DNA from: Lacrimispora sphenoides JCM 1415
Lineage (GTDB): Bacteria > Bacillota > Clostridia > Lachnospirales > Lachnospiraceae
Assembly (NCBI RefSeq): GCF_900105615.1
Contig: NZ_LT630003.1
Location: forward strand, 4,714,001-4,778,000
Reading direction: 5' to 3'
Length of the DNA stretch: 64,000 bases
How positions within the stretch are numbered: the first letter of the stretch is position 1; each line of letters begins with the position of its first letter. Below, in pieces: positions 1 to 64,000 of this stretch. The position numbers and the translations under genes are program-made. The notes beneath the pieces were generated by a model. That model was not told the DNA's origin. It saw nothing but the letters and a program-made list of their open reading frames with translations, and made no database searches.

Positions 1-2
1 CT

Positions 3-77
3 CTTCAGTCAACGGAGCTTAAAAAAATGGCGAAAAGATTCCAATCAGGCCATGAAGCGGGAAAGAAGGTGGCATAA
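3..77 (+). CDS. C-terminal end of an upstream gene, probably a sugar ABC permease
   Basis: An open frame enters from the window edge and stops at a TAA immediately before the ATG of the YjfF-like permease (stop 75-77, start 78). Only 24 residues are visible, ending GHEAGKKVA; they are basic and hydrophilic, as expected for a cytoplasmic tail. In ytfQRTF-type operons the gene before yjfF is the partner permease ytfT, so that is the likely identity, but this is inference from position alone. Confidence 0.5.
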   Translation, partial: LQSTELKKMAKRFQSGHEAGKKVA

Positions 78-1091
78 ATGAAGAACAAAGGAAAGAGAGA
101 TGGAAAGGTATTCCTGCTTATGATCACCATTGCCCTTTTTGTGACAATGTACATAGCCGGAATCATAATCTTTAATGGCAAAGGCTTTGCAAAGCCCCAG
201 GTATTTTTAAACCTTTTTATTTCCAATGCCGGCCTGATCGTGATAGCGGCTGGCATGACCATGGTCATGATCACTGGGGGGATTGATATTTCCGTTGGAT
301 CTGTGGTGGCCCTTACCTGCATGATGCTGGCCTGGATGATGGAAGTAAAGGGAATCGGGGCTGTTCCGGCCCTTTTGACTGTTCTGGTCATGGGCATCTT
401 CTTTGGCCTGGTCCAGGGATTTTTTATTGCCTACTTAAAAATACAGCCCTTTATCGTGACCCTGGCGGGAATGTTCTTTGCCAGAGGCATGACGGCCATC
501 ATCAGTCAGGAAATGATCAGTGTAAAGAATGAGCTGTTTTTAAAATGGGCGAAGAGTAAAATCAATTTGACCTTTCTTGGCGGAACCGTAAATAAAAAGG
601 GTGTGGTAAACTATCCCTTTCTTTATCCAAGCGTTATCATCGCCCTGGCGGTACTGGTGCTGGTCTTTGTGGTATTAAAATATACGAAGTTCGGGCGGAC
701 GATTTACGCGGTGGGCGGAAATGAGCAGTCCGCACTGATGATGGGGCTAAATGTAAAGCGTACGAAGCTTTTTGTGTATGTCATTAACGGCTTCTTATGT
801 GCATTAGGCGGGTTTTTATTCTGTTTAAATACCTGTGCGGGCTTTGTGGAGCAGGCCAAGGGGTTTGAGATGGAAGCCATCGCATCGGCGGTTATCGGTG
901 GGACACTGCTGTCCGGAGGTGTGGGAAATGTATTTGGAAGTCTGTTTGGGGTTTTAATAAAGGGAACCATAGAGACATTCATCACCTTCCAGGGGACGCT
1001 TTCCTCCTGGTGGACGAAGATCACCATTGCTGCACTTCTGGCATTTTTTATTCTTCTTCAAAGCCTGTTTGCCAAGGCAAAGGAGAAGTAA
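78..1091 (+). CDS. yjfF: Sugar ABC transporter permease, YjfF/RbsC family
   Basis: Integral membrane permease of a ribose/galactofuranose-type ABC importer (BPD_transp_2 family); it forms the membrane channel with a partner permease and an ATPase. The 337 residues hold about eight to ten hydrophobic segments, and the family motif GGIDISVGSVVAL lies near residues 67-79, followed by the typical QPFIVTLAGMFFARG stretch. Its length matches E. coli YjfF (about 331 residues). It is translationally coupled to the preceding gene (stop and start abut), so it is the last gene of an operon that begins outside the window; a hairpin follows. The sugar cannot be read from the sequence; galactofuranose or another furanose/pentose is a family-based guess. 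Confidence 0.85.
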   Translation: MKNKGKRDGKVFLLMITIALFVTMYIAGIIIFNGKGFAKPQVFLNLFISNAGLIVIAAGMTMVMITGGIDISVGSVVALTCMMLAWMMEVKGIGAVPALLTVLVMGIFFGLVQGFFIAYLKIQPFIVTLAGMFFARGMTAIISQEMISVKNELFLKWAKSKINLTFLGGTVNKKGVVNYPFLYPSVIIALAVLVLVFVVLKYTKFGRTIYAVGGNEQSALMMGLNVKRTKLFVYVINGFLCALGGFLFCLNTCAGFVEQAKGFEMEAIASAVIGGTLLSGGVGNVFGSLFGVLIKGTIETFITFQGTLSSWWTKITIAALLAFFILLQSLFAKAKEK

Positions 1092-1122
1092 GATCTGGAA
1101 GAGAAAGATATGGGTAGACGCC

Positions 1123-1166
1123 AGCCGCTGCCTGACGGGATAGAGCCGCCGGACAGCGGCTTTTGC
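1123..1166 (+). terminator. Probable rho-independent terminator of the sugar ABC operon
   Basis: AGCCGCTG (1123-1130) pairs with CAGCGGCT (1154-1161), followed by TTTTG. The loop is long and GC-rich and the U tract short, so termination may be incomplete. Confidence 0.55.
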
Positions 1167-1329
1167 CTGTTGATTTTCCTCTTTCCCTTTCAGTGAAAAA
1201 ACCGGGTAAAAGAAGCGGAATTAGTTGACATAGGCCTTGTTCCATATTAAAGTTATGATACTCTGCGTAAGGCAGAAAATCCACGTTATGGAGGTATAAC
1301 AGAAAAGCGCGCTTTTACTGGAAGAACTT

Positions 1330-2718
1330 ATGAAAAAATTTATCGGAAATAAGGCGTTTTACAGAATGGTGCTGACAATCGCCATTCCCATTATGGTTCA
1401 AAACGGGATCACCAACTTTGTCAGCCTGCTGGATAATATAATGGTGGGTATGGTAGGAACAGAGCAGATGTCCGGCGTGGCAATTGTGAACCAGCTGATC
1501 TTTGTCTTTAACATCAGTATTTTTGGAATCATATCGGGAGCAGGTATTTTCGGCGCCCAGTTCTTTGGCTGCGGAAGGCATGACGGAGTGCGTCATACAT
1601 TCCGGTTTAAAATCATCTGCTGCGCGCTTCTTTCTGCGGTTGCGGTGGCCGTGTTTTTCTTCTTTGGAGAGGATATGATCGCCATGTATCTCCACGGAGA
1701 AGGGAACGATGCGGAGCTTGCGACAGCGCTGATGCATGGAAGACAGTATATGCTGGTCATGCTGATTGGTTTGGTACCCTTTGCGATTGAGCAGGCTTAT
1801 GTCAGTACCTTGAGGGAATGCGGAGAAACGGTAGTTCCCATGAAAGCCGGAATTGTGGCAGTCCTTGTAAATCTTGTGTTTAATTATATCCTGATCTTTG
1901 GAAAGCTGGGAGCCCCGGTCCTTGGTGTCGTTGGAGCGGCAATTGCAACCGTTATGGCCAGATTCGTAGAAGCAACGATTATAATTACCTGGACCCATAA
2001 GAATGTGAAAAAGAATCCGTTTATTACAGGAGCTTATAAGAGCTTTTATATACCGGCGGGCCTTGTGAGGAATATCTTTGTGAAGGGGACACCTCTCATC
2101 GTAAATGAAGCCCTTTGGGCAGCGGGGGTGGCTACCCTGATGCAGTGCTATTCTGTGAGAGGACTGACTGCGGTGGCAGGCCTTAATATATCCGCCACCA
2201 TAGGAAATGTATTTAATGTGGTTTACTTAGCCTTAGGAAGCGCGGTCTCCATTATCGTGGGACAGCTTTTGGGAGCCGGAAAGATGGAGGAAGCCAGGGA
2301 AACGGACACGAAGCTGATCGCATTTTCCGTTGGTTCCTGTGTGATTATGGGAGCCCTTTTGGCGGTCTCAGCCCCCCTGTTCCCCATGATCTACAACACC
2401 ACGGACGAGGTCAGAAGTCTGGCAGTCCGGTTTATCCGCATACTGGCCTTTTGCATGCCTATGAGTGCGTTCATGAATGTAGCATATTTTACCCTGCGTT
2501 CCGGCGGAAAGACGATGATCACTTTTTTATTTGACAGCGTATTCATGTGGGTAGTCAGCATACCGGTAGCCTATACCTTAAGCCGGTATACTTCTATTCC
2601 TATCGTACCGTTATATTTCATGTGCCAGATGGTGGAGATCATTAAATGCATCGTTGGCTTTGTGCTGGTGAAAAAGGGCGTGTGGATCCATAACATCGTA
2701 TTGGGGCAGGAAGATTAA
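1330..2718 (+). CDS. MATE family efflux transporter
   Basis: Na+ or H+ coupled multidrug/toxin exporter of the MATE (MatE, DinF/NorM) family in the cytoplasmic membrane. The 462 residues show the expected twelve hydrophobic segments and the N-terminal family signature (AIPIMVQNGITNF, then LLDNIMVGMVG, near residues 18-45). The second half repeats the pattern (GTPLIVNEALWAAG near 257). A GGAAGAAC ribosome site precedes the ATG. The leader (1225-1329) carries a TTGACA box at 1225-1230, a small GTTAT/ATAAC hairpin that places GGAGG in its loop, and the palindrome AAAAGCGCGCTTTT (1303-1316), so expression may be controlled in the leader. No adjacent regulator gene is present. The substrate is unknown. 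Confidence 0.9.
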   Translation: MKKFIGNKAFYRMVLTIAIPIMVQNGITNFVSLLDNIMVGMVGTEQMSGVAIVNQLIFVFNISIFGIISGAGIFGAQFFGCGRHDGVRHTFRFKIICCALLSAVAVAVFFFFGEDMIAMYLHGEGNDAELATALMHGRQYMLVMLIGLVPFAIEQAYVSTLRECGETVVPMKAGIVAVLVNLVFNYILIFGKLGAPVLGVVGAAIATVMARFVEATIIITWTHKNVKKNPFITGAYKSFYIPAGLVRNIFVKGTPLIVNEALWAAGVATLMQCYSVRGLTAVAGLNISATIGNVFNVVYLALGSAVSIIVGQLLGAGKMEEARETDTKLIAFSVGSCVIMGALLAVSAPLFPMIYNTTDEVRSLAVRFIRILAFCMPMSAFMNVAYFTLRSGGKTMITFLFDSVFMWVVSIPVAYTLSRYTSIPIVPLYFMCQMVEIIKCIVGFVLVKKGVWIHNIVLGQED

Positions 2719-2892
2719 AACATACATAATAATAAGAAGGAGCAGAGGCTTCATGCCTTGCTCCTGTTCTATGGGCTCCTCTTATGGAAGTCAGAAGAAA
2801 AACTGAAGACGGATATAAATTATATAAAAGGAATTGTTGAAGCCATGGAACAGCAGGAAGCATGAAGATAAAAAATCTTTTCAAGAAACCTC

Positions 2893-2951
2893 TTGTATTT
2901 TAGATTAGTTTATGCTAATATACATGTAGTTAGCTACAACTAACTACATGT
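2893..2951 (+). promoter_or_regulatory. Promoter with overlapping perfect operator-like inverted repeat
   Basis: TTGTAT (2893-2898), 17-base spacer, extended -10 TGCTAATAT (TAATAT at 2916-2921). The predicted start lies inside a perfect 12-bp inverted repeat, ACATGTAGTTAG (2922-2933) and CTAACTACATGT (2940-2951), separated by CTACAA. A TAGTTAG-N-CTAACTA type site is what MarR- or TetR-like repressors often bind, but the protein is not identifiable here. Confidence 0.6.
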
Positions 2952-3066
2952 GAATATTCTATACATCAGACGAACCCTCTGATGATACCTTCAATTGACC
3001 CGTGAGGGATCATGACTCCTCCAATAAAGCCGTTTCTGTTACCGCATGACAGGGCCGGCTTTTTTG
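2928..3066 (+). ncRNA. Candidate structured short RNA or orphan leader
   Basis: From the predicted start near 2928 to the terminator at 3026-3065 there is no translatable frame of note. The sequence offers a 7-bp hairpin, CATCAGA (2964-2970) with TCTGATG (2978-2984), whose loop is CGAACCC. This is followed by CCC-GTGA-GGG (2999-3008), a GNRA-capped hairpin. The CCC of the first loop could instead pair with GGG 3006-3008 to form a pseudoknot. I cannot match it to a known riboswitch class. It could be an independent small RNA, or a ligand- or protein-controlled leader whose readthrough feeds topB. Confidence 0.4.
3026..3065 (+). terminator. Intrinsic terminator of the orphan RNA unit
   Basis: AAAGCCG (3026-3032) pairs with CGGCTTT (3056-3062), with an inner CTGT/ACAG stem, followed by an uninterrupted T run. 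It lies upstream of the topB promoter, so it ends the RNA that begins near 2928 and not the MATE transcript alone. Confidence 0.8.
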
Positions 3067-3090
3067 GCACGCTCTGATATCATGTAGAAG

Positions 3091-3119
3091 TTGTAATAAC
3101 CAGGACTATACGATATAAT
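3091..3119 (+). promoter_or_regulatory. topB promoter
   Basis: TTGTAA (3091-3096), 17-base spacer, TATAAT (3114-3119); start codon 30 bases downstream behind a GGAGG ribosome site. This is close to the sigma-A consensus. Confidence 0.75.
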
Positions 3120-3148
3120 TGGGAGAGACTTGAGTTTGGAGGAATTAC

Positions 3149-5353
3149 ATGAAAGCTTTAATCATAGCGGAAAAACCGTCAGTGGCCAGGGACATTGCCC
3201 GGGTCCTTCACTGCAATAAGAACAACAATGGAGTAATCGAAGGGGGAAATTATGTGGTCACCTGGGGACTTGGTCATCTGGTCACATTGGCTGACCCTGA
3301 AGATTATGATCCCAAATATAAGGAATGGAAGATAGAGGACCTTCCCATGATGCCGGACCAGTTCCGGCTTGAAGTCATCAAACAGACCGGAAAGCAGTAC
3401 CGTGTGGTAAAATCCCAGATCCACCGGGCAGATGTGGGAGAAATCATCATTGCCACTGATGCCGGACGGGAAGGGGAGCTTGTAGCCAGGCTGATCCTGG
3501 AAAAGGCGGGGAATAAGAAGCCGATAAAAAGGCTCTGGATCTCTTCTGTTACGGACAAGGCCATTAAGGAAGGCTTTGCAAAGTTAAAAAATGGCCATGA
3601 TTACGATAACTTATACGATGCCGCCATGTGCCGTGCCGAAGCGGACTGGCTGGTAGGTATCAATGCAACCAGGGCGCTGACCTGCAAATACAACGCCAGC
3701 TTAAGCTGCGGCCGTGTGCAGACTCCTACCCTTGCCATCATCGCAAGGAGAGAAGAGGAGATCAAAAATTTTGTTCCCAAACCTTACTACGGCATTACGG
3801 CCAAATGTACGAACCCGGCACTTTCCTTTACCTGGCGGGATGAGAAGTCAAAGAGCTTCCGTTCCTTTGACAAGGACCGGGTGGAAGCCCTTTTAGGTAA
3901 AATGAAAGCCCAGGGCGAGGGTGTGGTCACAGAGGTGAAAAGTGTTCCGAAGAAGAAGGAATCTCCCCAGCTTTATGATCTGACGGAACTTCAGAGGGAA
4001 GCCAACCGAAGGTTTAACTATTCTGCAAAAGAGACGTTAAATATCATGCAGAGGCTTTATGAAAACCACAAGGTCCTTACTTACCCCAGAACAGATTCCA
4101 GGTATCTAAGCTCGGATATCGTTCCATCCATTAAGGAAAGGCTGGAGGCCTGCGGCGTTGGGCCGTACCGGAAACTGGCCGGAAGGCTGGTGAACCAGAG
4201 GATCCAGGCAGCTCCTTCCTTTGTGAACGACAAGAAGGTGACGGATCACCATGCCATCATTCCTACGGAACAGTTTGTTCAGCTGGACCACATGACCATT
4301 GATGAGCGGAAAATCTATGATCTGGTGGTCCGCAGATTCTTAGCGGTACTGTATCCTCCTTTTGAATATGAACAGACAGAGATTACCCTGGATTTAGGGG
4401 GAGAAACTCTGGCAGCCAGGGGAAAAACCGTAAAGGCACTGGGCTGGAAGGAAGTTTATGAAACCCAGGATGAGGAAGACGAGGAACAGGAATTAAAGGA
4501 ACAGAATCTTCCTGTTATGAAAAAGGGGGACCGGCTTGCTAAGCTGACGGTTGCCATGACCGAAGGAAAGACAAAGCCACCGTCACCCTTTCAGGAAGCA
4601 ACCCTCCTTACCGCTATGGAAAATCCGGTATCTTATATGGAAACAAAAGACCGTGACATGGCAAGGACCCTGGGGGAAACAGGGGGACTTGGGACCGTGG
4701 CCACAAGGGCAGATATCATTGAAAAGCTGTTTTCCGGCTTTCTTCTGGAACGGCGCGGAAAGGACATCTATTTGACCTCCAAGGCCAAACAGCTGCTTAC
4801 CCTTGTACCGGAGGATCTAAAGAAACCGGAGCTGACAGCGGAATGGGAGATGAGGCTTTCTGAAATTGCCGGTGGAAAATTAAAACGGGCCGCGTTTATG
4901 AAGGATATCAGGCAGTATTCCGGGGAGTTGATCCATCAGATCAGGGCCGGAGAAGGCAGCTTTAACCATGATAACCTGACCAATCACAAATGCCCGGTCT
5001 GCGGCAAGCGGATGCTGGCAGTCAAAGGAAAAAACAGCGAGATGCTGGTCTGCCAGGACAGGGAGTGCGGGCACCGGGAGACAGTTTCCAGAACCAGTAA
5101 TGCAAGATGCCCGGTATGCCATAAGAAGCTGGAGCTTAAGGGGAAAGGGGACGGACAAATCTTTGTCTGCAAATGCGGCTACAAGGAAAAGCTTTCTTCC
5201 TTTAAGGAACGGCGTGCAAAGGAAGGCGCCGGGGTATCCAAAAAAGATGTGGCAAAGTATATGAACCAGCAGAAAAAGGAAGGGGATATGCCCATTAATT
5301 CAGCCTTTGCAGACGCTTTTGCAAAGCTGAATCTGGGAGGGAAAGAGGATTAA
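3149..5353 (+). CDS. topB: DNA topoisomerase III (type IA)
   Basis: Type IA topoisomerase that passes single strands through a transient 5'-phosphotyrosine break; acts in decatenation and recombination-intermediate processing. Domain order: TOPRIM (Glu8 in IIAEKPSVA; DAGREGE from Asp104), the topoisomerase IA core with catalytic Tyr312 in LTYPRTDSRY, and a C-terminal tail with two zinc ribbons. The first ribbon starts at Cys615 (CPVCGKRM...CQDRECGH) and the second has CPVCHKKL...CKCGY. At 734 residues it has the usual length for Firmicute TopB with zinc fingers (B. subtilis TopB, about 727). It has its own promoter and is followed by two hairpins. ATG 3149 has GGAGG nine bases upstream. Confidence 0.96.
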   Translation: MKALIIAEKPSVARDIARVLHCNKNNNGVIEGGNYVVTWGLGHLVTLADPEDYDPKYKEWKIEDLPMMPDQFRLEVIKQTGKQYRVVKSQIHRADVGEIIIATDAGREGELVARLILEKAGNKKPIKRLWISSVTDKAIKEGFAKLKNGHDYDNLYDAAMCRAEADWLVGINATRALTCKYNASLSCGRVQTPTLAIIARREEEIKNFVPKPYYGITAKCTNPALSFTWRDEKSKSFRSFDKDRVEALLGKMKAQGEGVVTEVKSVPKKKESPQLYDLTELQREANRRFNYSAKETLNIMQRLYENHKVLTYPRTDSRYLSSDIVPSIKERLEACGVGPYRKLAGRLVNQRIQAAPSFVNDKKVTDHHAIIPTEQFVQLDHMTIDERKIYDLVVRRFLAVLYPPFEYEQTEITLDLGGETLAARGKTVKALGWKEVYETQDEEDEEQELKEQNLPVMKKGDRLAKLTVAMTEGKTKPPSPFQEATLLTAMENPVSYMETKDRDMARTLGETGGLGTVATRADIIEKLFSGFLLERRGKDIYLTSKAKQLLTLVPEDLKKPELTAEWEMRLSEIAGGKLKRAAFMKDIRQYSGELIHQIRAGEGSFNHDNLTNHKCPVCGKRMLAVKGKNSEMLVCQDRECGHRETVSRTSNARCPVCHKKLELKGKGDGQIFVCKCGYKEKLSSFKERRAKEGAGVSKKDVAKYMNQQKKEGDMPINSAFADAFAKLNLGGKED

Positions 5354-5373
5354 CCTCTTCGTTGAAAGTCCTG

Positions 5374-5455
5374 GTCACGGCCTGGACAAAGGGAGGCCGT
5401 GACAAAGGATCATGTGGTATAGGAAAAGGATGTCTCAAGTCAGACATCCTTTTTG
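5374..5455 (+). terminator. Tandem hairpins terminating topB
   Basis: A 10-bp perfect stem, GTCACGGCCT (5374-5383) with AGGCCGTGAC (5394-5403), has no U tract. It is followed by AAGGATGTCT (5426-5435) with AGACATCCTT (5442-5451) and a T run to 5455. The second is a canonical terminator. Confidence 0.85.
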
Positions 5456-5474
5456 TGAATCCCGGATCAAAATC

Positions 5475-5536
5475 AAGTAAAAATTTAGTAAAATTTTACT
5501 TTACTTATTGACGCTGACAGAAACTGCAATTATAAT
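5475..5536 (+). promoter_or_regulatory. Promoter and LacI-type operator of the phn-like operon
   Basis: TTGACG (5508-5513), 17-base spacer, TATAAT (5531-5536). Immediately upstream is a 14-bp perfect palindrome AGTAAAATTTTACT (5487-5500), nested in a larger imperfect AAGTAAA...TTTACTT repeat. A centred AT-rich palindrome beside the promoter of a LacI gene suggests autoregulation. Confidence 0.65.
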
Positions 5537-5563
5537 GAAAATTGGAAGGTGAGGATATAGATT

Positions 5564-6538
5564 ATGGCTACAATAAAAGAAATTTCGCAGCTTGCGGATG
5601 TATCCATTGCAACGGTATCAAGGGTATTAAACCAGGATGATACCATTGTGGTAAGTCCGGAAGTGAAAAAAAGGATATTCAGAATTGCCCACGAGTTAAA
5701 ATATGTCCCACCCAGGAGGCGTCATGCACAGAAAGAAAGAGGAATTGTCATAGGAGTAGCTGACTGGCATATTATCCGGAAAGACCGGACCAACATCAGG
5801 CTTTCTTCCCTGGACTTAATCGTAAAGTCCATGTCAGGTAAAAATGATGTGCGGTTTGTGCGGCTGGATAAAAATCAGCCTGGACAGTACGACGGTATCA
5901 TGGCCTTCGGTGTTTTTTCCGAGGAAGAGATGGAGTTTCTGCGTATGCAGAGTTTTGCCATCGTATTCATCAATTCGGATCCAAAGGATTATGAGTATGA
6001 CAGCATTGTCATGGACTTTAATAAGGGAATCCATGAAATGCTGGACTATCTTATGGATCAGAAAAAATACTGCAGCGTCGGCTATATCGGAGGAATTTAT
6101 GAAGAAGGCCAGGTAAGAATCGGTTACCGGAGACTGGAAGGAATCCGGGGAGCTTTTATGCAGAGAGGCTTTTATGAGGAAGGGAATTTTTACATAGGCG
6201 ATATCAGCAGGGAAAGCGGTTATCATCTGGCAAAGCAGGCAATCCAGTCAGGCCGTCTGCCGGAAGCGGTGCTCTTAGGAAGCGAAGAGGTGGCGGAAGG
6301 GGCATTGGAAGCCTTTCAGGATGCAGGTCTTCGTGTGCCAAAGGATGTGGCTGTGGTCATCTATAAAGACATTGAGACCCTGGAATCCAAATGGCCCTCG
6401 TACACCAAGGTCCGGATGTTTCCTGATATCGTGTGGCAGACAGCCATCAAGCTTCTGCTGGAACAGATCCAGGAAGGCCGTAAGGACAATATGACAATTT
6501 TTCTCCCGACAAAGCTAGAGGTAGGGGACAGTGCGTGA
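5564..6538 (+). CDS. LacI family transcriptional regulator
   Basis: DNA-binding repressor with an N-terminal LacI helix-turn-helix (residues 1-55; ATIKEISQLADVSIATVSRV) and a periplasmic-binding-protein-like effector domain filling the rest of 324 residues. It is the first gene of a unit whose next gene begins only 48 bases later with no separate promoter visible, so it very likely controls both itself and the phosphonate-type transporter behind it. LacI proteins usually sense sugars or nucleosides; control of a PhnCDE-like importer by LacI instead of PhoB or PhnF is unusual and hints at a sugar- or nucleoside-linked phosphorylated substrate. The effector is unknown. Confidence 0.9.
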   Translation: MATIKEISQLADVSIATVSRVLNQDDTIVVSPEVKKRIFRIAHELKYVPPRRRHAQKERGIVIGVADWHIIRKDRTNIRLSSLDLIVKSMSGKNDVRFVRLDKNQPGQYDGIMAFGVFSEEEMEFLRMQSFAIVFINSDPKDYEYDSIVMDFNKGIHEMLDYLMDQKKYCSVGYIGGIYEEGQVRIGYRRLEGIRGAFMQRGFYEEGNFYIGDISRESGYHLAKQAIQSGRLPEAVLLGSEEVAEGALEAFQDAGLRVPKDVAVVIYKDIETLESKWPSYTKVRMFPDIVWQTAIKLLLEQIQEGRKDNMTIFLPTKLEVGDSA

Positions 6539-6586
6539 TAACTCATAATCCCAAGAACCGATGAATCACACAAAAAGGAGAGCAGT

Positions 6587-7693
6587 ATGAAAAAAACAGT
6601 TTCTGTATTAATGGCAGCAGCACTTTGTGCAGCAATGATCGGCGGATGTTCTGGCGGCAGCCAAACAGGAGCCACAACCGCAGCAGGGACCGAGGCAGCG
6701 TCTTCTGCAGAAGGAGAAACCACAAAGGCGGAGACAAAAGCTGAGAACAAGAAGGTTGACAAACTGAATGTATACTTTGTTCCTTCCAGGGAGCCGCAGG
6801 AGATCGTAACCGCCACAGAGCCTTTAAAAGAGATGCTGAAGTCAGAGCTGGGAAAAGAAGGCTATGATATCGGTGAAGTAGTAATTACGGTTGGAACCAG
6901 CTATGAAGCGGTTGGAGAGGCTCTTTCCGCAGGTACTGCAGATATCGGTCTGATTCCTGGAGGAACTTACGTCCTTTATGATGATGGTGCAGAAGTGATT
7001 CTTACGGCCACCAGGGATGCATTAAGCAAAAATTTCGATTCCGCAAAGGACTGGAATGACGGCAAGGCAACCGAGGGAACCACTGATCAGGCAACTTCCT
7101 ACCGCGCGCTTATTATTGCAGGACCTTCTGAAAAGGGAAAAGCGTTGGCAGATAAGGTAAACAAGGGCGAAGCATTGACCTTTGAGGATTTAGACGGAGC
7201 AAACTGGAGCGTTATGTCATCCTCTTCACCGGCAGGATACATTTATCCCTCCTTATGGCTTCAGGATAATTTCCAGAAGAATATTTTAAATCTTTCCCAC
7301 GCAGTTCAGTCTGATTCCTATGGAAGCGCATTTGCAAGACTTGCTTCCGGACAGGTGGATGTTCTCTGTACCTATGCGGACGCCCGCAGGGATTATGAGG
7401 AGAAATGGAAATCTGAATACGGAAGAGCCGGCTCCATCTGGGAAGAAACAGGTGTAATCGGTGTGACTCCTCCTATTTTCAATGATACGGTCAGCGTGAG
7501 CAAGACCTCCAAAATCATGGATGATGCGTTTATAAAGGCAATTCAGAACGCATTTATCAACATTGGCAACACGGAAGAGGGCAAGAAAGTCATTGCCATC
7601 TACAGCCACAATGGTTATAAGCCTGCACAGAGTTCTGATTATGACAATGAACGTGCGGCACAGAAGATGATTAAGGAATTAAATGCGAAATAA
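6587..7693 (+). CDS. phnD: PhnD-like substrate-binding lipoprotein
   Basis: Extracellular binding protein of a phosphate/phosphite/phosphonate-type ABC importer. The signal peptide ends in a lipobox (AAMIGGC, lipid-modified Cys21), followed by a Ser/Thr/Ala/Glu-rich linker to about residue 55 and then the PhnD fold: VYFVPSREPQEIV, GTSYEAVGEALSAGTADIGL and SSSPAGYIYPS, which match the family's phosphate-oxyanion loops. 368 residues is slightly longer than E. coli PhnD because of the linker. RBS AAAAGGAGAG. A long stem-loop follows the gene. The substrate is inferred only to be an organophosphorus compound. Confidence 0.85.
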   Translation: MKKTVSVLMAAALCAAMIGGCSGGSQTGATTAAGTEAASSAEGETTKAETKAENKKVDKLNVYFVPSREPQEIVTATEPLKEMLKSELGKEGYDIGEVVITVGTSYEAVGEALSAGTADIGLIPGGTYVLYDDGAEVILTATRDALSKNFDSAKDWNDGKATEGTTDQATSYRALIIAGPSEKGKALADKVNKGEALTFEDLDGANWSVMSSSSPAGYIYPSLWLQDNFQKNILNLSHAVQSDSYGSAFARLASGQVDVLCTYADARRDYEEKWKSEYGRAGSIWEETGVIGVTPPIFNDTVSVSKTSKIMDDAFIKAIQNAFINIGNTEEGKKVIAIYSHNGYKPAQSSDYDNERAAQKMIKELNAK

Positions 7694-7709
7694 ATAATAC
7701 ACACAGGCT

Positions 7710-7750
7710 GCGGAGGCGTCGTAAACGGAAAACATTTGCGGCGCCTCCGC
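7710..7750 (+). other. Intercistronic stem-loop between phnD and phnC
   Basis: GCGGAGGCG (7710-7718) pairs with CGCCTCCGC (7742-7750), with further pairing CGTAAA/TTTGCG inside. There is no strong U tract, so it probably stabilises the 3' end of the binding-protein message or partly terminates, giving more binding protein than membrane parts. Confidence 0.6.
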
Positions 7751-7776
7751 ACTTTATCCTGGGAAATGAGGAAAAT

Positions 7777-8532
7777 ATGATTGAATTTAATCAGGTGGGC
7801 AAAAAGTACCCCAATGGCTTTCATGCCTTAAAAGATGTAAACTTAAAGATTGAGCAGGGGGAATTTGTAGCGATCATTGGCCTTTCCGGTGCCGGAAAAT
7901 CTACCCTTCTCCGTACCATTAACCGCATGCATGATATTACGGAAGGCAGCCTGACCGTAGATGGAACCGATGTGATGCAGTTAAAGGGAAAGGAGTTAAG
8001 GCGCTTTCGCCGCAAAATCGGCATGATCTTCCAGTCCTTTAACCTGGTGACCAGAACCCTGGTCATTAATAATGTTCTTATGTCAAAGGTACCGGAACTG
8101 CCGTTTTTAAAGGCCTTATTCGGCATTTATCCAAAGGAGGATAAGCTTGGAGCCTTAGAGGCACTTGACAAGGTGGGAATCCTTGATAAGGCGTTTGTCC
8201 GTGCGGATCAGCTGTCAGGAGGCCAGCAGCAGAGGGTTGCGCTTGCAAGGACCCTGGCTCAGAATCCCCAGATCATCCTGGCAGATGAGCCGGTGGCTTC
8301 CCTTGACCCGGTTACAGCAAAACAGGTTATGGGAGATTTTTTAAGGATCAATAAGGAAATGAACATTACCATCCTGTTAAACATTCATCATGTGGATCTG
8401 GCGCTTCAGTATGCAAGCCGCGTAGTAGGCATACGCGCAGGTCAGATCGTATACGATGGCCCGGCCTCCGAAGTTACCCAGGATATTTTAGATGAAATAT
8501 ATGAAGGAAAAGAAGAGGAGGCGGCAGGATGA
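7777..8532 (+). CDS. phnC: PhnC-like ABC transporter ATPase
   Basis: Cytoplasmic ATPase that powers the PhnD/PhnE importer. Walker A GLSGAGKST (Lys41), Q-loop in MIFQSFNL, ABC signature LSGGQ (146-150), Walker B IILADEP (Asp170-Glu171) and the switch histidine in LNIHHVDLAL are all present. 251 residues is the usual length. Its stop overlaps the start of the first permease by four bases (ATGA), indicating translational coupling. Confidence 0.93.
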   Translation: MIEFNQVGKKYPNGFHALKDVNLKIEQGEFVAIIGLSGAGKSTLLRTINRMHDITEGSLTVDGTDVMQLKGKELRRFRRKIGMIFQSFNLVTRTLVINNVLMSKVPELPFLKALFGIYPKEDKLGALEALDKVGILDKAFVRADQLSGGQQQRVALARTLAQNPQIILADEPVASLDPVTAKQVMGDFLRINKEMNITILLNIHHVDLALQYASRVVGIRAGQIVYDGPASEVTQDILDEIYEGKEEEAAG

Positions 8533-9350
8533 GTTTATATGACAAGATATTTCCGCCCAGGAAAATCGTATTGTCCAGCGGAAAGACCGTCTTTCGGCCG
8601 GCTTCCAGGTTTCCTCTGATCGCTTTGATCCTGGTATTTTTAACCGCGCTTTCCGTGAAAATCACCGGCTTTGACATGAGGGTCTTGCTGGAAAGGGGAA
8701 ACCAGTTCTTTGTTATATTGGGAATGATGGTTCCTCCGGCATTTTCCTATAGCTCTCAGGTGTGGAAGCCCTTATTTGACACCATTAAGATGTCGCTTCT
8801 GGGAACCGTGGTTGGCGCGGTGCTGGTCGTTCCCTTTGCAATGGCTGCTTCCACCAACATCATAAAAAGCACTACAGTCGTCAGTGCCATGAGATTGTTC
8901 TTAAGCATTGTAAGGACACTTCCCACTCTGGTAACCGCTCTGATCGCCACTTATGTGTTCGGCCTTGGCACCCTGGCAGGAACTACGGCCATTACCGTTT
9001 TCACCTTTGCCTATATGGGTAAGATTTTATATGAAGAGATCGAAACTGCCGATATGGGAGCCTTTGAGGCTATGGAAGCTATAGGAGCCACCAAGGTCCG
9101 GGCCTTTGTGAGCGCCATTATTCCCCAGGTACTTCCTTCCTATATATCCAATGGATTGTTTTGTTTTGAAGGAAATGTCCGCTATGCAGCGATTTTAGGC
9201 TACGTGGGCGCAGGCGGCCTTGGGCTGATTTTAAATGAGAAGTTAGGCTGGAGAGAATACCCCAGTGTGGGCATGATTCTTATCATGCTGTTTGTTGCCG
9301 TATTTTTAATTGAGTCGGTGAGCCGTTACTGCCGCCGGAAACTGGTGTAG
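8529..9350 (+). CDS. phnE: PhnE-like ABC permease 1
   Basis: Membrane permease of the phosphonate-type importer (BPD_transp_1 fold). It has about six hydrophobic helices and the EAA loop toward the end, EAMEAIGATKVRAFVSAIIPQVLPS, followed by the family's GGLGLIL. 273 residues. It overlaps phnC by four bases and precedes a second, related permease by 12 bases, giving a heterodimeric channel as in many Firmicute phn systems. Confidence 0.9.
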   Translation: MSLYDKIFPPRKIVLSSGKTVFRPASRFPLIALILVFLTALSVKITGFDMRVLLERGNQFFVILGMMVPPAFSYSSQVWKPLFDTIKMSLLGTVVGAVLVVPFAMAASTNIIKSTTVVSAMRLFLSIVRTLPTLVTALIATYVFGLGTLAGTTAITVFTFAYMGKILYEEIETADMGAFEAMEAIGATKVRAFVSAIIPQVLPSYISNGLFCFEGNVRYAAILGYVGAGGLGLILNEKLGWREYPSVGMILIMLFVAVFLIESVSRYCRRKLV

Positions 9351-9362
9351 GAGGGCCGACTG

Positions 9363-10172
9363 ATGAATAAACAGATTGAAAAAGCATATGAAGAACGCCC
9401 AAGAAACACAGTATACCGGATAACCGTGTCCGTGGTTATCCTGGCCCTCATTCTATGGTCCGGTTCTGCCGTGGATTTTTCAGGAAGCGGACTTGGAGGA
9501 CTTAAGATAGCCGGAAATATTTTAAACGGGATTATTCACCCGGATAGGAAACTGCTGTTTAATCTGACCGTACAGGGAGTTCCGTACCTTCTTTTGGAAA
9601 CGGTCTGCATTGCATTTTTAGGAACCATTGTGGGGGCATTTCTTGCCATTCCATTATCCTTTTTATCCGCTTCCAATTTGATGCCGGCTCCCATAGCCTA
9701 TTTGAGCCGTTTGGTGATTATGGCGGTGAGGACCATTCCGGCCTTTGTATATGGCCTTATGTTCATCCGCGTCAGCGGACCCGGTGCTTTTACCGGCCTT
9801 TTAACCATGTCCGTCTGCTCCATCGGCATGGTATCCAAAATGTATATTGAAGCCATTGAGGATCTGGACACCAGGATTCTGGAATCCTTAGATGCCTGCG
9901 GCTGCAATACGTTCCAGAAAATCCGGTATGGAATCCTGCCCCAGCTGATTCCCAATTTTGCATCTACGGTTATCTACCGGTTTGATATTAACTTAAGGGA
10001 TGCAACGGTTCTGGGACTGGTGGGAGCCGGAGGAATAGGAGCGCCCCTGATCTTTGCCATGAATGCCTACCGGTGGAATGAGGCGGGAGCTATTCTGGTC
10101 GGCCTTGTGGTTTTAGTTCTTATCGTGGAATACATATCCACCAAAATACGCGTGAAGCTGGCCAGGGGGTGA
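9363..10172 (+). CDS. phnE: PhnE-like ABC permease 2
   Basis: Second PhnE paralogue, 269 residues, with the same topology; EAA loop ESLDACGCNTFQKIRYG near 180, then GAGGIGAPL. ATG 9363 has AGGAGGGC seven bases upstream. The gene ends four bases before the TTG start of the phosphoesterase, so the two are coupled. Confidence 0.9.
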   Translation: MNKQIEKAYEERPRNTVYRITVSVVILALILWSGSAVDFSGSGLGGLKIAGNILNGIIHPDRKLLFNLTVQGVPYLLLETVCIAFLGTIVGAFLAIPLSFLSASNLMPAPIAYLSRLVIMAVRTIPAFVYGLMFIRVSGPGAFTGLLTMSVCSIGMVSKMYIEAIEDLDTRILESLDACGCNTFQKIRYGILPQLIPNFASTVIYRFDINLRDATVLGLVGAGGIGAPLIFAMNAYRWNEAGAILVGLVVLVLIVEYISTKIRVKLARG

Positions 10173-10176
10173 TCAG

Positions 10177-11694
10177 TTGGAGAAACAGGCAAGAATTTAT
10201 TACACCTCGGATGTGCACGGATACCTGTTCCCCACCTCTTACGGAGACAGAGAAGAACGGCCCATGGGACTTTTAAACTGTATCTCCAACTTTCAAAAAG
10301 ATGGAAATACTCTTGTATTTGACGGAGGGGATACGCTGCAGGGGGCGCCCTTTGCCACCTATATCACGTCCCGGAAGGAAGCTGTCCCTGGAATAAATCC
10401 CATAGCAAGGGTATACAATGAGGCAGGTTACGATGCCGTTGTTCCGGGAAATCATGATTTTAATTTTGGCTATGAGTGTCTTTCTGAATACGTTCAGGCG
10501 CTTAAAGGAATCTGTCTCTGTGCCAATGCCAGAGACTTAGAGGGAAAGGCACAGATATCGAGGAGCCATATCTTTACGCTGGAAAATGGGCTTCGCCTGG
10601 GAGTGACCGGTGTTGTGACGGATTATGTTAACGTGTGGGAGCAGCCGGAGCATTTAGAGAAGATCCACATTACCGATGCGTTTGAAGCGGCGGCAGAAGA
10701 GCTGCAAAATTTAAAAAGCCAGGCAGATGTCACCGTTTGCATCTATCACGGCGGCTATGAATGTGATCTTGATAATGGAATGGTTTTAAGTACATCAGGA
10801 GAAAATGTGGGCTGCCGCATTTTAAAGGAGCTGGATTACGACATCCTTTTGACTGCCCACCAGCACATGTCAGTTCCTGGAAGAGATTTATTCGGAACCC
10901 ATACCCTGCAGCTGGCTCCTAATGCCGCACAGTATGCCTGCCTGGATATCAGGCTTGATAACGGGAAGGTTTCGGTGAAATCTTCCATATGCCCTGCAGG
11001 GGAGGTTCATGGGAAAGAGCCTTACGAGTCTCTGCTTCCTCTGGAGGAAGCGGTACAGGAATGGCTGGATGCGGACATCGGCCGCTTAAGGGAGCCGGTT
11101 CCGGAAAAGAGCAAGCTTGATATGGCCCTCTATGGGTCGCCCATCGCAGATTTTTTCAATCAGGTCCAGCTTAGCTATACGGGAGCGGATATCTCCTGCG
11201 TTGGCCTGGGAAATTCGCCTATCAGCCTGCCGGATCATGTGACGATGCGGGATCTGGTGTGGGTCTACCCGTTTTCCAATACCCTTGTGGTCCTTGAGGT
11301 AAAGGAAGAGTTTCTTAAAAAGGCTTTGGAGCGCTGCGCTGAATATTTTACTTTAAAAGATGGGAATATTGAGATATCAGACGTGTTCTTAAAGCCTAAA
11401 GTGGAGCATTATAATTATGATTATTTTTCCGGGATCACCTTTGAATTGGACTTAAAAGAGTCAGTGGGAAACCGGGTGAAGAAGATCCTGTATAAAGGAG
11501 AACCTCTTGCCGGCCGCACCTTAAGCCTTTGCATGAGCGATTACCGGGCCAGCGGCACCGGAGGTTATGAGGTATACAGGGAATGCCGGGTTATAAAACG
11601 CATTGGAACAGAGGTTCCGCAGATGGCTCTGGAGTATTTGCGTAAGCATTCTGTGGTGGAGATTGTTAATAACGGCGGGCTGGTTCTGCTATAA
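10177..11694 (+). CDS. Cytoplasmic 5'-nucleotidase / 2',3'-cyclic phosphodiesterase family protein
   Basis: UshA/CpdB/YunD-type metallophosphoesterase, expected to release phosphate from nucleotides, nucleotide sugars or cyclic nucleotides. The N-terminal metallophosphatase domain shows the five metal-binding blocks: TSDVHGYL (about 9-16), DGGDT (about 48), GNHDFNFG (near 92), CIYHGG (near 192) and TAHQHMS (near 228). The C-terminal nucleotidase domain runs from about 300 to 505. No signal peptide or anchor is visible, unlike secreted UshA, so the enzyme should act inside the cell on the imported compound. The start is TTG with AGGGGG just upstream, overlapping the end of the second permease. 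Confidence 0.85.
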   Translation: MEKQARIYYTSDVHGYLFPTSYGDREERPMGLLNCISNFQKDGNTLVFDGGDTLQGAPFATYITSRKEAVPGINPIARVYNEAGYDAVVPGNHDFNFGYECLSEYVQALKGICLCANARDLEGKAQISRSHIFTLENGLRLGVTGVVTDYVNVWEQPEHLEKIHITDAFEAAAEELQNLKSQADVTVCIYHGGYECDLDNGMVLSTSGENVGCRILKELDYDILLTAHQHMSVPGRDLFGTHTLQLAPNAAQYACLDIRLDNGKVSVKSSICPAGEVHGKEPYESLLPLEEAVQEWLDADIGRLREPVPEKSKLDMALYGSPIADFFNQVQLSYTGADISCVGLGNSPISLPDHVTMRDLVWVYPFSNTLVVLEVKEEFLKKALERCAEYFTLKDGNIEISDVFLKPKVEHYNYDYFSGITFELDLKESVGNRVKKILYKGEPLAGRTLSLCMSDYRASGTGGYEVYRECRVIKRIGTEVPQMALEYLRKHSVVEIVNNGGLVLL

Positions 11695-11800
11695 TAGCAA
11701 TCCCAGGTCTTTAAAATCAATGAAAATGAAAGAATTAAATTCATTTTTTAAATCAGTAAATTTATAAAATAAGTTTATCCGGCCGTTCTTCGTAAATTTC

Positions 11801-11917
11801 TTGACAAAGAACTGCTCTTGCTTTAGTCTAGCCCTATACCGGAGACGGCAGAAAACTTCAAGGCAACGAAGCCATAACATTGTGCATTGGCACAACGAGT
11901 TATGGCTTCATTTTTTT
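11801..11917 (+). promoter_or_regulatory. amt promoter and terminator-type attenuator leader
   Basis: TTGACA (11801-11806), 17-base spacer, TAGTCT (11824-11829). The leader contains a very strong terminator: GAAGCCATAAC (11868-11878) with GTTATGGCTTC (11899-11909), extended by TTGTGC/GCACAA inside, then seven Ts (11911-11917), all upstream of the amt start. CTTC at 11856-11859 can pair with GAAG 11868-11871, the base of the terminator's left arm, giving a mutually exclusive antiterminator hairpin. Nitrogen genes of clostridia are known to be controlled by ANTAR-type antiterminator proteins; that mechanism here is inference. Confidence 0.7.
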
Positions 11918-11942
11918 GAATCTAAAAGGAGGAGCTGCAATT

Positions 11943-13178
11943 ATGGATCATGGAGATTTGGCCTGGCTTTTGATCAGCTCGGCCCTGGTTTTTATTATGA
12001 CGCCGGGGCTGGCATTTTTTTACGGAGGTCTGGTAAAACGCAAAAATGTTATTAATATGATGATGTCATCAGCCATCATCATGGGAGTCGGATCTGTTAT
12101 GTGGGTTTTGGTCGGCTTTTCCCTGTCTTTCAGCGGTGACCTGGGAGGAGTCATCGGTGATTTAAGATGGGCCGGCCTCAATTTCAACACCTTTACGGAC
12201 ACAACCCTGCCTTATCCCAACACCTTGGCCTTTGCCATATTTCAGATGATGTTTGCCATCATCGCCCCGGCTCTGATCACGGGAGCCATTGCGGAGCGGA
12301 TGAAGTTTGCTTCCCTCGTTCTTTTTATGGTGCTCTGGTCATTGATCGTTTATTATCCCCTGGCTCATATGGTATGGGGAGGAGGCTATTTATTCCGGAT
12401 CGGTTCTGTTGATTTTGCAGGAGGAAATGTAGTACATATCAGCTCCGGCGTCAGTGCGCTGGTACTTTCCATTCTCCTTGGCAAACGAAAGAACTTAGGA
12501 AAAGCGCCATACCATCCTCACAATATCCCCTTCGTATTTCTGGGGGCTTCCCTGCTCTGGTTTGGCTGGTTTGGTTTTAACGGAGGCAGTGCCCTGGAGG
12601 CAAACGAGCTGGCAGCCCACGCATTTATGACGACTAACACTGCAGCGGCCTCTGCCCTCCTTTCCTGGGTACTGGTGGAGGTTATAAAGAACGGAAAGCC
12701 AACCCTAGTGGGCGCTTCCACCGGTCTGGTCATCGGCCTGGTGGCCATAACTCCCGGCGCCGGCTTTGTACCGGTCTGGGCGGCAATCATTATCGGAGGA
12801 CTTGTCAGCCCTATTTGTTATTTTTTTATCGATTATGTGAAATCCAGATTTGGCTATGATGATGCCTTAGATGTATTCGGATGCCACGGGATCGGTGGTA
12901 TCTGGGGCGGGATTGCCACCGGAATATTTGGGAAAACCAGCATTAATCCGGGGGCGGCCTGGAACGGCCTTGCATTTGGTGAAGCCGCTCTTTTCCTCCG
13001 CCAGTTGGCGGCCATTGGGATCACCATTGTGATTGCCGTCATAGGAACTCTGATCGCTGCGAGGCTCACTTCACTTGTTACGAAAGGGATTAAGGTTTCA
13101 AAGAAAGAGGAAGCTCTCGGACTTGATATCTCGGAGCATGGAGAAACCGCTTATCCCGCATTTAACGGAATGGATTAA
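11943..13178 (+). CDS. amt: Ammonium transporter (Amt family)
   Basis: Trimeric ammonium channel of the cytoplasmic membrane. The 411 residues contain eleven hydrophobic helices and family hallmarks: ALVFIMTPGLAFFYGGL at the N-terminus, a Trp-rich WFGWFGFNGGS stretch, and the pore histidines in VVHISSG and FGCHGIGG. ATG 11943 was chosen because AAAAGGAGG lies eight bases upstream and the protein then begins at the first helix; an upstream in-frame ATG at 11880 would sit inside the leader terminator. It is followed 19 bases later by glnK, the classic regulator pair. Confidence 0.95.
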   Translation: MDHGDLAWLLISSALVFIMTPGLAFFYGGLVKRKNVINMMMSSAIIMGVGSVMWVLVGFSLSFSGDLGGVIGDLRWAGLNFNTFTDTTLPYPNTLAFAIFQMMFAIIAPALITGAIAERMKFASLVLFMVLWSLIVYYPLAHMVWGGGYLFRIGSVDFAGGNVVHISSGVSALVLSILLGKRKNLGKAPYHPHNIPFVFLGASLLWFGWFGFNGGSALEANELAAHAFMTTNTAAASALLSWVLVEVIKNGKPTLVGASTGLVIGLVAITPGAGFVPVWAAIIIGGLVSPICYFFIDYVKSRFGYDDALDVFGCHGIGGIWGGIATGIFGKTSINPGAAWNGLAFGEAALFLRQLAAIGITIVIAVIGTLIAARLTSLVTKGIKVSKKEEALGLDISEHGETAYPAFNGMD

Positions 13179-13197
13179 GAGAAAGGAGGGCCGCCAT

Positions 13198-13539
13198 ATG
13201 AAAAAAATAGAAGCATATATCCGTCCGGAGAAACTGGAGGAAATTAAGGAAGTCATAGATAAGCTTAACTTAAATGGCTTAAGCGTCATGCAGGTCATGG
13301 GCTGCGGAAACCAGAAGGGCTGGACGGAGTTTGTCCGGGGTGTTGAAGTGGATTATAACTTTCTCACAAAAATCAAAATCGAGACGGTAGTGCCGGATGA
13401 ACAGGCGGAGGCTGTTGCCTCCTGTATCGCAGACAGGGCTTATACCGGAGAATTTGGCGATGGGAAGATATTTATATCCGATGTACAAGATGCCATCAGG
13501 ATCCGCACCGGAGAGAGAGGAGTTGACGCGGTCAAATAA
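13198..13539 (+). CDS. glnK: P-II nitrogen regulatory protein (GlnK type)
   Basis: Trimeric signalling protein that binds ATP/ADP and 2-oxoglutarate and blocks the Amt channel with its T-loop. 113 residues, usual P-II length; MKKIEAYIRPEKLEEI at the N-terminus, T-loop GNQKGWTEFVRG (38-49), ADP-binding GEFGDGKIFISDV and RIRTGERG. The residue matching Tyr51, uridylylated in proteobacteria (RGxEY), is Val, with a Tyr two positions later (Tyr53), so uridylylation at the canonical site is not possible. ATG 13198 has GAAAGGAGGG upstream; the frame opens earlier but only in overlap with amt. Confidence 0.93.
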   Translation: MKKIEAYIRPEKLEEIKEVIDKLNLNGLSVMQVMGCGNQKGWTEFVRGVEVDYNFLTKIKIETVVPDEQAEAVASCIADRAYTGEFGDGKIFISDVQDAIRIRTGERGVDAVK

Positions 13540-13554
13540 GGAAGATCCTTCTAT

Positions 13555-13594
13555 CTGCCTTGCTTCTGATAAATGAGAGGCAGGGCAGTTATTT
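13555..13594 (+). terminator. Terminator of the amt-glnK operon
   Basis: CTGCCTTGC (13555-13563) pairs, with one G-U, with GCAGGGCAG (13580-13588); TTATTTT follows. Confidence 0.6.
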
Positions 13595-13680
13595 TGCCAA
13601 AATATACATTTACTCATGTCGAAAAGCTTTGTCGAGGTATCAAAAACCGACGCAAAGGTCATAATTTATATTGTCCCCGT

Positions 13681-13709
13681 TGAAAGAATATTCATTTTTA
13701 AGTATAATA
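13681..13709 (+). promoter_or_regulatory. Promoter of the stand-alone receiver gene
   Basis: TTGAAA (13681-13686), 17-base spacer, TATAAT (13704-13709). The gene starts 46 bases later behind ATGGAGGAATT. Confidence 0.7.
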
Positions 13710-13754
13710 GTATTATTACATTCAATGAAAAAGAGATAAAACCATGGAGGAATT

Positions 13755-14132
13755 ATGAACATCAGAGTTGTAGTAGTGGATAACTCAGAGGAATTATTAA
13801 TCAAGCTGACTCGTATTTTAAAGGAAATAGACGGAATTGAGCTGTGCGGAAGCTTCAATGATGCCATTACTGCCATGCAATATGTGAGAGAAAATCCGGT
13901 AGATATGGTGTTTTCGGATGTGGTCATGCCGGACATCAGCGGAATTACTCTCGCAGCTAAGCTTTATGAACTTCCGGCCCCACCGGAGGTAGTGCTTCTT
14001 TCCGGCATTCCCGGCTTTTCGCTGGAAGCCTGGAAGATACGTGCTTTTGGCTTTATTATAAAGCCTTATACAAAAACGCAGATTATTAAAATGATTGATC
14101 AATATAGAATGAATAAAAGAGTAGTCGTATAA
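13755..14132 (+). CDS. Stand-alone response regulator receiver domain protein
   Basis: Single CheY-like receiver of 125 residues with no output domain. Phospho-acceptor Asp55 (VFSDVVMPD), Ser83 in LLSGIP at the Thr/Ser switch position and Lys103 in IIKPYTK are present. The usual acidic pair at the N-terminus is Asp9-Asn10 instead of Asp-Asp/Glu. No histidine kinase is nearby. It has its own promoter, lies between amt-glnK and gdpP, and is followed by a hairpin. Its partner and output are unknown; it could act by protein contact as CheY does. Confidence 0.8.
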   Translation: MNIRVVVVDNSEELLIKLTRILKEIDGIELCGSFNDAITAMQYVRENPVDMVFSDVVMPDISGITLAAKLYELPAPPEVVLLSGIPGFSLEAWKIRAFGFIIKPYTKTQIIKMIDQYRMNKRVVV

Positions 14133-14210
14133 AGTACGTAGAACATAGCAGGCGGTGATTTTTGCCTTCACATGGCAGGATAAGTCTGGGATATAATGGT
14201 TAAACAGTCA

Positions 14211-14250
14211 AAAGGGGTTTTTGCGTTTTCTGTAACGCAAAAACCCTTAA
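14211..14250. terminator. Hairpin between receiver gene and gdpP
   Basis: A 13-bp perfect stem, GGGTTTTTGCGTT (14215-14227) with AACGCAAAAACCC (14234-14246). The T run lies within the stem; downstream bases are A-rich, so it terminates weakly on the plus strand. Confidence 0.55.
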
Positions 14251-14305
14251 AAAATCATTTCAAATCTACGGAAAGCCTTGTATTTCCTTACTTTTTGTAA
14301 TTTAA

Positions 14306-14334
14306 TGGACGAACCCAGATGACTATGATATAAT
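14306..14334 (+). promoter_or_regulatory. gdpP-rplI-dnaB promoter
   Basis: TGGACG (14306-14311), 17-base spacer, TATAAT (14329-14334). The -35 is a two-mismatch box; the start codon lies 48 bases downstream. Confidence 0.55.
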
Positions 14335-14381
14335 GATAAGACAGTGAAAAAGAGAACCCTTTTTTCCATAAGGAGAAAGAT

Positions 14382-16442
14382 ATGAAAGAAAAGTTCAAAA
14401 TAAAGGGACAGCTAAGGACGTATATGCAGTGGCCGCTTTATCTAAGCGCACTGCTGATCGCCGCCAATACGGTGATCGGCGCTGCCAGTACAAAGGCGGG
14501 CATTATAATGGCAGTTTTTACGCTATTGTATGTTGGTATAGCAGTCTGGCTTTATACTTACAGAAGGAGACTTCTGATGAGCGGCCTTGTGGAATTTTCT
14601 GCGGAATATTCCTGGATGCAGAAGCAGCTTCTTACTGATCTGGAACTTCCGTATGCAATGGCGGATGTAGACGGAAGGATTTTCTGGGGGAATACAGCGT
14701 TTTCAGAGGTACTGGGGGAAGAAAAGCCTCTAAAAGTCGCAAAAAAGAACCTCATGACTATTTTTCCGGAGATTACGAAGGAAGTGTTAAAGCTTAACGA
14801 TGGAATGGCCGTTTTGCATGCCGCACGCAATGAAAGGAAATACCAGATCCGCTTAAAACCTGTCTTTATGAAAGATTCACCGGAAGCGATTATTTCAACC
14901 GTTGAAGTGGAGGCTGCCGGACAGATGCTCGTGGCAGTCTATCTTTTTGATGAAACGGAGATTCTCTCCTATAAACAGATGGTAGATGATCAGAAAATGG
15001 TGGCCGGTCTTATTTATCTGGATAATTATGATGAGGCGTTAGAGAGTGTGGAAGAAGTGCGCCGTTCTCTGCTTACAGCCCTCATTGACCGGAAGATCAC
15101 GAAGTACATCTCCAATATGAACGGAATCGTTAAGAAGCTGGAGAAAGATAAATATTTTATTTCCATAAAACAGTCCTATATTACTGAACTGAAAGAAAAC
15201 CGTTTTTCGATTCTGGAGGAAGTGAAAACCGTCAATATCGGCAATGAGATGGCAGTGACATTGAGCATTGGCCTTGGTATGAACGGGGATAGCTATTCCA
15301 GAAATTACGAGTTCGCAAGAATCGCTATTGATATGGCCCTTGGACGGGGCGGTGACCAGGCGGTGATAAAGGATGGCGAACGGATCCAGTATTTCGGAGG
15401 CAAGGCCCAGCAGGTAGAGAAGACTACCCGCGTGAAGGCCCGTGTAAAGGCTCACGCCCTCAGAGAGCTGATGGAAACAAAGGACCGGCTGCTTATTATG
15501 GGGCACCGTTTAACGGATATTGATGCCTTTGGCGCTGCAGTCGGAATATACCGCATTGCCACGGCCATGGATAAGAAGGCCCATATCATTATTAATGAAG
15601 TGACGACCTCGGTACGCCCGATTCTAGATCGTTTTGTGGGGAATCCCGATTACCCGGAGGATTTATTCCTGACCGGATCCAAGGCAGCAGAGCTTGTAGA
15701 TGCCAATACTCTGTTGGTGGTGGTGGATGTAAACCGTCCCAGTATCACCGATGCCCCGGAGCTATTGCGTCTTGTTAAGACTATTGTGGTCCTGGACCAT
15801 CACAGGCAGAGCAGTGAGATTATTGACAATGCGGTCCTGTCCTATGTAGAGCCGTATGCTTCCTCCTCCTGTGAGATGGTAGCGGAGGTGCTGCAATACA
15901 TTGCAGACGGAATTAAGATCAAATCGGCGGAAGCAGATGCCCTGTATGCAGGGATCGTCATTGATACCAATAATTTCACCAATCAAACGGGGGTCAGGAC
16001 CTTTGAAGCAGCAGCTTTCTTAAGAAGAAACGGCGCGGATGTGGTCCGTGTGCGGAAGATGTTCCGCGATGACCTGGAAGATTACAAGGCAAAGGCAGAG
16101 GCTGTCCGTGAGGCGGAGATTTTCGAAGGCTGCTTTGCCATCAGCGTGTGTTCCTCGGAAGGAATCGGAAGCCCTACGGTTGTAGGAGCTCAGGCAGCCA
16201 ATGAGCTGCTTGACATAGCCGGGATCAAGGCCTCCATTGTAATGACAGATTATAATCATGCGGTGTATATAAGCGCCCGTTCCATAGATGAAGTCAATGT
16301 ACAGGTCATGATGGAAAAACTGGGCGGCGGCGGACACCGTACCATCGCAGGCGCACAGCTTGCAGGAGTCAGCATTGAAGAAGCCAAAACCCGCGTAAAA
16401 GCGGTTATAAAAGAGATGTTAGAGAAGGGAGACATATCATAA
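14382..16442 (+). CDS. gdpP: Cyclic-di-AMP phosphodiesterase GdpP (DHH family)
   Basis: Membrane-bound enzyme that hydrolyses c-di-AMP to pApA and so sets the level of this osmolyte/cell-wall second messenger. Order: two transmembrane helices (about 16-60), a PAS-like domain (about 85-180), a degenerate GGDEF domain (about 185-350), then the DHH/DHHA1 catalytic module. The catalytic module has TDIDAFG (Asp379, Asp381), LDHH (Asp472-His474) and the DHHA1 motif [10 protein letters not shown] near the end. 686 residues is close to B. subtilis GdpP (659). ATG 14382 has AAGGAG. Its stop overlaps the first base of rplI. The gene order gdpP-rplI-dnaB is conserved in Firmicutes. Confidence 0.95.
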
Positions 16443-16888
16443 TGGAAATTGTATTATTAGAAGACGTAAAGGCATTGGGCAAGAAGGGACAGATCGTTAA
16501 GGTTAACGACGGATATGCAAGAAATTTCATTCTCCCTAAAAAGCTGGGAATTGAGGCAACGGCTAAGAATTTAAATGACTTAAAGCTTCAGAAGGCCAAT
16601 GAGGCCAGGATCGCAGCGGAACAGCTGGAGGCAGCAAAGGAGCTTGGAGCCAAGCTTTCAGAAGCAGCTATCACCTTATCCATTCGTGCAGGAGAGGGCG
16701 GAAGAGCCTTTGGCTCCGTATCAGGAAAGGAAATTTCCGCTGCCATTAAGAGCCAGCTGGGATATGACATTGATAAAAAGAAGCTGGTTCTTCCTGAACC
16801 ACTTAAGACCTTTGGTTCCCATGAGGTTCCAATCAAGCTTCATAAAGATGTAACTGCAAAACTGAATGTTAAGGTAGTGGAAAGCTAG
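16442..16888 (+). CDS. rplI: 50S ribosomal protein L9
   Basis: Large-subunit protein that binds 23S rRNA near the L1 stalk base and helps keep the reading frame. 148 residues as in other bacteria; N-terminal signature [19 protein letters not shown] followed by [16 protein letters not shown], a long central helix, then the C-terminal domain. Overlaps gdpP by one base (TAATG) and is followed 11 bases later by dnaB. Confidence 0.97.
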
Positions 16889-16899
16889 GAGGCATGAAC

Positions 16900-18234
16900 A
16901 TGGATGATGCCCTGATCAAACGGGTACTCCCTCACAGCATCGAGGCAGAGCAATCTGTCATCGGTTCCATGCTGATGGACCGGGATGCAATCATCACGGC
17001 TTCCGAGATCGTTACAGCAGGAGATTTTTACCAGCACCAGTATGGCATCATGTTTGAGGCCATGCTGGAGCTTTTTAATGAGAACTTACCGGTGGATTTG
17101 GTGACTCTTCAAAACCGTTTAAAGGTAAAAGATGTTCCTCCCGAAGTTTCAAGTCTTGATTTTGTCAGGGATATCATCACCACAGTCCCTACATCCGCCA
17201 ATATAAAGTCCTATGCAAATATTGTCCGTGAAAAAGCGGTTTTAAGGCGGCTTATTAAGGCAAATGAAGAAATAGCCAACACCTGCTACGCAGGAAAGGA
17301 ACCCTTAGAAACCATTATGGCTGTCACGGAAAAGACCATATTTGATCTGCTTCAGAACCGCAGCTCCGGAGATTTCGTACCCATCCGCCAGGTTGCCATG
17401 AATGTTCTGGAAAAAATCGAAGAAGCTTCCAAAAACCAGGGAACGGTAACCGGAATCCCCACAGGCTTTATTGACTTGGATTATAAGACCTCCGGTCTGC
17501 AGCCTTCCGATTTCGTCCTCATCGCCGCCCGTCCTTCCATGGGAAAGACGGCATTTGTACTGAACCTGGTAGACCATATCGCTGTAAAAAAAGGCCTGCC
17601 CTGTATGGTATTCAGCCTGGAGATGTCCAAGGAACAGCTGGTAAACCGTATGCTGGCCATGGAATCCAATGTAGATTCCCAGAAGCTCAGAACCGGAACC
17701 TTATCCGATTCCGACTGGGATGCTGTGGTAGAGGGAATCGGAGTTATCGGCAATTCCAAGCTGATCATAGACGATACCCCAGGAATCTCAATCGGAGAAC
17801 TGCGTTCCAAATGCCGTAAGATGAAGCTGGAATACGGTCTTAGCGTAGTCATCATCGATTACCTTCAGTTGATGAGCGGAAGCGGAAAAGGCGGAGACAA
17901 CCGCCAGCAGGAGATCTCAGAAATTTCCAGATCCCTAAAAGCCCTGGCAAGAGAGATGAACGCCCCTGTAATCGCCTTATCCCAGCTAAGCCGTGCCTGC
18001 GAAACAAGACCCGACCACCGCCCCATGCTATCCGACCTCCGAGAATCCGGAGCCATCGAGCAGGATGCCGACGTGGTTATGTTCTTATACCGTGATGATT
18101 ATTATAATAAAGATACGGATATGCCTAATATTGCGGAAGTAATAATTGCAAAACAGAGAAACGGTCCGATCGGAACGATTAATCTGGTCTGGAGACCGGA
18201 GTATACGAAGTTTGCAAACATGGCCAAGCAATGA
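16900..18234 (+). CDS. dnaB: Replicative DNA helicase DnaB
   Basis: Hexameric 5'-3' helicase at the replication fork. N-terminal DnaB domain (HSIEAEQSVIGSML onwards, about 10-110) and RecA-like C-terminal domain with Walker A RPSMGKTAF (Lys216), Walker B in VVIIDYLQLM and the arginine-finger region near the end. 444 residues from ATG 16900, which has AGGAGG seven bases upstream; the in-frame ATG at 16894 lies only one base from that site and is less likely. No intein or inserted element. It is followed by an exceptional inverted-repeat block. Confidence 0.96.
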   Translation: MDDALIKRVLPHSIEAEQSVIGSMLMDRDAIITASEIVTAGDFYQHQYGIMFEAMLELFNENLPVDLVTLQNRLKVKDVPPEVSSLDFVRDIITTVPTSANIKSYANIVREKAVLRRLIKANEEIANTCYAGKEPLETIMAVTEKTIFDLLQNRSSGDFVPIRQVAMNVLEKIEEASKNQGTVTGIPTGFIDLDYKTSGLQPSDFVLIAARPSMGKTAFVLNLVDHIAVKKGLPCMVFSLEMSKEQLVNRMLAMESNVDSQKLRTGTLSDSDWDAVVEGIGVIGNSKLIIDDTPGISIGELRSKCRKMKLEYGLSVVIIDYLQLMSGSGKGGDNRQQEISEISRSLKALAREMNAPVIALSQLSRACETRPDHRPMLSDLRESGAIEQDADVVMFLYRDDYYNKDTDMPNIAEVIIAKQRNGPIGTINLVWRPEYTKFANMAKQ

Positions 18235-18240
18235 GCAGGA

Positions 18241-18316
18241 TAGAAAAAGAGAGTCCCCTGGCCCCGGAAAAGCAAGTATTTTTGTTTTTCCGGGGCCAGG
18301 GGACTCTCTTTTTCTA
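18241..18316 (+). terminator. 31-bp perfect inverted repeat, dnaB terminator
   Basis: Arms 18241-18271 and 18286-18316 are perfectly complementary over 31 bases (core GTCCCCTGGCCCCGG), with a 14-base loop. The right arm carries CTCTCTTTTTCT, so it can end transcripts on either strand. The stem is about three times longer than a normal terminator. Confidence 0.8.
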
Positions 18317-18331
18317 TGGGGCGAACGCCCC

Positions 18332-18378
18332 CCATCTGGGAGAATGGATTCGAACCTCGAATCCATTCTCCCAGATGG
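18332..18378. repeat. 22-bp perfect inverted repeat
   Basis: Arms 18332-18353 and 18357-18378 (beginning CCATCTGGGAGAATGG) are perfectly complementary around a 3-base loop. A smaller GGGGCG-AA-CGCCCC hairpin (18318-18331) sits between it and the dnaB terminator. The right arm is also the beginning of the 41-bp tandem repeat. Confidence 0.85.
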
Positions 18379-18488
18379 CTCCTGCGGCCCCACTAAATTC
18401 CCCCCCTTCTCCCAGATGGCTCCTGCGGCCCCGCTAAATTCCCCCCCTTCCCCCAGATGGCTCCTGCACCCCCGCCATTTCTCTTTTC
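18366..18488. repeat. 41-bp tandem repeat, about 2.7 copies
   Basis: Copies start at 18366, 18407 and 18448 and share TCCCAGATGGCTCCTGCG (18369-18386 in copy 1), then a CCCC(A/G)CTAAATT block and a run of seven C. Copies 1 and 2 differ at one base. Copy 3 diverges after about 24 bases. There is no spacer, so this is not a CRISPR array. Confidence 0.85.
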
Positions 18489-18636
18489 CCCCCCATCCAT
18501 TTACTCCCCCCCTCTAAAAATTTTCTCAAATCCCTCAAAAAACTTCCAATTCCCATTCATAATCCATCCGAAGTCCGCATATGATATAAATAGTAAGGTT
18601 ATGAAAACTTAACGAACCAAAGGAGAGGATATAGCT

Positions 18637-19296
18637 ATGGCTGAGATACATTACTTAATATCGGATGCATCGAAGAAGGTCGATGTGGAGTCTCATGTCC
18701 TTAGATACTGGGAGGACGAGCTGGAGTTAAAGATTCCCAGAAATGAGATGGGGCACCGGTATTACACTGAAGCACACATCCGTTTATTCAAGCAGATCAA
18801 GGACTTAAAGGACAAGGGGTATCAGTTAAAGGCCATTAAGACAGCGCTTGACAAGGTTATTGAGGAGGGCAGAGACCCCGTCATACCAGATGAGTTACTG
18901 GAAGGACAGGTAGCTCAGGAATTAAAAGAGAGTGCAATATCTGGCACTGATGATGGGACAGGCCTGGACGTACATAACACGGCGCAGATTTCCATTGCCC
19001 AGGAGAAAATGGAGCAGTTTCAGGAGATCATGAACCATATCATTGGACGGGCTTTAGAGGTAAATAATGAGCAGTTAAGCCAGGATGTCAGCTGCTTGGT
19101 CAATGACAAGGTCATTAAGGAAATGGAATATTTATTGAATTTAAAAGAAGAAAAAGAAGAGGAGCGGTTCAAACAGCTGGACGAGCTTATGCGTTCGTAT
19201 CAAAAGGACAACAAAGGGCGTGCAGAAGCTGCTGCTTCTAAGATTCCATTTTTTAACCGAAAAAAGAAGTTCGGGCGAAATGGAAAAAAGTTATAA
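18637..19296 (+). CDS. MerR-like helix-turn-helix protein with coiled-coil tail
   Basis: 219 residues. Residues 1-75 form a MerR-type winged helix (VESHVLRYWEDELELKIPRNEMGHRYYTEAHIRLFKQIKDL). Residues about 125-205 are charged and heptad-like, predicting a coiled coil, and the C-terminus is very basic (KKKFGRNGKKL). It lacks the effector-binding domain and metal cysteines of classical MerR activators. The build resembles RacA-type DNA-anchoring proteins more than stress regulators, but no orthology can be claimed. RBS AAAGGAGAGG. Own terminator downstream. Confidence 0.75.
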   Translation: MAEIHYLISDASKKVDVESHVLRYWEDELELKIPRNEMGHRYYTEAHIRLFKQIKDLKDKGYQLKAIKTALDKVIEEGRDPVIPDELLEGQVAQELKESAISGTDDGTGLDVHNTAQISIAQEKMEQFQEIMNHIIGRALEVNNEQLSQDVSCLVNDKVIKEMEYLLNLKEEKEEERFKQLDELMRSYQKDNKGRAEAAASKIPFFNRKKKFGRNGKKL

Positions 19297-19346
19297 AACC
19301 ACACTACTTTCAGATAAATAGAGCCATCAAACAGGCTCTGGCAAGG

Positions 19347-19388
19347 AAATCCGCAGCTGCCGGTGAAAGTGGAAACTGCGGATTTTTT
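19347..19388 (+). terminator. Terminator after the MerR-like gene
   Basis: AAATCCGCAG (19347-19356) pairs with CTGCGGATTT (19376-19385), followed by a T run to 19388. It lies between convergent genes. Confidence 0.8.
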
Positions 19389-19402
19389 ATGCTAACAGGT
19401 TA

Positions 19403-20116
19403 TTATTCTTTACAAGCATTTACAAAAGTCTGAAACAGTCGGAACGCTTCTCCATTCTTTTCCCACAGATATTCCGGATGCCATTGAACCCCGATAAAAA
19501 AGGGATAGTCTGTCATTTCCAGTGCCTCGATCAAATGGTCTGGAGAGTAGGCGGAAGCAATAAGTCCGGGAGCAAGATCCCTGACGGCCTGATGGTGCAT
19601 GCTGTTGACCTTTATCGAAGAGCTTTCTGATATACGGGCAAGGAGGCTGCCCTCGTTTAAAGCAACCGTATGGCACGGCATATCATAACTAAATGGTTGG
19701 GAATGGGCCAGAGGAAAATCACGTGTTACCTGGGAGGGGATATCCTGCCAGATGTTTCCTCCAAGAGCGATGTTTAGAACCTGGATTCCCCGGCAGATCC
19801 CAAGGACCGGTTTCCGAAGTTCCATAATCATAGGGAGCAGGGAAATCTCCATCTGGTCCCTGGCTGCGGACACATTGCCGCAGTGAGCCTGTGTCTCTTC
19901 CCCAAAAAGGAAGGGGTGCACATCAGGACCGCCTGTGAACAGAAATCCATCCATATCCTTTGACAGCTGCTTTAAATCTTCTTCTGAGGCATCTAAGGGC
20001 ATCACGACTGGGATTGCTCCCGCAGCTTTTAATGCCCGCATATAAGTAGGACGTGCCTTAACATCACCGCTTTCAATATCGTGGGCGGGGGTCAGGCCGA
20101 TCAGTGGCTTTCTCAT
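19403..20116 (-). CDS. Class I glutamine amidotransferase-like hydrolase (peptidase C26, PuuD type)
   Basis: Member of the gamma-glutamyl-gamma-aminobutyrate hydrolase family: hydrolyses gamma-glutamyl amides in the cytoplasm, typically in polyamine (putrescine) breakdown. Nucleophile Cys108 in LGICRGIQVLN, oxyanion region GGPDVHP, and the His-Glu pair in GVQWHPEY near residue 217. 237 residues, usual for the family. No other puu genes adjoin it, so the substrate is uncertain. AAAGGAAAGG precedes the ATG. Confidence 0.85.
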   Translation of the reverse strand: MRKPLIGLTPAHDIESGDVKARPTYMRALKAAGAIPVVMPLDASEEDLKQLSKDMDGFLFTGGPDVHPFLFGEETQAHCGNVSAARDQMEISLLPMIMELRKPVLGICRGIQVLNIALGGNIWQDIPSQVTRDFPLAHSQPFSYDMPCHTVALNEGSLLARISESSSIKVNSMHHQAVRDLAPGLIASAYSPDHLIEALEMTDYPFFIGVQWHPEYLWEKNGEAFRLFQTFVNACKE

Positions 20117-20185
20117 ATTAGAAATGTCCTTTCCTTTATCCGGTTAATTCATTCATATGCAGATATAAAGAACGTGTTGATATAA

Positions 20186-20217
20186 CAAAATGCCTCTTCC
20201 TTTCGGAAGAGGCATTT
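20186..20217 (-). terminator. Terminator of the ferredoxin gene
   Basis: AAATGCCTCTTCC (20188-20200) with GGAAGAGGCATTT (20205-20217), 13-bp perfect stem and tetraloop; on the minus strand the 3' arm runs into TTTTG. A, T-rich flanks could allow bidirectional use with the C26 gene. Confidence 0.75.
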
Positions 20218-20228
20218 ATGTATCATAA

Positions 20229-20399
20229 TTATGCTTCAGAAATAGCTCCTGTTGGACATACGCCCTCACAAGCGCCACAATCGATACATGCATCAGCATC
20301 AATAACAAACTGAGAATCACCCTGGCTAATAGCGCTTACTGGGCATTCACCTTCACAGCTTCCGCAGCTAACGCAAGCGTCACTAATAACTCGTGCCAT
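20229..20399 (-). CDS. 2[4Fe-4S] ferredoxin
   Basis: Short electron carrier, 56 residues, of the clostridial ferredoxin type. Two cluster motifs are visible: CVSCGSCEGECP near residues 9-20 and CIDCGACEGVCP near 38-49, each CxxCxxCxxxCP. It starts MARVISDA with AAGGAGG seven bases upstream. It has its own promoter in the 89-base gap after pflA. Its position directly behind pflA suggests it could supply the electron that PflA needs to cleave S-adenosylmethionine, but ferredoxins serve many partners. Confidence 0.95.
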   Translation of the reverse strand: MARVISDACVSCGSCEGECPVSAISQGDSQFVIDADACIDCGACEGVCPTGAISEA

Positions 20400-20436
20400 G
20401 ATAAATTACCTCCTTATATTATATAGATTTTTCTAT

Positions 20437-20465
20437 ATTTTATACTATAAATCAGAAATATTCAA
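20437..20465 (-). promoter_or_regulatory. Ferredoxin promoter
   Basis: On the minus strand TTGAAT (20465-20460), 17-base spacer, TAAAAT (20442-20437), followed by an AT-rich leader and AAGGAGG. Confidence 0.6.
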
Positions 20466-20488
20466 GTAGTAAATGGTACAATTATTGT

Positions 20489-21262
20489 TTAATTTTGGGA
20501 GCAATACCGATCAGGGATTCCTGTGCGTACATCCCTGATTCCGCTTAAGATTATCTTCTTGGCGGCAACGGCACCATCCTTTGACATGGGGGGAATATCC
20601 TTTAAGGGATATTCCATACCCATGCTCTCGTATTTTACCTTTCCCATGTCGTGATAAGGCAGGACATCAAGGGCCTTCACATTCTTAAGCCCGCCGATAA
20701 AACGCCCCAGCCTGTATAGATCAGGGGTCTCATCCGTGATCTGCGGCACTGCCACATGACGGATCCACACCGGGATATCCCGGTCGCTTAAACACTGGGC
20801 AAAATCCAGAATGTTTTCATTGGAATGACCTGTAAGTGTTTTGTGCTTTGTATCAACAATTTGCTTGATGTCCAGCATGACAAGATCGGTAGAGTCCAAA
20901 AGCCGGTCTATTTTCTTCCTGTAATCCGGGTCATTCCTGTGAAACGTGACACCTGAAGTATCCAGGCAGGTATGGATGCTCTTCTTTCCTGCGGCTTCAA
21001 AAAGCTCAGTCACAAAATCCAGCTGCATAAGAGGCTCTCCGCCGGTGGCCGTGATGCCTCCGCCCCGGTAAAAATTCCGGGACGACTCATACTGCTTTAA
21101 TAGTTCTTCTACCGTCATTGCCGTGCCGCCCGCCATCTTCCAGGTGTCCGGATTATGGCAATATTGGCAGCGCATGGGACAGCCTTGTAAAAAAATCACC
21201 ATACGCACACCCGGTCCGTCAACGGTACCGAAGCTTTCAATGGAATGGATATATCCTGTCAT
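20489..21262 (-). CDS. pflA: Pyruvate formate-lyase activating enzyme
   Basis: Radical SAM enzyme that abstracts a hydrogen from the glycine of pyruvate formate-lyase to create the glycyl radical. The 257 residues begin with the glycyl-radical-activase signature SFGTVDGPGVR and carry the cluster motif C28-x3-C32-x2-C35 (GCPMRCQYCHNP). GG-E block TGGEPLMQ follows. Length is close to E. coli PflA (246). It lies 21 bases behind the separate glycyl-radical-domain gene, its target. RBS AAGAAGGCGAT. Confidence 0.95.
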   Translation of the reverse strand: MTGYIHSIESFGTVDGPGVRMVIFLQGCPMRCQYCHNPDTWKMAGGTAMTVEELLKQYESSRNFYRGGGITATGGEPLMQLDFVTELFEAAGKKSIHTCLDTSGVTFHRNDPDYRKKIDRLLDSTDLVMLDIKQIVDTKHKTLTGHSNENILDFAQCLSDRDIPVWIRHVAVPQITDETPDLYRLGRFIGGLKNVKALDVLPYHDMGKVKYESMGMEYPLKDIPPMSKDGAVAAKKIILSGIRDVRTGIPDRYCSQN

Positions 21263-21283
21263 ACAGATCGCCTTCTTTGCTTA

Positions 21284-21529
21284 TTACATATTGTTGTGGA
21301 ACGTACGGGAGATTACCTCATCCTGCTGTTCCTTTGTCAGCTTGATAAAATTCACCGCATAACCGGATACGCGCACGGTAAGCTGGGGATAACTTTCCGG
21401 ATGCTTCTGAGCGTCTAATAAGGTATCACGGGTGAATACATTAACATTTAAGTGATGTCCGCCTTCTTCTACATAGCCATCTAATAAATTAACAAGGTTA
21501 TTGATTTGAGATTCGCTGATATTTGCCAT
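21284..21529 (-). CDS. Separate glycyl-radical domain of pyruvate formate-lyase
   Basis: 81-residue protein equal to the extreme C-terminus of E. coli PflB. It shares LLDGY, a GG-H/Q-HLNVNV stretch, [15 protein letters not shown] and [14 protein letters not shown], in order. Gly56 in RVSGYA corresponds to the radical-bearing Gly734. It resembles the spare-part protein GrcA/YfiD, but here it sits in the pfl operon behind a core enzyme that lacks this domain, so it is expected to be an essential subunit and not a repair part. Own start (MANISESQ) with AGGAGG and own stop; 21 bases separate it from the upstream small gene. Confidence 0.9.
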
Positions 21530-21550
21530 TTTATAATCCTCCTATTGTAT

Positions 21551-21820
21551 TTAATAAGTGTCTTCCATAAACAGCCGGTTGCTTTCCGGGTCTTCATCTT
21601 CTGTATCCAAGGCCTGGAATAAAGTGGGCACTCTGCAGGCGGAATTTCCGTCTGCACAATCCGTGGAGTTTGTGGTAGTAACTGATTTAGCCATTGTTTC
21701 ATCGGTACTTACAGTACCGTCTTCTGATACGCGGATGTTCATATGTCCGCCGCTTCCAGCCATGAACTGGTCAAGCATGGAGACGATATCGTCAATCTGT
21801 TTCTCCTTTGGATCTGCCAT
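21551..21820 (-). CDS. Small pfl-operon protein, paralogue of the glycyl-radical domain without the radical motif
   Basis: 89 residues between the PFL core and the glycyl-radical protein. Its N-terminus, KQIDDIVSMLDQFMAGSGGH followed by MNIRV, aligns with [20 protein letters not shown] and LNVNV of its neighbour, so the two share ancestry. After about residue 30 it diverges: a Ser/Thr/Asp-rich stretch, two or three cysteines (DCADGNSACRVPTL) and an acidic tail. No RVSGYA is present, so it cannot carry the radical. Function unknown; a structural or regulatory subunit of the split enzyme is the simplest idea. ATG 21820 has AAGGAG; a GTG nine bases upstream is too close to that site. Confidence 0.75.
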   Translation of the reverse strand: MADPKEKQIDDIVSMLDQFMAGSGGHMNIRVSEDGTVSTDETMAKSVTTTNSTDCADGNSACRVPTLFQALDTEDEDPESNRLFMEDTY

Positions 21821-21832
21821 AATAACCACTCC

Positions 21833-23893
21833 TTATTTCTGGTCTTCGCTGAGAGCCAGCTCTAAATCCACCTCTAAATCTCCTGTGAAGATCTGATCTT
21901 CTTTGCCAAGGGCTCCCGGTACGATAGAGAATGTATTGGAGATCCCATCCTGGGCATCTCTGAACGGAAGCTTTGCAACCGATGCCAGGGAAGCGACAGC
22001 ACCGTGAGTATCTCTAAGGTGCATTGGGTTTGCGCCAGGCGCAAAGGCTTCACCCTTCTTACGTCCGTCAGGAGTTGCTCCTGTATTCTTACCATATACT
22101 ACGTTGGAAGTGATTGTTAAGATTGAGGTGGTTGGAATGCCGCCGCGGTAAGTGTGGTTTCCTTTTACATAGTTCATAAAGGTGTGAACCAGTTCGTTTG
22201 CGATCATGTCTACCCGGTCATCGTTATTGCCGTATTTGGGGAAGTCGCCTTCTACGATATAATCGGTTACGATTCCGTTTTCATCCCGTACGGTTTTAAC
22301 CTTGGCATATTTGATGGCGGATAAGGAGTCAGCCACTACGGAAAGTCCGGCAATACCGGTTGCGAACCAACGGGTTACCTTTTTATCGTGAAGAGCCATC
22401 TGAATACGCTCATAGCTGTATTTGTCATGCATATAGTGAATGACGTTCAAGGTGTTTACATAAACCCTTGCAAGCCAGTTCATCATATCCTTATAGGCAG
22501 CCATAACCTCTTCATAATCCAGGTACTCGGAAGTGATGGGGCGGTATTTGGGGCCGACCTGTTTTTTGGTGACTTCATCAATGCCGCCGTTAATAGCATA
22601 TAACAGGCATTTTGCAAGATTGGCCCTTGCGCCGAAGTTCTGCATTTCCTTACCAACCCTCATGGAAGATACGCAGCAGGCAATGGCATAATCATCTCCA
22701 TGTGTCACTCTCATCAGGTCATCGTTCTCATACTGAATGGAAGAGGATTCAATGGAAGTCCTTGCGCAGAAGCGCTTAAAGTTTTCCGGAAGCTTTGTAG
22801 ACCAGAGCACGGTTAAGTTTGGCTCAGGAGCTGTTCCCAGATTCGTAAGGGTGTGGAGGTAGCGGAAGGAAGTCTTGGTCACCAGATGGCGTCCGTCGAT
22901 GCCGACTCCTCCGATGGATTCTGTTACCCAGGTAGGATCGCCGGAGAACAGCTCATTGTATTCCGGAGTACGGGCGAATTTTACCAGACGAAGCTTCATG
23001 ATGAAATGATCCACGAACTCCTGAATCTGCTCTTCGGTAAAGGTTCCATCTTCTAAATCTCTCTGTGCATAAACATCAATAAAGGTGGAGGTGCGGCCTA
23101 AGGACATGGCTGCTCCGTTTTGTTCCTTGACAGCGGCAAGGTAGGCAAAGTACAGCCACTGGATCGCCTCTTCTACGTTGGCTGCCGGTTTTGAAATATC
23201 AAAGCCATAGATGCTTCCCAGCTCCTTTAATTCCTTAAGGGCACGGATCTGCTCAGAAAGCTCTTCTCTTTCCCGGATCACGTCAGAATACATGGTAGTA
23301 CGTGTTGTATCCTTCTGCTCTTCCTTATCTGCGATCAGGCGGTCAATGCCGTAAAGGGCCACCCGGCGGTAATCTCCGATGATGCGGCCGCGGCCATAGG
23401 CATCCGGAAGGCCTGTGATGATGTGGTTGGAACGGCAGTCACGCATTTCCTGGGTATAAGCATCAAAAACGCCTGCATTGTGTGTCTTTCTGTGAATCGT
23501 AAAAAATTTCTTAACTTCAGGATCAATGGTATAACCATTATCCGCGCAGGCCTTCTCTGCCATACGGATACCGCCGTAAGGCTGTAAGGAACGCTTAAAA
23601 GGCTTATCAGTCTGAAAGCCTACGATTGTTTCTTTGTCTTTATCTAAATATCCCGGTCCGTGGGAAGTGATGGTGGAAATGTTCTTTGTATCCATATCCA
23701 GCACGCCGCCGGCCTCCCGCTCCTGTTTGGATAAATCCATAACCTGCGCCCAAAGAGCGTTTGTTGCTGTGGTAGGTCCGGCAAGAAAGGAATCATCGCC
23801 GTCATAAGGAGTGTAATTTTTCTGTATAAAGTCCCTGACGTTGATCTCCCGTTCCCAAACACCGCCCGTGAAAGCTCTCCATTCTGTTCTCAT
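21833..23893 (-). CDS. pflB: Pyruvate formate-lyase core, lacking the C-terminal glycyl-radical domain
   Basis: Formate C-acetyltransferase: pyruvate + CoA to acetyl-CoA + formate, the main anaerobic pyruvate route. From ATG 23893 (GGAGGAA upstream) it has 686 residues against 760 in E. coli. It aligns throughout: [33 protein letters not shown], catalytic Cys406-Cys407 in [21 protein letters not shown], and it ends just after [13 protein letters not shown]. The last 70 or so residues, including RVSGYA, are missing and are encoded by the separate gene 21284-21529. The gene has a normal stop with a new ribosome site following, so this is a genuine split and not a frameshift. A TTG start at 23932 is possible but would add an unrelated N-terminal extension. 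Confidence 0.95.
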
Positions 23894-23960
23894 AGTATTG
23901 TTCCTCCGTAAAATCTGCTGTATAAGTGTCAATTATAAATGAGTGCCGTCAAAGATTATA

Positions 23961-24015
23961 ATTCATACAACCTTTGTATGAATACATTATATATGAATAC
24001 TGTATACAATGTCAA
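23961..24015 (-). promoter_or_regulatory. pfl operon promoter and downstream operator
   Basis: On the minus strand TTGACA (24015-24010), 18-base spacer, TATAAT (23991-23986). Just downstream is a perfect inverted repeat ATTCATACAA (23961-23970) / TTGTATGAAT (23974-23983), and a further half-site ATGAATAC lies in the spacer. The position over the transcription start suggests repression. It does not match the Rex consensus (TTGTTAANNNNTTAACAA) well. Confidence 0.65.
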
Positions 24016-24145
24016 GACTACTTGTTGAGAAAAATTTGTCAAAAAGAAGTCGGAAGGAAAAAAAGGAATTTAGTCCTTGCTAATAAGGAAGAAAAGTATT
24101 ATATTATAAAGACAGTAAATACAATTTTTTAAGGAGGAACACAAG

Positions 24146-24346
24146 ATGCAGATCCAGAAGGATATGTTAATAGGAGCATTGCTTGAAATGGACGAGAACA
24201 TTGCACCTATGTTAATGCGCGCAGGTATGCATTGCCTCGGCTGTCCGGCATCTCAGGGTGAGTCCCTGGAGGAAGCCTGCCAGGTTCATGGAATAGACTG
24301 TGATGTACTGGTTTCCCAGATTAACGAAGTGTTAGCAGAAGTATAG
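24146..24346 (+). CDS. DUF1858 domain protein
   Basis: 66-residue protein of the DUF1858 (ScdA_N-like, hybrid-cluster-associated) family, divergent from the pfl operon. Motif [18 protein letters not shown] gives a CxxC pair plus a third cysteine; another Cys (GIDCDV) follows. Such proteins are thought to be redox-active or metal/NO-linked, but no activity is established. Excellent AAGGAGG at 24132-24138 and its own terminator. Shares the divergent promoter region with pfl, so it may respond to the same anaerobic or redox signal. Confidence 0.8.
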
Positions 24347-24362
24347 AATATATTACGATATG

Positions 24363-24400
24363 ACAGGAGGCAGTCCTTAAGGACCAGCCTCCTGTTTTTT
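24363..24400 (+). terminator. Terminator of the DUF1858 gene
   Basis: ACAGGAGGC (24363-24371) pairs with GCCTCCTGT (24387-24395) with an inner GTCCTTAAGGAC palindrome, followed by TTTTTT. Confidence 0.85.
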
Positions 24401-24426
24401 GTGCGGGCAGCGAGCCGGCGGGTTTC

Positions 24427-25299
24427 TTATGACTGCCGTTTTTCTTCCCTGTAATGCTTCGGGCTGACGCCGAATTCCTGTTTAAAGATCTTGGAAAAGG
24501 TTAAAGGGTTATGATATCCGATGTCTGTGGCAATTTCCTGAATGGATAAGGATGTGGTGGCAAGCTGATTGGCGGCAATGTTAAGCCGGTACCTCATTAA
24601 GTATTCCTGAGGAGAAACGTGAAGCTGCTTTTTGAATATTGTAGTCAAATAGGAACGGTTGATCCCGATGTAGTCTGCGATGTCCTGGACCTTGATACTG
24701 TCGTAGTTCAGCTTAATATACTGAAGGGCATAATCTACATAAGTATCGATGGAATAGTCGTACTGGTTCTTCTTAATGGTTCTTATGGTATTCTGCATTT
24801 CGATCAGGGTGGACAATATCTCGTATAGGTATCCCACCCGCTTGATTTCATTGGCAAAGGTCAGTTCGCTGGTATCCAGTATTTTGTGTATCATGGGAAG
24901 ATAAAGCTGATTGGGAATCTGGGAATGGATGGCAGGGAGCTGCGGGGATATGCCCGCATAGCTTAAATAAGCCTCTGCCATCTCTCCGTCAAAGGTAATC
25001 CACATGTACTCCCAGGGATTTTTAAGATCCGCATTGTAAAGAACGGGATGTCCCTTGGGAATGAGAAAGATGTCATCGGTTTTTATATCATACCGTTTCC
25101 CATTAATTTCCAGAGAGCCTGCGCCGCCCAGCACAAAGTGAAGGTGATATTCATTTGGAATCTTGTGATCGTAGGTGTATCCCGGAGGACACTGCTGGAT
25201 CCCGCAGTGGACCAGGTACAGATCATTGGTCTGCCGTTTAATGTTCCTTAAGCAGCGGAACCCGGCAACATTTTTATAAGTCGTTTGTTTTTCGCTCAA
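24427..25299 (-). CDS. AraC family transcriptional regulator
   Basis: 290 residues: an N-terminal cupin sensor (AraC_binding; about 20-150, with PPGYTYDHKIPNEYHLHFVL) and two C-terminal helix-turn-helix motifs (DIADYIGINRSYLTTIFKKQ and EIATDIGYHNPLTFSKIFKQ, then GVSPKHYR). The start is TTG (25299-25297) behind GAGGGGG. It lies in the same direction behind the GH4 glycosidase, separated by 124 bases with an inverted repeat. It probably senses an alpha-galactoside or related sugar for this locus. Confidence 0.9.
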   Translation of the reverse strand: MSEKQTTYKNVAGFRCLRNIKRQTNDLYLVHCGIQQCPPGYTYDHKIPNEYHLHFVLGGAGSLEINGKRYDIKTDDIFLIPKGHPVLYNADLKNPWEYMWITFDGEMAEAYLSYAGISPQLPAIHSQIPNQLYLPMIHKILDTSELTFANEIKRVGYLYEILSTLIEMQNTIRTIKKNQYDYSIDTYVDYALQYIKLNYDSIKVQDIADYIGINRSYLTTIFKKQLHVSPQEYLMRYRLNIAANQLATTSLSIQEIATDIGYHNPLTFSKIFKQEFGVSPKHYREEKRQS

Positions 25300-25325
25300 A
25301 GATATACCCCCTCAAAATGGTGAAA

Positions 25326-25370
25326 GACCCTGTCAGACGATCCGCTTTTTTTAGGATGTTTGATAGGGTC
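25326..25370 (-). other. Inverted repeat between GH4 gene and AraC gene
   Basis: GACCCTGTCA (25326-25335) and TGATAGGGTC (25361-25370), one mismatch, around a T-rich 25-base loop. It could be a weak terminator for the GH4 gene or an operator ahead of the AraC gene. Confidence 0.4.
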
Positions 25371-25423
25371 AAGTATACAGGCATTATAGGCAACTTGTAA
25401 ATAATGATTCCTGGGAGTTTCTT

Positions 25424-26746
25424 TTACTGGTACATTTTCATGTAATCCCCATGGGCTGCAATGAGTTCATCCACCATGGCACGGATATCTTTTATGTTAA
25501 GCTCGGCAGCAGTGTGAGGATCCAGCATGGCAGCCTGGTAAATGGTTTTCTTATCCCTGTTACGGGCGGCTTCTATGGTAAGAAGCTGGGGATTTATGTT
25601 TGTCATGTTCATGGCCGCAAGCTGGGTGGGAAGGGGGCCTACATGGCATGGAGTGATTCCGCTTCCGTCTACCAGACAGGGAACTTCTACGCAGGCATCG
25701 GCAGGGAGGTTATCAATAAGCCCCTGGTTTAAGACACTTGCCCCGATCTTGTAAGGCTTATTGGTCAGAATTGCTTCCATAATATAGGAGGCGTATTCAT
25801 GGGAACGCACATGGGTGATCTGTCCGTTGTTAAGAATAGAGTTCTTTTCTTCTTCCCACTCATTGATCTGCTTGATGCAGCGCCGCGGGTATTCATCTAA
25901 AGGGATCTGGAATTCTTCGATCATTTCCGGGTATTTGGATTTTATGAACAACGGATTGTATTCTGCATTGTGTTCACTGGATTCCGTACAGTAATAGTCT
26001 AACTGGTTGATGTATTCAAAGCGTACCATATCCTTATGTTTTTCTGTCTGGTTTTTCCAGGAGGCCTTCTGACGGATCATGGGGTAAAGGTCGTTTCCAT
26101 CTCTGTCATGGAGCTTTAAGAGCCAGGCCATATGGTTAATTCCTGCAATTAATTCTGTTCGCCCTTCCAGCTTATCTTCCATATCAAGGCCCTTTAATAA
26201 GGTTTCTGAGCATACCTGGACGCTGTGGCATAAACCAATGGTTTTAATGGATGTGTAACGCTGCATGTAACCAGTTAAGATAGCCATGGGATTGGTATAA
26301 TTTAAGAAGTAGGCATCCGGACAAACCTCCTCCATGTCTCTGGCAAAATCCTCCATGACCGGAATGGTCCTTAAGCCCCGCATAATTCCGCCGATCCCCA
26401 GGGTATCCGCAATGGTTTGTTTTAAGCCGTATTTTTTAGGGATTTCAAAGTCTGTAATCGTACAGGGATCATAACCGCCCACCTGAATGGCGTTCACTAC
26501 AAAGGTGGCACCGGATAAGGCCTCCTTCCGGTTTTCCACTCCCAGATAAGTTTTGATATCAGCCCGTCCTTCATTCACATTTTTGTTGATTGCATTCAGA
26601 ATAAGCTCCGAATCCGAAAGCCGCACCTGATCAATATCGTAAAGAGCGATCACAGCGTCCTGAAGTATTGGAGTACACATGCAGTCGCCTAAGACATTTC
26701 TTGCAAATATCGTGCTCCCTGCCCCCATAAAAGTTATTTTTACCAT
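25424..26746 (-). CDS. melA: GH4 family glycosidase, alpha-galactosidase (MelA) type
   Basis: NAD+- and Mn2+-dependent glycosidase that cleaves by transient oxidation at C3. The Rossmann motif FMGAGSTIF (7-15) starts directly at the N-terminus, and the metal-binding motif is CHSVQ (Cys173-His174), the form found in MelA-type alpha-galactosidases and alpha-glucosidases and not in 6-phospho enzymes. 440 residues, usual length. ATG 26746 has AAGGAGGAAGG upstream; the frame extends further but without a ribosome site. Divergent from an AraC gene. It should act in the cytoplasm on imported melibiose or raffinose-type sugars. Confidence 0.88.
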   Translation of the reverse strand: MVKITFMGAGSTIFARNVLGDCMCTPILQDAVIALYDIDQVRLSDSELILNAINKNVNEGRADIKTYLGVENRKEALSGATFVVNAIQVGGYDPCTITDFEIPKKYGLKQTIADTLGIGGIMRGLRTIPVMEDFARDMEEVCPDAYFLNYTNPMAILTGYMQRYTSIKTIGLCHSVQVCSETLLKGLDMEDKLEGRTELIAGINHMAWLLKLHDRDGNDLYPMIRQKASWKNQTEKHKDMVRFEYINQLDYYCTESSEHNAEYNPLFIKSKYPEMIEEFQIPLDEYPRRCIKQINEWEEEKNSILNNGQITHVRSHEYASYIMEAILTNKPYKIGASVLNQGLIDNLPADACVEVPCLVDGSGITPCHVGPLPTQLAAMNMTNINPQLLTIEAARNRDKKTIYQAAMLDPHTAAELNIKDIRAMVDELIAAHGDYMKMYQ

Positions 26747-26863
26747 GTTCCTTCCTCCTTGTTTTCCTTGTCTGTCTGATGAGGATATTGTATAATTGCA
26801 GCAGAAAAAAAGATAGGAAGTTTGTTTCATAAAATTGTCATTTTGTTGTATGGAGGGTGAAAC

Positions 26864-27661
26864 ATGAATCAATTGGTACGGGGGCTGACCATTTATTACT
26901 GCGGTCGTGAACAGTGTGTGTCAGGGCATTTTTTCGGACCTGCGATCCGGAAGCATTACCTGATGCATGTGATACTTAGGGGAAAGGGGATCTACCGGAC
27001 AGGAGGCGAGGAATATGCCTTAAAAGAAGGAGATGCATTTTTGATCAAACCCCAGGAGGTCACGTATTATCAGGCGGATAAGGAGGAGCCCTGGGAATAT
27101 GCCTGGGCAGCTTTTGCAGGGACTGAAGCGGAGAGAATGTTAAGCGATTACCGGCAGGAGGAAAATGAATATGTGTACCATTTCGAACACGGAGAGGAAT
27201 GGCGAGACTATATGGACCGGCTGGTGACCGTCTTTGAAAGCGGGGAACACAGTATGGATGAGACAGCAGGGTATCTTTATCTGCTGTTTTCCCGGTTCCC
27301 AAAACGCAGCAAGGAAGTGGGAGAGTATGAGCAGAGCTATCTGTCCAGGGCGGAAACATATATACGCCATAATTACAGCTACCCCATTCAGATCGGAGAT
27401 GTGGCAAAATATGTAGGAATCGACAGGACCTATCTGTACCGGCTTTTTATGAAATATAAGGGCATTTCTCCGAAGCAGTATTTAACAGCCTACCGGATCA
27501 TGGAGGCTAAGCGCCTATTAGAGGATACGGGCCTTAGTATAACGGAAACCGGTTTATCCTGCGGCTTTCATGACGCTTCGGTATTCTGTAAAAGTTTCCT
27601 GCAGACAGAGGGGGAGTCTCCGCTCCAGTATCGGAAGAAGATGAGAGAAGAGGTTTGGTAA
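26864..27661 (+). CDS. AraC family transcriptional regulator of the alpha-galactoside locus
   Basis: 265 residues, N-terminal cupin (HLMHVILRGKGIYRTGGEEY-like region follows residue 25) and C-terminal AraC helix-turn-helix pair (VAKYVGIDRTYLYRLFMKYK; ETGLSCGFHDASVFCKSF, then ESPLQYRKK). Resembles MsmR/RafR-type activators. It is divergent from the GH4 gene and directly upstream of the binding protein-permease-GH36 operon, whose promoter has a poor -35, as expected for activator dependence. RBS GGAGGG. Confidence 0.9.
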   Translation: MNQLVRGLTIYYCGREQCVSGHFFGPAIRKHYLMHVILRGKGIYRTGGEEYALKEGDAFLIKPQEVTYYQADKEEPWEYAWAAFAGTEAERMLSDYRQEENEYVYHFEHGEEWRDYMDRLVTVFESGEHSMDETAGYLYLLFSRFPKRSKEVGEYEQSYLSRAETYIRHNYSYPIQIGDVAKYVGIDRTYLYRLFMKYKGISPKQYLTAYRIMEAKRLLEDTGLSITETGLSCGFHDASVFCKSFLQTEGESPLQYRKKMREEVW

Positions 27662-27814
27662 ATATAACAAAACACCATGTACCTATCACATTAGTCTATG
27701 TAATATGGATAAAAAATAGTTTATAATCAGGGTTAGGTAAATAAAAATACACAAAAAATGGTTTTAAATTTAGTCTTAACTATATAAACTGACTAATCAA
27801 AGGGAGGTAACAAA

Positions 27815-29152
27815 ATGAAACGTAAATGGTGGTTGACAGCGGCAATGGCAGCGGTTATGGCAGCAGCACTGGTTGGCTGCGGAAGCAAGACCCGGAAGGA
27901 AACTGCTCCTGCAAGCGCGGGAGAAACAAAGCAGGCGGAGGAAAGCTCCAGTGAGTCAGGAAATACGGCTGCTCAGGGAACTCTGACGGTTGCAATCTGG
28001 GACAAGAACCAGGAACCGGGACTTACGGAGATCATGAAGGACTTTACAAATGAAACGGGAATTAAAACACAGATTCAGGTAACTCCATGGGAGCAGTACT
28101 GGACCATGCTGGAGGCAGGAGCAACCGGCGGATCTCTTCCCGATGTTTTTTGGATGCATTCCAATGAGATCGCAAGGTATTCCCAATACGAGATGCTCCT
28201 GGACTTAACGGACCGGATCAAGGAGAGCAAGAAGCTGGAAATGGATAAATTCCCTAAGGACATTGTGCAGATCTATAATTGGGAAGGTACAAAGCAGTAT
28301 GCAGTGCCAAAGGATATCGATACCATCGCGCTCTGGTACAACAAAACCATGTTTGATGAAGCAGGAGTCCCTTATCCCGACAAGGATTGGACCTGGGATG
28401 ATTATGCAGAAGCAGCAAAAAAGCTGACCAAAGCAGATGGAAGCCAGTATGGATTTGCATTAAGGCCCACCAATGACCAGGCAGGCTGGAATAATATCGT
28501 TTATGATATGGGCGGTTATGTAATCAGCGATGATAAGAAGTCTTCCGGATTTGACCAGCCGGGAACCATCAAGGCCTTAACGTTTATCACGGATCTGATG
28601 AAAGAAGGATATGCGCCTCCATATGAAGTGATGGCGGAGAATACAGAGGAAGCTTTGTTTGAAGCTGGCAAGGTAGCCATGATTACGGCTGGCTCTTGGA
28701 TGCTTCCGGAGCTTTGCAATAATGATTACGTAAAGGAAAACTGTGACATCGCAGTCCTTCCAAAAGATGCAGCCTCTGGAAAGAGGATCTCCATTTACAA
28801 TGGACTGGGCTGGGCGGCTTCTGCCAATACCGGCATGCCAGAAGAAGCATGGAAGCTGATTGAATACATGGGATCAAAGGATGCTCAGCAGAAGCAGTCT
28901 GACCTTGGAATCGTTATTTCTGCCTATAAAGGGACAACGGATAACTGGATAAAGGCATATCAGGGCTTTAACCTCCAGGCATATTTAGATATGATGAGTG
29001 ACCTGGTCATCAGGCCATACTCTAAATCAACGGTTGCCTGGAACAATATGAGCTATGAAAAATTAATTGATGCATGGACCGGAGCCAAGAGCGTGGAGGA
29101 TGTCTGCAAGGACATGGCTCAGGAAATGAATGCCATGCTGGCACAAGAATAG
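27815..29152 (+). CDS. Sugar-binding lipoprotein of an ABC importer
   Basis: Extracellular solute-binding protein family 1 (MalE/MsmE/RafE type), 445 residues. Signal peptide with lipobox ALVGC (Cys22), Ser/Glu-rich linker, then TLTVAIWDKNQEPGLTEIMKDF and other SBP_bac_1 features (GSLPDVFWMHS, YAVPKDIDTIALWYNKTMFD, AGKVAMITAGSWM). RBS AAAGGGAGG. A TATAAT (27722-27727) precedes it without a good -35. Context points to alpha-galactosides (melibiose, raffinose, stachyose). Confidence 0.9.
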   Translation: MKRKWWLTAAMAAVMAAALVGCGSKTRKETAPASAGETKQAEESSSESGNTAAQGTLTVAIWDKNQEPGLTEIMKDFTNETGIKTQIQVTPWEQYWTMLEAGATGGSLPDVFWMHSNEIARYSQYEMLLDLTDRIKESKKLEMDKFPKDIVQIYNWEGTKQYAVPKDIDTIALWYNKTMFDEAGVPYPDKDWTWDDYAEAAKKLTKADGSQYGFALRPTNDQAGWNNIVYDMGGYVISDDKKSSGFDQPGTIKALTFITDLMKEGYAPPYEVMAENTEEALFEAGKVAMITAGSWMLPELCNNDYVKENCDIAVLPKDAASGKRISIYNGLGWAASANTGMPEEAWKLIEYMGSKDAQQKQSDLGIVISAYKGTTDNWIKAYQGFNLQAYLDMMSDLVIRPYSKSTVAWNNMSYEKLIDAWTGAKSVEDVCKDMAQEMNAMLAQE

Positions 29153-29160
29153 GAGGGGCT

Positions 29161-29195
29161 GGGGAGGCAGGCTTTTAAAGCGCCTCCCCCTTTTT
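29161..29195 (+). terminator. Intercistronic terminator-like hairpin after the binding protein
   Basis: GGGGAGGC (29161-29168) with GCCTCCCC (29182-29189), followed by CTTTTT. It should let only part of transcription reach the permeases, giving excess binding protein. Confidence 0.75.
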
Positions 29196-29259
29196 AACCG
29201 AATCAAGTGGTGAAGCGTATTGCGAATATCCGCTTGACAAAGAAATACGGAGGGTCTGC

Positions 29260-30165
29260 ATGAACAGAAAGTCAAAGGTATCAAGGCGGGAGAGAAGTGA
29301 ATTTTTATGGGGGTGGATGTTTTTACTGCCCACCATGGCAGGGCTTATTATATTAAACATCATCCCTATTTTTCAGACCATTTATCAGAGTTTTTTCAAA
29401 ACAGGGGCTTTTGGCAAAGGCAATGTATTTATTGGCTTTGACAATTACCGGAAGCTTTTTAGTGATGGGACTGTATGGCAGGCTTTGTGGAACACATGTA
29501 AATATGCGGTGGTGGAAGTACCGTTTTCCATTGCGATTGCCCTTGTGTTAGCCGTATTTTTAAATGGAAAAATCCGGGGGCGCTCAATATGGAGGACCAT
29601 TTATTTCCTGCCAATGGTAGCCGCTCCCGCAGCGGTGGCTATGGTTTGGAGATGGCTTTATAATTCGGAATTCGGACTGTTTAATCATCTGCTTCGCGGG
29701 ATAGGACTTTCCGGAGTGAACTGGATCTCTAATCCCAATATCGCATTCATCTCTGTGGCCATCGTGGGAATCTGGTCTGTGATCGGTTATAATATGGTAC
29801 TGTTTTTTGCAGGCCTTCAGGAAATACCCAGAGACTATTATGAGGCGGCGCAGATTGACGGAGCAAACGGGATCAGCCAGTTTTTTACGATTACACTGCC
29901 CTTAATATCACCCACCATGTTTTTTGTGACCGTGACCAGAGTCATAGGGGCCATGCAGGTGTTTGACAGCATCTATATGATGATGGGAAGAAGCAACCCG
30001 GCGCTTGTAAAGACCCAGTCCCTGGTGTACCTTTTCTATAAATATTCGTTTATAGAAGGAAACAAGGGATACGGCTCTTCCATTGTCATGCTGCTTCTTA
30101 TGGTAATCCTTCTGATCACAATGATTCAGATGATTTGTCAGAAAAAATGGGTGAACTACAGCTAG
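29260..30165 (+). CDS. Sugar ABC permease 1 (MalF/MsmF type)
   Basis: Cytoplasmic membrane permease, 301 residues, six transmembrane segments, with the EAA loop YYEAAQIDGANGISQFFTIT near residue 196. The N-terminus (WGWMFLLPTMAGLII) is typical of the LacF/UgpA group. ACGGAGGG ribosome site. Eleven bases separate it from the partner permease. No ATPase gene is in the operon, so a shared MsmK/MsmX-type ATPase encoded elsewhere is expected. Confidence 0.92.
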   Translation: MNRKSKVSRRERSEFLWGWMFLLPTMAGLIILNIIPIFQTIYQSFFKTGAFGKGNVFIGFDNYRKLFSDGTVWQALWNTCKYAVVEVPFSIAIALVLAVFLNGKIRGRSIWRTIYFLPMVAAPAAVAMVWRWLYNSEFGLFNHLLRGIGLSGVNWISNPNIAFISVAIVGIWSVIGYNMVLFFAGLQEIPRDYYEAAQIDGANGISQFFTITLPLISPTMFFVTVTRVIGAMQVFDSIYMMMGRSNPALVKTQSLVYLFYKYSFIEGNKGYGSSIVMLLLMVILLITMIQMICQKKWVNYS

Positions 30166-30176
30166 GGAGGAGAATT

Positions 30177-31007
30177 ATGGATAAGAGTAGAAAAATTAAA
30201 TCAGCCATCGTTTACTTCATTCTTATAATCGGGTCTGTCATTATGCTGGTCCCCTTTTTGTGGATGTTTTTAACGGCCTTTAAAAGTACATCGGAAGCAA
30301 CTCAGATGAATCCGTTCATCATTTTTCCTACGGTATGGAGAAAGGAAGCATTTTTATCTATCATAAGCAAAATGAACTTTTTAAGGCTGTACTGGAATAC
30401 GCTGCTGCTTATTGTAGAACGGGTCATTTGCGCGGTGCTTACTGCAACCATGGCAGGATATGCTTTTGGACGCCTTCACTTTAAGGGAAAGAATCTGGCC
30501 TTTTCCCTGGTTTTGTTTCAGATGATGGTGCCATCCCAGATCTTTATTATTCCTCAATACTTAATGGTGAGTAAGCTGGGAATGTTAAATACCTCCTTTG
30601 GCCTGCTTTTTCCGGGTCTCGTGACAGCCTTTGGAACCTTCTTGTTAAGGCAGGCTTATATGGGGCTTCCCTCTTCCTTAGAGGAGGCGGCCAGGCTTGA
30701 CGGCTGCAATATCGGCCAGACCTTTCTTTATGTAATGGCCCCCCTTACAAAATCCTCCATGGTGGCTCTGGGTATCTTTACCGCGCTGTTTGGATTTAAG
30801 GAGCTGATGTGGCCTCTGGTGGTCAACACAGAGCAAAATACCATGCCCCTGTCTGCCGCCCTTGCAAAGCTGCAGGGACAGTTTGAAACAAATTATCCGG
30901 AGCTTATGGCAGCATCCCTACTAGCCTGTATCCCCATGATTGTCATTTATCTGATATTCCAGAAACAGTTTATAGAAGGAATTGCTACATCCGGAGGAAA
31001 ATTATAA
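30177..31007 (+). CDS. Sugar ABC permease 2 (MalG/MsmG type)
   Basis: Partner permease, 276 residues, six transmembrane segments; EAA loop SLEEAARLDGCNIGQTF followed by the usual PLTKSSMVAL. ATG 30177 was chosen because GGGAGGAG lies six bases upstream; the open frame extends back into the previous gene. Ends 14 bases before the GH36 gene. Confidence 0.92.
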   Translation: MDKSRKIKSAIVYFILIIGSVIMLVPFLWMFLTAFKSTSEATQMNPFIIFPTVWRKEAFLSIISKMNFLRLYWNTLLLIVERVICAVLTATMAGYAFGRLHFKGKNLAFSLVLFQMMVPSQIFIIPQYLMVSKLGMLNTSFGLLFPGLVTAFGTFLLRQAYMGLPSSLEEAARLDGCNIGQTFLYVMAPLTKSSMVALGIFTALFGFKELMWPLVVNTEQNTMPLSAALAKLQGQFETNYPELMAASLLACIPMIVIYLIFQKQFIEGIATSGGKL

Positions 31008-31021
31008 AAGGAGTATGAATT

Positions 31022-33238
31022 ATGTCTATCATTTATCATGAACAAGCGAAACACTTCCACCTGTATAACCAGTCCATGAGTTATATCATTCAGATCATGG
31101 CCAATGGCCAACTGGGAAATCTGTACTATGGGAAACGGATTACAGACAGGGAGTCCTATGCATATCTCCTTGAGACAGGAGAGCGCGCCCATGCCGCCAT
31201 AAGCTGTCCGGAGCCGGTCAGCTTATGTCTCCAATATACGAAGCAGGAATATCCTGCTTATGGAACAGGGGATTACCGGTATGGTGCCTGCATCGTCAGG
31301 CAGGAGAATGGCAGCAGGATCACAAACTTTACTTATGCGTCCCACCGTATCTTTGAGGGGAAGCACTCCATAGAGCCTCTTCCTGCCACCTACGTGGAAG
31401 AGGAGAGGGAGGCTGCCACCCTGGAGATCACCCTTCATGATGATGTGATGGATACGGATCTGGTTCTTTCCTATACGATCTATGAAGAGATGCCGGTCCT
31501 TACAAGGCATGCCCGTTTTGACCACCATGGCAAGGAGGAAATCATCCTCTTAACGGCTATGAGCGGAGCTGTTGACCTTCCGGATTGTGATTATGAGATG
31601 ATTCAGCTTTCCGGGGCATGGTCCAGGGAACGGTATTTGAAGAGGCGTTCCCTGGAACAGGGAATACAGTCCATCTACAGCATGAGAGGGATCAGCAGCG
31701 CAGAGCACAACCCATTCCTGGCACTTGTAAGAAAAGAGACTACGGAGAACAGCGGCCAGGTATATGGCTTCAGCCTTGTGTACAGCGGCAGCTTCTTAGG
31801 ACAGGTAGAAGTCTGCACCCATGATACCACCCGGGTGCTCATGGGAATTCATCCGGATACCTTTGAATGGCCTTTAAAAGCGGGGGAATCTTTCCAGACT
31901 CCGGAGCTTGTGATGGTTTATTCGGAGCAGGGGCTTTCTTTTATGAGCCAGATCTTCCACCGGTTATACAGGACCCGGCTTGCGAGAGGGTATTGGAGAG
32001 ACAGGGAAAGACCGGTGCTTTTGAACAACTGGGAAGCAACCTATATGGATTTTAACGAAGAAAAGATTCTCGCAATTGCTAAAAAGGCGAAGGAAACGGG
32101 CGTGGAGCTGTTTGTTCTAGATGACGGCTGGTTTGGCGAACGAAGTGATGACCACAGGGGCCTGGGAGACTGGCAAGTGAACCGGAATAAACTGCCGGAA
32201 GGAATTTCCGGACTTTCTGAGAAGGTGGAAGCCCTGGGCTTAAAATTCGGTCTGTGGATCGAGCCGGAGATGGTCAATAAAGACAGCCGGTTTTACGAGG
32301 CCCATCCGGACTGGATCCTGTCCGCTCCCGGCCGCTATGAAACGCCAAGCAGAAATCAGCATGTCCTTGATTTTTCAAGAAAGGAAATTGTTGATGCGGT
32401 TTACGGCATGTTAAAGGACATTATTGCCAATGCAAGAATCTCCTATATCAAGTGGGACATGAACCGGTACCTGACGGAATGCTACTCCAGAGGAACCTCC
32501 CCCGACGGGCAGGGAATGGTGATGCATAAATTTATCCTGGGAGTCTATGACTTATATACCCGGCTCACCAGGGACTTCCCGGAGATCCTGTTTGAATCCT
32601 GCGCCAGCGGAGGGGCCAGGTTTGACCCTGGAATGCTGTACTTTGCTCCCCAGGCATGGTGCAGTGACAATACGGATGCCATGGACCGGCTAAAGATCCA
32701 GTACGGGACTACCATGGTTTATCCCATATCCAGCATCGGAGCCCATGTCTCTGCGGTTCCCAACCATCAGATTCACAGAATAACGCCTTTGGATTCCAGG
32801 GGAAATGCAGCGATTTTCGGGGCTTTTGGATATGAACTGGATTTGAATCATTTGTCTTCCGAGGAAATAGAGACGGTAAAGCAGCAGATTGCATGCTATA
32901 AGAAGTACCGGAAACTTTTACACCAGGGAACGTTTTACCGGCTAAAAAGTCCATTTGAAGGAAATGATACGGCATGGATGGCAGTATCAGAAGATTTGGA
33001 ACAGGCAATCGCCGCTTATTATCAGGTTTTGAATCCGGCCAATGCAGGCTGGCTGCGGTTAAAGCTCCAGGGGCTTTGTGAGGATATGCTTTATAAAGTT
33101 TCCCTGCCGGGAGAGACCGGGGAATACTACGGAAGCGAGCTTATGTACGCCGGTATTCCCATTGACAGAAGCCGCCTTTTTAGAGAATCAGGGGATTTTG
33201 CCTCTTTCCTCATCTTTATTAATAAGAAATCAGAATAA
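31022..33238 (+). CDS. GH36 alpha-galactosidase
   Basis: Retaining alpha-galactosidase, 738 residues, of the tetrameric AgaN/AgaA/RafA group; releases galactose from melibiose, raffinose and galacto-oligosaccharides. N-terminal beta-supersandwich, central TIM barrel with LDDGWFGER, nucleophile Asp479 in IKWDMNRYLTE and acid/base Asp549 in WCSDNTDA, then a C-terminal beta domain. No signal peptide, so it acts in the cytoplasm on sugars brought in by the preceding permeases. RBS AAGGAG. Terminator downstream. Confidence 0.95.
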   Translation: MSIIYHEQAKHFHLYNQSMSYIIQIMANGQLGNLYYGKRITDRESYAYLLETGERAHAAISCPEPVSLCLQYTKQEYPAYGTGDYRYGACIVRQENGSRITNFTYASHRIFEGKHSIEPLPATYVEEEREAATLEITLHDDVMDTDLVLSYTIYEEMPVLTRHARFDHHGKEEIILLTAMSGAVDLPDCDYEMIQLSGAWSRERYLKRRSLEQGIQSIYSMRGISSAEHNPFLALVRKETTENSGQVYGFSLVYSGSFLGQVEVCTHDTTRVLMGIHPDTFEWPLKAGESFQTPELVMVYSEQGLSFMSQIFHRLYRTRLARGYWRDRERPVLLNNWEATYMDFNEEKILAIAKKAKETGVELFVLDDGWFGERSDDHRGLGDWQVNRNKLPEGISGLSEKVEALGLKFGLWIEPEMVNKDSRFYEAHPDWILSAPGRYETPSRNQHVLDFSRKEIVDAVYGMLKDIIANARISYIKWDMNRYLTECYSRGTSPDGQGMVMHKFILGVYDLYTRLTRDFPEILFESCASGGARFDPGMLYFAPQAWCSDNTDAMDRLKIQYGTTMVYPISSIGAHVSAVPNHQIHRITPLDSRGNAAIFGAFGYELDLNHLSSEEIETVKQQIACYKKYRKLLHQGTFYRLKSPFEGNDTAWMAVSEDLEQAIAAYYQVLNPANAGWLRLKLQGLCEDMLYKVSLPGETGEYYGSELMYAGIPIDRSRLFRESGDFASFLIFINKKSE

Positions 33239-33240
33239 AG

Positions 33241-33276
33241 AAAAAAGTCCGGGCAGGCATTGTCTGGACTTTTTTA
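33241..33276 (+). terminator. Terminator of the alpha-galactoside operon
   Basis: AAAAAGTCCGGGCA (33242-33255) pairs, with wobbles, with TGTCTGGACTTTTT (33261-33274); T run included. Confidence 0.8.
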
Positions 33277-33346
33277 ATGTAATAAATTACATTACTGTTA
33301 AGTAATCTGCCTTTTTATTGAAAAATATTTTACAGCATGCTATAAT
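33275..33346 (+). promoter_or_regulatory. Promoter and palindromic operator of the YheO-like regulator gene
   Basis: A perfect 20-bp palindrome TAATGTAATAAATTACATTA (33275-33294) lies upstream of TTGAAA (33318-33323), 17-base spacer, TATAAT (33341-33346). The half AATAAATTACATTA reappears, 13 of 14 bases, at 34221-34234 upstream of the serine transporter gene. Confidence 0.7.
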
Positions 33347-33400
33347 TCCTAAAAATAATGCATGATTCCTTAAAAAAAATGAATGTAGGGGATGAATACA

Positions 33401-34084
33401 ATGAAGGATTATAATGTACACTTGACACTGATTGACCGAATTATACTGGAATCCTATAAGATCATGATGGAAGGGCTTGCTGATTATCTGGGGGGAGGCT
33501 ATGAGATGGTGCTTCATAGTCTGGAGGATACGGAGCATTCCGTCATTAAGATCATCAATGGACACCACACAGGACGTACGGAAGGAATGCCGATTACAGA
33601 CCTGGCCCTTCAGATGCTGGAAGAAATTGAAAAGGATGGCGACAAAAGCTACATCTCCTATTTTACCAAGAACAAAAAAGGAGAACCATTAAAATCCTCT
33701 ACCATTGTGGTACGGGGGGAGGAAAAACGAATCATCGGCCTTTTATGTATCAATTTTTATTTGAATACAGGTTTTTCTGAGATCCTGACCAGCTATATCC
33801 CCGCAATATCTACTCATTCCCTGGTTAAAACTGAAACCTTTGCTAAAAATGTGGATGAATTGATTTTCAGCAAAGTCCAGGAGGTCCGGAAAACGGTATT
33901 GGCAGATGAAGGGATACTTCCGTCTCTTAAAAATAAGGAAATCATTAATTCCCTGCATCAACAGGGGGTTTTTACCATGAAAGATGCGGTTGTAAAGGTA
34001 GCCGACTATCTGGGAATATCTAAAAACACCGTGTATATGCACATTCGGAATGTAGGAGTAACTACAGAAAAAAAGAACGAATAA
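33401..34084 (+). CDS. YheO/DauR-like transcriptional regulator
   Basis: About 227 residues: an N-terminal YheO-like PAS domain (about 10-120; GGGYEMVLHSLED, INGHHTGRTEG) and a C-terminal helix-turn-helix (KDAVVKVADYLGISKNTVYMHIRNV), the architecture of DauR-type regulators of amino-acid catabolism. ATG 33401 is preferred because TAGGGG lies nine bases upstream; ATG 33392 abuts that site. It precedes a transporter and both serine dehydratase genes and shares an operator-like sequence with them, so it probably controls serine use. Confidence 0.82.
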   Translation: MKDYNVHLTLIDRIILESYKIMMEGLADYLGGGYEMVLHSLEDTEHSVIKIINGHHTGRTEGMPITDLALQMLEEIEKDGDKSYISYFTKNKKGEPLKSSTIVVRGEEKRIIGLLCINFYLNTGFSEILTSYIPAISTHSLVKTETFAKNVDELIFSKVQEVRKTVLADEGILPSLKNKEIINSLHQQGVFTMKDAVVKVADYLGISKNTVYMHIRNVGVTTEKKNE

Positions 34085-34121
34085 ACATTAATACAGTGAA
34101 ATGGGTTGATAATGAAAAACA

Positions 34122-34166
34122 CTGCAGGTTTTTGTGAAAAATAACAAAAAACCTGCAGATTTTTTT
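34122..34166 (+). terminator. Terminator of the YheO-like regulator gene
   Basis: CTGCAGGTTTTT (34122-34133) with AAAAACCTGCAG (34147-34158), followed by seven Ts. Confidence 0.88.
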
Positions 34167-34194
34167 GTTTATTTGTTAGAAGAACATAATAATA

Positions 34195-34269
34195 TTGCAA
34201 TTAAAAAGTATCTATGGTAAAATAAATTACATCATATAAATGAATACAATAAAATTTATTTTATTGTAT
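34195..34269 (+). promoter_or_regulatory. Promoter and operator of the serine transport/deamination operon
   Basis: TTGCAA (34195-34200), 17-base spacer, TAAAAT (34218-34223). Overlapping and downstream are AATAAATTACATCA (34221-34234) and a 26-bp palindrome with 12-bp arms ATACAATAAAAT (34244-34255) / ATTTTATTGTAT (34258-34269). Confidence 0.65.
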
Positions 34270-34286
34270 GAAAGGAAGGTATTGAT

Positions 34287-35501
34287 ATGGAGGAAAGTAA
34301 AAAGAGTAAGAAGGGGCTAGGATTGGTACCAAGGCTGATTATTGCAATTATCATTGGTATTTTAATTGGAATGTATTGCCCCAGTTTTGTAACTTCAATA
34401 TTAATTACCGTATCAGATTTGTTTAAACAGTTTTTAATGTTTATCATTCCTCTTATGGTGGTGGCTTTTGTTACTATGGGAATTGCGGACCTGTCTCAGG
34501 GAGCCGGAAAGCTGCTGGCATTTACCGCAGCGATTTCCTATGCTTCCACGCTGCTGGCAGGAAGCGCATCTTATGTTGTAGCCAGTACATTTTTCCCTTC
34601 TTTTGTGAATGAAGAAGTTGTTGCAAAAGTTGCATCTGCAAGTGACAAGGCGATCAGCGGATATTTTTCCCTGGAGATCACACCGCTGCTTGAAACAACA
34701 GCAGCTGTTGTACTGGCCTTTGTACTGGGAGTATGCATCAGCACCATGAGGGGCAAAGAGATCGGAGATGCCCTGTATAATGTGTTCAAAGAGTTTTCCG
34801 AGATTATTACTAAGGTACTGGGCCGGGTGATCATTCCGCTTCTTCCTTTATATATCTGCGGAACCTTTGCCAAGATGACTTATCAGGGAACTACCTTTGC
34901 GATTATGTCAGTGCTTTGGAAGGTTTTTGTGATCGTGATATTGCTTCATTTAATCTATCTGCTAGCGGCCTTTACCTTTGCAGGTATATTGACAAAAAGA
35001 AATCCGCTTACCATGTTAAAGAACCAGATACCCGGCTATCTGACTGCGATTGGTACCCAGTCTTCTGCGGCTACCATTCCGGTTAATATTAAATGTGCCG
35101 AAAGCAATGGTATCTCAGAAGAAATCCGTAACTTCGTAATTCCGCTGTGCGCTAATATTCATATGGCAGGTTCTATAATCACAATTACCTGCTGTGTGAC
35201 TGCAACCCTGCTTATTTACGGCATGCCTCATGGATTCCTTACCCTGTTCCCGTTTATCTGTGTGCTGGGAGTAGCCTTGGTTGCATCTCCTGGAGCTCCG
35301 GGAGGCTCTATCTTTACGGCGACTCCATTCTTCCCGATTGCAGGAATACCAGCAGTAGGAGATATTGCCAGCCTTCTTCAGGCAATGTATATTGCACAGG
35401 ACAGCTTTGGAACAGCATGTAACGTATCCGGAGATAATGCGATCAGCGCGCTGGTTGATATGTATTACCATAAATATATTAAGAAAGATAACAAAGGCTA
35501 A
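34287..35501 (+). CDS. Dicarboxylate/amino acid:cation symporter (DAACS), probably serine transporter
   Basis: Membrane symporter of the DctA/GltP/SstT family, 404 residues. Eight transmembrane helices plus two re-entrant loops: the serine-rich loop ending QSSAATIPVNI and the tip GAPGGSIF. It is the first gene of an operon with both subunits of L-serine ammonia-lyase, so serine (and perhaps threonine) uptake, as in SstT, is the likely role. RBS AAAGGAAGG. Substrate is inferred from context. Confidence 0.88.
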   Translation: MEESKKSKKGLGLVPRLIIAIIIGILIGMYCPSFVTSILITVSDLFKQFLMFIIPLMVVAFVTMGIADLSQGAGKLLAFTAAISYASTLLAGSASYVVASTFFPSFVNEEVVAKVASASDKAISGYFSLEITPLLETTAAVVLAFVLGVCISTMRGKEIGDALYNVFKEFSEIITKVLGRVIIPLLPLYICGTFAKMTYQGTTFAIMSVLWKVFVIVILLHLIYLLAAFTFAGILTKRNPLTMLKNQIPGYLTAIGTQSSAATIPVNIKCAESNGISEEIRNFVIPLCANIHMAGSIITITCCVTATLLIYGMPHGFLTLFPFICVLGVALVASPGAPGGSIFTATPFFPIAGIPAVGDIASLLQAMYIAQDSFGTACNVSGDNAISALVDMYYHKYIKKDNKG

Positions 35502-35528
35502 GGTGATTGCGAAAGGAGAAGGCTGATT

Positions 35529-36197
35529 ATGCCGTCTATCAGTATTTTCGAGGTAATCGGCCCTAATATGGTAGGGCCATCCAGTTCCCATACTGCGGGT
35601 GCTGTGGCAATTGCTCTTCTGGTTAAAAAAATGTTCAACGAACCCATTCGCGAAGTGGAGTTTGTTTTGTACGGTTCTTTTGCAAAGACCTACAAAGGCC
35701 ATGGAACCGACCGTGCGCTTCTTGGCGGCATCCTGGGGTTTGAGACTTATGATTTAAGAATTAAGAATTCCTTCCAGTTAGCTGATGAATGCGGGATAAA
35801 GTATTCCTTCCAGGTGGATGAAAAAGAAACAGAAGTTCATCCAAACACAGTAGAGATACATGTGTCTGGAGAAAAGGGCGGAACGATATCGGTCCGCGGT
35901 GTCTCCCTAGGAGGCGGTAAAGTTAAAATTATCAGGATCAACGGCATTGATGTAGACTTTACCGGGGAATATTCCACACTGGTTATACGCCACCTGGACT
36001 ATCCCGGCATGGTGGCCTATATTGCCACCAGTTTAAGTGAACGCAATGTAAATATTGCTTTCATGCGCCTGTTCCGGGAACAAAAAGGGGCGACTGCTTA
36101 TTCTGTGGTGGAATCTGATGAGGAAATCCCACAGGAATTGCTGGATAAGCTGCGGCAGCACCCCAAAGTAGAAGATGTTATGCTTATACAGGTTTAG
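35529..36197 (+). CDS. sdaAB: L-serine ammonia-lyase, beta subunit
   Basis: Small subunit of the iron-sulfur L-serine dehydratase (serine to pyruvate + ammonia). 222 residues: N-terminal SDH_beta domain beginning FEVIGPNMVGPSSSHTAGA, then an ACT domain (about 148-222; DYPGMVAYIATSLSERNVNIAFM) that may sense serine. Followed nine bases later by the alpha subunit, as in B. subtilis and clostridia. Confidence 0.95.
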   Translation: MPSISIFEVIGPNMVGPSSSHTAGAVAIALLVKKMFNEPIREVEFVLYGSFAKTYKGHGTDRALLGGILGFETYDLRIKNSFQLADECGIKYSFQVDEKETEVHPNTVEIHVSGEKGGTISVRGVSLGGGKVKIIRINGIDVDFTGEYSTLVIRHLDYPGMVAYIATSLSERNVNIAFMRLFREQKGATAYSVVESDEEIPQELLDKLRQHPKVEDVMLIQV

Positions 36198-36206
36198 GAG
36201 GCTTTT

Positions 36207-37085
36207 ATGGACTTTATATCAGGAAGTGAATTGTTGAAATTGTGTGAGGAAAATCACTGCCGGATTTCAGAAGTGATGCGGAAACGGGAAGCCAGTGAGT
36301 TCGGTGCCGATCCGGAGGAAACCATAAGCCGGATGAAAGAAGCTTACCGGATCATGAAGGAAGCATGTCATAAACCCTTAGATGAGCCGGTGGCTTCCAT
36401 CGGCGGATTGATCGGGGGAGAAGCTGCAAAGGTTCGGAACCGAAGGCGATCAGGAAAATCCATATGCGGAAGCATGCTGTCTAAGGCAATTACCTATTCA
36501 CTGGCTGTTCTGGAAGTAAATGCTTCCATGGGCCTTATAGTAGCGGCGCCCACGGCAGGAAGTTCCGGAGTTCTGCCTGGACTGCTGCTTGCTTTGGAAG
36601 AAGAATTTTCCTTAGATCACGAACAGATCATTGATGGCCTTTTTACAGCAAGTGCGGTGGGCTATCTGATTATGCGGAATGCTACCGTGGCTGGAGCACA
36701 GGCCGGCTGTCAGGCTGAGGTTGGCGCTGCTTCTGCAATGGCTGCGGCGGCGGCAACGGAAATCATGGGCGGAACGCCAAAGCAGTGCATGGATGCGGCT
36801 TCCTCAGCAATCGTGAATCTCTTAGGGCTGGTCTGTGATCCGGTAGCCGGTCTGGTGGAATATCCCTGCCAGAGCCGTAATGTTCTTGGAGCTTCCAATG
36901 CACTGGTATGTGCAGAAATGGCATTATCAGGAGTAGAGCAGTTCATACCATTTGATCAGACGGTAGACACCATGATGATGGTGGGGCGTTCGATCCCATT
37001 TGAATTAAGGGAAACTTCCCTTGGCGGCTGCGCGGCTACGGAAGCTGCCTGCAGGAAAACCTGTGAGATTTTTAAAACAAAGTAA
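36207..37085 (+). CDS. sdaAA: L-serine ammonia-lyase, alpha subunit
   Basis: Catalytic subunit carrying the oxygen-sensitive [4Fe-4S] cluster. 292 residues; landmarks APTAGSSGVLPG near residue 112, LVCDPVAGLVEYPCQSRN near 210 and the C-terminal GGCAATEAACRKTC with clustered cysteines. RBS TTAGGAGG. With pflB nearby, serine-derived pyruvate can feed formate and acetyl-CoA production. Confidence 0.95.
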   Translation: MDFISGSELLKLCEENHCRISEVMRKREASEFGADPEETISRMKEAYRIMKEACHKPLDEPVASIGGLIGGEAAKVRNRRRSGKSICGSMLSKAITYSLAVLEVNASMGLIVAAPTAGSSGVLPGLLLALEEEFSLDHEQIIDGLFTASAVGYLIMRNATVAGAQAGCQAEVGAASAMAAAAATEIMGGTPKQCMDAASSAIVNLLGLVCDPVAGLVEYPCQSRNVLGASNALVCAEMALSGVEQFIPFDQTVDTMMMVGRSIPFELRETSLGGCAATEAACRKTCEIFKTK

Positions 37086-37101
37086 CAAGTAATAATGACA
37101 G

Positions 37102-37136
37102 GCGGTACCGGTTTTGTGAAACCGGTATCGCTTTTT
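37102..37136 (+). terminator. Terminator of the serine operon
   Basis: GCGGTACCGGTTT (37102-37114) with AAACCGGTATCGC (37119-37131), one mismatch, TGTG loop region, then TTTTT. Confidence 0.85.
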
Positions 37137-37155
37137 AATGCATGAATAAAAAAAA

Positions 37156-37185
37156 GTTGCGAATGCAACCACTTTATGTTATGCT
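37156..37185 (+). promoter_or_regulatory. Promoter with operator of the MarR-MATE operon
   Basis: TTGCGA (37157-37162), 17-base spacer, TATGCT (37180-37185). GTTGC-GAAT-GCAAC (37156-37169) overlaps the -35 and is a candidate binding site for the MarR protein encoded next. Confidence 0.6.
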
Positions 37186-37241
37186 GTTTATCATCCTAAA
37201 ATAAGATGAAATGCCGTCCGAAAGGCTTGGAGGTGGAAATC

Positions 37242-37691
37242 ATGTGCGAGCACAAGGAAATCGGGAAATATATCTCGATTATCCAGAGACTTAATAATAC
37301 GTATTTTGCAAATCAATTATCTACTTATCAGATAGGCTGTGGACAACAGTTTTTTTTATTGCAGATTTTTAAAAAACCTGGTATGAGTCTGCATGAGCTG
37401 GCTTCTTTTGGACATTACGATAAGGCCACTGCCACCCGCGCGGTTAAGAAGCTGGAAGAAGAAGGATATGTTGTGACGGAAATGGCACAGGAGGATAAAC
37501 GCATCCGGAGGATTTACGTCACAGACAAAGCGGCAGCTGTCGTGGGAAAGACCTTGGAGAGCGTAAATGAATGGGCGGATATTATATTAAAAGGGTTTAC
37601 CAAAGAGGAACGTGATGCAGCAGAGCAAATGCTTATTCGCATGGCTTGCAATGCCCTAGATCACATCGTGGAACAGAAGGGAAAGGAATAG
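37242..37691 (+). CDS. MarR family transcriptional regulator
   Basis: 149-residue winged-helix repressor. Helix-turn-helix region MSLHELASFGHYDKATATRAVKKLEEEGYV with wing EDKRIRRIYVT. ATG 37242 has GGAGGTGG upstream; the frame opens earlier without a ribosome site. It ends eight bases before a MATE exporter, giving an arrangement like mepR-mepA, in which a drug ligand releases the repressor. The ligand is unknown. Confidence 0.9.
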   Translation: MCEHKEIGKYISIIQRLNNTYFANQLSTYQIGCGQQFFLLQIFKKPGMSLHELASFGHYDKATATRAVKKLEEEGYVVTEMAQEDKRIRRIYVTDKAAAVVGKTLESVNEWADIILKGFTKEERDAAEQMLIRMACNALDHIVEQKGKE

Positions 37692-37699
37692 AATACTTT

Positions 37700-39088
37700 A
37701 TGGAACAAAACAGGATAAAACAGGGGGAAAATCCCCTGGGATATAAACCAGTGGGGCATTTGCTGCTTCAGTTTGCGCTTCCGTCAATAGTCTCCATGCT
37801 GGTAAATTCGGTTTACAATATTGTTGACCAGATCTTTATCGGCCAGGGCGTTGGGTATCTGGGAAATGCGGCAACCACCATTGCATTTCCCATTGTCACC
37901 ATCATTTTAGCCATATCGACTCTCCTGGGAGCAGGGGGAAGCGCCTATGCTGCCATTAAGCTGGGGGAAAAAAATGAGGAAGAGGCGGATAAGACCCTTG
38001 GAACCGTTTTCCTGATGACCCTGGCAGCCAGCATTGCAGTTATGGCGATAGGATTCCCGCTTATGACTCCTATGTTAAAGATTTTTGGAGCGACTGCCAA
38101 TACCATGGAGTATGCAAGGCAGTACACTTCTATCATATTACTGGGCACACCCTTTAACATGCTCTCCGTAGTACTGAGCAATATGGCCAGGACAGACGGG
38201 AGTCCTGCCTTATCCATGTATGCCATTTTAATCGGTGCTGCTTTAAATACCATACTGGATCCGATTTATATTTTTGTATTTCATTGGGGCGTGACCGGAG
38301 CGGCCATTGCCACCATTACCTCTCAGATCATTTCCGCAGTTGTGCTGGTCCTGTATTTTGTGTACAAAGGAAAGCATATGCGCCTTAATAAAAATAGTTT
38401 ACGCATTGATTTTAATATCTGCAGGCTGGCCCTGCCTCTTGGGATCTCAAGCGGAATCACCCAGATGGCATCTACCGTTTTGCAGGTTGTCATGAACAAT
38501 TCCCTGGTGTATTATGGAAATAAGACGGCCATTGGCGGCGATGTGGCCTTAAGTGCTATGGGTGTTGTAAATAAGATCGGCATGATCCTGATCTCCATCT
38601 GTGTTGGGATCGGCATCGGCTCCCAGCCGATTCTCGGATTTAATAAGGGAGCGAATCAGCCAAAGCGTGTGAGGAAGACTTATCTTTCGGCGGCTGCGGC
38701 GGCAACCGCAGTTGCCCTTACGGGATGGCTTGCCTGTCAGTTGTTCCCAAGGCAGATTTTAAGTCTGTTTGGGACAGAGGATGTGCAGTTCACCCAGTTT
38801 GCCATCCGCTGCCTGAAGGTGTATATGCTTGGAATCTTTTCGGCCGGATTCCAGGTTGTGACAACCAGCTATTTCCAGTCAACGGGACAACCCTTAAAGG
38901 CTTCCATTTTATCCATGCTGCGCCAGCTTGTGTTATTGATCCCGCTGATTCTTATCCTTCCTCTTTCTTTTGGTCTGGAAGGAATCCTCTATGCAGGGCC
39001 TGTGGCGGATATTACCTCAATGATCATTGTCAGCCAGTTTGTTCTGCATGAACTGAAAAAGTTAAACAGATTATGCAAAGACTCGTAA
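37700..39088 (+). CDS. MATE family efflux transporter (MepA-like)
   Basis: 462-residue exporter with twelve transmembrane segments. N-terminal signature LLLQFALPSIVSMLVNSVYNI then VDQIFIGQGVG; MTPMLKIFGAT and the second-half repeat LPLGISSGITQ. MepA-type MATE proteins with a MarR regulator export cationic drugs. ATG 37700 was chosen because the AAAGGAATAG site lies upstream; the open frame extends back into the marR gene. Not closely similar to the first MATE at 1330-2718. Confidence 0.9.
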   Translation: MEQNRIKQGENPLGYKPVGHLLLQFALPSIVSMLVNSVYNIVDQIFIGQGVGYLGNAATTIAFPIVTIILAISTLLGAGGSAYAAIKLGEKNEEEADKTLGTVFLMTLAASIAVMAIGFPLMTPMLKIFGATANTMEYARQYTSIILLGTPFNMLSVVLSNMARTDGSPALSMYAILIGAALNTILDPIYIFVFHWGVTGAAIATITSQIISAVVLVLYFVYKGKHMRLNKNSLRIDFNICRLALPLGISSGITQMASTVLQVVMNNSLVYYGNKTAIGGDVALSAMGVVNKIGMILISICVGIGIGSQPILGFNKGANQPKRVRKTYLSAAAAATAVALTGWLACQLFPRQILSLFGTEDVQFTQFAIRCLKVYMLGIFSAGFQVVTTSYFQSTGQPLKASILSMLRQLVLLIPLILILPLSFGLEGILYAGPVADITSMIIVSQFVLHELKKLNRLCKDS

Positions 39089-39122
39089 TATGCGGAATAA
39101 AGGGAAAGGAGATGTGAAAATC

Positions 39123-40013
39123 ATGAGCTTGAAGACGGAGATGGCAAGATTTACTGCAGGGCTAAAAAAGGCGGACAAAAAGATGGCCCTTGAACTGGAA
39201 CAGCCGCCCAGAGGAACGGGGGCGCTGACCCAGGAACAATTTACAAAAAAGGTACGGGTAAAAACCTGGAACATCGACGGTTTTCCCGGAGTCACCATAA
39301 ACGGAAGTTATTCAAAGACTGCCCATATCCTCATGCTGCCGGGAGGGGCCTATACCCTGGAGCCATCAGAGCGTTACAGGGAAATGGCAGAGTATTTTGC
39401 CGTAGAAGAGCAGGTAAAGGTGACCATACCTTCCTGCCCTCTGGCCCCGGAGTATACGGCGTTAGATGTCCACCGGTATCTGGTCCGGGTTTACAGCTGG
39501 CTTTTGGCAGAATATCCGGAAGATGAGTTTTTTCTTTTTGGGGATTTTTCCGGCGGTGGTCTGGCTCTCTCGTTATTACAGGAACTGCGGGACATGGGGA
39601 ATCTGCCTATGCCGGTGAGAACTGCCGTGGTTTCTCCGTGGCTGGATATTGCTCTTAACAATCCGAAGATAAAGATCATGAAAAAAACGGATCCTATCCT
39701 TCCTGTAGAAGCGTTAAAAGAAGCCGGAGCCCGCTACTGCGGTCCTTTGGAACCGGATCACCCCTTTGTCTCACCACTTTATGGAAACTGGGATCAGCTG
39801 GGACAGATCCTGATATTTTCCGGCACAGATGAAATTCTTACACCGGACTGCGAGCTTCTGGCTGAAAAGGCGGGAAAATTTAAAGGAACGAAAATCATTT
39901 ATAAAAAAGGGGCTAAGATGTTACATAACTGGATATTGATTCCGAGCAAGGAGACAGATGCCACTTTGGAATTGATTTTTGCATTCTTTCTGGAAGAAGC
40001 TTTGGGATTTTAA
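39123..40013 (+). CDS. Alpha/beta hydrolase, HSL-like esterase
   Basis: 296-residue alpha/beta hydrolase-3 fold protein. The oxyanion region is LPGGAY in place of HGGGF, nucleophile elbow GDFSGGG near residue 142, acid residue in FSGTDEIL near 245 and histidine in AKMLHNW near 272. No signal peptide. ATG 39123 follows GGAAAGGAG; it may be co-transcribed with the MATE gene, which ends 34 bases upstream. Substrate unknown; a small ester or a drug is possible. Confidence 0.82.
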   Translation: MSLKTEMARFTAGLKKADKKMALELEQPPRGTGALTQEQFTKKVRVKTWNIDGFPGVTINGSYSKTAHILMLPGGAYTLEPSERYREMAEYFAVEEQVKVTIPSCPLAPEYTALDVHRYLVRVYSWLLAEYPEDEFFLFGDFSGGGLALSLLQELRDMGNLPMPVRTAVVSPWLDIALNNPKIKIMKKTDPILPVEALKEAGARYCGPLEPDHPFVSPLYGNWDQLGQILIFSGTDEILTPDCELLAEKAGKFKGTKIIYKKGAKMLHNWILIPSKETDATLELIFAFFLEEALGF

Positions 40014-40055
40014 AAATGAGGCTCGGCCCTTTTAAGGGGCCGAACCTCATTTTTG
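40013..40055. terminator. Bidirectional terminator between esterase and mecA
   Basis: AAAATGAGG-C-TCGGCCC pairs with GGGCCGA-A-CCTCATTTT around TTTTAAG; runs of T on both strands serve the two convergent genes. Confidence 0.85.
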
Positions 40056-40089
40056 ATTTGTGATGAAGTACTATGAACAAAGGAACGGA

Positions 40090-40809
40090 TTAAAGTTTGG
40101 CAAGAGACTGAAGGGCGTGACCTTCAATCAGCACCTCGTAATGTTCCCTGTAGTACGCTTCGGAGGCGTAGTCCTGGTGAATCTTGGAACCATATTCCGC
40201 AAGCAGGTTGCAGACACGGCTGAAATCCAGAGACTTGTCAGGAGTGTTCCTGATCACCAGATAATACTGTCTGGTATCAGGTTTTTTATATAATGTATTC
40301 TCGCCATCGTAAACCTGCCCGATGGTCCTTGCAGCATCAGATATCTGGTCCAGACTTTGAAAACAATAGATTCGTATCGAGGAAGCGCTTGATTGCTCTT
40401 TTGGCTCTTCGGCCTCCGGTTCTTCTTTCTTGTCAAGCCCTAACAGGTTTAACAGTCCGTCGGCGCCTTCCAAAAGTTCGCTTGCCAGGTCTCCTGGCAT
40501 GGAATCCAAGTCTTCGTCGGCTGATGGTGAAAATTTGGCAAACCTTGTATCTAATTCTTCCGGATCTTCGATTTTTGTGATTACTAACATCACACTTTCG
40601 TTGGACAATGGAATTGCTTCTACCATGAGAGGAATGTCTTCTGCTTCGAATCCCACTTCGTTAGAGGCTTTCTGAATCATCTCGCGGAACAGGTTGCGGG
40701 CTTTTTCACTGCCATAGGCAAGCTCGCCTAAATTTAAGTTTCTGACGCTTAAATCAAAGCTGGTAAGCGTACAGCGAATTTGATTTTCGTTAATACGTTC
40801 TATCTTCAT
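40090..40809 (-). CDS. mecA: Adaptor protein MecA
   Basis: Adaptor that delivers substrates (ComK, degraded proteins) to the ClpC ATPase in Firmicutes. 239 residues: N-terminal substrate-binding MKIERINENQIRCTLTSFDL, acidic linker (about 95-145, rich in Glu/Asp), and C-terminal ClpC-binding domain (RIYCFQSLDQISDAA ... YYLVI ... LAEYG). RBS AGGAAGTGATCC. Monocistronic. Confidence 0.93.
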   Translation of the reverse strand: MKIERINENQIRCTLTSFDLSVRNLNLGELAYGSEKARNLFREMIQKASNEVGFEAEDIPLMVEAIPLSNESVMLVITKIEDPEELDTRFAKFSPSADEDLDSMPGDLASELLEGADGLLNLLGLDKKEEPEAEEPKEQSSASSIRIYCFQSLDQISDAARTIGQVYDGENTLYKKPDTRQYYLVIRNTPDKSLDFSRVCNLLAEYGSKIHQDYASEAYYREHYEVLIEGHALQSLAKL

Positions 40810-41150
40810 AGGATCACTTCCTGTTCTTTTTAAAATGGTGAATGAATGTTTACATACTTCCTCAACATAACTATACTATATAATATAGCGAAAAAGCAAT
40901 TACTATGTGAAAAAATTTATATAATTTTAAGGTTTGAATGCTAATAACCGGGAATCCTATTTGCTTATTGGAATTTCCCGGTTTTATTTTTTTGATATGA
41001 TGAAAATATAATATTGTTTTACTTGATTTCTTCGTTATCTTCGTAAGGTGATTTAGAAGAAAATGTAATTACCATTAGTTGTTATGTAAAAATAATGTAA
41101 TAAAACAAATTTCCAAGTTTGCATTAAATAGGAATTTTATTTTGTTCTTA
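40810..41150. other. 341-base AT-rich gene-free interval
   Basis: No protein gene seen. It holds divergent promoter-like sequences, an orphan terminator on the plus strand (listed separately), and near 41107-41138 an imperfect AAATTTCC/GGAATTTT hairpin with a T-rich minus-strand tail that may end the GNAT transcript. The remainder is AT-rich with no visible structure. Confidence 0.6.
40849..40992 (+). ncRNA. Candidate small RNA next to mecA
   Basis: TTTACA (40849-40854), 17-base spacer, TATACT (40872-40877), then about 70 bases without a frame, and an intrinsic terminator AACCGGGAA (40946-40954) / TTCCCGGTT (40975-40983) followed by TTTATTTTTTT. The predicted transcript is about 110 bases. 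A terminator with no upstream plus-strand gene is the main argument. Confidence 0.35.
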
Positions 41151-41630
41151 TTAGCTGAATATATACTTCATTGGAGTAAACCGTATTCCATTTACAAGTT
41201 GTTCGGTGTCTGTATCCATAAATCCCAGTTTATGATATATCTCGACTGCGTAGGGTGATGAATTAACCGTCATTTCCTGATTAACACCTTCTTCCTTGAA
41301 AAAAGATGTTATGGTGCTTAATAATTCCCGCCCAATTCCTTGCCGGTGATGTTCTTTATCTACAAACAAAAGTGAAATATGACATGGTTGTCTGGTTGCA
41401 GCCACTCCCACGATGTTCTCACCGCTGAAACAACCCCAGAAGAGCATCTCGTTTTTATTGATTTTTTGTTCAATAGAATTCAAATCTATAAATTTCTTGA
41501 ACTCCTGAATGCCTTCTTCTGAATAATCCGGAGCTTCAAATTCCAGAAAGACCTGCCAAACCAAGTCCAGTGCACCATGTTTCTTTATGGAATCTATATT
41601 CATTTGGGTTACAATATAATCCTTAATCAT
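41151..41630 (-). CDS. GNAT family N-acetyltransferase
   Basis: 159-residue acetyl-CoA-dependent transferase. Motif A is HHRQGIGRELLSTI (Q/RxxGxG/A) near residue 98, preceded by ISLLFVDKE and followed by TVNSSPYAVEIYHKLGF, the usual C-terminal GNAT pattern. ATG 41630 has GAGGTGG upstream. Substrate not identifiable; single gene. Confidence 0.88.
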   Translation of the reverse strand: MIKDYIVTQMNIDSIKKHGALDLVWQVFLEFEAPDYSEEGIQEFKKFIDLNSIEQKINKNEMLFWGCFSGENIVGVAATRQPCHISLLFVDKEHHRQGIGRELLSTITSFFKEEGVNQEMTVNSSPYAVEIYHKLGFMDTDTEQLVNGIRFTPMKYIFS

Positions 41631-41731
41631 AATGATACCACCTCGCAAATTAGTGTATTACCTCTGATCTTGATTAGATTATAACAGAAAGATACCATAG
41701 GTGAAAGTAGGTAGTTCATTGGTGTTTGCGG

Positions 41732-42133
41732 TTAAATGGTATAGGTTTTTGGGCCATCCGTAAAGCTGAAGGTTTCCACTTCCTCTACGTCAATGTAGAA
41801 AAGTTCAAAGACGGGATTGTCAGGTGCATTGTACAGGCCCTTTATGCCGGGATTCTCGTCCAGTGCACGAGTTTTTAAAGAAAGATCGTTGACAAAGACG
41901 GCCTTACCGTTTACTGATACCACCGGCGTAAAGTTAGCTGGGTAGGTGCAGAAAGAAACATTGGGGTTGGCCTTAATCTGTTCGTAGACCGGTTTTTTGT
42001 TGCTGGTGCAGAAATATACTTTGTTGCCGTCTGTAAACAGGTATTGGAATACCCGGGTTTTACCCTTGCTGCCATCCTGTGTTGCCAGGACGCCGTTGGG
42101 GTTCTCCTTCAAAACAGCTGCATAATCAATCAT
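41732..42133 (-). CDS. Pyridoxamine 5'-phosphate oxidase-like (split-barrel flavin) protein
   Basis: 133-residue protein of the PNPOx-like split-barrel fold, probably binding FMN or F420-like flavin. Features NPNGVLATQDGSKGKTRVFQYLFTDG and VYFCTSNKKPVYEQIKANPNVSF. ATG 42133 with ATGGAGG upstream. Divergent from an HxlR regulator, a common pairing in clostridia; a role in redox or quinone detoxification is inferred. Confidence 0.85.
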   Translation of the reverse strand: MIDYAAVLKENPNGVLATQDGSKGKTRVFQYLFTDGNKVYFCTSNKKPVYEQIKANPNVSFCTYPANFTPVVSVNGKAVFVNDLSLKTRALDENPGIKGLYNAPDNPVFELFYIDVEEVETFSFTDGPKTYTI

Positions 42134-42225
42134 GACTGATCCTCCATTCTTATTGGCAAATTGTATTTTGTCTTGCTTTATGCTATAATTATAGTGCGCA
42201 CAGATCAATGTACAAGTACGATTTT

Positions 42226-42245
42226 TTAGTATAGTTAGTATCTAA
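42226..42245. promoter_or_regulatory. Repeated TTAGTAT sites before the HxlR gene
   Basis: TTAGTAT at 42226-42232 and 42235-42241, the second completing an inverted repeat TTAG-TAT-CTAA (42235-42245). They lie between the divergent PPOX-fold and HxlR genes and are candidate HxlR operators. Confidence 0.5.
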
Positions 42246-42269
42246 TAGGATAGTAATGGAGGATTTATT

Positions 42270-42620
42270 ATGAATAATGAAAGTGAAAAAAAAGATCTGT
42301 TCGGTATTTGTCCTTATTTTACCTCTCAAAAGGTATTGAGCGGGAAATGGGCGCTGCTGATTCTTCACTATCTGGAAGAGAAGACACTTCGGTTTAAGGA
42401 GTTAGAGCGTGCACTGGCTCCCATTACTCAGGCTACACTGACAAAACAGTTACGTAATCTGGAAGAACATGGTCTGATTACCCGTACGGTTTACAATACC
42501 ATCCCGCCCAAAGTGGAATACTCTTTGAGTGAATTGGGCCATCAATTTAAACCGGTGTTGGATAGTTTGGAAAAATGGGGAGAGTTATACATTGCTCACA
42601 TGGAAAGAAAAGACTTCTAG
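42270..42620 (+). CDS. HxlR family transcriptional regulator
   Basis: 116-residue winged-helix protein. HxlR signature CPYFTSQKVLSGKWALLILHYL (here with a single Cys near residue 13), LTKQLRNLEEHGLITRTVY and VEYSLSELG. Members such as HypR, QorR and YodB sense electrophiles or disulfide stress through an N-terminal cysteine like this one. Divergent from the flavin protein it probably controls. RBS ATGGAGG. Confidence 0.9.
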   Translation: MNNESEKKDLFGICPYFTSQKVLSGKWALLILHYLEEKTLRFKELERALAPITQATLTKQLRNLEEHGLITRTVYNTIPPKVEYSLSELGHQFKPVLDSLEKWGELYIAHMERKDF

Positions 42621-42689
42621 GAAGTTTTGGGTTTCCGTAAAAAAATAGTTGAAAAAACAAATAGAATATATTAGAATATACCCCAAGAG

Positions 42690-44168
42690 ATGATATTGGA
42701 CAGACAAAAGGAGGTGGTTTTCGTAAGCGCCGTTCTGTTTGGAAAATATCAGCTATACGGCATCTTGGGAACCGGCCGGGCAGGGACAGTTTTTCTGGCG
42801 GTTCATCTGGGGCTTGAGGAATACCGGGCAATCAAGCGGGTACCCAAAAGCTTTCTGAAATTCGAACGTCTAAGGCATGAAGCGCTTGTTCTTAAGGAAC
42901 TTCGCCATCCTGGAATTCCCATTATTTATGATGTAGAGGAAGACGAATTTTATAGTTATTTAATCGAAGAGTATCTGGAAGGAGATTCTTTATTTGACCT
43001 TGTGAAAAAACAGGGCTATCTATCGCGGGAACTGGCTATCTCATATGGAATCCAGTTGACCAGCATCATCAGTTACCTGCATCTCGCAGGACCAAACCCC
43101 ATATTACATTTGGATTTACAGCCGAAAAACCTGTTATTGTGTCATGACATCGTTAAACTGATTGACTTTGAACTTGCCGCGTCCGTGGATGATGCAAATA
43201 TGCACGGAGAGCGGTATGGAACCGTGGGATGTGCGGCGCCGGAGCAGTATTCAAAGGATGGAGTATTGGATGAACGAACAGATATATATGCCATTGGTGC
43301 TATCATCCATTTTCTTTTTACAGGAGAATTTCCTAAACTGCCCTATAAACCGGCTTCATCAATGGATGCCGATCTGGCTGCCGTCATAAACCGGTGTATG
43401 AAAAAGGGAAAAGAAGAACGGTTTTCATCAGCACAGGAGCTGGGTGAGAGGCTTGGACAGCTTAAAAACATGGGAACGGCTGCAAACGACCGTCTACAAT
43501 CGTCATCTCTTACAATTGCTCTTGCAGGGAGCAAATCAGGGGCCGGAACGACTCATATTGGAATCGGCCTGTCTGTCTATCTTAGAAATCACGGATATCC
43601 CAATTTATTTGAAGAAAAAAATGATTCCGGCATGGGCACCGGGCTTGGTGATCATGCAGCCGCAAAGCGGGACCAGTATGGCCTGATGAGGTACCGGGGT
43701 TTTATTTGGAGACCCTATTACGGGCCGGTAGTGAAATTAAAAGAGCCGCCTTATCAAATTCGTATCCTGGATTACGGGAAAAATGTGGAACAGGCACTGA
43801 GGGGCAGCCCAGATGCTTTGATACTGGTATGCGACGGCAGCAGCTGGAGCAGAAACAGTGCCTATTTCTCTGCGGAATATGTAGGGAAAGGCCATAGTTC
43901 CTATGGGATTGTTTATAATCATGCAGCCAGGACAACCAGGATAAGGCTGCCTGAAGGGGCAGCCCCTTCCCGATGCATTAAGGCCCCTTATTTTCCGGCC
44001 CCTTTTGAGACAAATGCGGAAACAGAAGACTTTTACAAGACTCTGCTGGAAGAGATTTTAGAAATAAAAAGCATAAGGAAAAGAGGAAAAGGAAGATATA
44101 GAAGACAAATTAGCGATTGGTTTTCTCAAATGATTTCGGGCAAAAACTGCACCATAGAAAAAGGATAA
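42690..44168 (+). CDS. Serine/threonine protein kinase fused to a degenerate MinD-like P-loop domain
   Basis: 492 residues, no transmembrane segment. Residues 20-260: Hanks kinase with glycine loop GTGRAG (27-32), Lys49 (AIK), Glu64, catalytic loop HLDLQPKN (140-147), metal Asp in DFE (159-161, DFE replacing DFG) and APE (183-185). Residues 274-460: P-loop domain beginning IALAGSKSGAGTTH, where the Walker lysine before T/S is missing, and a Walker B-like ILDYGK at 359-364. This part is paralogous to the next gene. The start is uncertain: AAAGGAGGTGG lies inside the frame at 42706-42716 and the codon nine bases after it is GTA; ATG 42690 has only AAGAG. Function unknown; kinase plus TadZ/MinD-like modules suggests polar or secretion-related signalling. 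Confidence 0.75.
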   Translation: MILDRQKEVVFVSAVLFGKYQLYGILGTGRAGTVFLAVHLGLEEYRAIKRVPKSFLKFERLRHEALVLKELRHPGIPIIYDVEEDEFYSYLIEEYLEGDSLFDLVKKQGYLSRELAISYGIQLTSIISYLHLAGPNPILHLDLQPKNLLLCHDIVKLIDFELAASVDDANMHGERYGTVGCAAPEQYSKDGVLDERTDIYAIGAIIHFLFTGEFPKLPYKPASSMDADLAAVINRCMKKGKEERFSSAQELGERLGQLKNMGTAANDRLQSSSLTIALAGSKSGAGTTHIGIGLSVYLRNHGYPNLFEEKNDSGMGTGLGDHAAAKRDQYGLMRYRGFIWRPYYGPVVKLKEPPYQIRILDYGKNVEQALRGSPDALILVCDGSSWSRNSAYFSAEYVGKGHSSYGIVYNHAARTTRIRLPEGAAPSRCIKAPYFPAPFETNAETEDFYKTLLEEILEIKSIRKRGKGRYRRQISDWFSQMISGKNCTIEKG

Positions 44169-44175
44169 AAGCCTT

Positions 44176-44790
44176 ATGAATAGAACGGTAAAAAAGGTGT
44201 GGAAGCTTTCACGCTCCGGTAAAATGCCGGTCAATCAGGAGATCATTGGGATCATCGGAACCGGAAGAGGAGTGGGGGTGACCCATTTTACGGTTATGAC
44301 AGCAGGATATCTGGGAGGAGTCTTAAGAAAGCGGTGTGCGGTTTTGGAATGGAACAGCCATGGGGATTTCCGGAATATGAGAAAGCTGTGCGCAAAGGAA
44401 CAGTCTCAGGCCGGATGTTTTCATATACTGGAAGCGGATTATTATGAAAGAGCGGGGATTGATACGCTGTTATTGTGCAAAAAGTCCGGTTACCAGGCAG
44501 TGATTGTGGATTACGGAACCGTAAGGGGCAATCTGGAAGAATTTTTAAGATGCGACAGGCAATTTGTTCTCGGGAGCTTAAGCGAGTGGCAGATGGAAAC
44601 GTTTCTGGAGTTTGAGAGTAAGGGGAAAAAAGCGGAAAAGAGCTGGAAGACGCTCGTATCGTTTGGAAGCGAGGAAGCCAGAAGGAATGCGGAAAAGAGG
44701 CTTAACACACCCATCTATCGAATTCCGGTTTCAGTAGACGTATTTGCTGTCACCGGTGAAATCATAGGCTTTTATCAGCAGTTTTTTTAA
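44176..44790 (+). CDS. MinD/TadZ-like P-loop protein lacking Walker lysines
   Basis: 204 residues. The N-terminal loop IIGTGRGVGVTH (27-37) occupies the place of the deviant Walker A motif KGGxGKT, but both lysines are gone. It is followed by CAVLEWNSHGDF at the switch I position and VIVDYGT at Walker B. The same three blocks occur in the C-terminal half of the preceding kinase (GSKSGAGTTH, NLFEEKNDSGM, RILDYGK), so the two proteins are paralogues that may form a heterodimer. ATP binding without hydrolysis, or no binding, is likely. Seven bases behind the kinase gene; RBS AAGGAT. Confidence 0.7.
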   Translation: MNRTVKKVWKLSRSGKMPVNQEIIGIIGTGRGVGVTHFTVMTAGYLGGVLRKRCAVLEWNSHGDFRNMRKLCAKEQSQAGCFHILEADYYERAGIDTLLLCKKSGYQAVIVDYGTVRGNLEEFLRCDRQFVLGSLSEWQMETFLEFESKGKKAEKSWKTLVSFGSEEARRNAEKRLNTPIYRIPVSVDVFAVTGEIIGFYQQFF

Positions 44791-44806
44791 ATACGGGGGA
44801 GGAATT

Positions 44807-45124
44807 ATGTCACGGCAAAACCCTTGTGGTTCTCCCCCGGCCTATGTAACAAATGAGAAACAGACGGGGGATATGCAGATGAGAACAGAAGATGCCAGGG
44901 AAAGGAACGGGCAGGCAGAGAAAGGTCAGTATCTGGCAGGGCTTAAAAAATACCGGGATCAGGGAATCGCCATCATTATCGATGGAGAAGAACTGCCGGA
45001 GAAAGACTGGAATAAAATATTTGAAATAAGGGAGGATGATAGTTTTTATATGGCCGATTTTGTTCCTGACGGAGAGACCGGAAAACTGCGGGAAATAAGA
45101 TTTGACCGGGTTTATTACCGGTAA
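44807..45124 (+). CDS. Small acidic protein of unknown function in the kinase cluster
   Basis: 105 residues, not recognised. The first 45 residues are polar and look disordered. The remainder is YLAGLKKYRDQGIAIIIDGEEL, then KDWNKIFEIREDDSFYMADFVPD and a C-terminal REIRFDRVYYR, a compact alpha/beta pattern. No cysteines after residue 6, no membrane segment. Strong GGGGGAGG site; 17 bases behind the P-loop gene, so co-expressed. It may be a partner or substrate of the kinase (several Ser/Thr in the tail are absent, so the N-terminal region would be the target). Confidence 0.6.
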   Translation: MSRQNPCGSPPAYVTNEKQTGDMQMRTEDARERNGQAEKGQYLAGLKKYRDQGIAIIIDGEELPEKDWNKIFEIREDDSFYMADFVPDGETGKLREIRFDRVYYR

Positions 45125-45359
45125 ATACTGGATCGTGCCAAAAGGGACGCATGCGGGATGCCATCTTCAGCCTTAAGCTGGCTGCTTCAGTGCGTCAGGG
45201 CGGGAATAGGGGATATGTAATGTAATGAAAATGTAAATTCCAAAAAATAAGAATTGTGATATAATGGGCAAAAGAGAGCGAAGATAAGTTTGCTCACGAT
45301 ATAATCCAAAAGATAGTATAGGCATAAGACGATACGATCCATTAGCAGGAGGAAAACAG

Positions 45360-47021
45360 ATGAAGAAGAAAGCAGCGCCGGTTCTTGCGACGCTAGGATT
45401 GATTTTGTTAGTGACCGCCATATTTTCAGGGGTGTGGTTTCTGGAACGGTATATTCCCTCAAAGGAACAGGCAGATATAGCCGGACTGCTGGGAGTAAAG
45501 GGAGATGAAGTGGCCCTTTATCTCAATGAGGATCTGCAGGAGGCAAAAGGGCTTTACCTGCAGGAACAAACCTATCTCCCGATTGAGTGGGTGAATGATA
45601 TGTTAAATGAGCGGTTTTACTGGGACAGCAATGAAAATCTTCTTGTGTATGCCCTGCCGGACTCCATTGTCTATGCGGATCATTCCACGGTCGGAACGTC
45701 TGGGAAACCCCTGATCTGGGTAAATGAGAACGGGGTTTATTTGTCCGTCGGACTGGTGGCAAATTATACGGATATCCGCGTGACTGCCTATGACAGCGCT
45801 GAGCATAAGAGGATTTTTATTAATAACAACTGGGATGCCCAGCAAAAGGCAGTGGTTTCCGAAAAGGGAAATGTCAGGGTAAAAGGCGGAGTGAAAAGTC
45901 CCATTGTGACATGGATTTCTCCCGGAAGCCAGGTCACTGTTCTGGAATCTATGGCTAGGTGGGATAAGGTGCGGACGGAAGACGGATTTGTAGGCTATGT
46001 GGAACGCAAACGGCTGGGGGAAGTGACCAGTGAGGTTCTTAAAAGTACTTTTGCAGCGCCGGTTTACACGAATGTTTCCATGGAAGAACCGGTTTGCCTT
46101 GCCTGGCACCAGATGACAACCCTTGAAGGAAATGGTTCTTTTGACAGCGTGATCGCCAATACAAAAGGGGTCAATGTCATATCTCCGACCTGGTTTGAGC
46201 TTACGGACAATGAAGGAAACTTCCGGTCCCTGGCTCAGGAGGATTATGTAAAGAAAGCTCATGATAAGGGTTTAAAAGTCTGGGCCCTCATCAATAATTT
46301 CAGCCCTGATGTAAATACGGAGATCCTGATGTCAAAGACCTCCATCAGACGGAAGCTGATTGATGCCCTTATGTCGGAAGTGGATCGTTACGGCCTTGAC
46401 GGGATTAATCTGGACTTTGAGGGAATCAAGGAAGCAGCAGGGGTCCATTATGTACAGTTCATACGGGAGCTTTCCATACCATGCCGTGAGAAGGGGATCG
46501 TCTTATCCGTGGATAATTATGTTCCGGCTCCCGGCAATCAGTTCTATAACCGAAAAGAGCAGGGGATCGTGGCTGATTACGTGATTATTATGGGATATGA
46601 TGAACATTATGCAGGCGGGGACGCCGGTTCTGTGGCTTCCATTCAATATGTGGAAAACGGGATCAGGGATACCCTGGCCCAGGTGCCAAAGGAAAAGGTG
46701 ATCAATGGAATCCCCCTCTATACAAGGGTGTGGACCGAAGGACCTGATGGAAAGGTTACCTCTTCCTCTTTGGGCATTGCCCGCGCAAAAGATTGGGTCA
46801 GTGAAAATCAAGTGGAATTATACTGGCAGGAGGAATTGGGCCAGTATTACGGAGAATTGCAGTCAAAGGAAGGGCTTAAAAAGCTGTGGCTGGAAGAAGA
46901 ACGGTCCATAGGACTTAAGATGGATCTAATAAAACAGTATGGCCTGGCAGGTGTGGCTTGCTGGAAGCTGGGATTTGAACCGTCAGACTTGTGGGATGAA
47001 ATCCGGCTTGATAAAAAGTAA
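45360..47021 (+). CDS. Membrane-anchored GH18 glycoside hydrolase with SH3 domain
   Basis: 553 residues. An N-terminal transmembrane anchor (about 8-30), a copper amine oxidase-like beta domain (about 45-160), a bacterial SH3 domain (about 167-222; GNVRVKGGVKSPIVTWISPG) and a C-terminal GH18 barrel. The GH18 catalytic motif is DGINLDFEG with Glu as proton donor, and GYDEHYAGG follows. The set resembles spore or cell-wall hydrolases of the YaaH/SleL/YdhD group that cut muramoyl-N-acetylglucosamine bonds. RBS AGGAGG. First of three envelope-related genes. Confidence 0.88.
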   Translation: MKKKAAPVLATLGLILLVTAIFSGVWFLERYIPSKEQADIAGLLGVKGDEVALYLNEDLQEAKGLYLQEQTYLPIEWVNDMLNERFYWDSNENLLVYALPDSIVYADHSTVGTSGKPLIWVNENGVYLSVGLVANYTDIRVTAYDSAEHKRIFINNNWDAQQKAVVSEKGNVRVKGGVKSPIVTWISPGSQVTVLESMARWDKVRTEDGFVGYVERKRLGEVTSEVLKSTFAAPVYTNVSMEEPVCLAWHQMTTLEGNGSFDSVIANTKGVNVISPTWFELTDNEGNFRSLAQEDYVKKAHDKGLKVWALINNFSPDVNTEILMSKTSIRRKLIDALMSEVDRYGLDGINLDFEGIKEAAGVHYVQFIRELSIPCREKGIVLSVDNYVPAPGNQFYNRKEQGIVADYVIIMGYDEHYAGGDAGSVASIQYVENGIRDTLAQVPKEKVINGIPLYTRVWTEGPDGKVTSSSLGIARAKDWVSENQVELYWQEELGQYYGELQSKEGLKKLWLEEERSIGLKMDLIKQYGLAGVACWKLGFEPSDLWDEIRLDKK

Positions 47022-47055
47022 ACGAAAGACGCGTAAGAGACAGAAAGGTCAGGTT

Positions 47056-48483
47056 ATGAGAAACAGGATCGTATTGGCAGCATTGCTGGGCGTGGCGTGT
47101 ATGCTGGCAGGGTGTTCGCTCAAGGGAACAGAGCCGGAAAGCACCAGCGCAGAGAGTACTTCTCCGCAAGAGACAGAAACAACGAGGACGGAACCGACGA
47201 CCATTGAAGAATTCCCCCAAACTTCGGAGGATCCGGCTTCACAGCCTCCTGAAGAAGCCTTTGACAATGGCTGCAAGATCATTGTAGCTACGGATATTCA
47301 TTATTTAGCCAGGGACTTGACGGATTTTCAGAAGGGGTTCCAATACAGTATAGACCATGGTGACGGCAAGGTGATGCAATACATCTGGGAGATAACGGAT
47401 GCTTTTGTGGAAGAGGTTAAAAAGGAACGGCCCGATCTGGTGATCTTAAGCGGAGATCTGACCTATGAAGGCGAAAAGGAAAGCCATGAAGAATTTGCCG
47501 AAAAGCTTGGTAAAATTGAAGAAGCCGGTATCCCCGTGATCGTTATTCCTGGAAACCATGATATCAATAATTCTAAGGCAGCTCAATTTGTGGGAGATAC
47601 CTTTCTGGGGGCGGAAAATGTGACTTCAGATGAATTCGAGGAGATCTACCAGGACTTCGGATACAATGAGGCGGTCAGCCGGGACCCTGCTTCCTTAAGC
47701 TATGTTTATCAGGTAAATGATTATACCAGAGCCTTAATGCTTGATACATGCCAGTATGAACCGAGAAATCTGGTTGGAGGAATGATCCGGGATGATACAT
47801 ATGACTGGATTGAGGAGCAGATGGAGGAAGCCTGGAATCTGGGGATGAATATGATTCCGGTAGGCCATCATAACCTTCTTGATGAAAGTGAAGTATACTT
47901 ACAGGACTGCACCATTGAACACAGTGAACAGCTTATTGACCAGCTGGAAAGCTGGGAGGTCCCCTTGTTTTTAAGCGGTCACCTTCATGTGCAGCACTAT
48001 ATGAGGTCCAGAAACGACTCCGGGATCTATGAGATCGTTACCAGTTCCTTATCCACGCCGCCTTGCCAGTATGGGATCTTATATTATGGAGACGACGGGA
48101 GTTTCCGCTATCATACAAAGCCGCTGGATATGAAGGAATGGGCAAAAAAGACGGGAAGCACTGATAAAAATCTTTTGAACTTCGATGAATTTGGGAAAAA
48201 GTTTTTAAGCAAGGTATTTTACAATCAGGCTCAGGATGAGTTTAAGAGGCTTGATACATTAAAGGGATTGACCAAAACTCAGAAGGAACAGATGGCAAAG
48301 GTCTATGCGGAGCTTAACGAAGCCTGTTATGCAGGAACCGTTACAGACATCCGGGATAAAGCCAAAGCGAAGGCCGGCTACAAGCTGTGGGAAGAGGAAG
48401 GGTATCCCAGCATCCTGGCTCAATATCTGGAATGGATTACGAACGATGGGACAAGGGACTATAATGCATTGAGCTCAGAATAA
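47056..48483 (+). CDS. Metallophosphoesterase lipoprotein
   Basis: 475 residues, secreted and lipid anchored: lipobox ACMLAGC (Cys20), then a Ser/Thr/Glu-rich linker to about 70. Calcineurin-like metal ligands: ATDIHYL, LSGDLTYEGE, IPGNHDIN, GHHN and SGHLHVQHY. A helical C-terminal extension follows. ATG 47056 gives the signal peptide; an upstream ATG in the previous gene does not. Substrate unknown (cell-surface phosphoester or phosphodiester). Confidence 0.87.
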   Translation: MRNRIVLAALLGVACMLAGCSLKGTEPESTSAESTSPQETETTRTEPTTIEEFPQTSEDPASQPPEEAFDNGCKIIVATDIHYLARDLTDFQKGFQYSIDHGDGKVMQYIWEITDAFVEEVKKERPDLVILSGDLTYEGEKESHEEFAEKLGKIEEAGIPVIVIPGNHDINNSKAAQFVGDTFLGAENVTSDEFEEIYQDFGYNEAVSRDPASLSYVYQVNDYTRALMLDTCQYEPRNLVGGMIRDDTYDWIEEQMEEAWNLGMNMIPVGHHNLLDESEVYLQDCTIEHSEQLIDQLESWEVPLFLSGHLHVQHYMRSRNDSGIYEIVTSSLSTPPCQYGILYYGDDGSFRYHTKPLDMKEWAKKTGSTDKNLLNFDEFGKKFLSKVFYNQAQDEFKRLDTLKGLTKTQKEQMAKVYAELNEACYAGTVTDIRDKAKAKAGYKLWEEEGYPSILAQYLEWITNDGTRDYNALSSE

Positions 48484-48544
48484 CAGGAAAGTCGCAGGGA
48501 GCAGTTCTTTTTTATTTCACTAAAAGATATAATTCATTAAGAAG

Positions 48545-49258
48545 ATGAATCAGGTAGAAAATGTGAAATTTAAGAAGTGGGAACCCCTTATGGCACTGGT
48601 TTTGCTGGTGCTGGTATATGTAATATCAAGTCAGGCTGGAAAGATGACGGCGGGGGTCAAGGCAAAGGCCGAAAAAGAAAGGCCAGTCGTCGTCATAGAT
48701 GCGGGACATGGAGGAAATGATCCGGGAAAGATCGGAATTGACGGAACCCTGGAAAAGGATATAAATTTGCAGATAGCATACCGGTTAAAAAAGTATCTGG
48801 AAGCTTCTGACGTGAAAGTGGTTCTGACCAGAGAAGATGACAATGGATTGTATACGGAAAAGGACAGCAGAAAAAAGATGGCGGATATGAGCAAGCGCTG
48901 TGAGATCATCAATGATGAAAGCCCGTCACTTACCGTCAGCATCCACCAGAACAGCTATCATGAGGAATACGTATACGGAGGACAGGTATTTTACTATAAA
49001 AAGTCGGATAAGGGAAAAGAGCTGGCAGAAATTTTACAGAGCCGGTTTGATTATGTGCTGGGCGAGAAAAATACCAGACTGGCAAAACCCAACGATAACT
49101 ACTATCTTCTTTTACATGTGCGGACCCCGATCGTAATCGTGGAATGCGGTTTTTTGACCAACTGGAAGGAATCAGCTCTTTTGAATAACACGGATTACCA
49201 GGACCGGGTTGCCTGGACGATCCACATGGGGGTCATGGAATATTTGAATACGAGGTAA
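48545..49258 (+). CDS. cwlD: N-acetylmuramoyl-L-alanine amidase, CwlD-like
   Basis: 237-residue Amidase_3 enzyme with an N-terminal membrane anchor (about 15-33). Zinc ligands: DAGHGGNDPG (His), Glu in LEKDIN, His in SIHQNSY and the catalytic Glu in VECGFLTN. The length equals B. subtilis CwlD, which starts muramic-delta-lactam formation in spore cortex. The ribosome site is weak (AAGAAG). Terminator downstream. Confidence 0.88.
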   Translation: MNQVENVKFKKWEPLMALVLLVLVYVISSQAGKMTAGVKAKAEKERPVVVIDAGHGGNDPGKIGIDGTLEKDINLQIAYRLKKYLEASDVKVVLTREDDNGLYTEKDSRKKMADMSKRCEIINDESPSLTVSIHQNSYHEEYVYGGQVFYYKKSDKGKELAEILQSRFDYVLGEKNTRLAKPNDNYYLLLHVRTPIVIVECGFLTNWKESALLNNTDYQDRVAWTIHMGVMEYLNTR

Positions 49259-49566
49259 GGAAAGTACATACAATCTTGTTAATCGAATGAAGCGTATTGG
49301 GAGAAATCTATGAAAAACCGTCCGGCACCGGGCGGTTTTTCATGTTTGACAAGTCGTCAAAACCCAGATAAAAAGCCTTTTAAGAAAATTTGGCTGCAGC
49401 AGGTCAAAGGAGATTGTCTCTATTATCAGGGAATTAAATTTGTCCCATTTATTTGAGGAGCAAACGTTTGGTTAAATAAATTGGAATTTTTAGTCGAATT
49501 ATGATATGATAAAAATATATCGTATGAAAAAAGTGGCGGTCTGAAGAATGAGAAAGGGGAAATTTT
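49259..49566 (+). promoter_or_regulatory. Gene-free interval: cwlD terminator, LacI-type operator, nagA promoter
   Basis: GAAAAACCGTCCGG (49312-49325) and CCGGGCGGTTTTTC (49328-49341) form the cwlD terminator. After about 120 plain bases comes the palindrome CAAACGTTTG (49461-49470), typical of LacI/CcpA-like sites, then TTGGAA (49481-49486), 18-base spacer and TATGAT (49505-49510) driving the nagA remnant and the permease behind it. Confidence 0.65.
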
Positions 49567-49921
49567 ATGAAAACGTTATTCAGAAAAGGGCGGTTTTATG
49601 TAAACGGCTCCTTCGCTTTGGGAGACTTGCTGGCAGAGGATGGAGTAATACGGGATATATCAGAAGTTCACAACGGGGATGCAGCCGTTGTTTATGATAT
49701 GGAAGGAAAGCTGGTGGTTCCGGGATTTATCGATATACATACCCACGGAGCCGCAGGCGTTGATGTGAACAAGGCTACAGCGGAGGATTATGAAACAATC
49801 TACCGCTTTTTTGCCGCCCAGGGTCAACGGCCTGGCTGGGGTCGGTGTAGCGAACCTGGTGGTACTTGATGAAGCATGCAAGGTTCTTAAGACATATGTA
49901 CATGGAAGAGAATGCCGCTGA
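49567..49921 (+). pseudogene. nagA: nagA remnant with internal deletion
   Basis: The first 85 or so residues are a normal N-acetylglucosamine-6-phosphate deacetylase N-terminus, including the metal-binding VPGFIDIHTHGAAG (His58, His60). At about 49820 the frame breaks. In the +1 frame, starting at 49823, the sequence reads VNGLAGVGVANLVVLDEAC and ends TYVHGRECR at 49921, the usual NagA C-terminus (xADLVVLD...). About 260-280 internal residues are missing, so the enzyme is dead. The original frame stops at 49869 after a nonsense tail. RBS AAAGGGGAAA. Confidence 0.85.
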
Positions 49922-49947
49922 TACCGGCGAGGAAGGATTTTGATAAA

Positions 49948-50742
49948 ATGAGCGGTTATTTGTATGGATTGTTTCTATTGATCAGTTTTGGCGCATCCAT
50001 TGCAGGCGCCATCTGCGGAATTGGCGGAGGCGTTATCATAAAGCCCACATTAGATGCATTTGGGGTATTAAGCGTATCTGCGATCAGCTTTCTGTCAGGT
50101 AGCACTGTGCTAGCAATGACCTGTTATTCTGTAATCAAAGGGAAAATGAGCGGAGAGTCTCTGGTGGATATGAAGACGGGGACGCCTCTTGCCATAGGGG
50201 CTGCCATAGGAGGAGTTGTGGGAAAGTCCATGTTCCAGGCAGTTTCTTCCTTGTTTGCAGACAAGGACATGGTGGGGGCTGTTCAGGCGGCCTGTCTCCT
50301 GGTGATCACTCTGGGAACGCTGATCTATACGATTAAAAAGGACAGGATCCATACTCATCATGTGACCAATCCGGTCATTTGCGTGCTGATCGGACTGGTT
50401 CTTGGGATCCTTTCTTCATTTTTGGGAATTGGAGGGGGCCCTATCAATCTGGTGGTGCTGTTTTTCTTTTTTTCCATGGATACGAAGGCAGCCGCCCAGA
50501 ATTCCCTTTACATTATCCTGTTTTCCCAGATCACAGGACTTTTGAATTCCCTGGTAACAGGGACGGTCCCGGAATTCTCCATCTGGCTTTTGGTCCTTAT
50601 GGTGATAGGAGGGATCTTAGGCGGGATGAGCGGCAGGGTGATCAATAAAAAAATTGATGAAATGGTAGTGGATAAGCTGTTCCTGTTTTTGATGGTAGTC
50701 ATTATTGGAATTAATATATATAATATTTATCAATTTATGTAA
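49948..50742 (+). CDS. TauE/SafE family membrane transporter
   Basis: 264 residues, about eight transmembrane helices in two repeats, each with the family motif: GAICGIGGGVIIKP near the start and SFLGIGGGPINL in the middle. Members export or import small anions such as sulfite, sulfonates or organic acids. ATG 49948 gives a typical hydrophobic N-terminus; ATG 49912, inside the nagA remnant, is an alternative. Appears intact even though both flanking genes are damaged. Confidence 0.85.
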   Translation: MSGYLYGLFLLISFGASIAGAICGIGGGVIIKPTLDAFGVLSVSAISFLSGSTVLAMTCYSVIKGKMSGESLVDMKTGTPLAIGAAIGGVVGKSMFQAVSSLFADKDMVGAVQAACLLVITLGTLIYTIKKDRIHTHHVTNPVICVLIGLVLGILSSFLGIGGGPINLVVLFFFFSMDTKAAAQNSLYIILFSQITGLLNSLVTGTVPEFSIWLLVLMVIGGILGGMSGRVINKKIDEMVVDKLFLFLMVVIIGINIYNIYQFM

Positions 50743-50814
50743 ACCTTCAGGGCTGTTGCGGATACGGTTCGCTTCAGCTCTTTTTGCTGCACGGAATCAG
50801 GAAAGGTGACTTTG

Positions 50815-51141
50815 ATGATAGGAATATTGGTTGTGGCTTTTTCCGCTCTTCTTGGAGGTCTTGTCCAGGCGGTAACAGGTTTTGGAGGGGCGATCATCAT
50901 TTTGATTTTTCTTCCCCTCCTCCTGTCCATGAATGCGGCTCCTGCTTTAAGTGATGTGATTACCATGATCCTGTCCTTTTCTATGTTCTGGCGGTACCGG
51001 GAGTCGGTAAGTTATAATGACATGCAGAATGCGGCACTAATCGGATTTATCGGACAGTTTATCGGTTATTACATTGCTGAGAAAAAGGGCATTGACGCGG
51101 ATCAGCCAAGACATTTGTCACAGGCGATTGTGATTCAGTGA
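50815..51141 (+). pseudogene. Chimeric remnant: N-terminal half of a second TauE/SafE permease joined to a SIS-domain tail
   Basis: 108 codons behind AGGAAAGG. Residues 1 to about 75 are a TauE/SafE N-terminal repeat (LLGGLVQAVTGFGGAII). The last 33 or so, GQFIGYYIAEKKGIDADQPR then HLSQAIVIQ, look like the C-terminus of SIS-domain sugar isomerases/deaminases (GlmS ends with [20 protein letters not shown]). The joint lies near 51040-51048. A deletion has evidently fused two genes in frame; a functional product is unlikely but a small membrane peptide could be made. Confidence 0.7.
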
Positions 51142-51176
51142 TTTTTGAAATTTTCTAAGAGATACAGGAGTCCATA

Positions 51177-51225
51177 AAAAGAGCTGCCCATGGCTGATTA
51201 TCATCAGACATCGGGCAGCTCTTTT
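51177..51225. terminator. Bidirectional terminator at the convergent junction
   Basis: AAAAGAGCTGCCC (51177-51189) with GGGCAGCTCTTTT (51213-51225), 13-bp perfect stem; T runs on both strands. Confidence 0.85.
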
Positions 51226-51234
51226 CCTGTAAAT

Positions 51235-52074
51235 CTATTCTTCCTTTATCAGTTGTTCCAGGAGATTTTTAGCCATGAGAATATCCTTTTTTTGCTCTTC
51301 GCCGGATATCTCCCGTTCTATGGTAATATCTCCCGCATATCCTATTTCTTTCAGCTTTGCCACAAAGGCGGGGTAATTCACTTTTCCCTCACCAAGAGGA
51401 ACCTCTTCACCAAGCATATGACCGTCCGTAGGATATTTTCCATCCTTTCCGTGAATTCCCATCACGTATTCCCCGAATACTTCCAGGGCGTCTACGGGGT
51501 TGGCTTTGCCGTACATGATTAAATTGGCAGGGTCCAGGTTGATTCCCACATTGCCTTTTCCTGCATCCTTTTCGATATCCTGTATGGCTCTTTTTAATGT
51601 GACCGGGGTTTCCTGGCCTGTTTCAAAAAGGAAATTCTGCTGATTCTTTTTACACTGTTTTACCAGCGCTTTTAAGCATGTCAGGACGCCCTGGTAATGG
51701 GGATCGTAGGGATTTTCCGGCATGTAGCCCACATGGGTTGCCACATCCCGAACATGGATCATGGCAGCAAAATCAATCCCTTTTTCCAGCATCTTCATTC
51801 TCTCAAAACGGAATGCCTCGGGCACAAGACCCAGGGTAAGCTGACCGTCATAGAAATCCCATACTCTTGGGCCTTCCCATCCGCACCAGAAGGCGGTAAT
51901 ATCCACTTTGTGACGGCTTACTGCGGCATTTACCTTATCTGCAGTTTTCTCATTCATCAATTTCTGGTCCCAGCACACCAGCTGGCAGCTTTCCATACCC
52001 ATAGAGCGAAGCTCCGCAAATTTACCTTCCACGTCCGTATCCTGAAATAGTTCAACTAAACTTCCGATTCTCAT
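51235..52074 (-). CDS. Sugar phosphate isomerase/epimerase (AP endonuclease 2 / xylose isomerase-like barrel)
   Basis: 279-residue TIM-barrel metalloenzyme family. Conserved metal-binding blocks: FLFETGQET (Glu), GINLDPANLIMYG (Asp), GIHGKDGKY (His) and DITIEREISG (Glu). Related to IolE/IolH/hexulose epimerases. Last gene of a five-gene minus-strand operon (Gfo/Idh, binding protein, two permeases, isomerase), so it should rearrange the imported sugar or its oxidised form. RBS GAGAGG. Confidence 0.87.
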   Translation of the reverse strand: MRIGSLVELFQDTDVEGKFAELRSMGMESCQLVCWDQKLMNEKTADKVNAAVSRHKVDITAFWCGWEGPRVWDFYDGQLTLGLVPEAFRFERMKMLEKGIDFAAMIHVRDVATHVGYMPENPYDPHYQGVLTCLKALVKQCKKNQQNFLFETGQETPVTLKRAIQDIEKDAGKGNVGINLDPANLIMYGKANPVDALEVFGEYVMGIHGKDGKYPTDGHMLGEEVPLGEGKVNYPAFVAKLKEIGYAGDITIEREISGEEQKKDILMAKNLLEQLIKEE

Positions 52075-52098
52075 AGGAAATACCTCTCTTTCTTTTTA

Positions 52099-52926
52099 TC
52101 AGCCCTTAACAGCCCCGGCCGTAATGCCTCCCACAATATGCTTCTGCATGAAAACAAAGAAGATCAGGCTTGGGGCCATGGACATCACAATTCCCGGAAG
52201 GGCGTGTTCCCAGTCCGCCGATTGGGCGGAAAACTGCATATAAAGCGCATTCTGGATGTTCATTGCCCGTGCATTTCCTCCGACGATCAACTGGTTGGTG
52301 ATGATATCATTCCATGTAGCAAGAGTGTCCAGAACCACGACTGTTGTCAGGATGGGCTTTAGCAGCGGGAGAACAATGGTAAAATAGGTCCTTACCTTGG
52401 AAGCACCGTCAATACAGGCGCATTCCTCCAGCTCAATGGGAACATTTTTTACAAACCCATGAATCATATAGACTGCCAGGGGCATACACAGCCCTGTACT
52501 TACCAGGATATATCCGATCTTATTCCCTGTCATGCCAAGACTTGCCACCAGCCTGGTCAAAGTGATCATGTAGGACTGGAAGGGCACCATCATTGGCATG
52601 ATAATAAGTGCAAAGCACACCGCGGACAATCTGCCCTTTGTCCTTGCCAGTTTATAGGCTGCCATAGGTGCCAGCAGCGCGATCACGCATACTGTGCATG
52701 CCGTATACAGCAGGGTATTGCTGATGAGCATCGGAAATCGGAATTTCGTCCATGTTTCCATGTACATGTTAAGACTCCAGCTCTCAGGAAGGGCCAGGAA
52801 CTTTTGAAGTATGTCGTTATAAGGTTTAAAAGAATTAATAAATATCAGAAGCAGAGGCATCAGCCAGAACACAGAACAGATAAACACAATAACGGAAAGC
52901 ACGCTGATTTTTTTTATTTTTTTCAT
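52099..52926 (-). CDS. Sugar ABC permease (MalG type)
   Basis: 275 residues, six transmembrane segments, EAA loop ELEECACIDGASKVRTYFTIVLPLLKP near 180. Its ATG overlaps the stop of the partner permease by one base (TAATG). No ATPase gene nearby. Confidence 0.92.
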   Translation of the reverse strand: MKKIKKISVLSVIVFICSVFWLMPLLLIFINSFKPYNDILQKFLALPESWSLNMYMETWTKFRFPMLISNTLLYTACTVCVIALLAPMAAYKLARTKGRLSAVCFALIIMPMMVPFQSYMITLTRLVASLGMTGNKIGYILVSTGLCMPLAVYMIHGFVKNVPIELEECACIDGASKVRTYFTIVLPLLKPILTTVVVLDTLATWNDIITNQLIVGGNARAMNIQNALYMQFSAQSADWEHALPGIVMSMAPSLIFFVFMQKHIVGGITAGAVKG

Positions 52927-53816
52927 TACGCCTCTATCTCCTTACCCTTAGTTACCTTAAGCTGTACTGCAGTGATCAAAAGCACGAAGACTACAAATAC
53001 CAGTGACTTTGCGGTAGCCATTCCGTAACGGTTGTTAAAAAATGCTTCCTTATAGATGTTGTATGCCACGGAAATGGTGGAATTGGCCGGTCCGCCCTTG
53101 GTAAACACCATGATGACATCAAACAGTTTAAATGAGAATGTCAGGGATGTAAGCATACAGATGGAAACTGCAGGCATGATCAAGGGAATGGTCACCCTTC
53201 TTAACACCTGGAATTTGTTGGCTCCGTCTATTTTGGCGGCTTCGATCAGTTCCCTTGGTACGGAAATGATGCCGGCAATATAATTCACCATATAGAATCC
53301 CAGATTCTGCCACACGGTCATAATCACGACTACGAAAAATGCAAGCTTCGATGATCCCAGCCAGCTCCAGTGAAACACCTCCCAGCCGGTTGCCTGATAC
53401 AGAGCCTCAAACCCGGGACCGAGGATGAATTTCCAGATCAGGCTGATGGCCGTCAGGCTTATGATATAAGGTATGTAATAAAATGCCCGCCCCACGCCCC
53501 GGCTTTTCTTTTCCTCCGCCATGACCAGGGCAACAGTCAGGGATATAATGTTTACCGCCACTACAAAAAACACCGAGAACTTTAGTGTAAATGCAGCGCT
53601 TTTCCAAAAAAGTGCATCGTTTGAGAATATATTAACAAAGTTCTGAAGTCCCACGAATTTCATGTCCTTACTGATCCCATTCCAGTCAAAGACCGAGTAG
53701 TACAGGTTCATCAGAAACGGTACATCTGTAGAAAACAGTACAAACGCCACCGCTGGAAATACAAACAATGCGAATATCAATAAATCTTTTGCTTTTTCTT
53801 TGTTTTTCACTTTCAT
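52926..53816 (-). CDS. Sugar ABC permease (MalF type)
   Basis: 296 residues, six transmembrane segments, EAA loop LIEAAKIDGANKFQVLRRVTIPLIMP near 205. ATG 53816 has AGGAGGC directly upstream; the longer frame back to 53888 would overlap the binding-protein gene and add a hydrophilic stretch. Confidence 0.92.
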   Translation of the reverse strand: MKVKNKEKAKDLLIFALFVFPAVAFVLFSTDVPFLMNLYYSVFDWNGISKDMKFVGLQNFVNIFSNDALFWKSAAFTLKFSVFFVVAVNIISLTVALVMAEEKKSRGVGRAFYYIPYIISLTAISLIWKFILGPGFEALYQATGWEVFHWSWLGSSKLAFFVVVIMTVWQNLGFYMVNYIAGIISVPRELIEAAKIDGANKFQVLRRVTIPLIMPAVSICMLTSLTFSFKLFDVIMVFTKGGPANSTISVAYNIYKEAFFNNRYGMATAKSLVFVVFVLLITAVQLKVTKGKEIEA

Positions 53817-53866
53817 GCCTCCTGGGTTTCCGTTTCCGTCAGGCTCCGGTTTCTCAAACTGAGGGT

Positions 53867-55129
53867 TCAGTTTTTCTGGGTCGGCCATCCCTTCTGGAAC
53901 TCCTCTGTCACCTGCTGCGCTGTCATATCGCCTATCATATACGCCTGCATTGCAGGACCAACGATATCAGAATATCCCGTAGGCGCAATGGTGTGGATCC
54001 AGCCGTTTGTCTTTCCATTTTCCACGTATGATGACGCATCATTGGCAAGAGCGCCCTTAACTTCCATGGTTGTCTTAGCTCCCGGTACGCCTCCTACGCC
54101 GTCACACATCCATTTCTGGCCTTCCTCCGATGTGAGGATATACTCCAGATATTCCTTTGCCAGATCCAAATGCTTGGAATCCTTGTTCACGATATAGGTC
54201 CAGTTACAGGAAGACAGCAGTGTGGCATCTTCCGGATTATCACTTACCGGACAGGGAAGGAATGCCAGACGGGCATCGGGGTTAAAGGAATCCAGGGTAG
54301 ACTGGCACCAGTCGCCCATATGGATAATGGCTGCCTCTCCGTTTGCCAGCATGTTTTCGCTTGTTTCCCAGTCGATTTCAAGTGGTTTATCAGGACCATA
54401 TTTCACAGCAAGATCCAGGAGACGGAAGAGATTCTGGAAATTCTTCATATCCTTAAAGGCAAGATCGCCGCTGTTTAATTTATCCACGACTCCCTTTGCA
54501 TCCAGGGACTTATCCATTATAAAATGAGTGGAAAGGTGATGAAGGACCCATGTTTCCTTTGCTGCCAAAGCAAAAGGTGTGATCCCGGCTGCAGACAGCT
54601 TTTCGCAGGCTGCCTCAAGCTCATCCATGGTATCCGGAAGTTCTGTGATCCCGGCTTTTTCAAACAGCTCAATGTTATAGATCAGGCCCAAATTCTCATA
54701 GGTCCATGGAAGTGACATGATGTTTCCGTCCCCGTCTTTTCCCGTTTCCAGGGCAGCTTCCTTGAATTTGCCTAATACTTCTTTATCCTCTGTCCAGTTA
54801 TAAGCATATTCGTTATATTTCTGGGCTGCCGTACCGGATTCCACATCAAATACATCCGGGATATCTCCTGAATTCACGCGGGACTGAAGCAGCGTACTGC
54901 TGTCGTTTGCAGCGTGCTGTACTTCGATTTTAACGCCAGGGTGGGCCTCTTCGAATTTTTTAGCCATCTCTGCATACTCTTCAAGGCCGTATGCATGGGC
55001 GTCAAATACCTTTAAGGTGATTTCTTCCGCCGTTTTTGCCTGATCCTTTGAGACGCTTCCGCTGCATGCTGTAAGGCTGGGAACAGCCAATGCCGTTGTC
55101 ATCAGGATAGCCAATGCTCTCTTCATCAT
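53867..55129 (-). CDS. Sugar-binding lipoprotein of an ABC importer
   Basis: 420 residues, SBP_bac_1 family. Signal peptide with lipobox SLTAC (Cys22). Landmarks VEVQHAANDSS-like strand, SGDIPDVFDVESG, MSLPWTYENLGLIYN and ANGEAAIIHMGDW. Two adjacent ATGs (55129, 55126) share the AGGAGG site. Sugar unknown; the neighbouring oxidoreductases and isomerase suggest inositol-like or unusual hexose compounds. Confidence 0.9.
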   Translation of the reverse strand: MMKRALAILMTTALAVPSLTACSGSVSKDQAKTAEEITLKVFDAHAYGLEEYAEMAKKFEEAHPGVKIEVQHAANDSSTLLQSRVNSGDIPDVFDVESGTAAQKYNEYAYNWTEDKEVLGKFKEAALETGKDGDGNIMSLPWTYENLGLIYNIELFEKAGITELPDTMDELEAACEKLSAAGITPFALAAKETWVLHHLSTHFIMDKSLDAKGVVDKLNSGDLAFKDMKNFQNLFRLLDLAVKYGPDKPLEIDWETSENMLANGEAAIIHMGDWCQSTLDSFNPDARLAFLPCPVSDNPEDATLLSSCNWTYIVNKDSKHLDLAKEYLEYILTSEEGQKWMCDGVGGVPGAKTTMEVKGALANDASSYVENGKTNGWIHTIAPTGYSDIVGPAMQAYMIGDMTAQQVTEEFQKGWPTQKN

Positions 55130-55163
55130 AATTTTTCCTCCTAAAATATGAAAATTTTAATTG

Positions 55164-56189
55164 TTACCTTTTCGTTACATACTCCTTTGCCCGCTTCCAT
55201 TCCCTGATCGCCTGGCGTACAGACTGAATGCCTTCCTCCAGAGGGGCGACTTCAACTGGTTTTCCTTCCTGGAGACATTGGATGAAATATTTTATTTCCG
55301 TATAATAAGGGCCCAGATTGGATATGTTGATTCCGGCAGAGTCATCGTTTACGTCATACTCCCGGTGGAGCCTCGGATGCTCGATTCTGCCGTCATTTTT
55401 ATAAATAGTCAGAGGCGTTTCCTCACGTCCCTTAAATACGACACTGGCTTCCTCAAAGCATGCATGGAAGCTGGCTTCAAAAGGAAGAGAGGAGCTTATG
55501 TCCCATATTCCTTCCGTTATGGCAAAAACCTTGCCGAATTCATAGGCGGTAAAGATCTGGTTGATCATGCCGCTGGAAAAGGCAGTGGCCCTTACATCAA
55601 AGGAATCCGGTTCTCCCAGCATATACCGGAGGAAATCTAAGTCATGTACGTGGAGGTCCAGTACAACGGACCCGCTTTTCCCCTCCTCGTGGAACCAGTC
55701 CTCATATCCCCAGGCGGCATCTCCGCTGACTCTCTGCATAGTGATGGATTTAAGCGCTCCAAACCTTCCGGTATCGTAGCACTCTTTTAAGTACCGGTAT
55801 TCATCAAAGGATCTCACCACCTGTCCTACCATTACCTGAACCCCATTTCTTTTCTGGGCGTCCATAAGCTTTTCGGCCTCTTCCTCTGTCAGGCATACAG
55901 GCTTCTCGACAAATACATTCATTCCCTTATCCATAGCTGCCAGAGCATGCTCCGTATGGAGATAACTTGGGAGGCAGATATGGACGCTGTCCAGGGATTC
56001 CGTCTCCAGCAGCTCCATACCAGTTTTATACTGCCTGGCATTGGGCCATTGTATTGCGGCCTTTTCCAGAAATTCCGGCCTGCAGTCTGCCAGGGCCGTC
56101 ACTTCTACATTCATTTTCGTTGACAACGCCTTTAACGATAGGTTATGAGTTGTGCCCATTCCTCCACATCCGATCAGTCCTAATTTCAT
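55164..56189 (-). CDS. Gfo/Idh/MocA family oxidoreductase
   Basis: NAD(P)-dependent sugar or cyclitol dehydrogenase, 341 residues. Rossmann motif LGLIGCGGMGTTH at the N-terminus, EKPVCLTEEEAEKL (the catalytic EKP block, Lys near 92) and DLHVHDLDFLRYMLG (HDLDF/H-D motif near 178). ATG 56189 has AGAGGATG eight bases upstream; an ATG at 56207 lacks a ribosome site. First gene of the minus-strand sugar operon. Confidence 0.9.
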   Translation of the reverse strand: MKLGLIGCGGMGTTHNLSLKALSTKMNVEVTALADCRPEFLEKAAIQWPNARQYKTGMELLETESLDSVHICLPSYLHTEHALAAMDKGMNVFVEKPVCLTEEEAEKLMDAQKRNGVQVMVGQVVRSFDEYRYLKECYDTGRFGALKSITMQRVSGDAAWGYEDWFHEEGKSGSVVLDLHVHDLDFLRYMLGEPDSFDVRATAFSSGMINQIFTAYEFGKVFAITEGIWDISSSLPFEASFHACFEEASVVFKGREETPLTIYKNDGRIEHPRLHREYDVNDDSAGINISNLGPYYTEIKYFIQCLQEGKPVEVAPLEEGIQSVRQAIREWKRAKEYVTKR

Positions 56190-56822
56190 ATCATCATCCT
56201 CTTTCATTAGTTTGTACAGTGACCTTACTAATATAATTTAAAATTAAAAGCCATTAGGATAAAGTTGTTGTATTCTGGCTTTTGATATCTAAGAATTATA
56301 TTAATTTGTTGAAAATACAATAGCATTAAGCGACACATATGTCAATATATTTTTTTGATTCATATAAAATAAATGTAATTAGTGATATTTATTTAGAAAA
56401 TTAATTCATTATTTTATGAAACATTCATATAAAATAGATATTGGTCATATCAAGTTTCAATTTATTTATACTAATTTGCTTATTTTCCATAGATAAGACC
56501 TCTTTTTATATAGCTTTTCTCGGGAATGAGGCTTTTCTGCGTATTTTTCCTGGAATTATTGCAACTATCTATATTTTATGATACATTATTTGATAAGGTT
56601 ACTTTACTAAATATTTGTTAAGGAGGTGGGGTGCAGCTTCTGATGCAGCAGATCATGAGAAGGGGAAAGGTGTTTCAGTTGTGAAATACGCCTAAAAGTC
56701 AGAAAAGGGCTTTGCCTAAGGAGAAGCGGAATTGCCATATGTGTGGTTTTCCAGAACTTCATGGGGCCAGAGACAGTTCGATCAGTAATTTATCATAACA
56801 AGCAAAGGACAGGCAGGAAATT
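56190..56822. promoter_or_regulatory. 633-base AT-rich intergenic region between divergent Gfo/Idh and ROK operons
   Basis: No protein gene of normal size. The left 400 bases are very AT-rich and contain a 14-bp direct repeat ATTCATATAAAATA at 56358-56371 and 56423-56436. A promoter TTGCAA (56559-56564), 17-base spacer, TACATT (56582-56587) points to the ROK gene. TTTACTAAATATTTGTTAA (56603-56621) resembles ROK binding sites. Behind AAGGAGG (56620-56626) a GTG-started 17-codon frame (56631-56684) is possible. About 140 bases before the ROK start show nothing recognisable. Confidence 0.5.
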
Positions 56823-58019
56823 ATGAAACTTGTAAACCAACAGTTAATTAAAAATACAAATCTAAAGCAATTGTACAATTCCATTTACCGAAACCCAGGG
56901 ATCTCAAGAGCGCAGCTCTCCAAAGATTCTCACTTAAGTAAAACTGCAGTTTCCTCCCTGGTGGATGAACTGATTGCGCGCAAATTTGTATACGATTCCG
57001 GTGCCAGTGACAGTACGAATGTGGGCCGTAAGCCCAACAGTTTGTTGCTTCGTGCGGAACAGTATTATGTGGCTGTTTTCTTACTGGAGGAGAAGAGACT
57101 CAATGCGGCCCTGGTGGACATCACCGGTACCTCTTCCTTTTGTGAGCAGGTGGATGTCCCTTCCCTTGACAGCTACATTCTTCTGTGCCAGGAATACATC
57201 CATCAGACTGTGCTGCAGCAGATAGACAGGGAACAGTTCCTGGGGATTTGCGTGGTGGTTCCCGCAATGATAGATCCTGACAAGCGGGAAATATTCGCTA
57301 CAACACTGAACCTTCCGGAAAAAGACTTTGTAGGCCAGCTCCAGCACGCATTCTCCGGTTTTCCGGTAGCACTTTTAAATGATACGGCCTGCTTTGCTTA
57401 TGCGGAAAAGGTTTATACTCAGATTACGGAAAAGGATTTCGCATTTATTAACTTCGGGAAAGGGATCGGCGCTACCTTATTCATCCATAATGAGATGCTG
57501 GGCCGTGCTTCTGCTTCCTACACCCAGTTCGGTCATTATTCCATTGACCCTAAGGGAGAGCTTTGTTCCTGCGGGAACCGGGGATGCCTGGAGTTAATGA
57601 TCGGGGAAGCGTCCTTAAAAGACCGTATTTCTAAAGCAGGAGGAAGTCCGGCTTTCAGGAGATCATCGAACGTTACCTATGGGGATCTTGGCCAGGCCAG
57701 TGTATATGGAGATATGGTTTCCTGCAAAGTAGTGCGGGATATCGCTGATGAATTTTCCATGGCTTTGTGCAATTTGATCTGTATGGTGCATCCAAAGCTG
57801 ATAATTATCGGAGGTAAGGGAAAAGACCTTGGGCCTTTATTTCTCCAGGAAATCCAGGAATGTCTGGGCACTATGGGATTTCGCCGCATGGTGAACTCCG
57901 TCAGCGTCAGGTACAGCCTTCTGGATTCCAGTGCCCTTTATAATGGCGCAATGAAATATTTCTTTGATATCCATTACAATTTTACTCAGGATATGGCCGG
58001 AAGCTTTTTTATCGGCTGA
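56823..58019 (+). CDS. ROK family transcriptional regulator (XylR/NagC type)
   Basis: 398 residues: N-terminal winged helix (PGISRAQLSKDSHLSKTAVSSLVDELI, about 20-50) and a sugar-kinase-like ROK domain with LLNDTACFAYAE, INFGKGIGATLF and the zinc motif CSCGNRGCLE near residue 250. The usual DNG catalytic block is not needed in regulators. It sits between divergent sugar operons, so it probably represses both until the sugar is present. RBS GGCAGGAAA. Confidence 0.9.
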   Translation: MKLVNQQLIKNTNLKQLYNSIYRNPGISRAQLSKDSHLSKTAVSSLVDELIARKFVYDSGASDSTNVGRKPNSLLLRAEQYYVAVFLLEEKRLNAALVDITGTSSFCEQVDVPSLDSYILLCQEYIHQTVLQQIDREQFLGICVVVPAMIDPDKREIFATTLNLPEKDFVGQLQHAFSGFPVALLNDTACFAYAEKVYTQITEKDFAFINFGKGIGATLFIHNEMLGRASASYTQFGHYSIDPKGELCSCGNRGCLELMIGEASLKDRISKAGGSPAFRRSSNVTYGDLGQASVYGDMVSCKVVRDIADEFSMALCNLICMVHPKLIIIGGKGKDLGPLFLQEIQECLGTMGFRRMVNSVSVRYSLLDSSALYNGAMKYFFDIHYNFTQDMAGSFFIG

Positions 58020-58066
58020 TGGGGTTTTCCGGCTATGTTGTTTTCTTATGAAACGGAGGTACGCCA

Positions 58067-59125
58067 ATGGAAAAGTTAAGAGCTGCAATTATGGGCTGCG
58101 GAAGAATCTCTTCCTGTTATGAAGATGCCTTTCGCAGACTTTCGGATTATGTAGAGTTAGTATGTGCTATCGATATTGACGAAGATAAGGCTAAAGCTTT
58201 TGGGGAAAAATTCAACTGCCATTACAGTAGGGATCTGGAGTCCGCGCTGCAATACCGGATTGAAATAATACATCTGTGCCTTCCCCATTATCTGCACCCG
58301 GTCATGGCTGTAAAAGCCATGGAGGCTGGAATACATGTGCTTACTGAAAAGCCCATTGCTATTTCCCTGCAGGATGCTGACCGGATGATGGAAGTACAGA
58401 AGCTTACCGGGAAAAAGCTGGGTGTCATTTTCCAGACCAGATACACAAAAAGTGTGGAGAAGTTAAAACAGCTGATTAGTGAAGGATATTTTGGAAAGAT
58501 TTTATCTGCCCGGTCTTATCTCACCTGGAACCGTCCTGCCTCTTATTATGAGGGATGCGACTGGAAAGGAACCTGGGATAAGGAGGGGGGCGGCGTCCTG
58601 ATTGACCAGGCCATTCACAGCATGGACCGTGTCCGTTACATGTTGGGCAGTGACATTGAATGGATTGAAGGAAGCGTTCACAACCACTGTCATGAAATGG
58701 TGCATGTGGAGGATGCCGCAGAAGCGGCCATAAGATTTAAAAACGGCTGTATCTACAGCCTTTATGCCTGCAATTCCTATGCTTCCGATGCGCCCATTAC
58801 CATAGAACTCCAGGGGGAAAAGGGACGCTGCGGTCTGATACAGGATATGGGCTTTTATGAATCGGATGGCTGCTATACAGAAATAAGAAATACCTATGAG
58901 ACCACAAACGTCGGGCCGGATTACTGGGGAAGCAGCCACCATCTTCAGATCAGGGACTTTTATGAATCGATTCTGCAGGATGGACCTGTAGCTGTAGACG
59001 GATCGGAAGGCAGGAAGACTTTGGAGATGGTTAAGGGAATCTATTTATCTTCTTTGGAAAAAAGGCGTATTTATCTGCCGTTTGAGGATGTGTATTATGA
59101 GGATTTAAATACGCAGAAGATATGA
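58067..59125 (+). CDS. Gfo/Idh/MocA family oxidoreductase
   Basis: Second dehydrogenase of this family in the locus, 352 residues; Rossmann motif AAIMGCGRISSCYEDAF, EKPIAISLQDADRM (EKP near 95) and DQAIHSMDRVRYMLG (H-xx-D near 184). RBS ACGGAGG. Behind the ROK regulator gene (47 bases). Two Gfo/Idh enzymes with a TIM-barrel isomerase are typical of inositol or aminosugar oxidation-isomerisation-reduction routes. Confidence 0.9.
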   Translation: MEKLRAAIMGCGRISSCYEDAFRRLSDYVELVCAIDIDEDKAKAFGEKFNCHYSRDLESALQYRIEIIHLCLPHYLHPVMAVKAMEAGIHVLTEKPIAISLQDADRMMEVQKLTGKKLGVIFQTRYTKSVEKLKQLISEGYFGKILSARSYLTWNRPASYYEGCDWKGTWDKEGGGVLIDQAIHSMDRVRYMLGSDIEWIEGSVHNHCHEMVHVEDAAEAAIRFKNGCIYSLYACNSYASDAPITIELQGEKGRCGLIQDMGFYESDGCYTEIRNTYETTNVGPDYWGSSHHLQIRDFYESILQDGPVAVDGSEGRKTLEMVKGIYLSSLEKRRIYLPFEDVYYEDLNTQKI

Positions 59126-59344
59126 AATACATACGTTCATTTGCTTTGCTCTGCAAATGATTCACTACCCGTACCGGGATTATGATTATGTACCAGTTGG
59201 AATAAGCACCTGTCCAGTCTGCGCCCCGTCCATCATGCATATAGATAAATTTATATAGATAAATATCGTAATTTTACTAAAATTATGCTGGAAACTGTCG
59301 ATATAAACTATAGGTATAAAAACAAATTAAGGGGTGCAGCTCAT

Positions 59345-60625
59345 ATGGAAATACGGGGTAAACAGGAAAGACAGAATTCAATTGCTCTTAGCAAAAGGCT
59401 GGCAATAGGATTCGGTATAGTGAACGTCATAACAATTTTAATATCTTTGATAAGCCTTTTCACCATTTACAGATTACATTCTATAAACAATATGTCAACA
59501 GGATTTTTTGCGCTTTCTTCGGCCGCAATATTTTTGCTTACCATTTTATCTGCTGTTTCAAGCTTCATAATATGCAGAGTCTTAAACAAAAGCATTGTGC
59601 GCCCTCTTAAAATTCTCAACAATATTGCACGGCAGCTGTCTGTGGGAGATGCAAGCGCAAACGTGCGGGTCCTCACAAAGGATGAAGTGGGAGAATTGAT
59701 GGAATCCTTCAAGGCGATGGTGGAAAACACCAGGAGACAGGCTCATACAGCCGAAGCAATAGCCCGCGGAGATCTGACTGTGGATGTAAAAGTTAATTCG
59801 GAAAAGGATGTCCTCGGCATTGCATTAAGCAGTATCGTAGAGAAAAACAATCACATTCTGTCTCAAATATGCAATACGTCGGGACAGGTTTTAAGTGGGG
59901 CCGGCCAAATATCGGAAGCAAGCATACGTCTGTCAGAAGGGGCAGGCCATCAGGCAGGATCCCTTCAGGAGCTGGCTGCTGCTGTAACGGAGGTAAAAAA
60001 CCGGATCGGCTTAAGTACAGATCATGCGGCCATGGCCATGACCTGTGCAAATGAGGTCAGACATGGAGCCGTGGATGGCAACAGGCACATGGAGGATATG
60101 CTGAAAGCCATGGATGAGATCAACCTGTCCTCATCAAATATCTCAAAGGTAATTAAGGCGATCGAGGACATCGCCTTCCAGACAAACTTACTGTCATTAA
60201 ACGCTTCGGTAGAGGCCGCAAGGGCGGGCCAGTACGGAAAAGGTTTTGCGGTTGTGGCGGATGAGGTGCGTAGTCTTGCGGCCCGTTCGGCAAAAGCCGC
60301 AAAGGAAACCGCAGACATGATAGAAAGTTCTATACAGAGAGCAGAGCATGGCATGAAGATCGCAAAGACCACTGCAGACGCTTTTAACAGAATTGTGGGT
60401 GGGATAGAGCAGGTCGCCGAATTGGCGGAAAAAATTGCCGGTGCATCGTCGGAGCAAGCTTCCGGTATCGCCCGCATAAACGATGAAATCAGCCAGGTAT
60501 CCAATGCAGTGCAGGTAAATTCGGCAGCGTCTGAGGAAAGTACTGCTGCAACGGCTGAGCTGTACAAGCAGGCGGAAGCGCTGAAGGTAATGGTGCAGAC
60601 CTTCAAGCTGAAAACACCCTGTTAA
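59345..60625 (+). CDS. Methyl-accepting chemotaxis protein without an extracellular sensor
   Basis: 426 residues from ATG 59345 (AAGGGG upstream). Two transmembrane helices (about 21-43 and 58-80) are separated by only about 15 residues, so no ligand domain faces outside. Then HAMP ([19 protein letters not shown]..., about 82-135), and the signalling domain with the hairpin tip [20 protein letters not shown] near 281 and [13 protein letters not shown]. Signals would have to be sensed in or at the membrane or through partners. No chemotaxis operon adjoins it. Confidence 0.9.
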
Positions 60626-60662
60626 AGAGAACTGCCCACTAACTCTGACATTAGCTACATAG

Positions 60663-60709
60663 AAAAGGGGTGTTGTTCAACCGCATGCGATTGAACAACA
60701 CCCCTTTTT
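60663..60709. terminator. Bidirectional terminator between MCP and asnA
   Basis: An 18-bp perfect stem, AAAAGGGGTGTTGTTCAA (60663-60680) with TTGAACAACACCCCTTTT (60691-60708), around a 10-base loop; T-rich on both strands. Confidence 0.9.
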
Positions 60710-60724
60710 ATTTATCCGGTTGGC

Positions 60725-61732
60725 CTACAGAAGAACGATGTTATGTTTTCTGCATTCTTCCCGCATTTCCTTTGGCCAGATGCTGGCCTGAACTTCTCCC
60801 ACATGAGCCCTGTCCAGAAGAAGCATGCAAAGACGGGATTGTCCGATTCCGCCTCCGATGGTATAGGGCAGTTCTCCGTTTAACAGCATTTTATGGTAAG
60901 GCAGGTTTTTCCTGTCTTCGCATCCAGCCTTTTCCAACTGGTTTGCCAGGGATTCTTCATCCACCCGTATGCCCATGCTGGAGATTTCCAGGGCGCAGTT
61001 TAAATTCTCAAACCAGAACAGAATGTCCCCGTTTAACTGCCAGTCATCATAGTCAGGTGCTCTTCCGTCATGGGGCTTTCCGCTCCCAAGCTTGTCCCCG
61101 ATCTTCATGAGAAAGACGCAGCCGTATTCCTTTGTGATTAAGTTTTCCCGTTCCTTTGGGGTTTTGTCCGGATAACGGTCCTCCAGCTCCTGGGATGTGA
61201 TAAAGGTGATATCCTCTGGCAGATGCTTTACGGCATGGGGGTATTTGTACCAGACCTCATGCTGCATGTGCTTGATGATCTTAAAGATGGTTCGGACGGT
61301 TTCCTTTAAGGTTTCCTCATTCCGCTCCTCTTTGGTAATAACCTTTTCCCAGTCCCATTGGTCTACATAACAGGAGTGGAGGTTGTCTAAGTCCTCGTCT
61401 CTACGGATGGCGTTCATGTTGGTATAAAGGCCTTCGCCGGGCAGAAAGCCATATTCATGAAGGGCCATGCGCTTCCATTTGGCAAGGGAGTGAACAACTT
61501 CTACGGTTTCGTCCGGAATGCCGGCGATATCAAACCGTACCGGGCGCTCCACGCCGCTTAAATCATCGTTTAATCCGCTGCTGCGCTCTACAAATAGGGG
61601 GGCTGAGATTCGTTCCAGAGTCATTTCCTTACCAAGCTCTTTTTGAAACGTATCTCTAATGTATTTAATGGCCTCCTGGGTCTCCCGTACAGAGAGTTTG
61701 GGGTCATAGTTTTCCGGTATGATGATTTCCAT
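60725..61732 (-). CDS. asnA: Aspartate--ammonia ligase
   Basis: Ammonia-dependent asparagine synthetase of class II aminoacyl-tRNA-synthetase-like fold: aspartate + NH3 + ATP to asparagine + AMP + PPi. 335 residues (E. coli AsnA 330). Landmarks [33 protein letters not shown]-like [33 protein letters not shown] and [26 protein letters not shown]. Monocistronic. Confidence 0.96.
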
Positions 61733-61848
61733 GTGGTATTCCTCCCAAATAAAATGTTTTTATTATGGTATCATTAATATGAAAATCGTGCAACCATTGT
61801 TTTATCCTGAGTAACAGGAAGGAAAGCTTTTGGCAGGCAGCAAAAAAG

Positions 61849-61877
61849 TTGCATGGAAACTGGGCCTGTGATATGAT
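61849..61877 (+). promoter_or_regulatory. tsaC/ywlC promoter
   Basis: TTGCAT (61849-61854), 17-base spacer, TATGAT (61872-61877). Confidence 0.6.
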
Positions 61878-61912
61878 TAATGGAAGTTATTAAAAGAAAA
61901 GAGCAGAGTAAT

Positions 61913-63001
61913 ATGAAGACAGAACGAATTATAATAGAAGATAAAGAACAGCCGGAGGAAGAACTGTTAAAGAAGCCTGCGGAAATATTAAGAAACGGCG
62001 GTCTGGTGGCGTTTCCAACGGAAACCGTATACGGTCTTGGAGCCAATGCCTTAAACGAAGAGGCAGCGGGGAAAATTTATGCGGCAAAGGGCAGGCCCTC
62101 GGATAACCCGCTGATCGCCCATATAGCAGATTTTGATGATCTGCCTCCCCTGGTAACTGTCATACCCGAAGCAGGAAGACGGCTGATGGAAGCGTTTTGG
62201 CCGGGTCCTTTGACCCTTATTTTCCCGAAAAGCGATCTGGTTCCCTATGGGACTACCGGAGGACTTGATACGGTGGCAGTGCGCATGCCTGCCGATCCGG
62301 TAGCCAATGCTCTCATTCGTTTGGCCGGGGTGCCGGTGGCAGCGCCAAGTGCCAATACCTCCGGACGGCCAAGTCCCACTACTGCTGATCATGTATGGCA
62401 GGATATGAATGGAAAGATTGATATGATCGTAGACGGAGGGGCCGTAGGAATCGGAGTGGAATCCACGATCATCGATGTATCAGGGGACGAGCCGGTGATT
62501 TTAAGGCCGGGTGCCATAACACAGGAAATGGCTTTTTCTGTTCTTGGACAAGAGGTCCCTCTTGACCCTGCCATTGTTTCAGGGCCGATGAAAGCGGATG
62601 TGAGGCCAAAGGCCCCTGGTATGAAATATAAGCATTATGCGCCAAAAGCAGACTTAACTCTGGTAGAGGGCGAAACAGAGAATGTAATACGGACTATAAA
62701 ACGGCTGGCAGAAGAAAAGCTTTCCAAAGGGTTTCGTGTGGGGATCATCTGTACCGAAGAAACGAAAGAGAGATATCCTGATGGAATGGTAAGAAGCATG
62801 GGATTACGTGCCAGGGAGGAGACCATTGCCCATAACCTTTACGGAGTACTGAGGGAATTTGATGATCTGGACGCGGATTTTATTTTTTCTGAAAGCTTCT
62901 CCAGAGATCATTTGGGACAGGCTATTATGAACCGGTTGACCAAGGCGGCAGGATACCATATTTTAAATGCAGGCTGTAAAGAAGACTGTGTTCATGATTA
63001 A
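61913..63001 (+). CDS. ywlC: Threonylcarbamoyl-AMP synthase (TsaC/Sua5/YwlC)
   Basis: Makes threonylcarbamoyl-AMP from threonine, bicarbonate and ATP for t6A37 tRNA modification. 362 residues: N-terminal YrdC domain (GGLVAFPTETVYGLGANAL, KGRPSDNPLIAHI, VPVAAPSANTSGRPSPT, GVESTIID) and the Sua5 C-terminal domain (about 245-355), joined by APGMKYKHYAPKA. ATG 61913 is taken because ATG 61880 falls at the promoter's start point and lacks a ribosome site. Confidence 0.94.
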   Translation: MKTERIIIEDKEQPEEELLKKPAEILRNGGLVAFPTETVYGLGANALNEEAAGKIYAAKGRPSDNPLIAHIADFDDLPPLVTVIPEAGRRLMEAFWPGPLTLIFPKSDLVPYGTTGGLDTVAVRMPADPVANALIRLAGVPVAAPSANTSGRPSPTTADHVWQDMNGKIDMIVDGGAVGIGVESTIIDVSGDEPVILRPGAITQEMAFSVLGQEVPLDPAIVSGPMKADVRPKAPGMKYKHYAPKADLTLVEGETENVIRTIKRLAEEKLSKGFRVGIICTEETKERYPDGMVRSMGLRAREETIAHNLYGVLREFDDLDADFIFSESFSRDHLGQAIMNRLTKAAGYHILNAGCKEDCVHD

Positions 63002-63004
63002 GGA

Positions 63005-63033
63005 GAAAAGCGGATTGCGGATATCCGCTTTTC
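63005..63033 (+). terminator. ywlC terminator
   Basis: GAAAAGCGGAT (63005-63015) with ATCCGCTTTTC (63023-63033), 11-bp perfect stem; T tract within the right arm. Confidence 0.75.
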
Positions 63034-63040
63034 CAATTCA

Positions 63041-63120
63041 AAGGAGGAAATACCCTTAGGGTATCCCTGTACACCCGATGAAGCGGGGTGGGCCCTGCCC
63101 ATAAAGCATGGGCAAGAAGG
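63041..63120 (+). promoter_or_regulatory. Leader with three consecutive hairpins before the dCMP deaminase gene
   Basis: After an isolated AAGGAGG (63041-63047) come TACCC-TTA-GGGTA (63051-63063), CACCC (63072-63076) with GGGTG (63086-63090), and TGCCCAT-AAAGC-ATGGGCA (63096-63114), ending just before the true ribosome site AAGGAGG at 63118-63124. No known riboswitch consensus is recognised. Confidence 0.4.
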
Positions 63121-63130
63121 AGGATAAGAA

Positions 63131-63625
63131 ATGGCGGGAAAAAGAGAAGATTATATTACATGGGATGAATATTTTATGGGAGTAGCGGCTCTTTCCGCAA
63201 GGCGATCCAAGGATCCCAGCACCCAGGTGGGAGCCTGCATCGTAAGCCAGGATAATAAGATTTTATCCATGGGTTACAATGGGTTTCCCATGGGCTGCTC
63301 GGATGATGAATTTCCGTGGGACAAGGAAGATGAGCAGGCAGATCCTTACAATGCCAAATATTTCTATTCCACCCACAGTGAATTAAATGCTATCCTTAAC
63401 TACAGAGGGGGCAGCTTAGAAGGCAGCAAGCTTTATGTTACTCTGTTCCCCTGCAACGAATGTGCGAAGGCCATCATACAGGCCGGAATTAAAACCATTG
63501 TTTACGGTTCGGACAAGTATGACGGTACTCCTGCAGTCAATGCTTCCAAGCGGATGCTCAATGCAGCAGGGGTCCGGTATTACCAGTATCAGCCGACTGG
63601 AAGAAAGATAGAGATCGAGGTTTGA
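63131..63625 (+). CDS. comEB: dCMP deaminase (ComEB family)
   Basis: Zinc enzyme converting dCMP to dUMP for thymidylate synthesis. 164 residues. Zinc site: His82 and catalytic Glu84 in THSELNAI, Cys108 and Cys111 in PCNECAK. An internal region (MGCSDDEFPWDKEDEQ) is typical of dCMP deaminases. RBS AAGGAGG. Its stop is one base before the next start. Confidence 0.94.
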   Translation: MAGKREDYITWDEYFMGVAALSARRSKDPSTQVGACIVSQDNKILSMGYNGFPMGCSDDEFPWDKEDEQADPYNAKYFYSTHSELNAILNYRGGSLEGSKLYVTLFPCNECAKAIIQAGIKTIVYGSDKYDGTPAVNASKRMLNAAGVRYYQYQPTGRKIEIEV

Positions 63626-63626
63626 G

Positions 63627-64000
63627 ATGAAATTTTTGCTGGTGGCGCTCAACGCCAAATATATCCATTCCAATCCCGCTGTTTACAGCTTAAAGGCCTA
63701 TGCGAAAGCCCATGTAAGAGAACCGGAACTGGAGGATGGAAGGTTTCAGATTGAAACTTTAGAATACACCATTAACAATCAGCCCGATGAAATCTTAAAG
63801 GATATTTTCTTAAGGAAACCGGATGCCATTGGGTTTTCCTGTTACATCTGGAACTTTTCCTATGTATTAGAGCTGATCCGGGACCTTCCGAAAGTTCTCC
63901 CTCATGTGGAGATCTGGCTGGGAGGTCCCGAGGTGTCTTATGACGCCCCTGAAATCCTTTGCCGGGAGCAATCCGTTTATGGGGTCATGATGGGGGAAGG
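63627..64000 (+). CDS. B12-binding domain radical SAM protein, N-terminal part
   Basis: The frame starts at ATG 63627 (GAGGTTTG upstream, coupled to comEB) and runs off the window after 124 codons. It begins MKFLLVALNAKYIHSNPAVY, then KPDAIGFSCYIWNFSYVLEL and VEIWLGGPEVSYDAPEIL, the pattern of a cobalamin-binding Rossmann domain ahead of a radical SAM domain (DUF4080 group). The catalytic cluster motif lies beyond the window. Confidence 0.8.
   Translation, partial: MKFLLVALNAKYIHSNPAVYSLKAYAKAHVREPELEDGRFQIETLEYTINNQPDEILKDIFLRKPDAIGFSCYIWNFSYVLELIRDLPKVLPHVEIWLGGPEVSYDAPEILCREQSVYGVMMGE

Follow-up and report, generated by a model that had tools for sequence, protein, structure and literature searches.

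We have identified in Lacrimispora sphenoides JCM 1415 a pyruvate formate-lyase (PFL) that is, in all likelihood, naturally split: its core carries the catalytic cysteines, and a small separate protein, GrcA3, would serve as its obligate radical subunit. Between the two genes lies a third, cysteine-bearing gene, and at related loci a cysteine element occurs either as such a gene or as a tail on the core. In many gut anaerobes PFL is one of the main sources of acetyl-CoA and formate; oxygen cuts its radical-bearing chain. Should a natural form with a detachable radical subunit be widespread, many Clostridia would routinely build PFL on the spare-part principle that E. coli keeps for emergency repair. 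The cysteine element, whose two genetic forms have been exchanged many times, offers a testable clue to active-site protection in an open glycyl-radical enzyme.

Results

Organization of the operon

The window is the whole stretch of DNA analysed, 64,000 nucleotides of contig NZ_LT630003.1 (positions 4,714,001 to 4,778,000). A preliminary description of it had presented a two-part enzyme; the core and the radical subunit are indeed separate, but a third gene between them (21551-21820) had been overlooked, and with this cysteine-bearing third element the enzyme is not two-part. The features, in window positions, are as follows:

23986..24015, minus strand: promoter-like site upstream of the core, TTGACA-18-TATAAT, matching the consensus at 12 of 12 positions
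21833..23893, minus strand: PFL core, 686 aa, with Cys406-Cys407 and without the glycyl-radical domain (TIGR01255 and 1h16 alignment)
21551..21820, minus strand: middle gene, 89 aa (translation, homologues, profile comparison with GrcA3, ribosome site AAGGAG)
21284..21529, minus strand: grcA3, predicted glycyl-radical subunit, 81 aa, radical Gly56 in RVSGYA (NF038360, PFL alignment)
20489..21262, minus strand: pflA, PFL-activating radical SAM enzyme, 257 aa (TIGR02493, 301 bits; cut-off 232)
20229..20399: small ferredoxin-like gene downstream of pflA (Fer4 match)
20188..20217, minus strand: terminator-like stem of 13 pairs after the ferredoxin-like gene

The order on the minus strand is core, middle gene, grcA3 and pflA, with gaps of 12, 21 and 21 nt, respectively, and ribosome sites stand upstream of the core, the middle gene (AAGGAG) and grcA3 (AGGAGG). 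Promoter-like sites number 13 in the region against 9.6 (sd 2.8) in shuffles, so only the match at all 12 consensus positions deserves attention. Shuffled sequences give 4.2 terminator-like sites (sd 2.5) where the region has 8.

A perfect inverted repeat, ATTCATACAA-3 nt-TTGTATGAAT, lies near the PFL promoter-like site at 23961-23983 of the window and is possibly an operator. Divergent from the PFL operon, at 24146-24346 on the plus strand, is a gene for a DUF1858 protein with a CLGCP motif, which we take to be of the redox-disulfide type. At 33 of 136 loci a pattern search met a small C-x-G-C ORF upstream of the core; 15 of these ORFs were inspected and look like members of the same family as the DUF1858 protein.

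The core and GrcA3

The core scores 1095.3 bits against the NCBIfam model for PFL, TIGR01255 (cut-off 994.2), matching model positions 2-665 of 744, and has the adjacent catalytic cysteines Cys406-Cys407. By this curated model it is a true pyruvate formate-lyase, for which formate-producing activity is predicted. In alignment with E. coli PFL (1h16) it accounts for chain residues 8-682 of 759 and is 77 residues short, which bears out the earlier account of a 686-aa core with Cys406-407 that lacks the C-terminal end of PflB.

The glycyl-radical domain, absent from the core chain, which ends at TIGR01255 position 665 of 744, is carried by GrcA3. This 81-aa protein reaches 167.1 bits with NF038360 (autonomous glycyl radical cofactor GrcA3; cut-off 158) and aligns to E. 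coli PFL residues 680-759. The radical glycine in its RVSGYA-type loop, Gly56, is invariant over 22 aligned GrcA3 rows. The preliminary description had correctly placed this glycine on an independent 81-aa gene with its own ribosome site, AGGAGG upstream, and had proposed aligning both proteins to PflB structures. That alignment covers residues 8-682 (core) and 680-759 (GrcA3); since residues 8-759 are covered between them, the two would together make one complete enzyme.

In comparisons with four close relatives, in which synonymous sites are near saturation, pN/pS was 0.087-0.105 in the core and 0.059-0.106 in grcA3; the middle gene, at 0.22-0.36, was higher than its neighbours. All three genes are maintained, and the middle gene is under looser constraint.

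The split enzyme as the sole TIGR01255 PFL of the genome

The genome is one contig of 5,300,135 bases and is 99.93% complete. Profile searches with PF02901, PF01228, NF038360 and TIGR01255 found no full-length PFL hidden in it. The PFL-like domain was met in four places and the glycine-radical domain in six. Curated models typed the three other PFL-like matches as CutC (1691 bits), a PFL2-family enzyme and a more distant glycyl radical enzyme; besides these three full-length enzymes, a further glycine-radical-domain match lies in a 730-aa frame. The locus in the window is the genome's only TIGR01255 match at E up to 1e-150. The genome-wide search for a full-length PFL that the preliminary description had suggested therefore leaves the split enzyme as the sole TIGR01255 PFL, and the claim that the small protein is an obligate radical subunit is well supported in this closed genome. 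Because no full-length PFL was found, we regard GrcA3 as very probably the obligate radical subunit of a split enzyme, not a spare part.

It is very improbable that GrcA3 is an ordinary spare part while another, intact PFL does the work. The NCBI family name, "autonomous glycyl radical cofactor", favours that reading, and the available part of a mycoplasma genome paper interprets its PFL and radical cofactor in this way (PMC5476646), but the closed genome yielded no intact TIGR01255 PFL and the core has no radical domain of its own. A spare part repairs an otherwise complete PFL in the same cell, and no complete PFL was found here, though GrcA3 may still resemble such a part in being replaceable; in split-PFL genomes the "cofactor" is probably an essential subunit. 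That the parts form one chain, through a sequencing error, a frameshift or stop-codon readthrough, is extremely improbable. The core, the middle gene and grcA3 do share one reading frame in the window, as a single chain would, but over loci the relative frames are near even: 21/24/20 for the middle gene against the core, and for grcA3 against the core 21/23/22 in loci of the middle-gene type and 24/30/15 in those of the tail type. Each gene moreover has a ribosome site, and a duplicate half domain stands between the core and grcA3. The near-even frames, with purifying selection on all three genes, argue that the split is neither error nor recoding; the sequencing error that the preliminary description had named as fatal to its claim is ruled out, as is recoding, by ribosome sites, frames and conservation.

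The middle protein

The first 35 residues of the middle protein, its N-terminal half, match the start of GrcA3 with an hhalign probability of 96.1 (E 3.5e-9, 35 columns), and in many class genomes the first half of the middle-protein profile also hits ordinary PFLs in their radical domains, at E of about 1e-3 to 1e-6. Judged by these profile comparisons, the N-terminal half is homologous to the first half of the glycyl-radical domain. The radical glycine loop was not found in the middle protein: the match to GrcA3 ends before the loop, and there is no RVSGYA-type motif. The C-terminal half has a cysteine pair, C55 and C62. All of 45 middle proteins have C55 and at least 90% have C62, although the presence of the cysteine pair and the invariance of G-H and cysteine are partly by construction, since the patterns used in the search for middle genes demanded these residues.

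The middle protein has no Pfam match at E up to 1, and PF01228 is matched by 3 of its 45 homologues (best E 0.01). Among NCBIfam models it matches only the N-terminal half of GrcA3, at 20.6 bits, far below the cut-off of 158, and 27 of the 45 homologues do likewise; for annotation, this means that the short gene beside grcA3 matches no named family above its cut-off. A low-confidence model of its predicted fold found no PDB match at E below 1 (best Foldseek E 2.9), and a PDB profile search with the middle family returned two matches only, to unrelated proteins (E 0.45 and 0.83).

Distribution of the split form

Stand-alone GrcA3, taken as an open frame of 80-159 aa and counted by hand as a lower bound, occurs in at least 80 of 200 genomes of the Lachnospiraceae family sample. 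The arrangement is not peculiar to this genome: the small protein belongs to the catalogued GrcA3 family, and two truncated cores are present in the PDB. Among these genomes, TIGR01255 matches exactly once in 76, twice in 3 and not at all in 1. The second match in the three (G085, G119, G132) is full-length and stands alongside stand-alone GrcA3; the genome without a match at the threshold used (G022) has its locus near a contig end. At the level of the class, stand-alone GrcA3 was found in 23 of 391 genomes, in frames of 78-106 aa and under nine family codes; most other class matches fall in frames as long as a PFL, which makes the unsplit form the more frequent one there. The middle-protein profile is matched over its full length at E below 1e-10 in 10 of the 391 class genomes.

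The named loci are the best 80 of 582 by GrcA3 similarity, a choice that favours split forms, and include Lacrimispora amygdalina (94% GrcA3 identity), Claveliimonas bilis, Blautia, Ruminococcus and bins labelled Gastranaerophilales, labels that may be wrong. At 11 loci GrcA3 showed no core upstream; TIGR01255 has a match in 10 of these 11 genomes and none in one. Six of the matches reach the cut-off, each with its end at model position 663, and the other four are partial. Five of the six cores, from Gastranaerophilales-labelled or uncultured bins, bear a tail such as LDCGCCEGTC, and in 4 of these 5 bins (four Gastranaerophilales-labelled) another GrcA3 directly follows the tailed core; the sixth core (G590) is followed by a middle gene and GrcA3. 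At two loci in Gastranaerophilales-labelled bins (L236 and L238), the GrcA3 beside the split core has terminal cysteines of its own, NNCGC and NSCGC.

The cysteine element as gene or tail

Among 140 split loci, 69 have a core tail, 66 have a middle gene, none has both and five have neither (L066, L092, L184, L197, L215); this count includes two exact duplicate pairs (L044/L139, L050/L154), takes in L215 by inspection and enters L083 and L155 as having a middle gene. The five loci with neither form indicate that the cysteine element is not indispensable or lies elsewhere. Of 194 loci, 42 were unclassified, among them contig ends, orphan GrcA3 loci and L215, as well as 12 unsplit PFLs; a separate reading of these 12 showed no cysteine pair at the joint in any of them. 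In a smaller set of 71 loci the figures were 43 middle gene, 25 tail, 0 both and 3 neither, and two of these three (L051 and L076) have a shortened middle gene that ends after CxxC. At one of the five loci with neither form (L066, genome G130) the truncated core and GrcA3 are separated by the activase gene, and the interval showed no cysteine element.

The tails are C-terminal on the core and carry two or three cysteines, as in DCANMACNIPN, CSNGACSSPTL, DCACCEP and GCCE. Cysteine makes up 6.7% of the core tails in the tail type against 1.2% of the cores, and none of 1232 core-tail residues in the middle-gene type. Over both forms an element has two or three cysteines, rarely four, and the two nearest each other are separated by 0 to 6 residues in tails and by 0 to 8 in middle proteins. 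In the AlphaFold model of one tailed core (L053), residues 662-707 fall under pLDDT 50; the cysteine tail is disordered, and the model gave no placement of it in the active site.

A FastTree phylogeny of 147 cores, from which three short rows, two duplicates and the 12 separately read unsplit PFLs were left out and for which no root was inferred, requires at least 13 changes between the tail and middle-gene states. On well-supported branches alone, each label still undergoes at least 7 gains or losses. Supported branches supply six independent pairs for tail versus middle gene, of which a mean of 4.6 are as expected and none against (median p 0.06), so on independent pairs the mutual exclusion is suggestive only.

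Unsplit relatives

The cysteine element is absent from the joint in 24 of 25 unsplit PFLs (L132-L135, L210, L216-L235). The lone exception, L132, has a cysteine-rich stretch, TCGCEEVTCAV, at the joint. Its single 774-aa frame, with core, cysteine-rich joint and radical domain, is a natural fusion of all three that should be useful for structure work.

Six unsplit PFLs (L133, L134, L135, L210, L225, L226) form a well-supported group nested within the split forms. This arrangement reads most simply as a re-fusion with loss of the cysteine element, a direction that we infer, as the tree program did not place a root. Independent pairs for split state versus cysteine element are 2 for and 0 against (p 0.5). 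In the samples examined, the cysteine element accompanies the detached state.

Discussion

The split enzyme could work as follows. GrcA3 would bind the core and add the missing barrel strand and the radical loop; PflA would activate GrcA3, and the radical would then move to the Cys406-407 pair. When oxygen cuts the chain at the glycine, GrcA3 would be replaced and the core retained. For the cysteine-pair element we tentatively propose a flexible arm bearing a dithiol, which would fill or guard the opening while GrcA3 is away. In the middle protein, the half radical domain would dock and the cysteines would take the place of the glycine loop, so as to cap the site or to return the catalytic cysteines to the reduced state. 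In its general form the proposal is equally provisional: a dithiol guard may accompany detachment of the radical domain, its arm entering the vacated site, keeping the catalytic cysteines reduced or restoring them, and alternating with GrcA3 in one socket. Certain ribonucleotide reductases have a C-terminal cysteine arm, which the proposed guard would resemble. If this reading is true, this is a radical enzyme that can exchange its radical subunit and that has a repair arm built in.

Other explanations of the cysteine element have to be weighed against the dithiol guard. In E. coli, an engineered truncated PFL(1-695) combined with YfiD shows wild-type activity once activated, which favours a working split enzyme, while YfiD binding to the truncated PFL is too weak to measure and activation is 32-fold less, according to the available part of PMC8683613; a simple split therefore need not work well. 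The same source states that YfiD binding needs PFL fragment 696-733, which is left on oxygen-cleaved PFL (PMC8683613). The middle protein resembles part of this 696-733 region, its N-terminal half being homologous to the first half of the radical domain, so the chief task of the middle protein or tail might be to dock or recognize GrcA3 or the activase, with cysteines that do no redox chemistry. We consider this possible, if less likely than not, for the tail form does without the radical-domain half and keeps the cysteine part alone, and the cysteines are the feature that tail and middle protein have in common. A metal or iron-sulfur cluster bound by the element, as in the accessory subunits of benzylsuccinate synthase, is unlikely. 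Two or three cysteines per element, rarely four, would suit such a site, and other glycyl radical enzymes have iron-sulfur accessory subunits, as the available part of PMC12590467 describes; against this, the number and spacing of the cysteines vary widely (0 to 6 in tails, 0 to 8 in middle proteins). A fixed metal site usually allows less variation in spacing than these elements display. Less probable again is that the middle gene is a functionless, decaying remnant of a duplicated radical domain. It does encode only one half of the domain, and its pN/pS of 0.22-0.36 marks faster evolution than in the adjacent genes, but these values are well below 1, and homologues with an intact frame and the cysteine pair occur in 66 of 140 split loci, with a cysteine tail in 69 others.

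In E. coli PflB (TIGR01255; 1h16, 2pfl) the radical domain is on the same chain, whereas here it is a separate protein accompanied by a cysteine element. GrcA/YfiD (TIGR04365; 6owr) is, like GrcA3, a stand-alone radical domain that acts on PFL from outside, as is T4 Y06I. YfiD, however, replaces the broken end of an intact PFL, while GrcA3 would serve a PFL that never had the end; YfiD also has a disordered N-terminal half, which GrcA3 lacks, beginning at the helix before the strand. The name of NF038360 implies a spare part, but the genome context here would make its member a subunit. The closest solved chains to the core are PDB 38la and 38lb ("Formate acetyltransferase", from other species), which we know from their sequences alone. 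Neither is among the PDB matches of GrcA3, so both lack the radical domain, and a GrcA3 search of the PDB found no GrcA3 chain accompanying them; 38lb runs beyond the core with a CxxC (GECDMCEM). The depositors evidently work on truncated PFL cores. The beta and gamma subunits of benzylsuccinate synthase are, like the middle protein, small cysteine-bearing partners of a glycyl radical enzyme, but they are iron-sulfur proteins of HiPIP-like fold serving an intact catalytic chain, while the middle protein appears to derive from half a radical domain. Aminoacyl radical enzymes with another residue at the glycine position were considered and set aside, as GrcA3 keeps the glycine; the available text of PMC11528403 on those enzymes does not contain "spare part", "truncated" or "YfiD".

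Already known are PFL and PflA, the spare-part principle, the name of the GrcA3 family and the two deposited truncated cores (38la, 38lb). The available parts of PMC9403272, PMC7478625 and the preprint PMC13252398 do not describe a split PFL. "GrcA3" had no match in the open-access literature searched, and none of the open-access matches listed described a naturally split PFL or the cysteine element. As far as these searches go, what is new within the open-access literature is that the split form is the sole TIGR01255 PFL in most genomes that have it, together with the middle protein, the gene-or-tail rule and the absence of the element from nearly all unsplit relatives examined.

Ten genomes (G031, G041, G042, G064, G080, G097, G112, G144, G184, G190) have a second stand-alone GrcA3, at loci L069, L085, L091, L106, L108, L112, L114, L124, L127 and L131. 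No core was found beside the second copy at these ten loci, the copies in G097 lying near contig ends, and these second copies might be true spares. In G042 the second GrcA3 is preceded by an ORF that, by eye, resembles a Crp/Fnr-type regulator.
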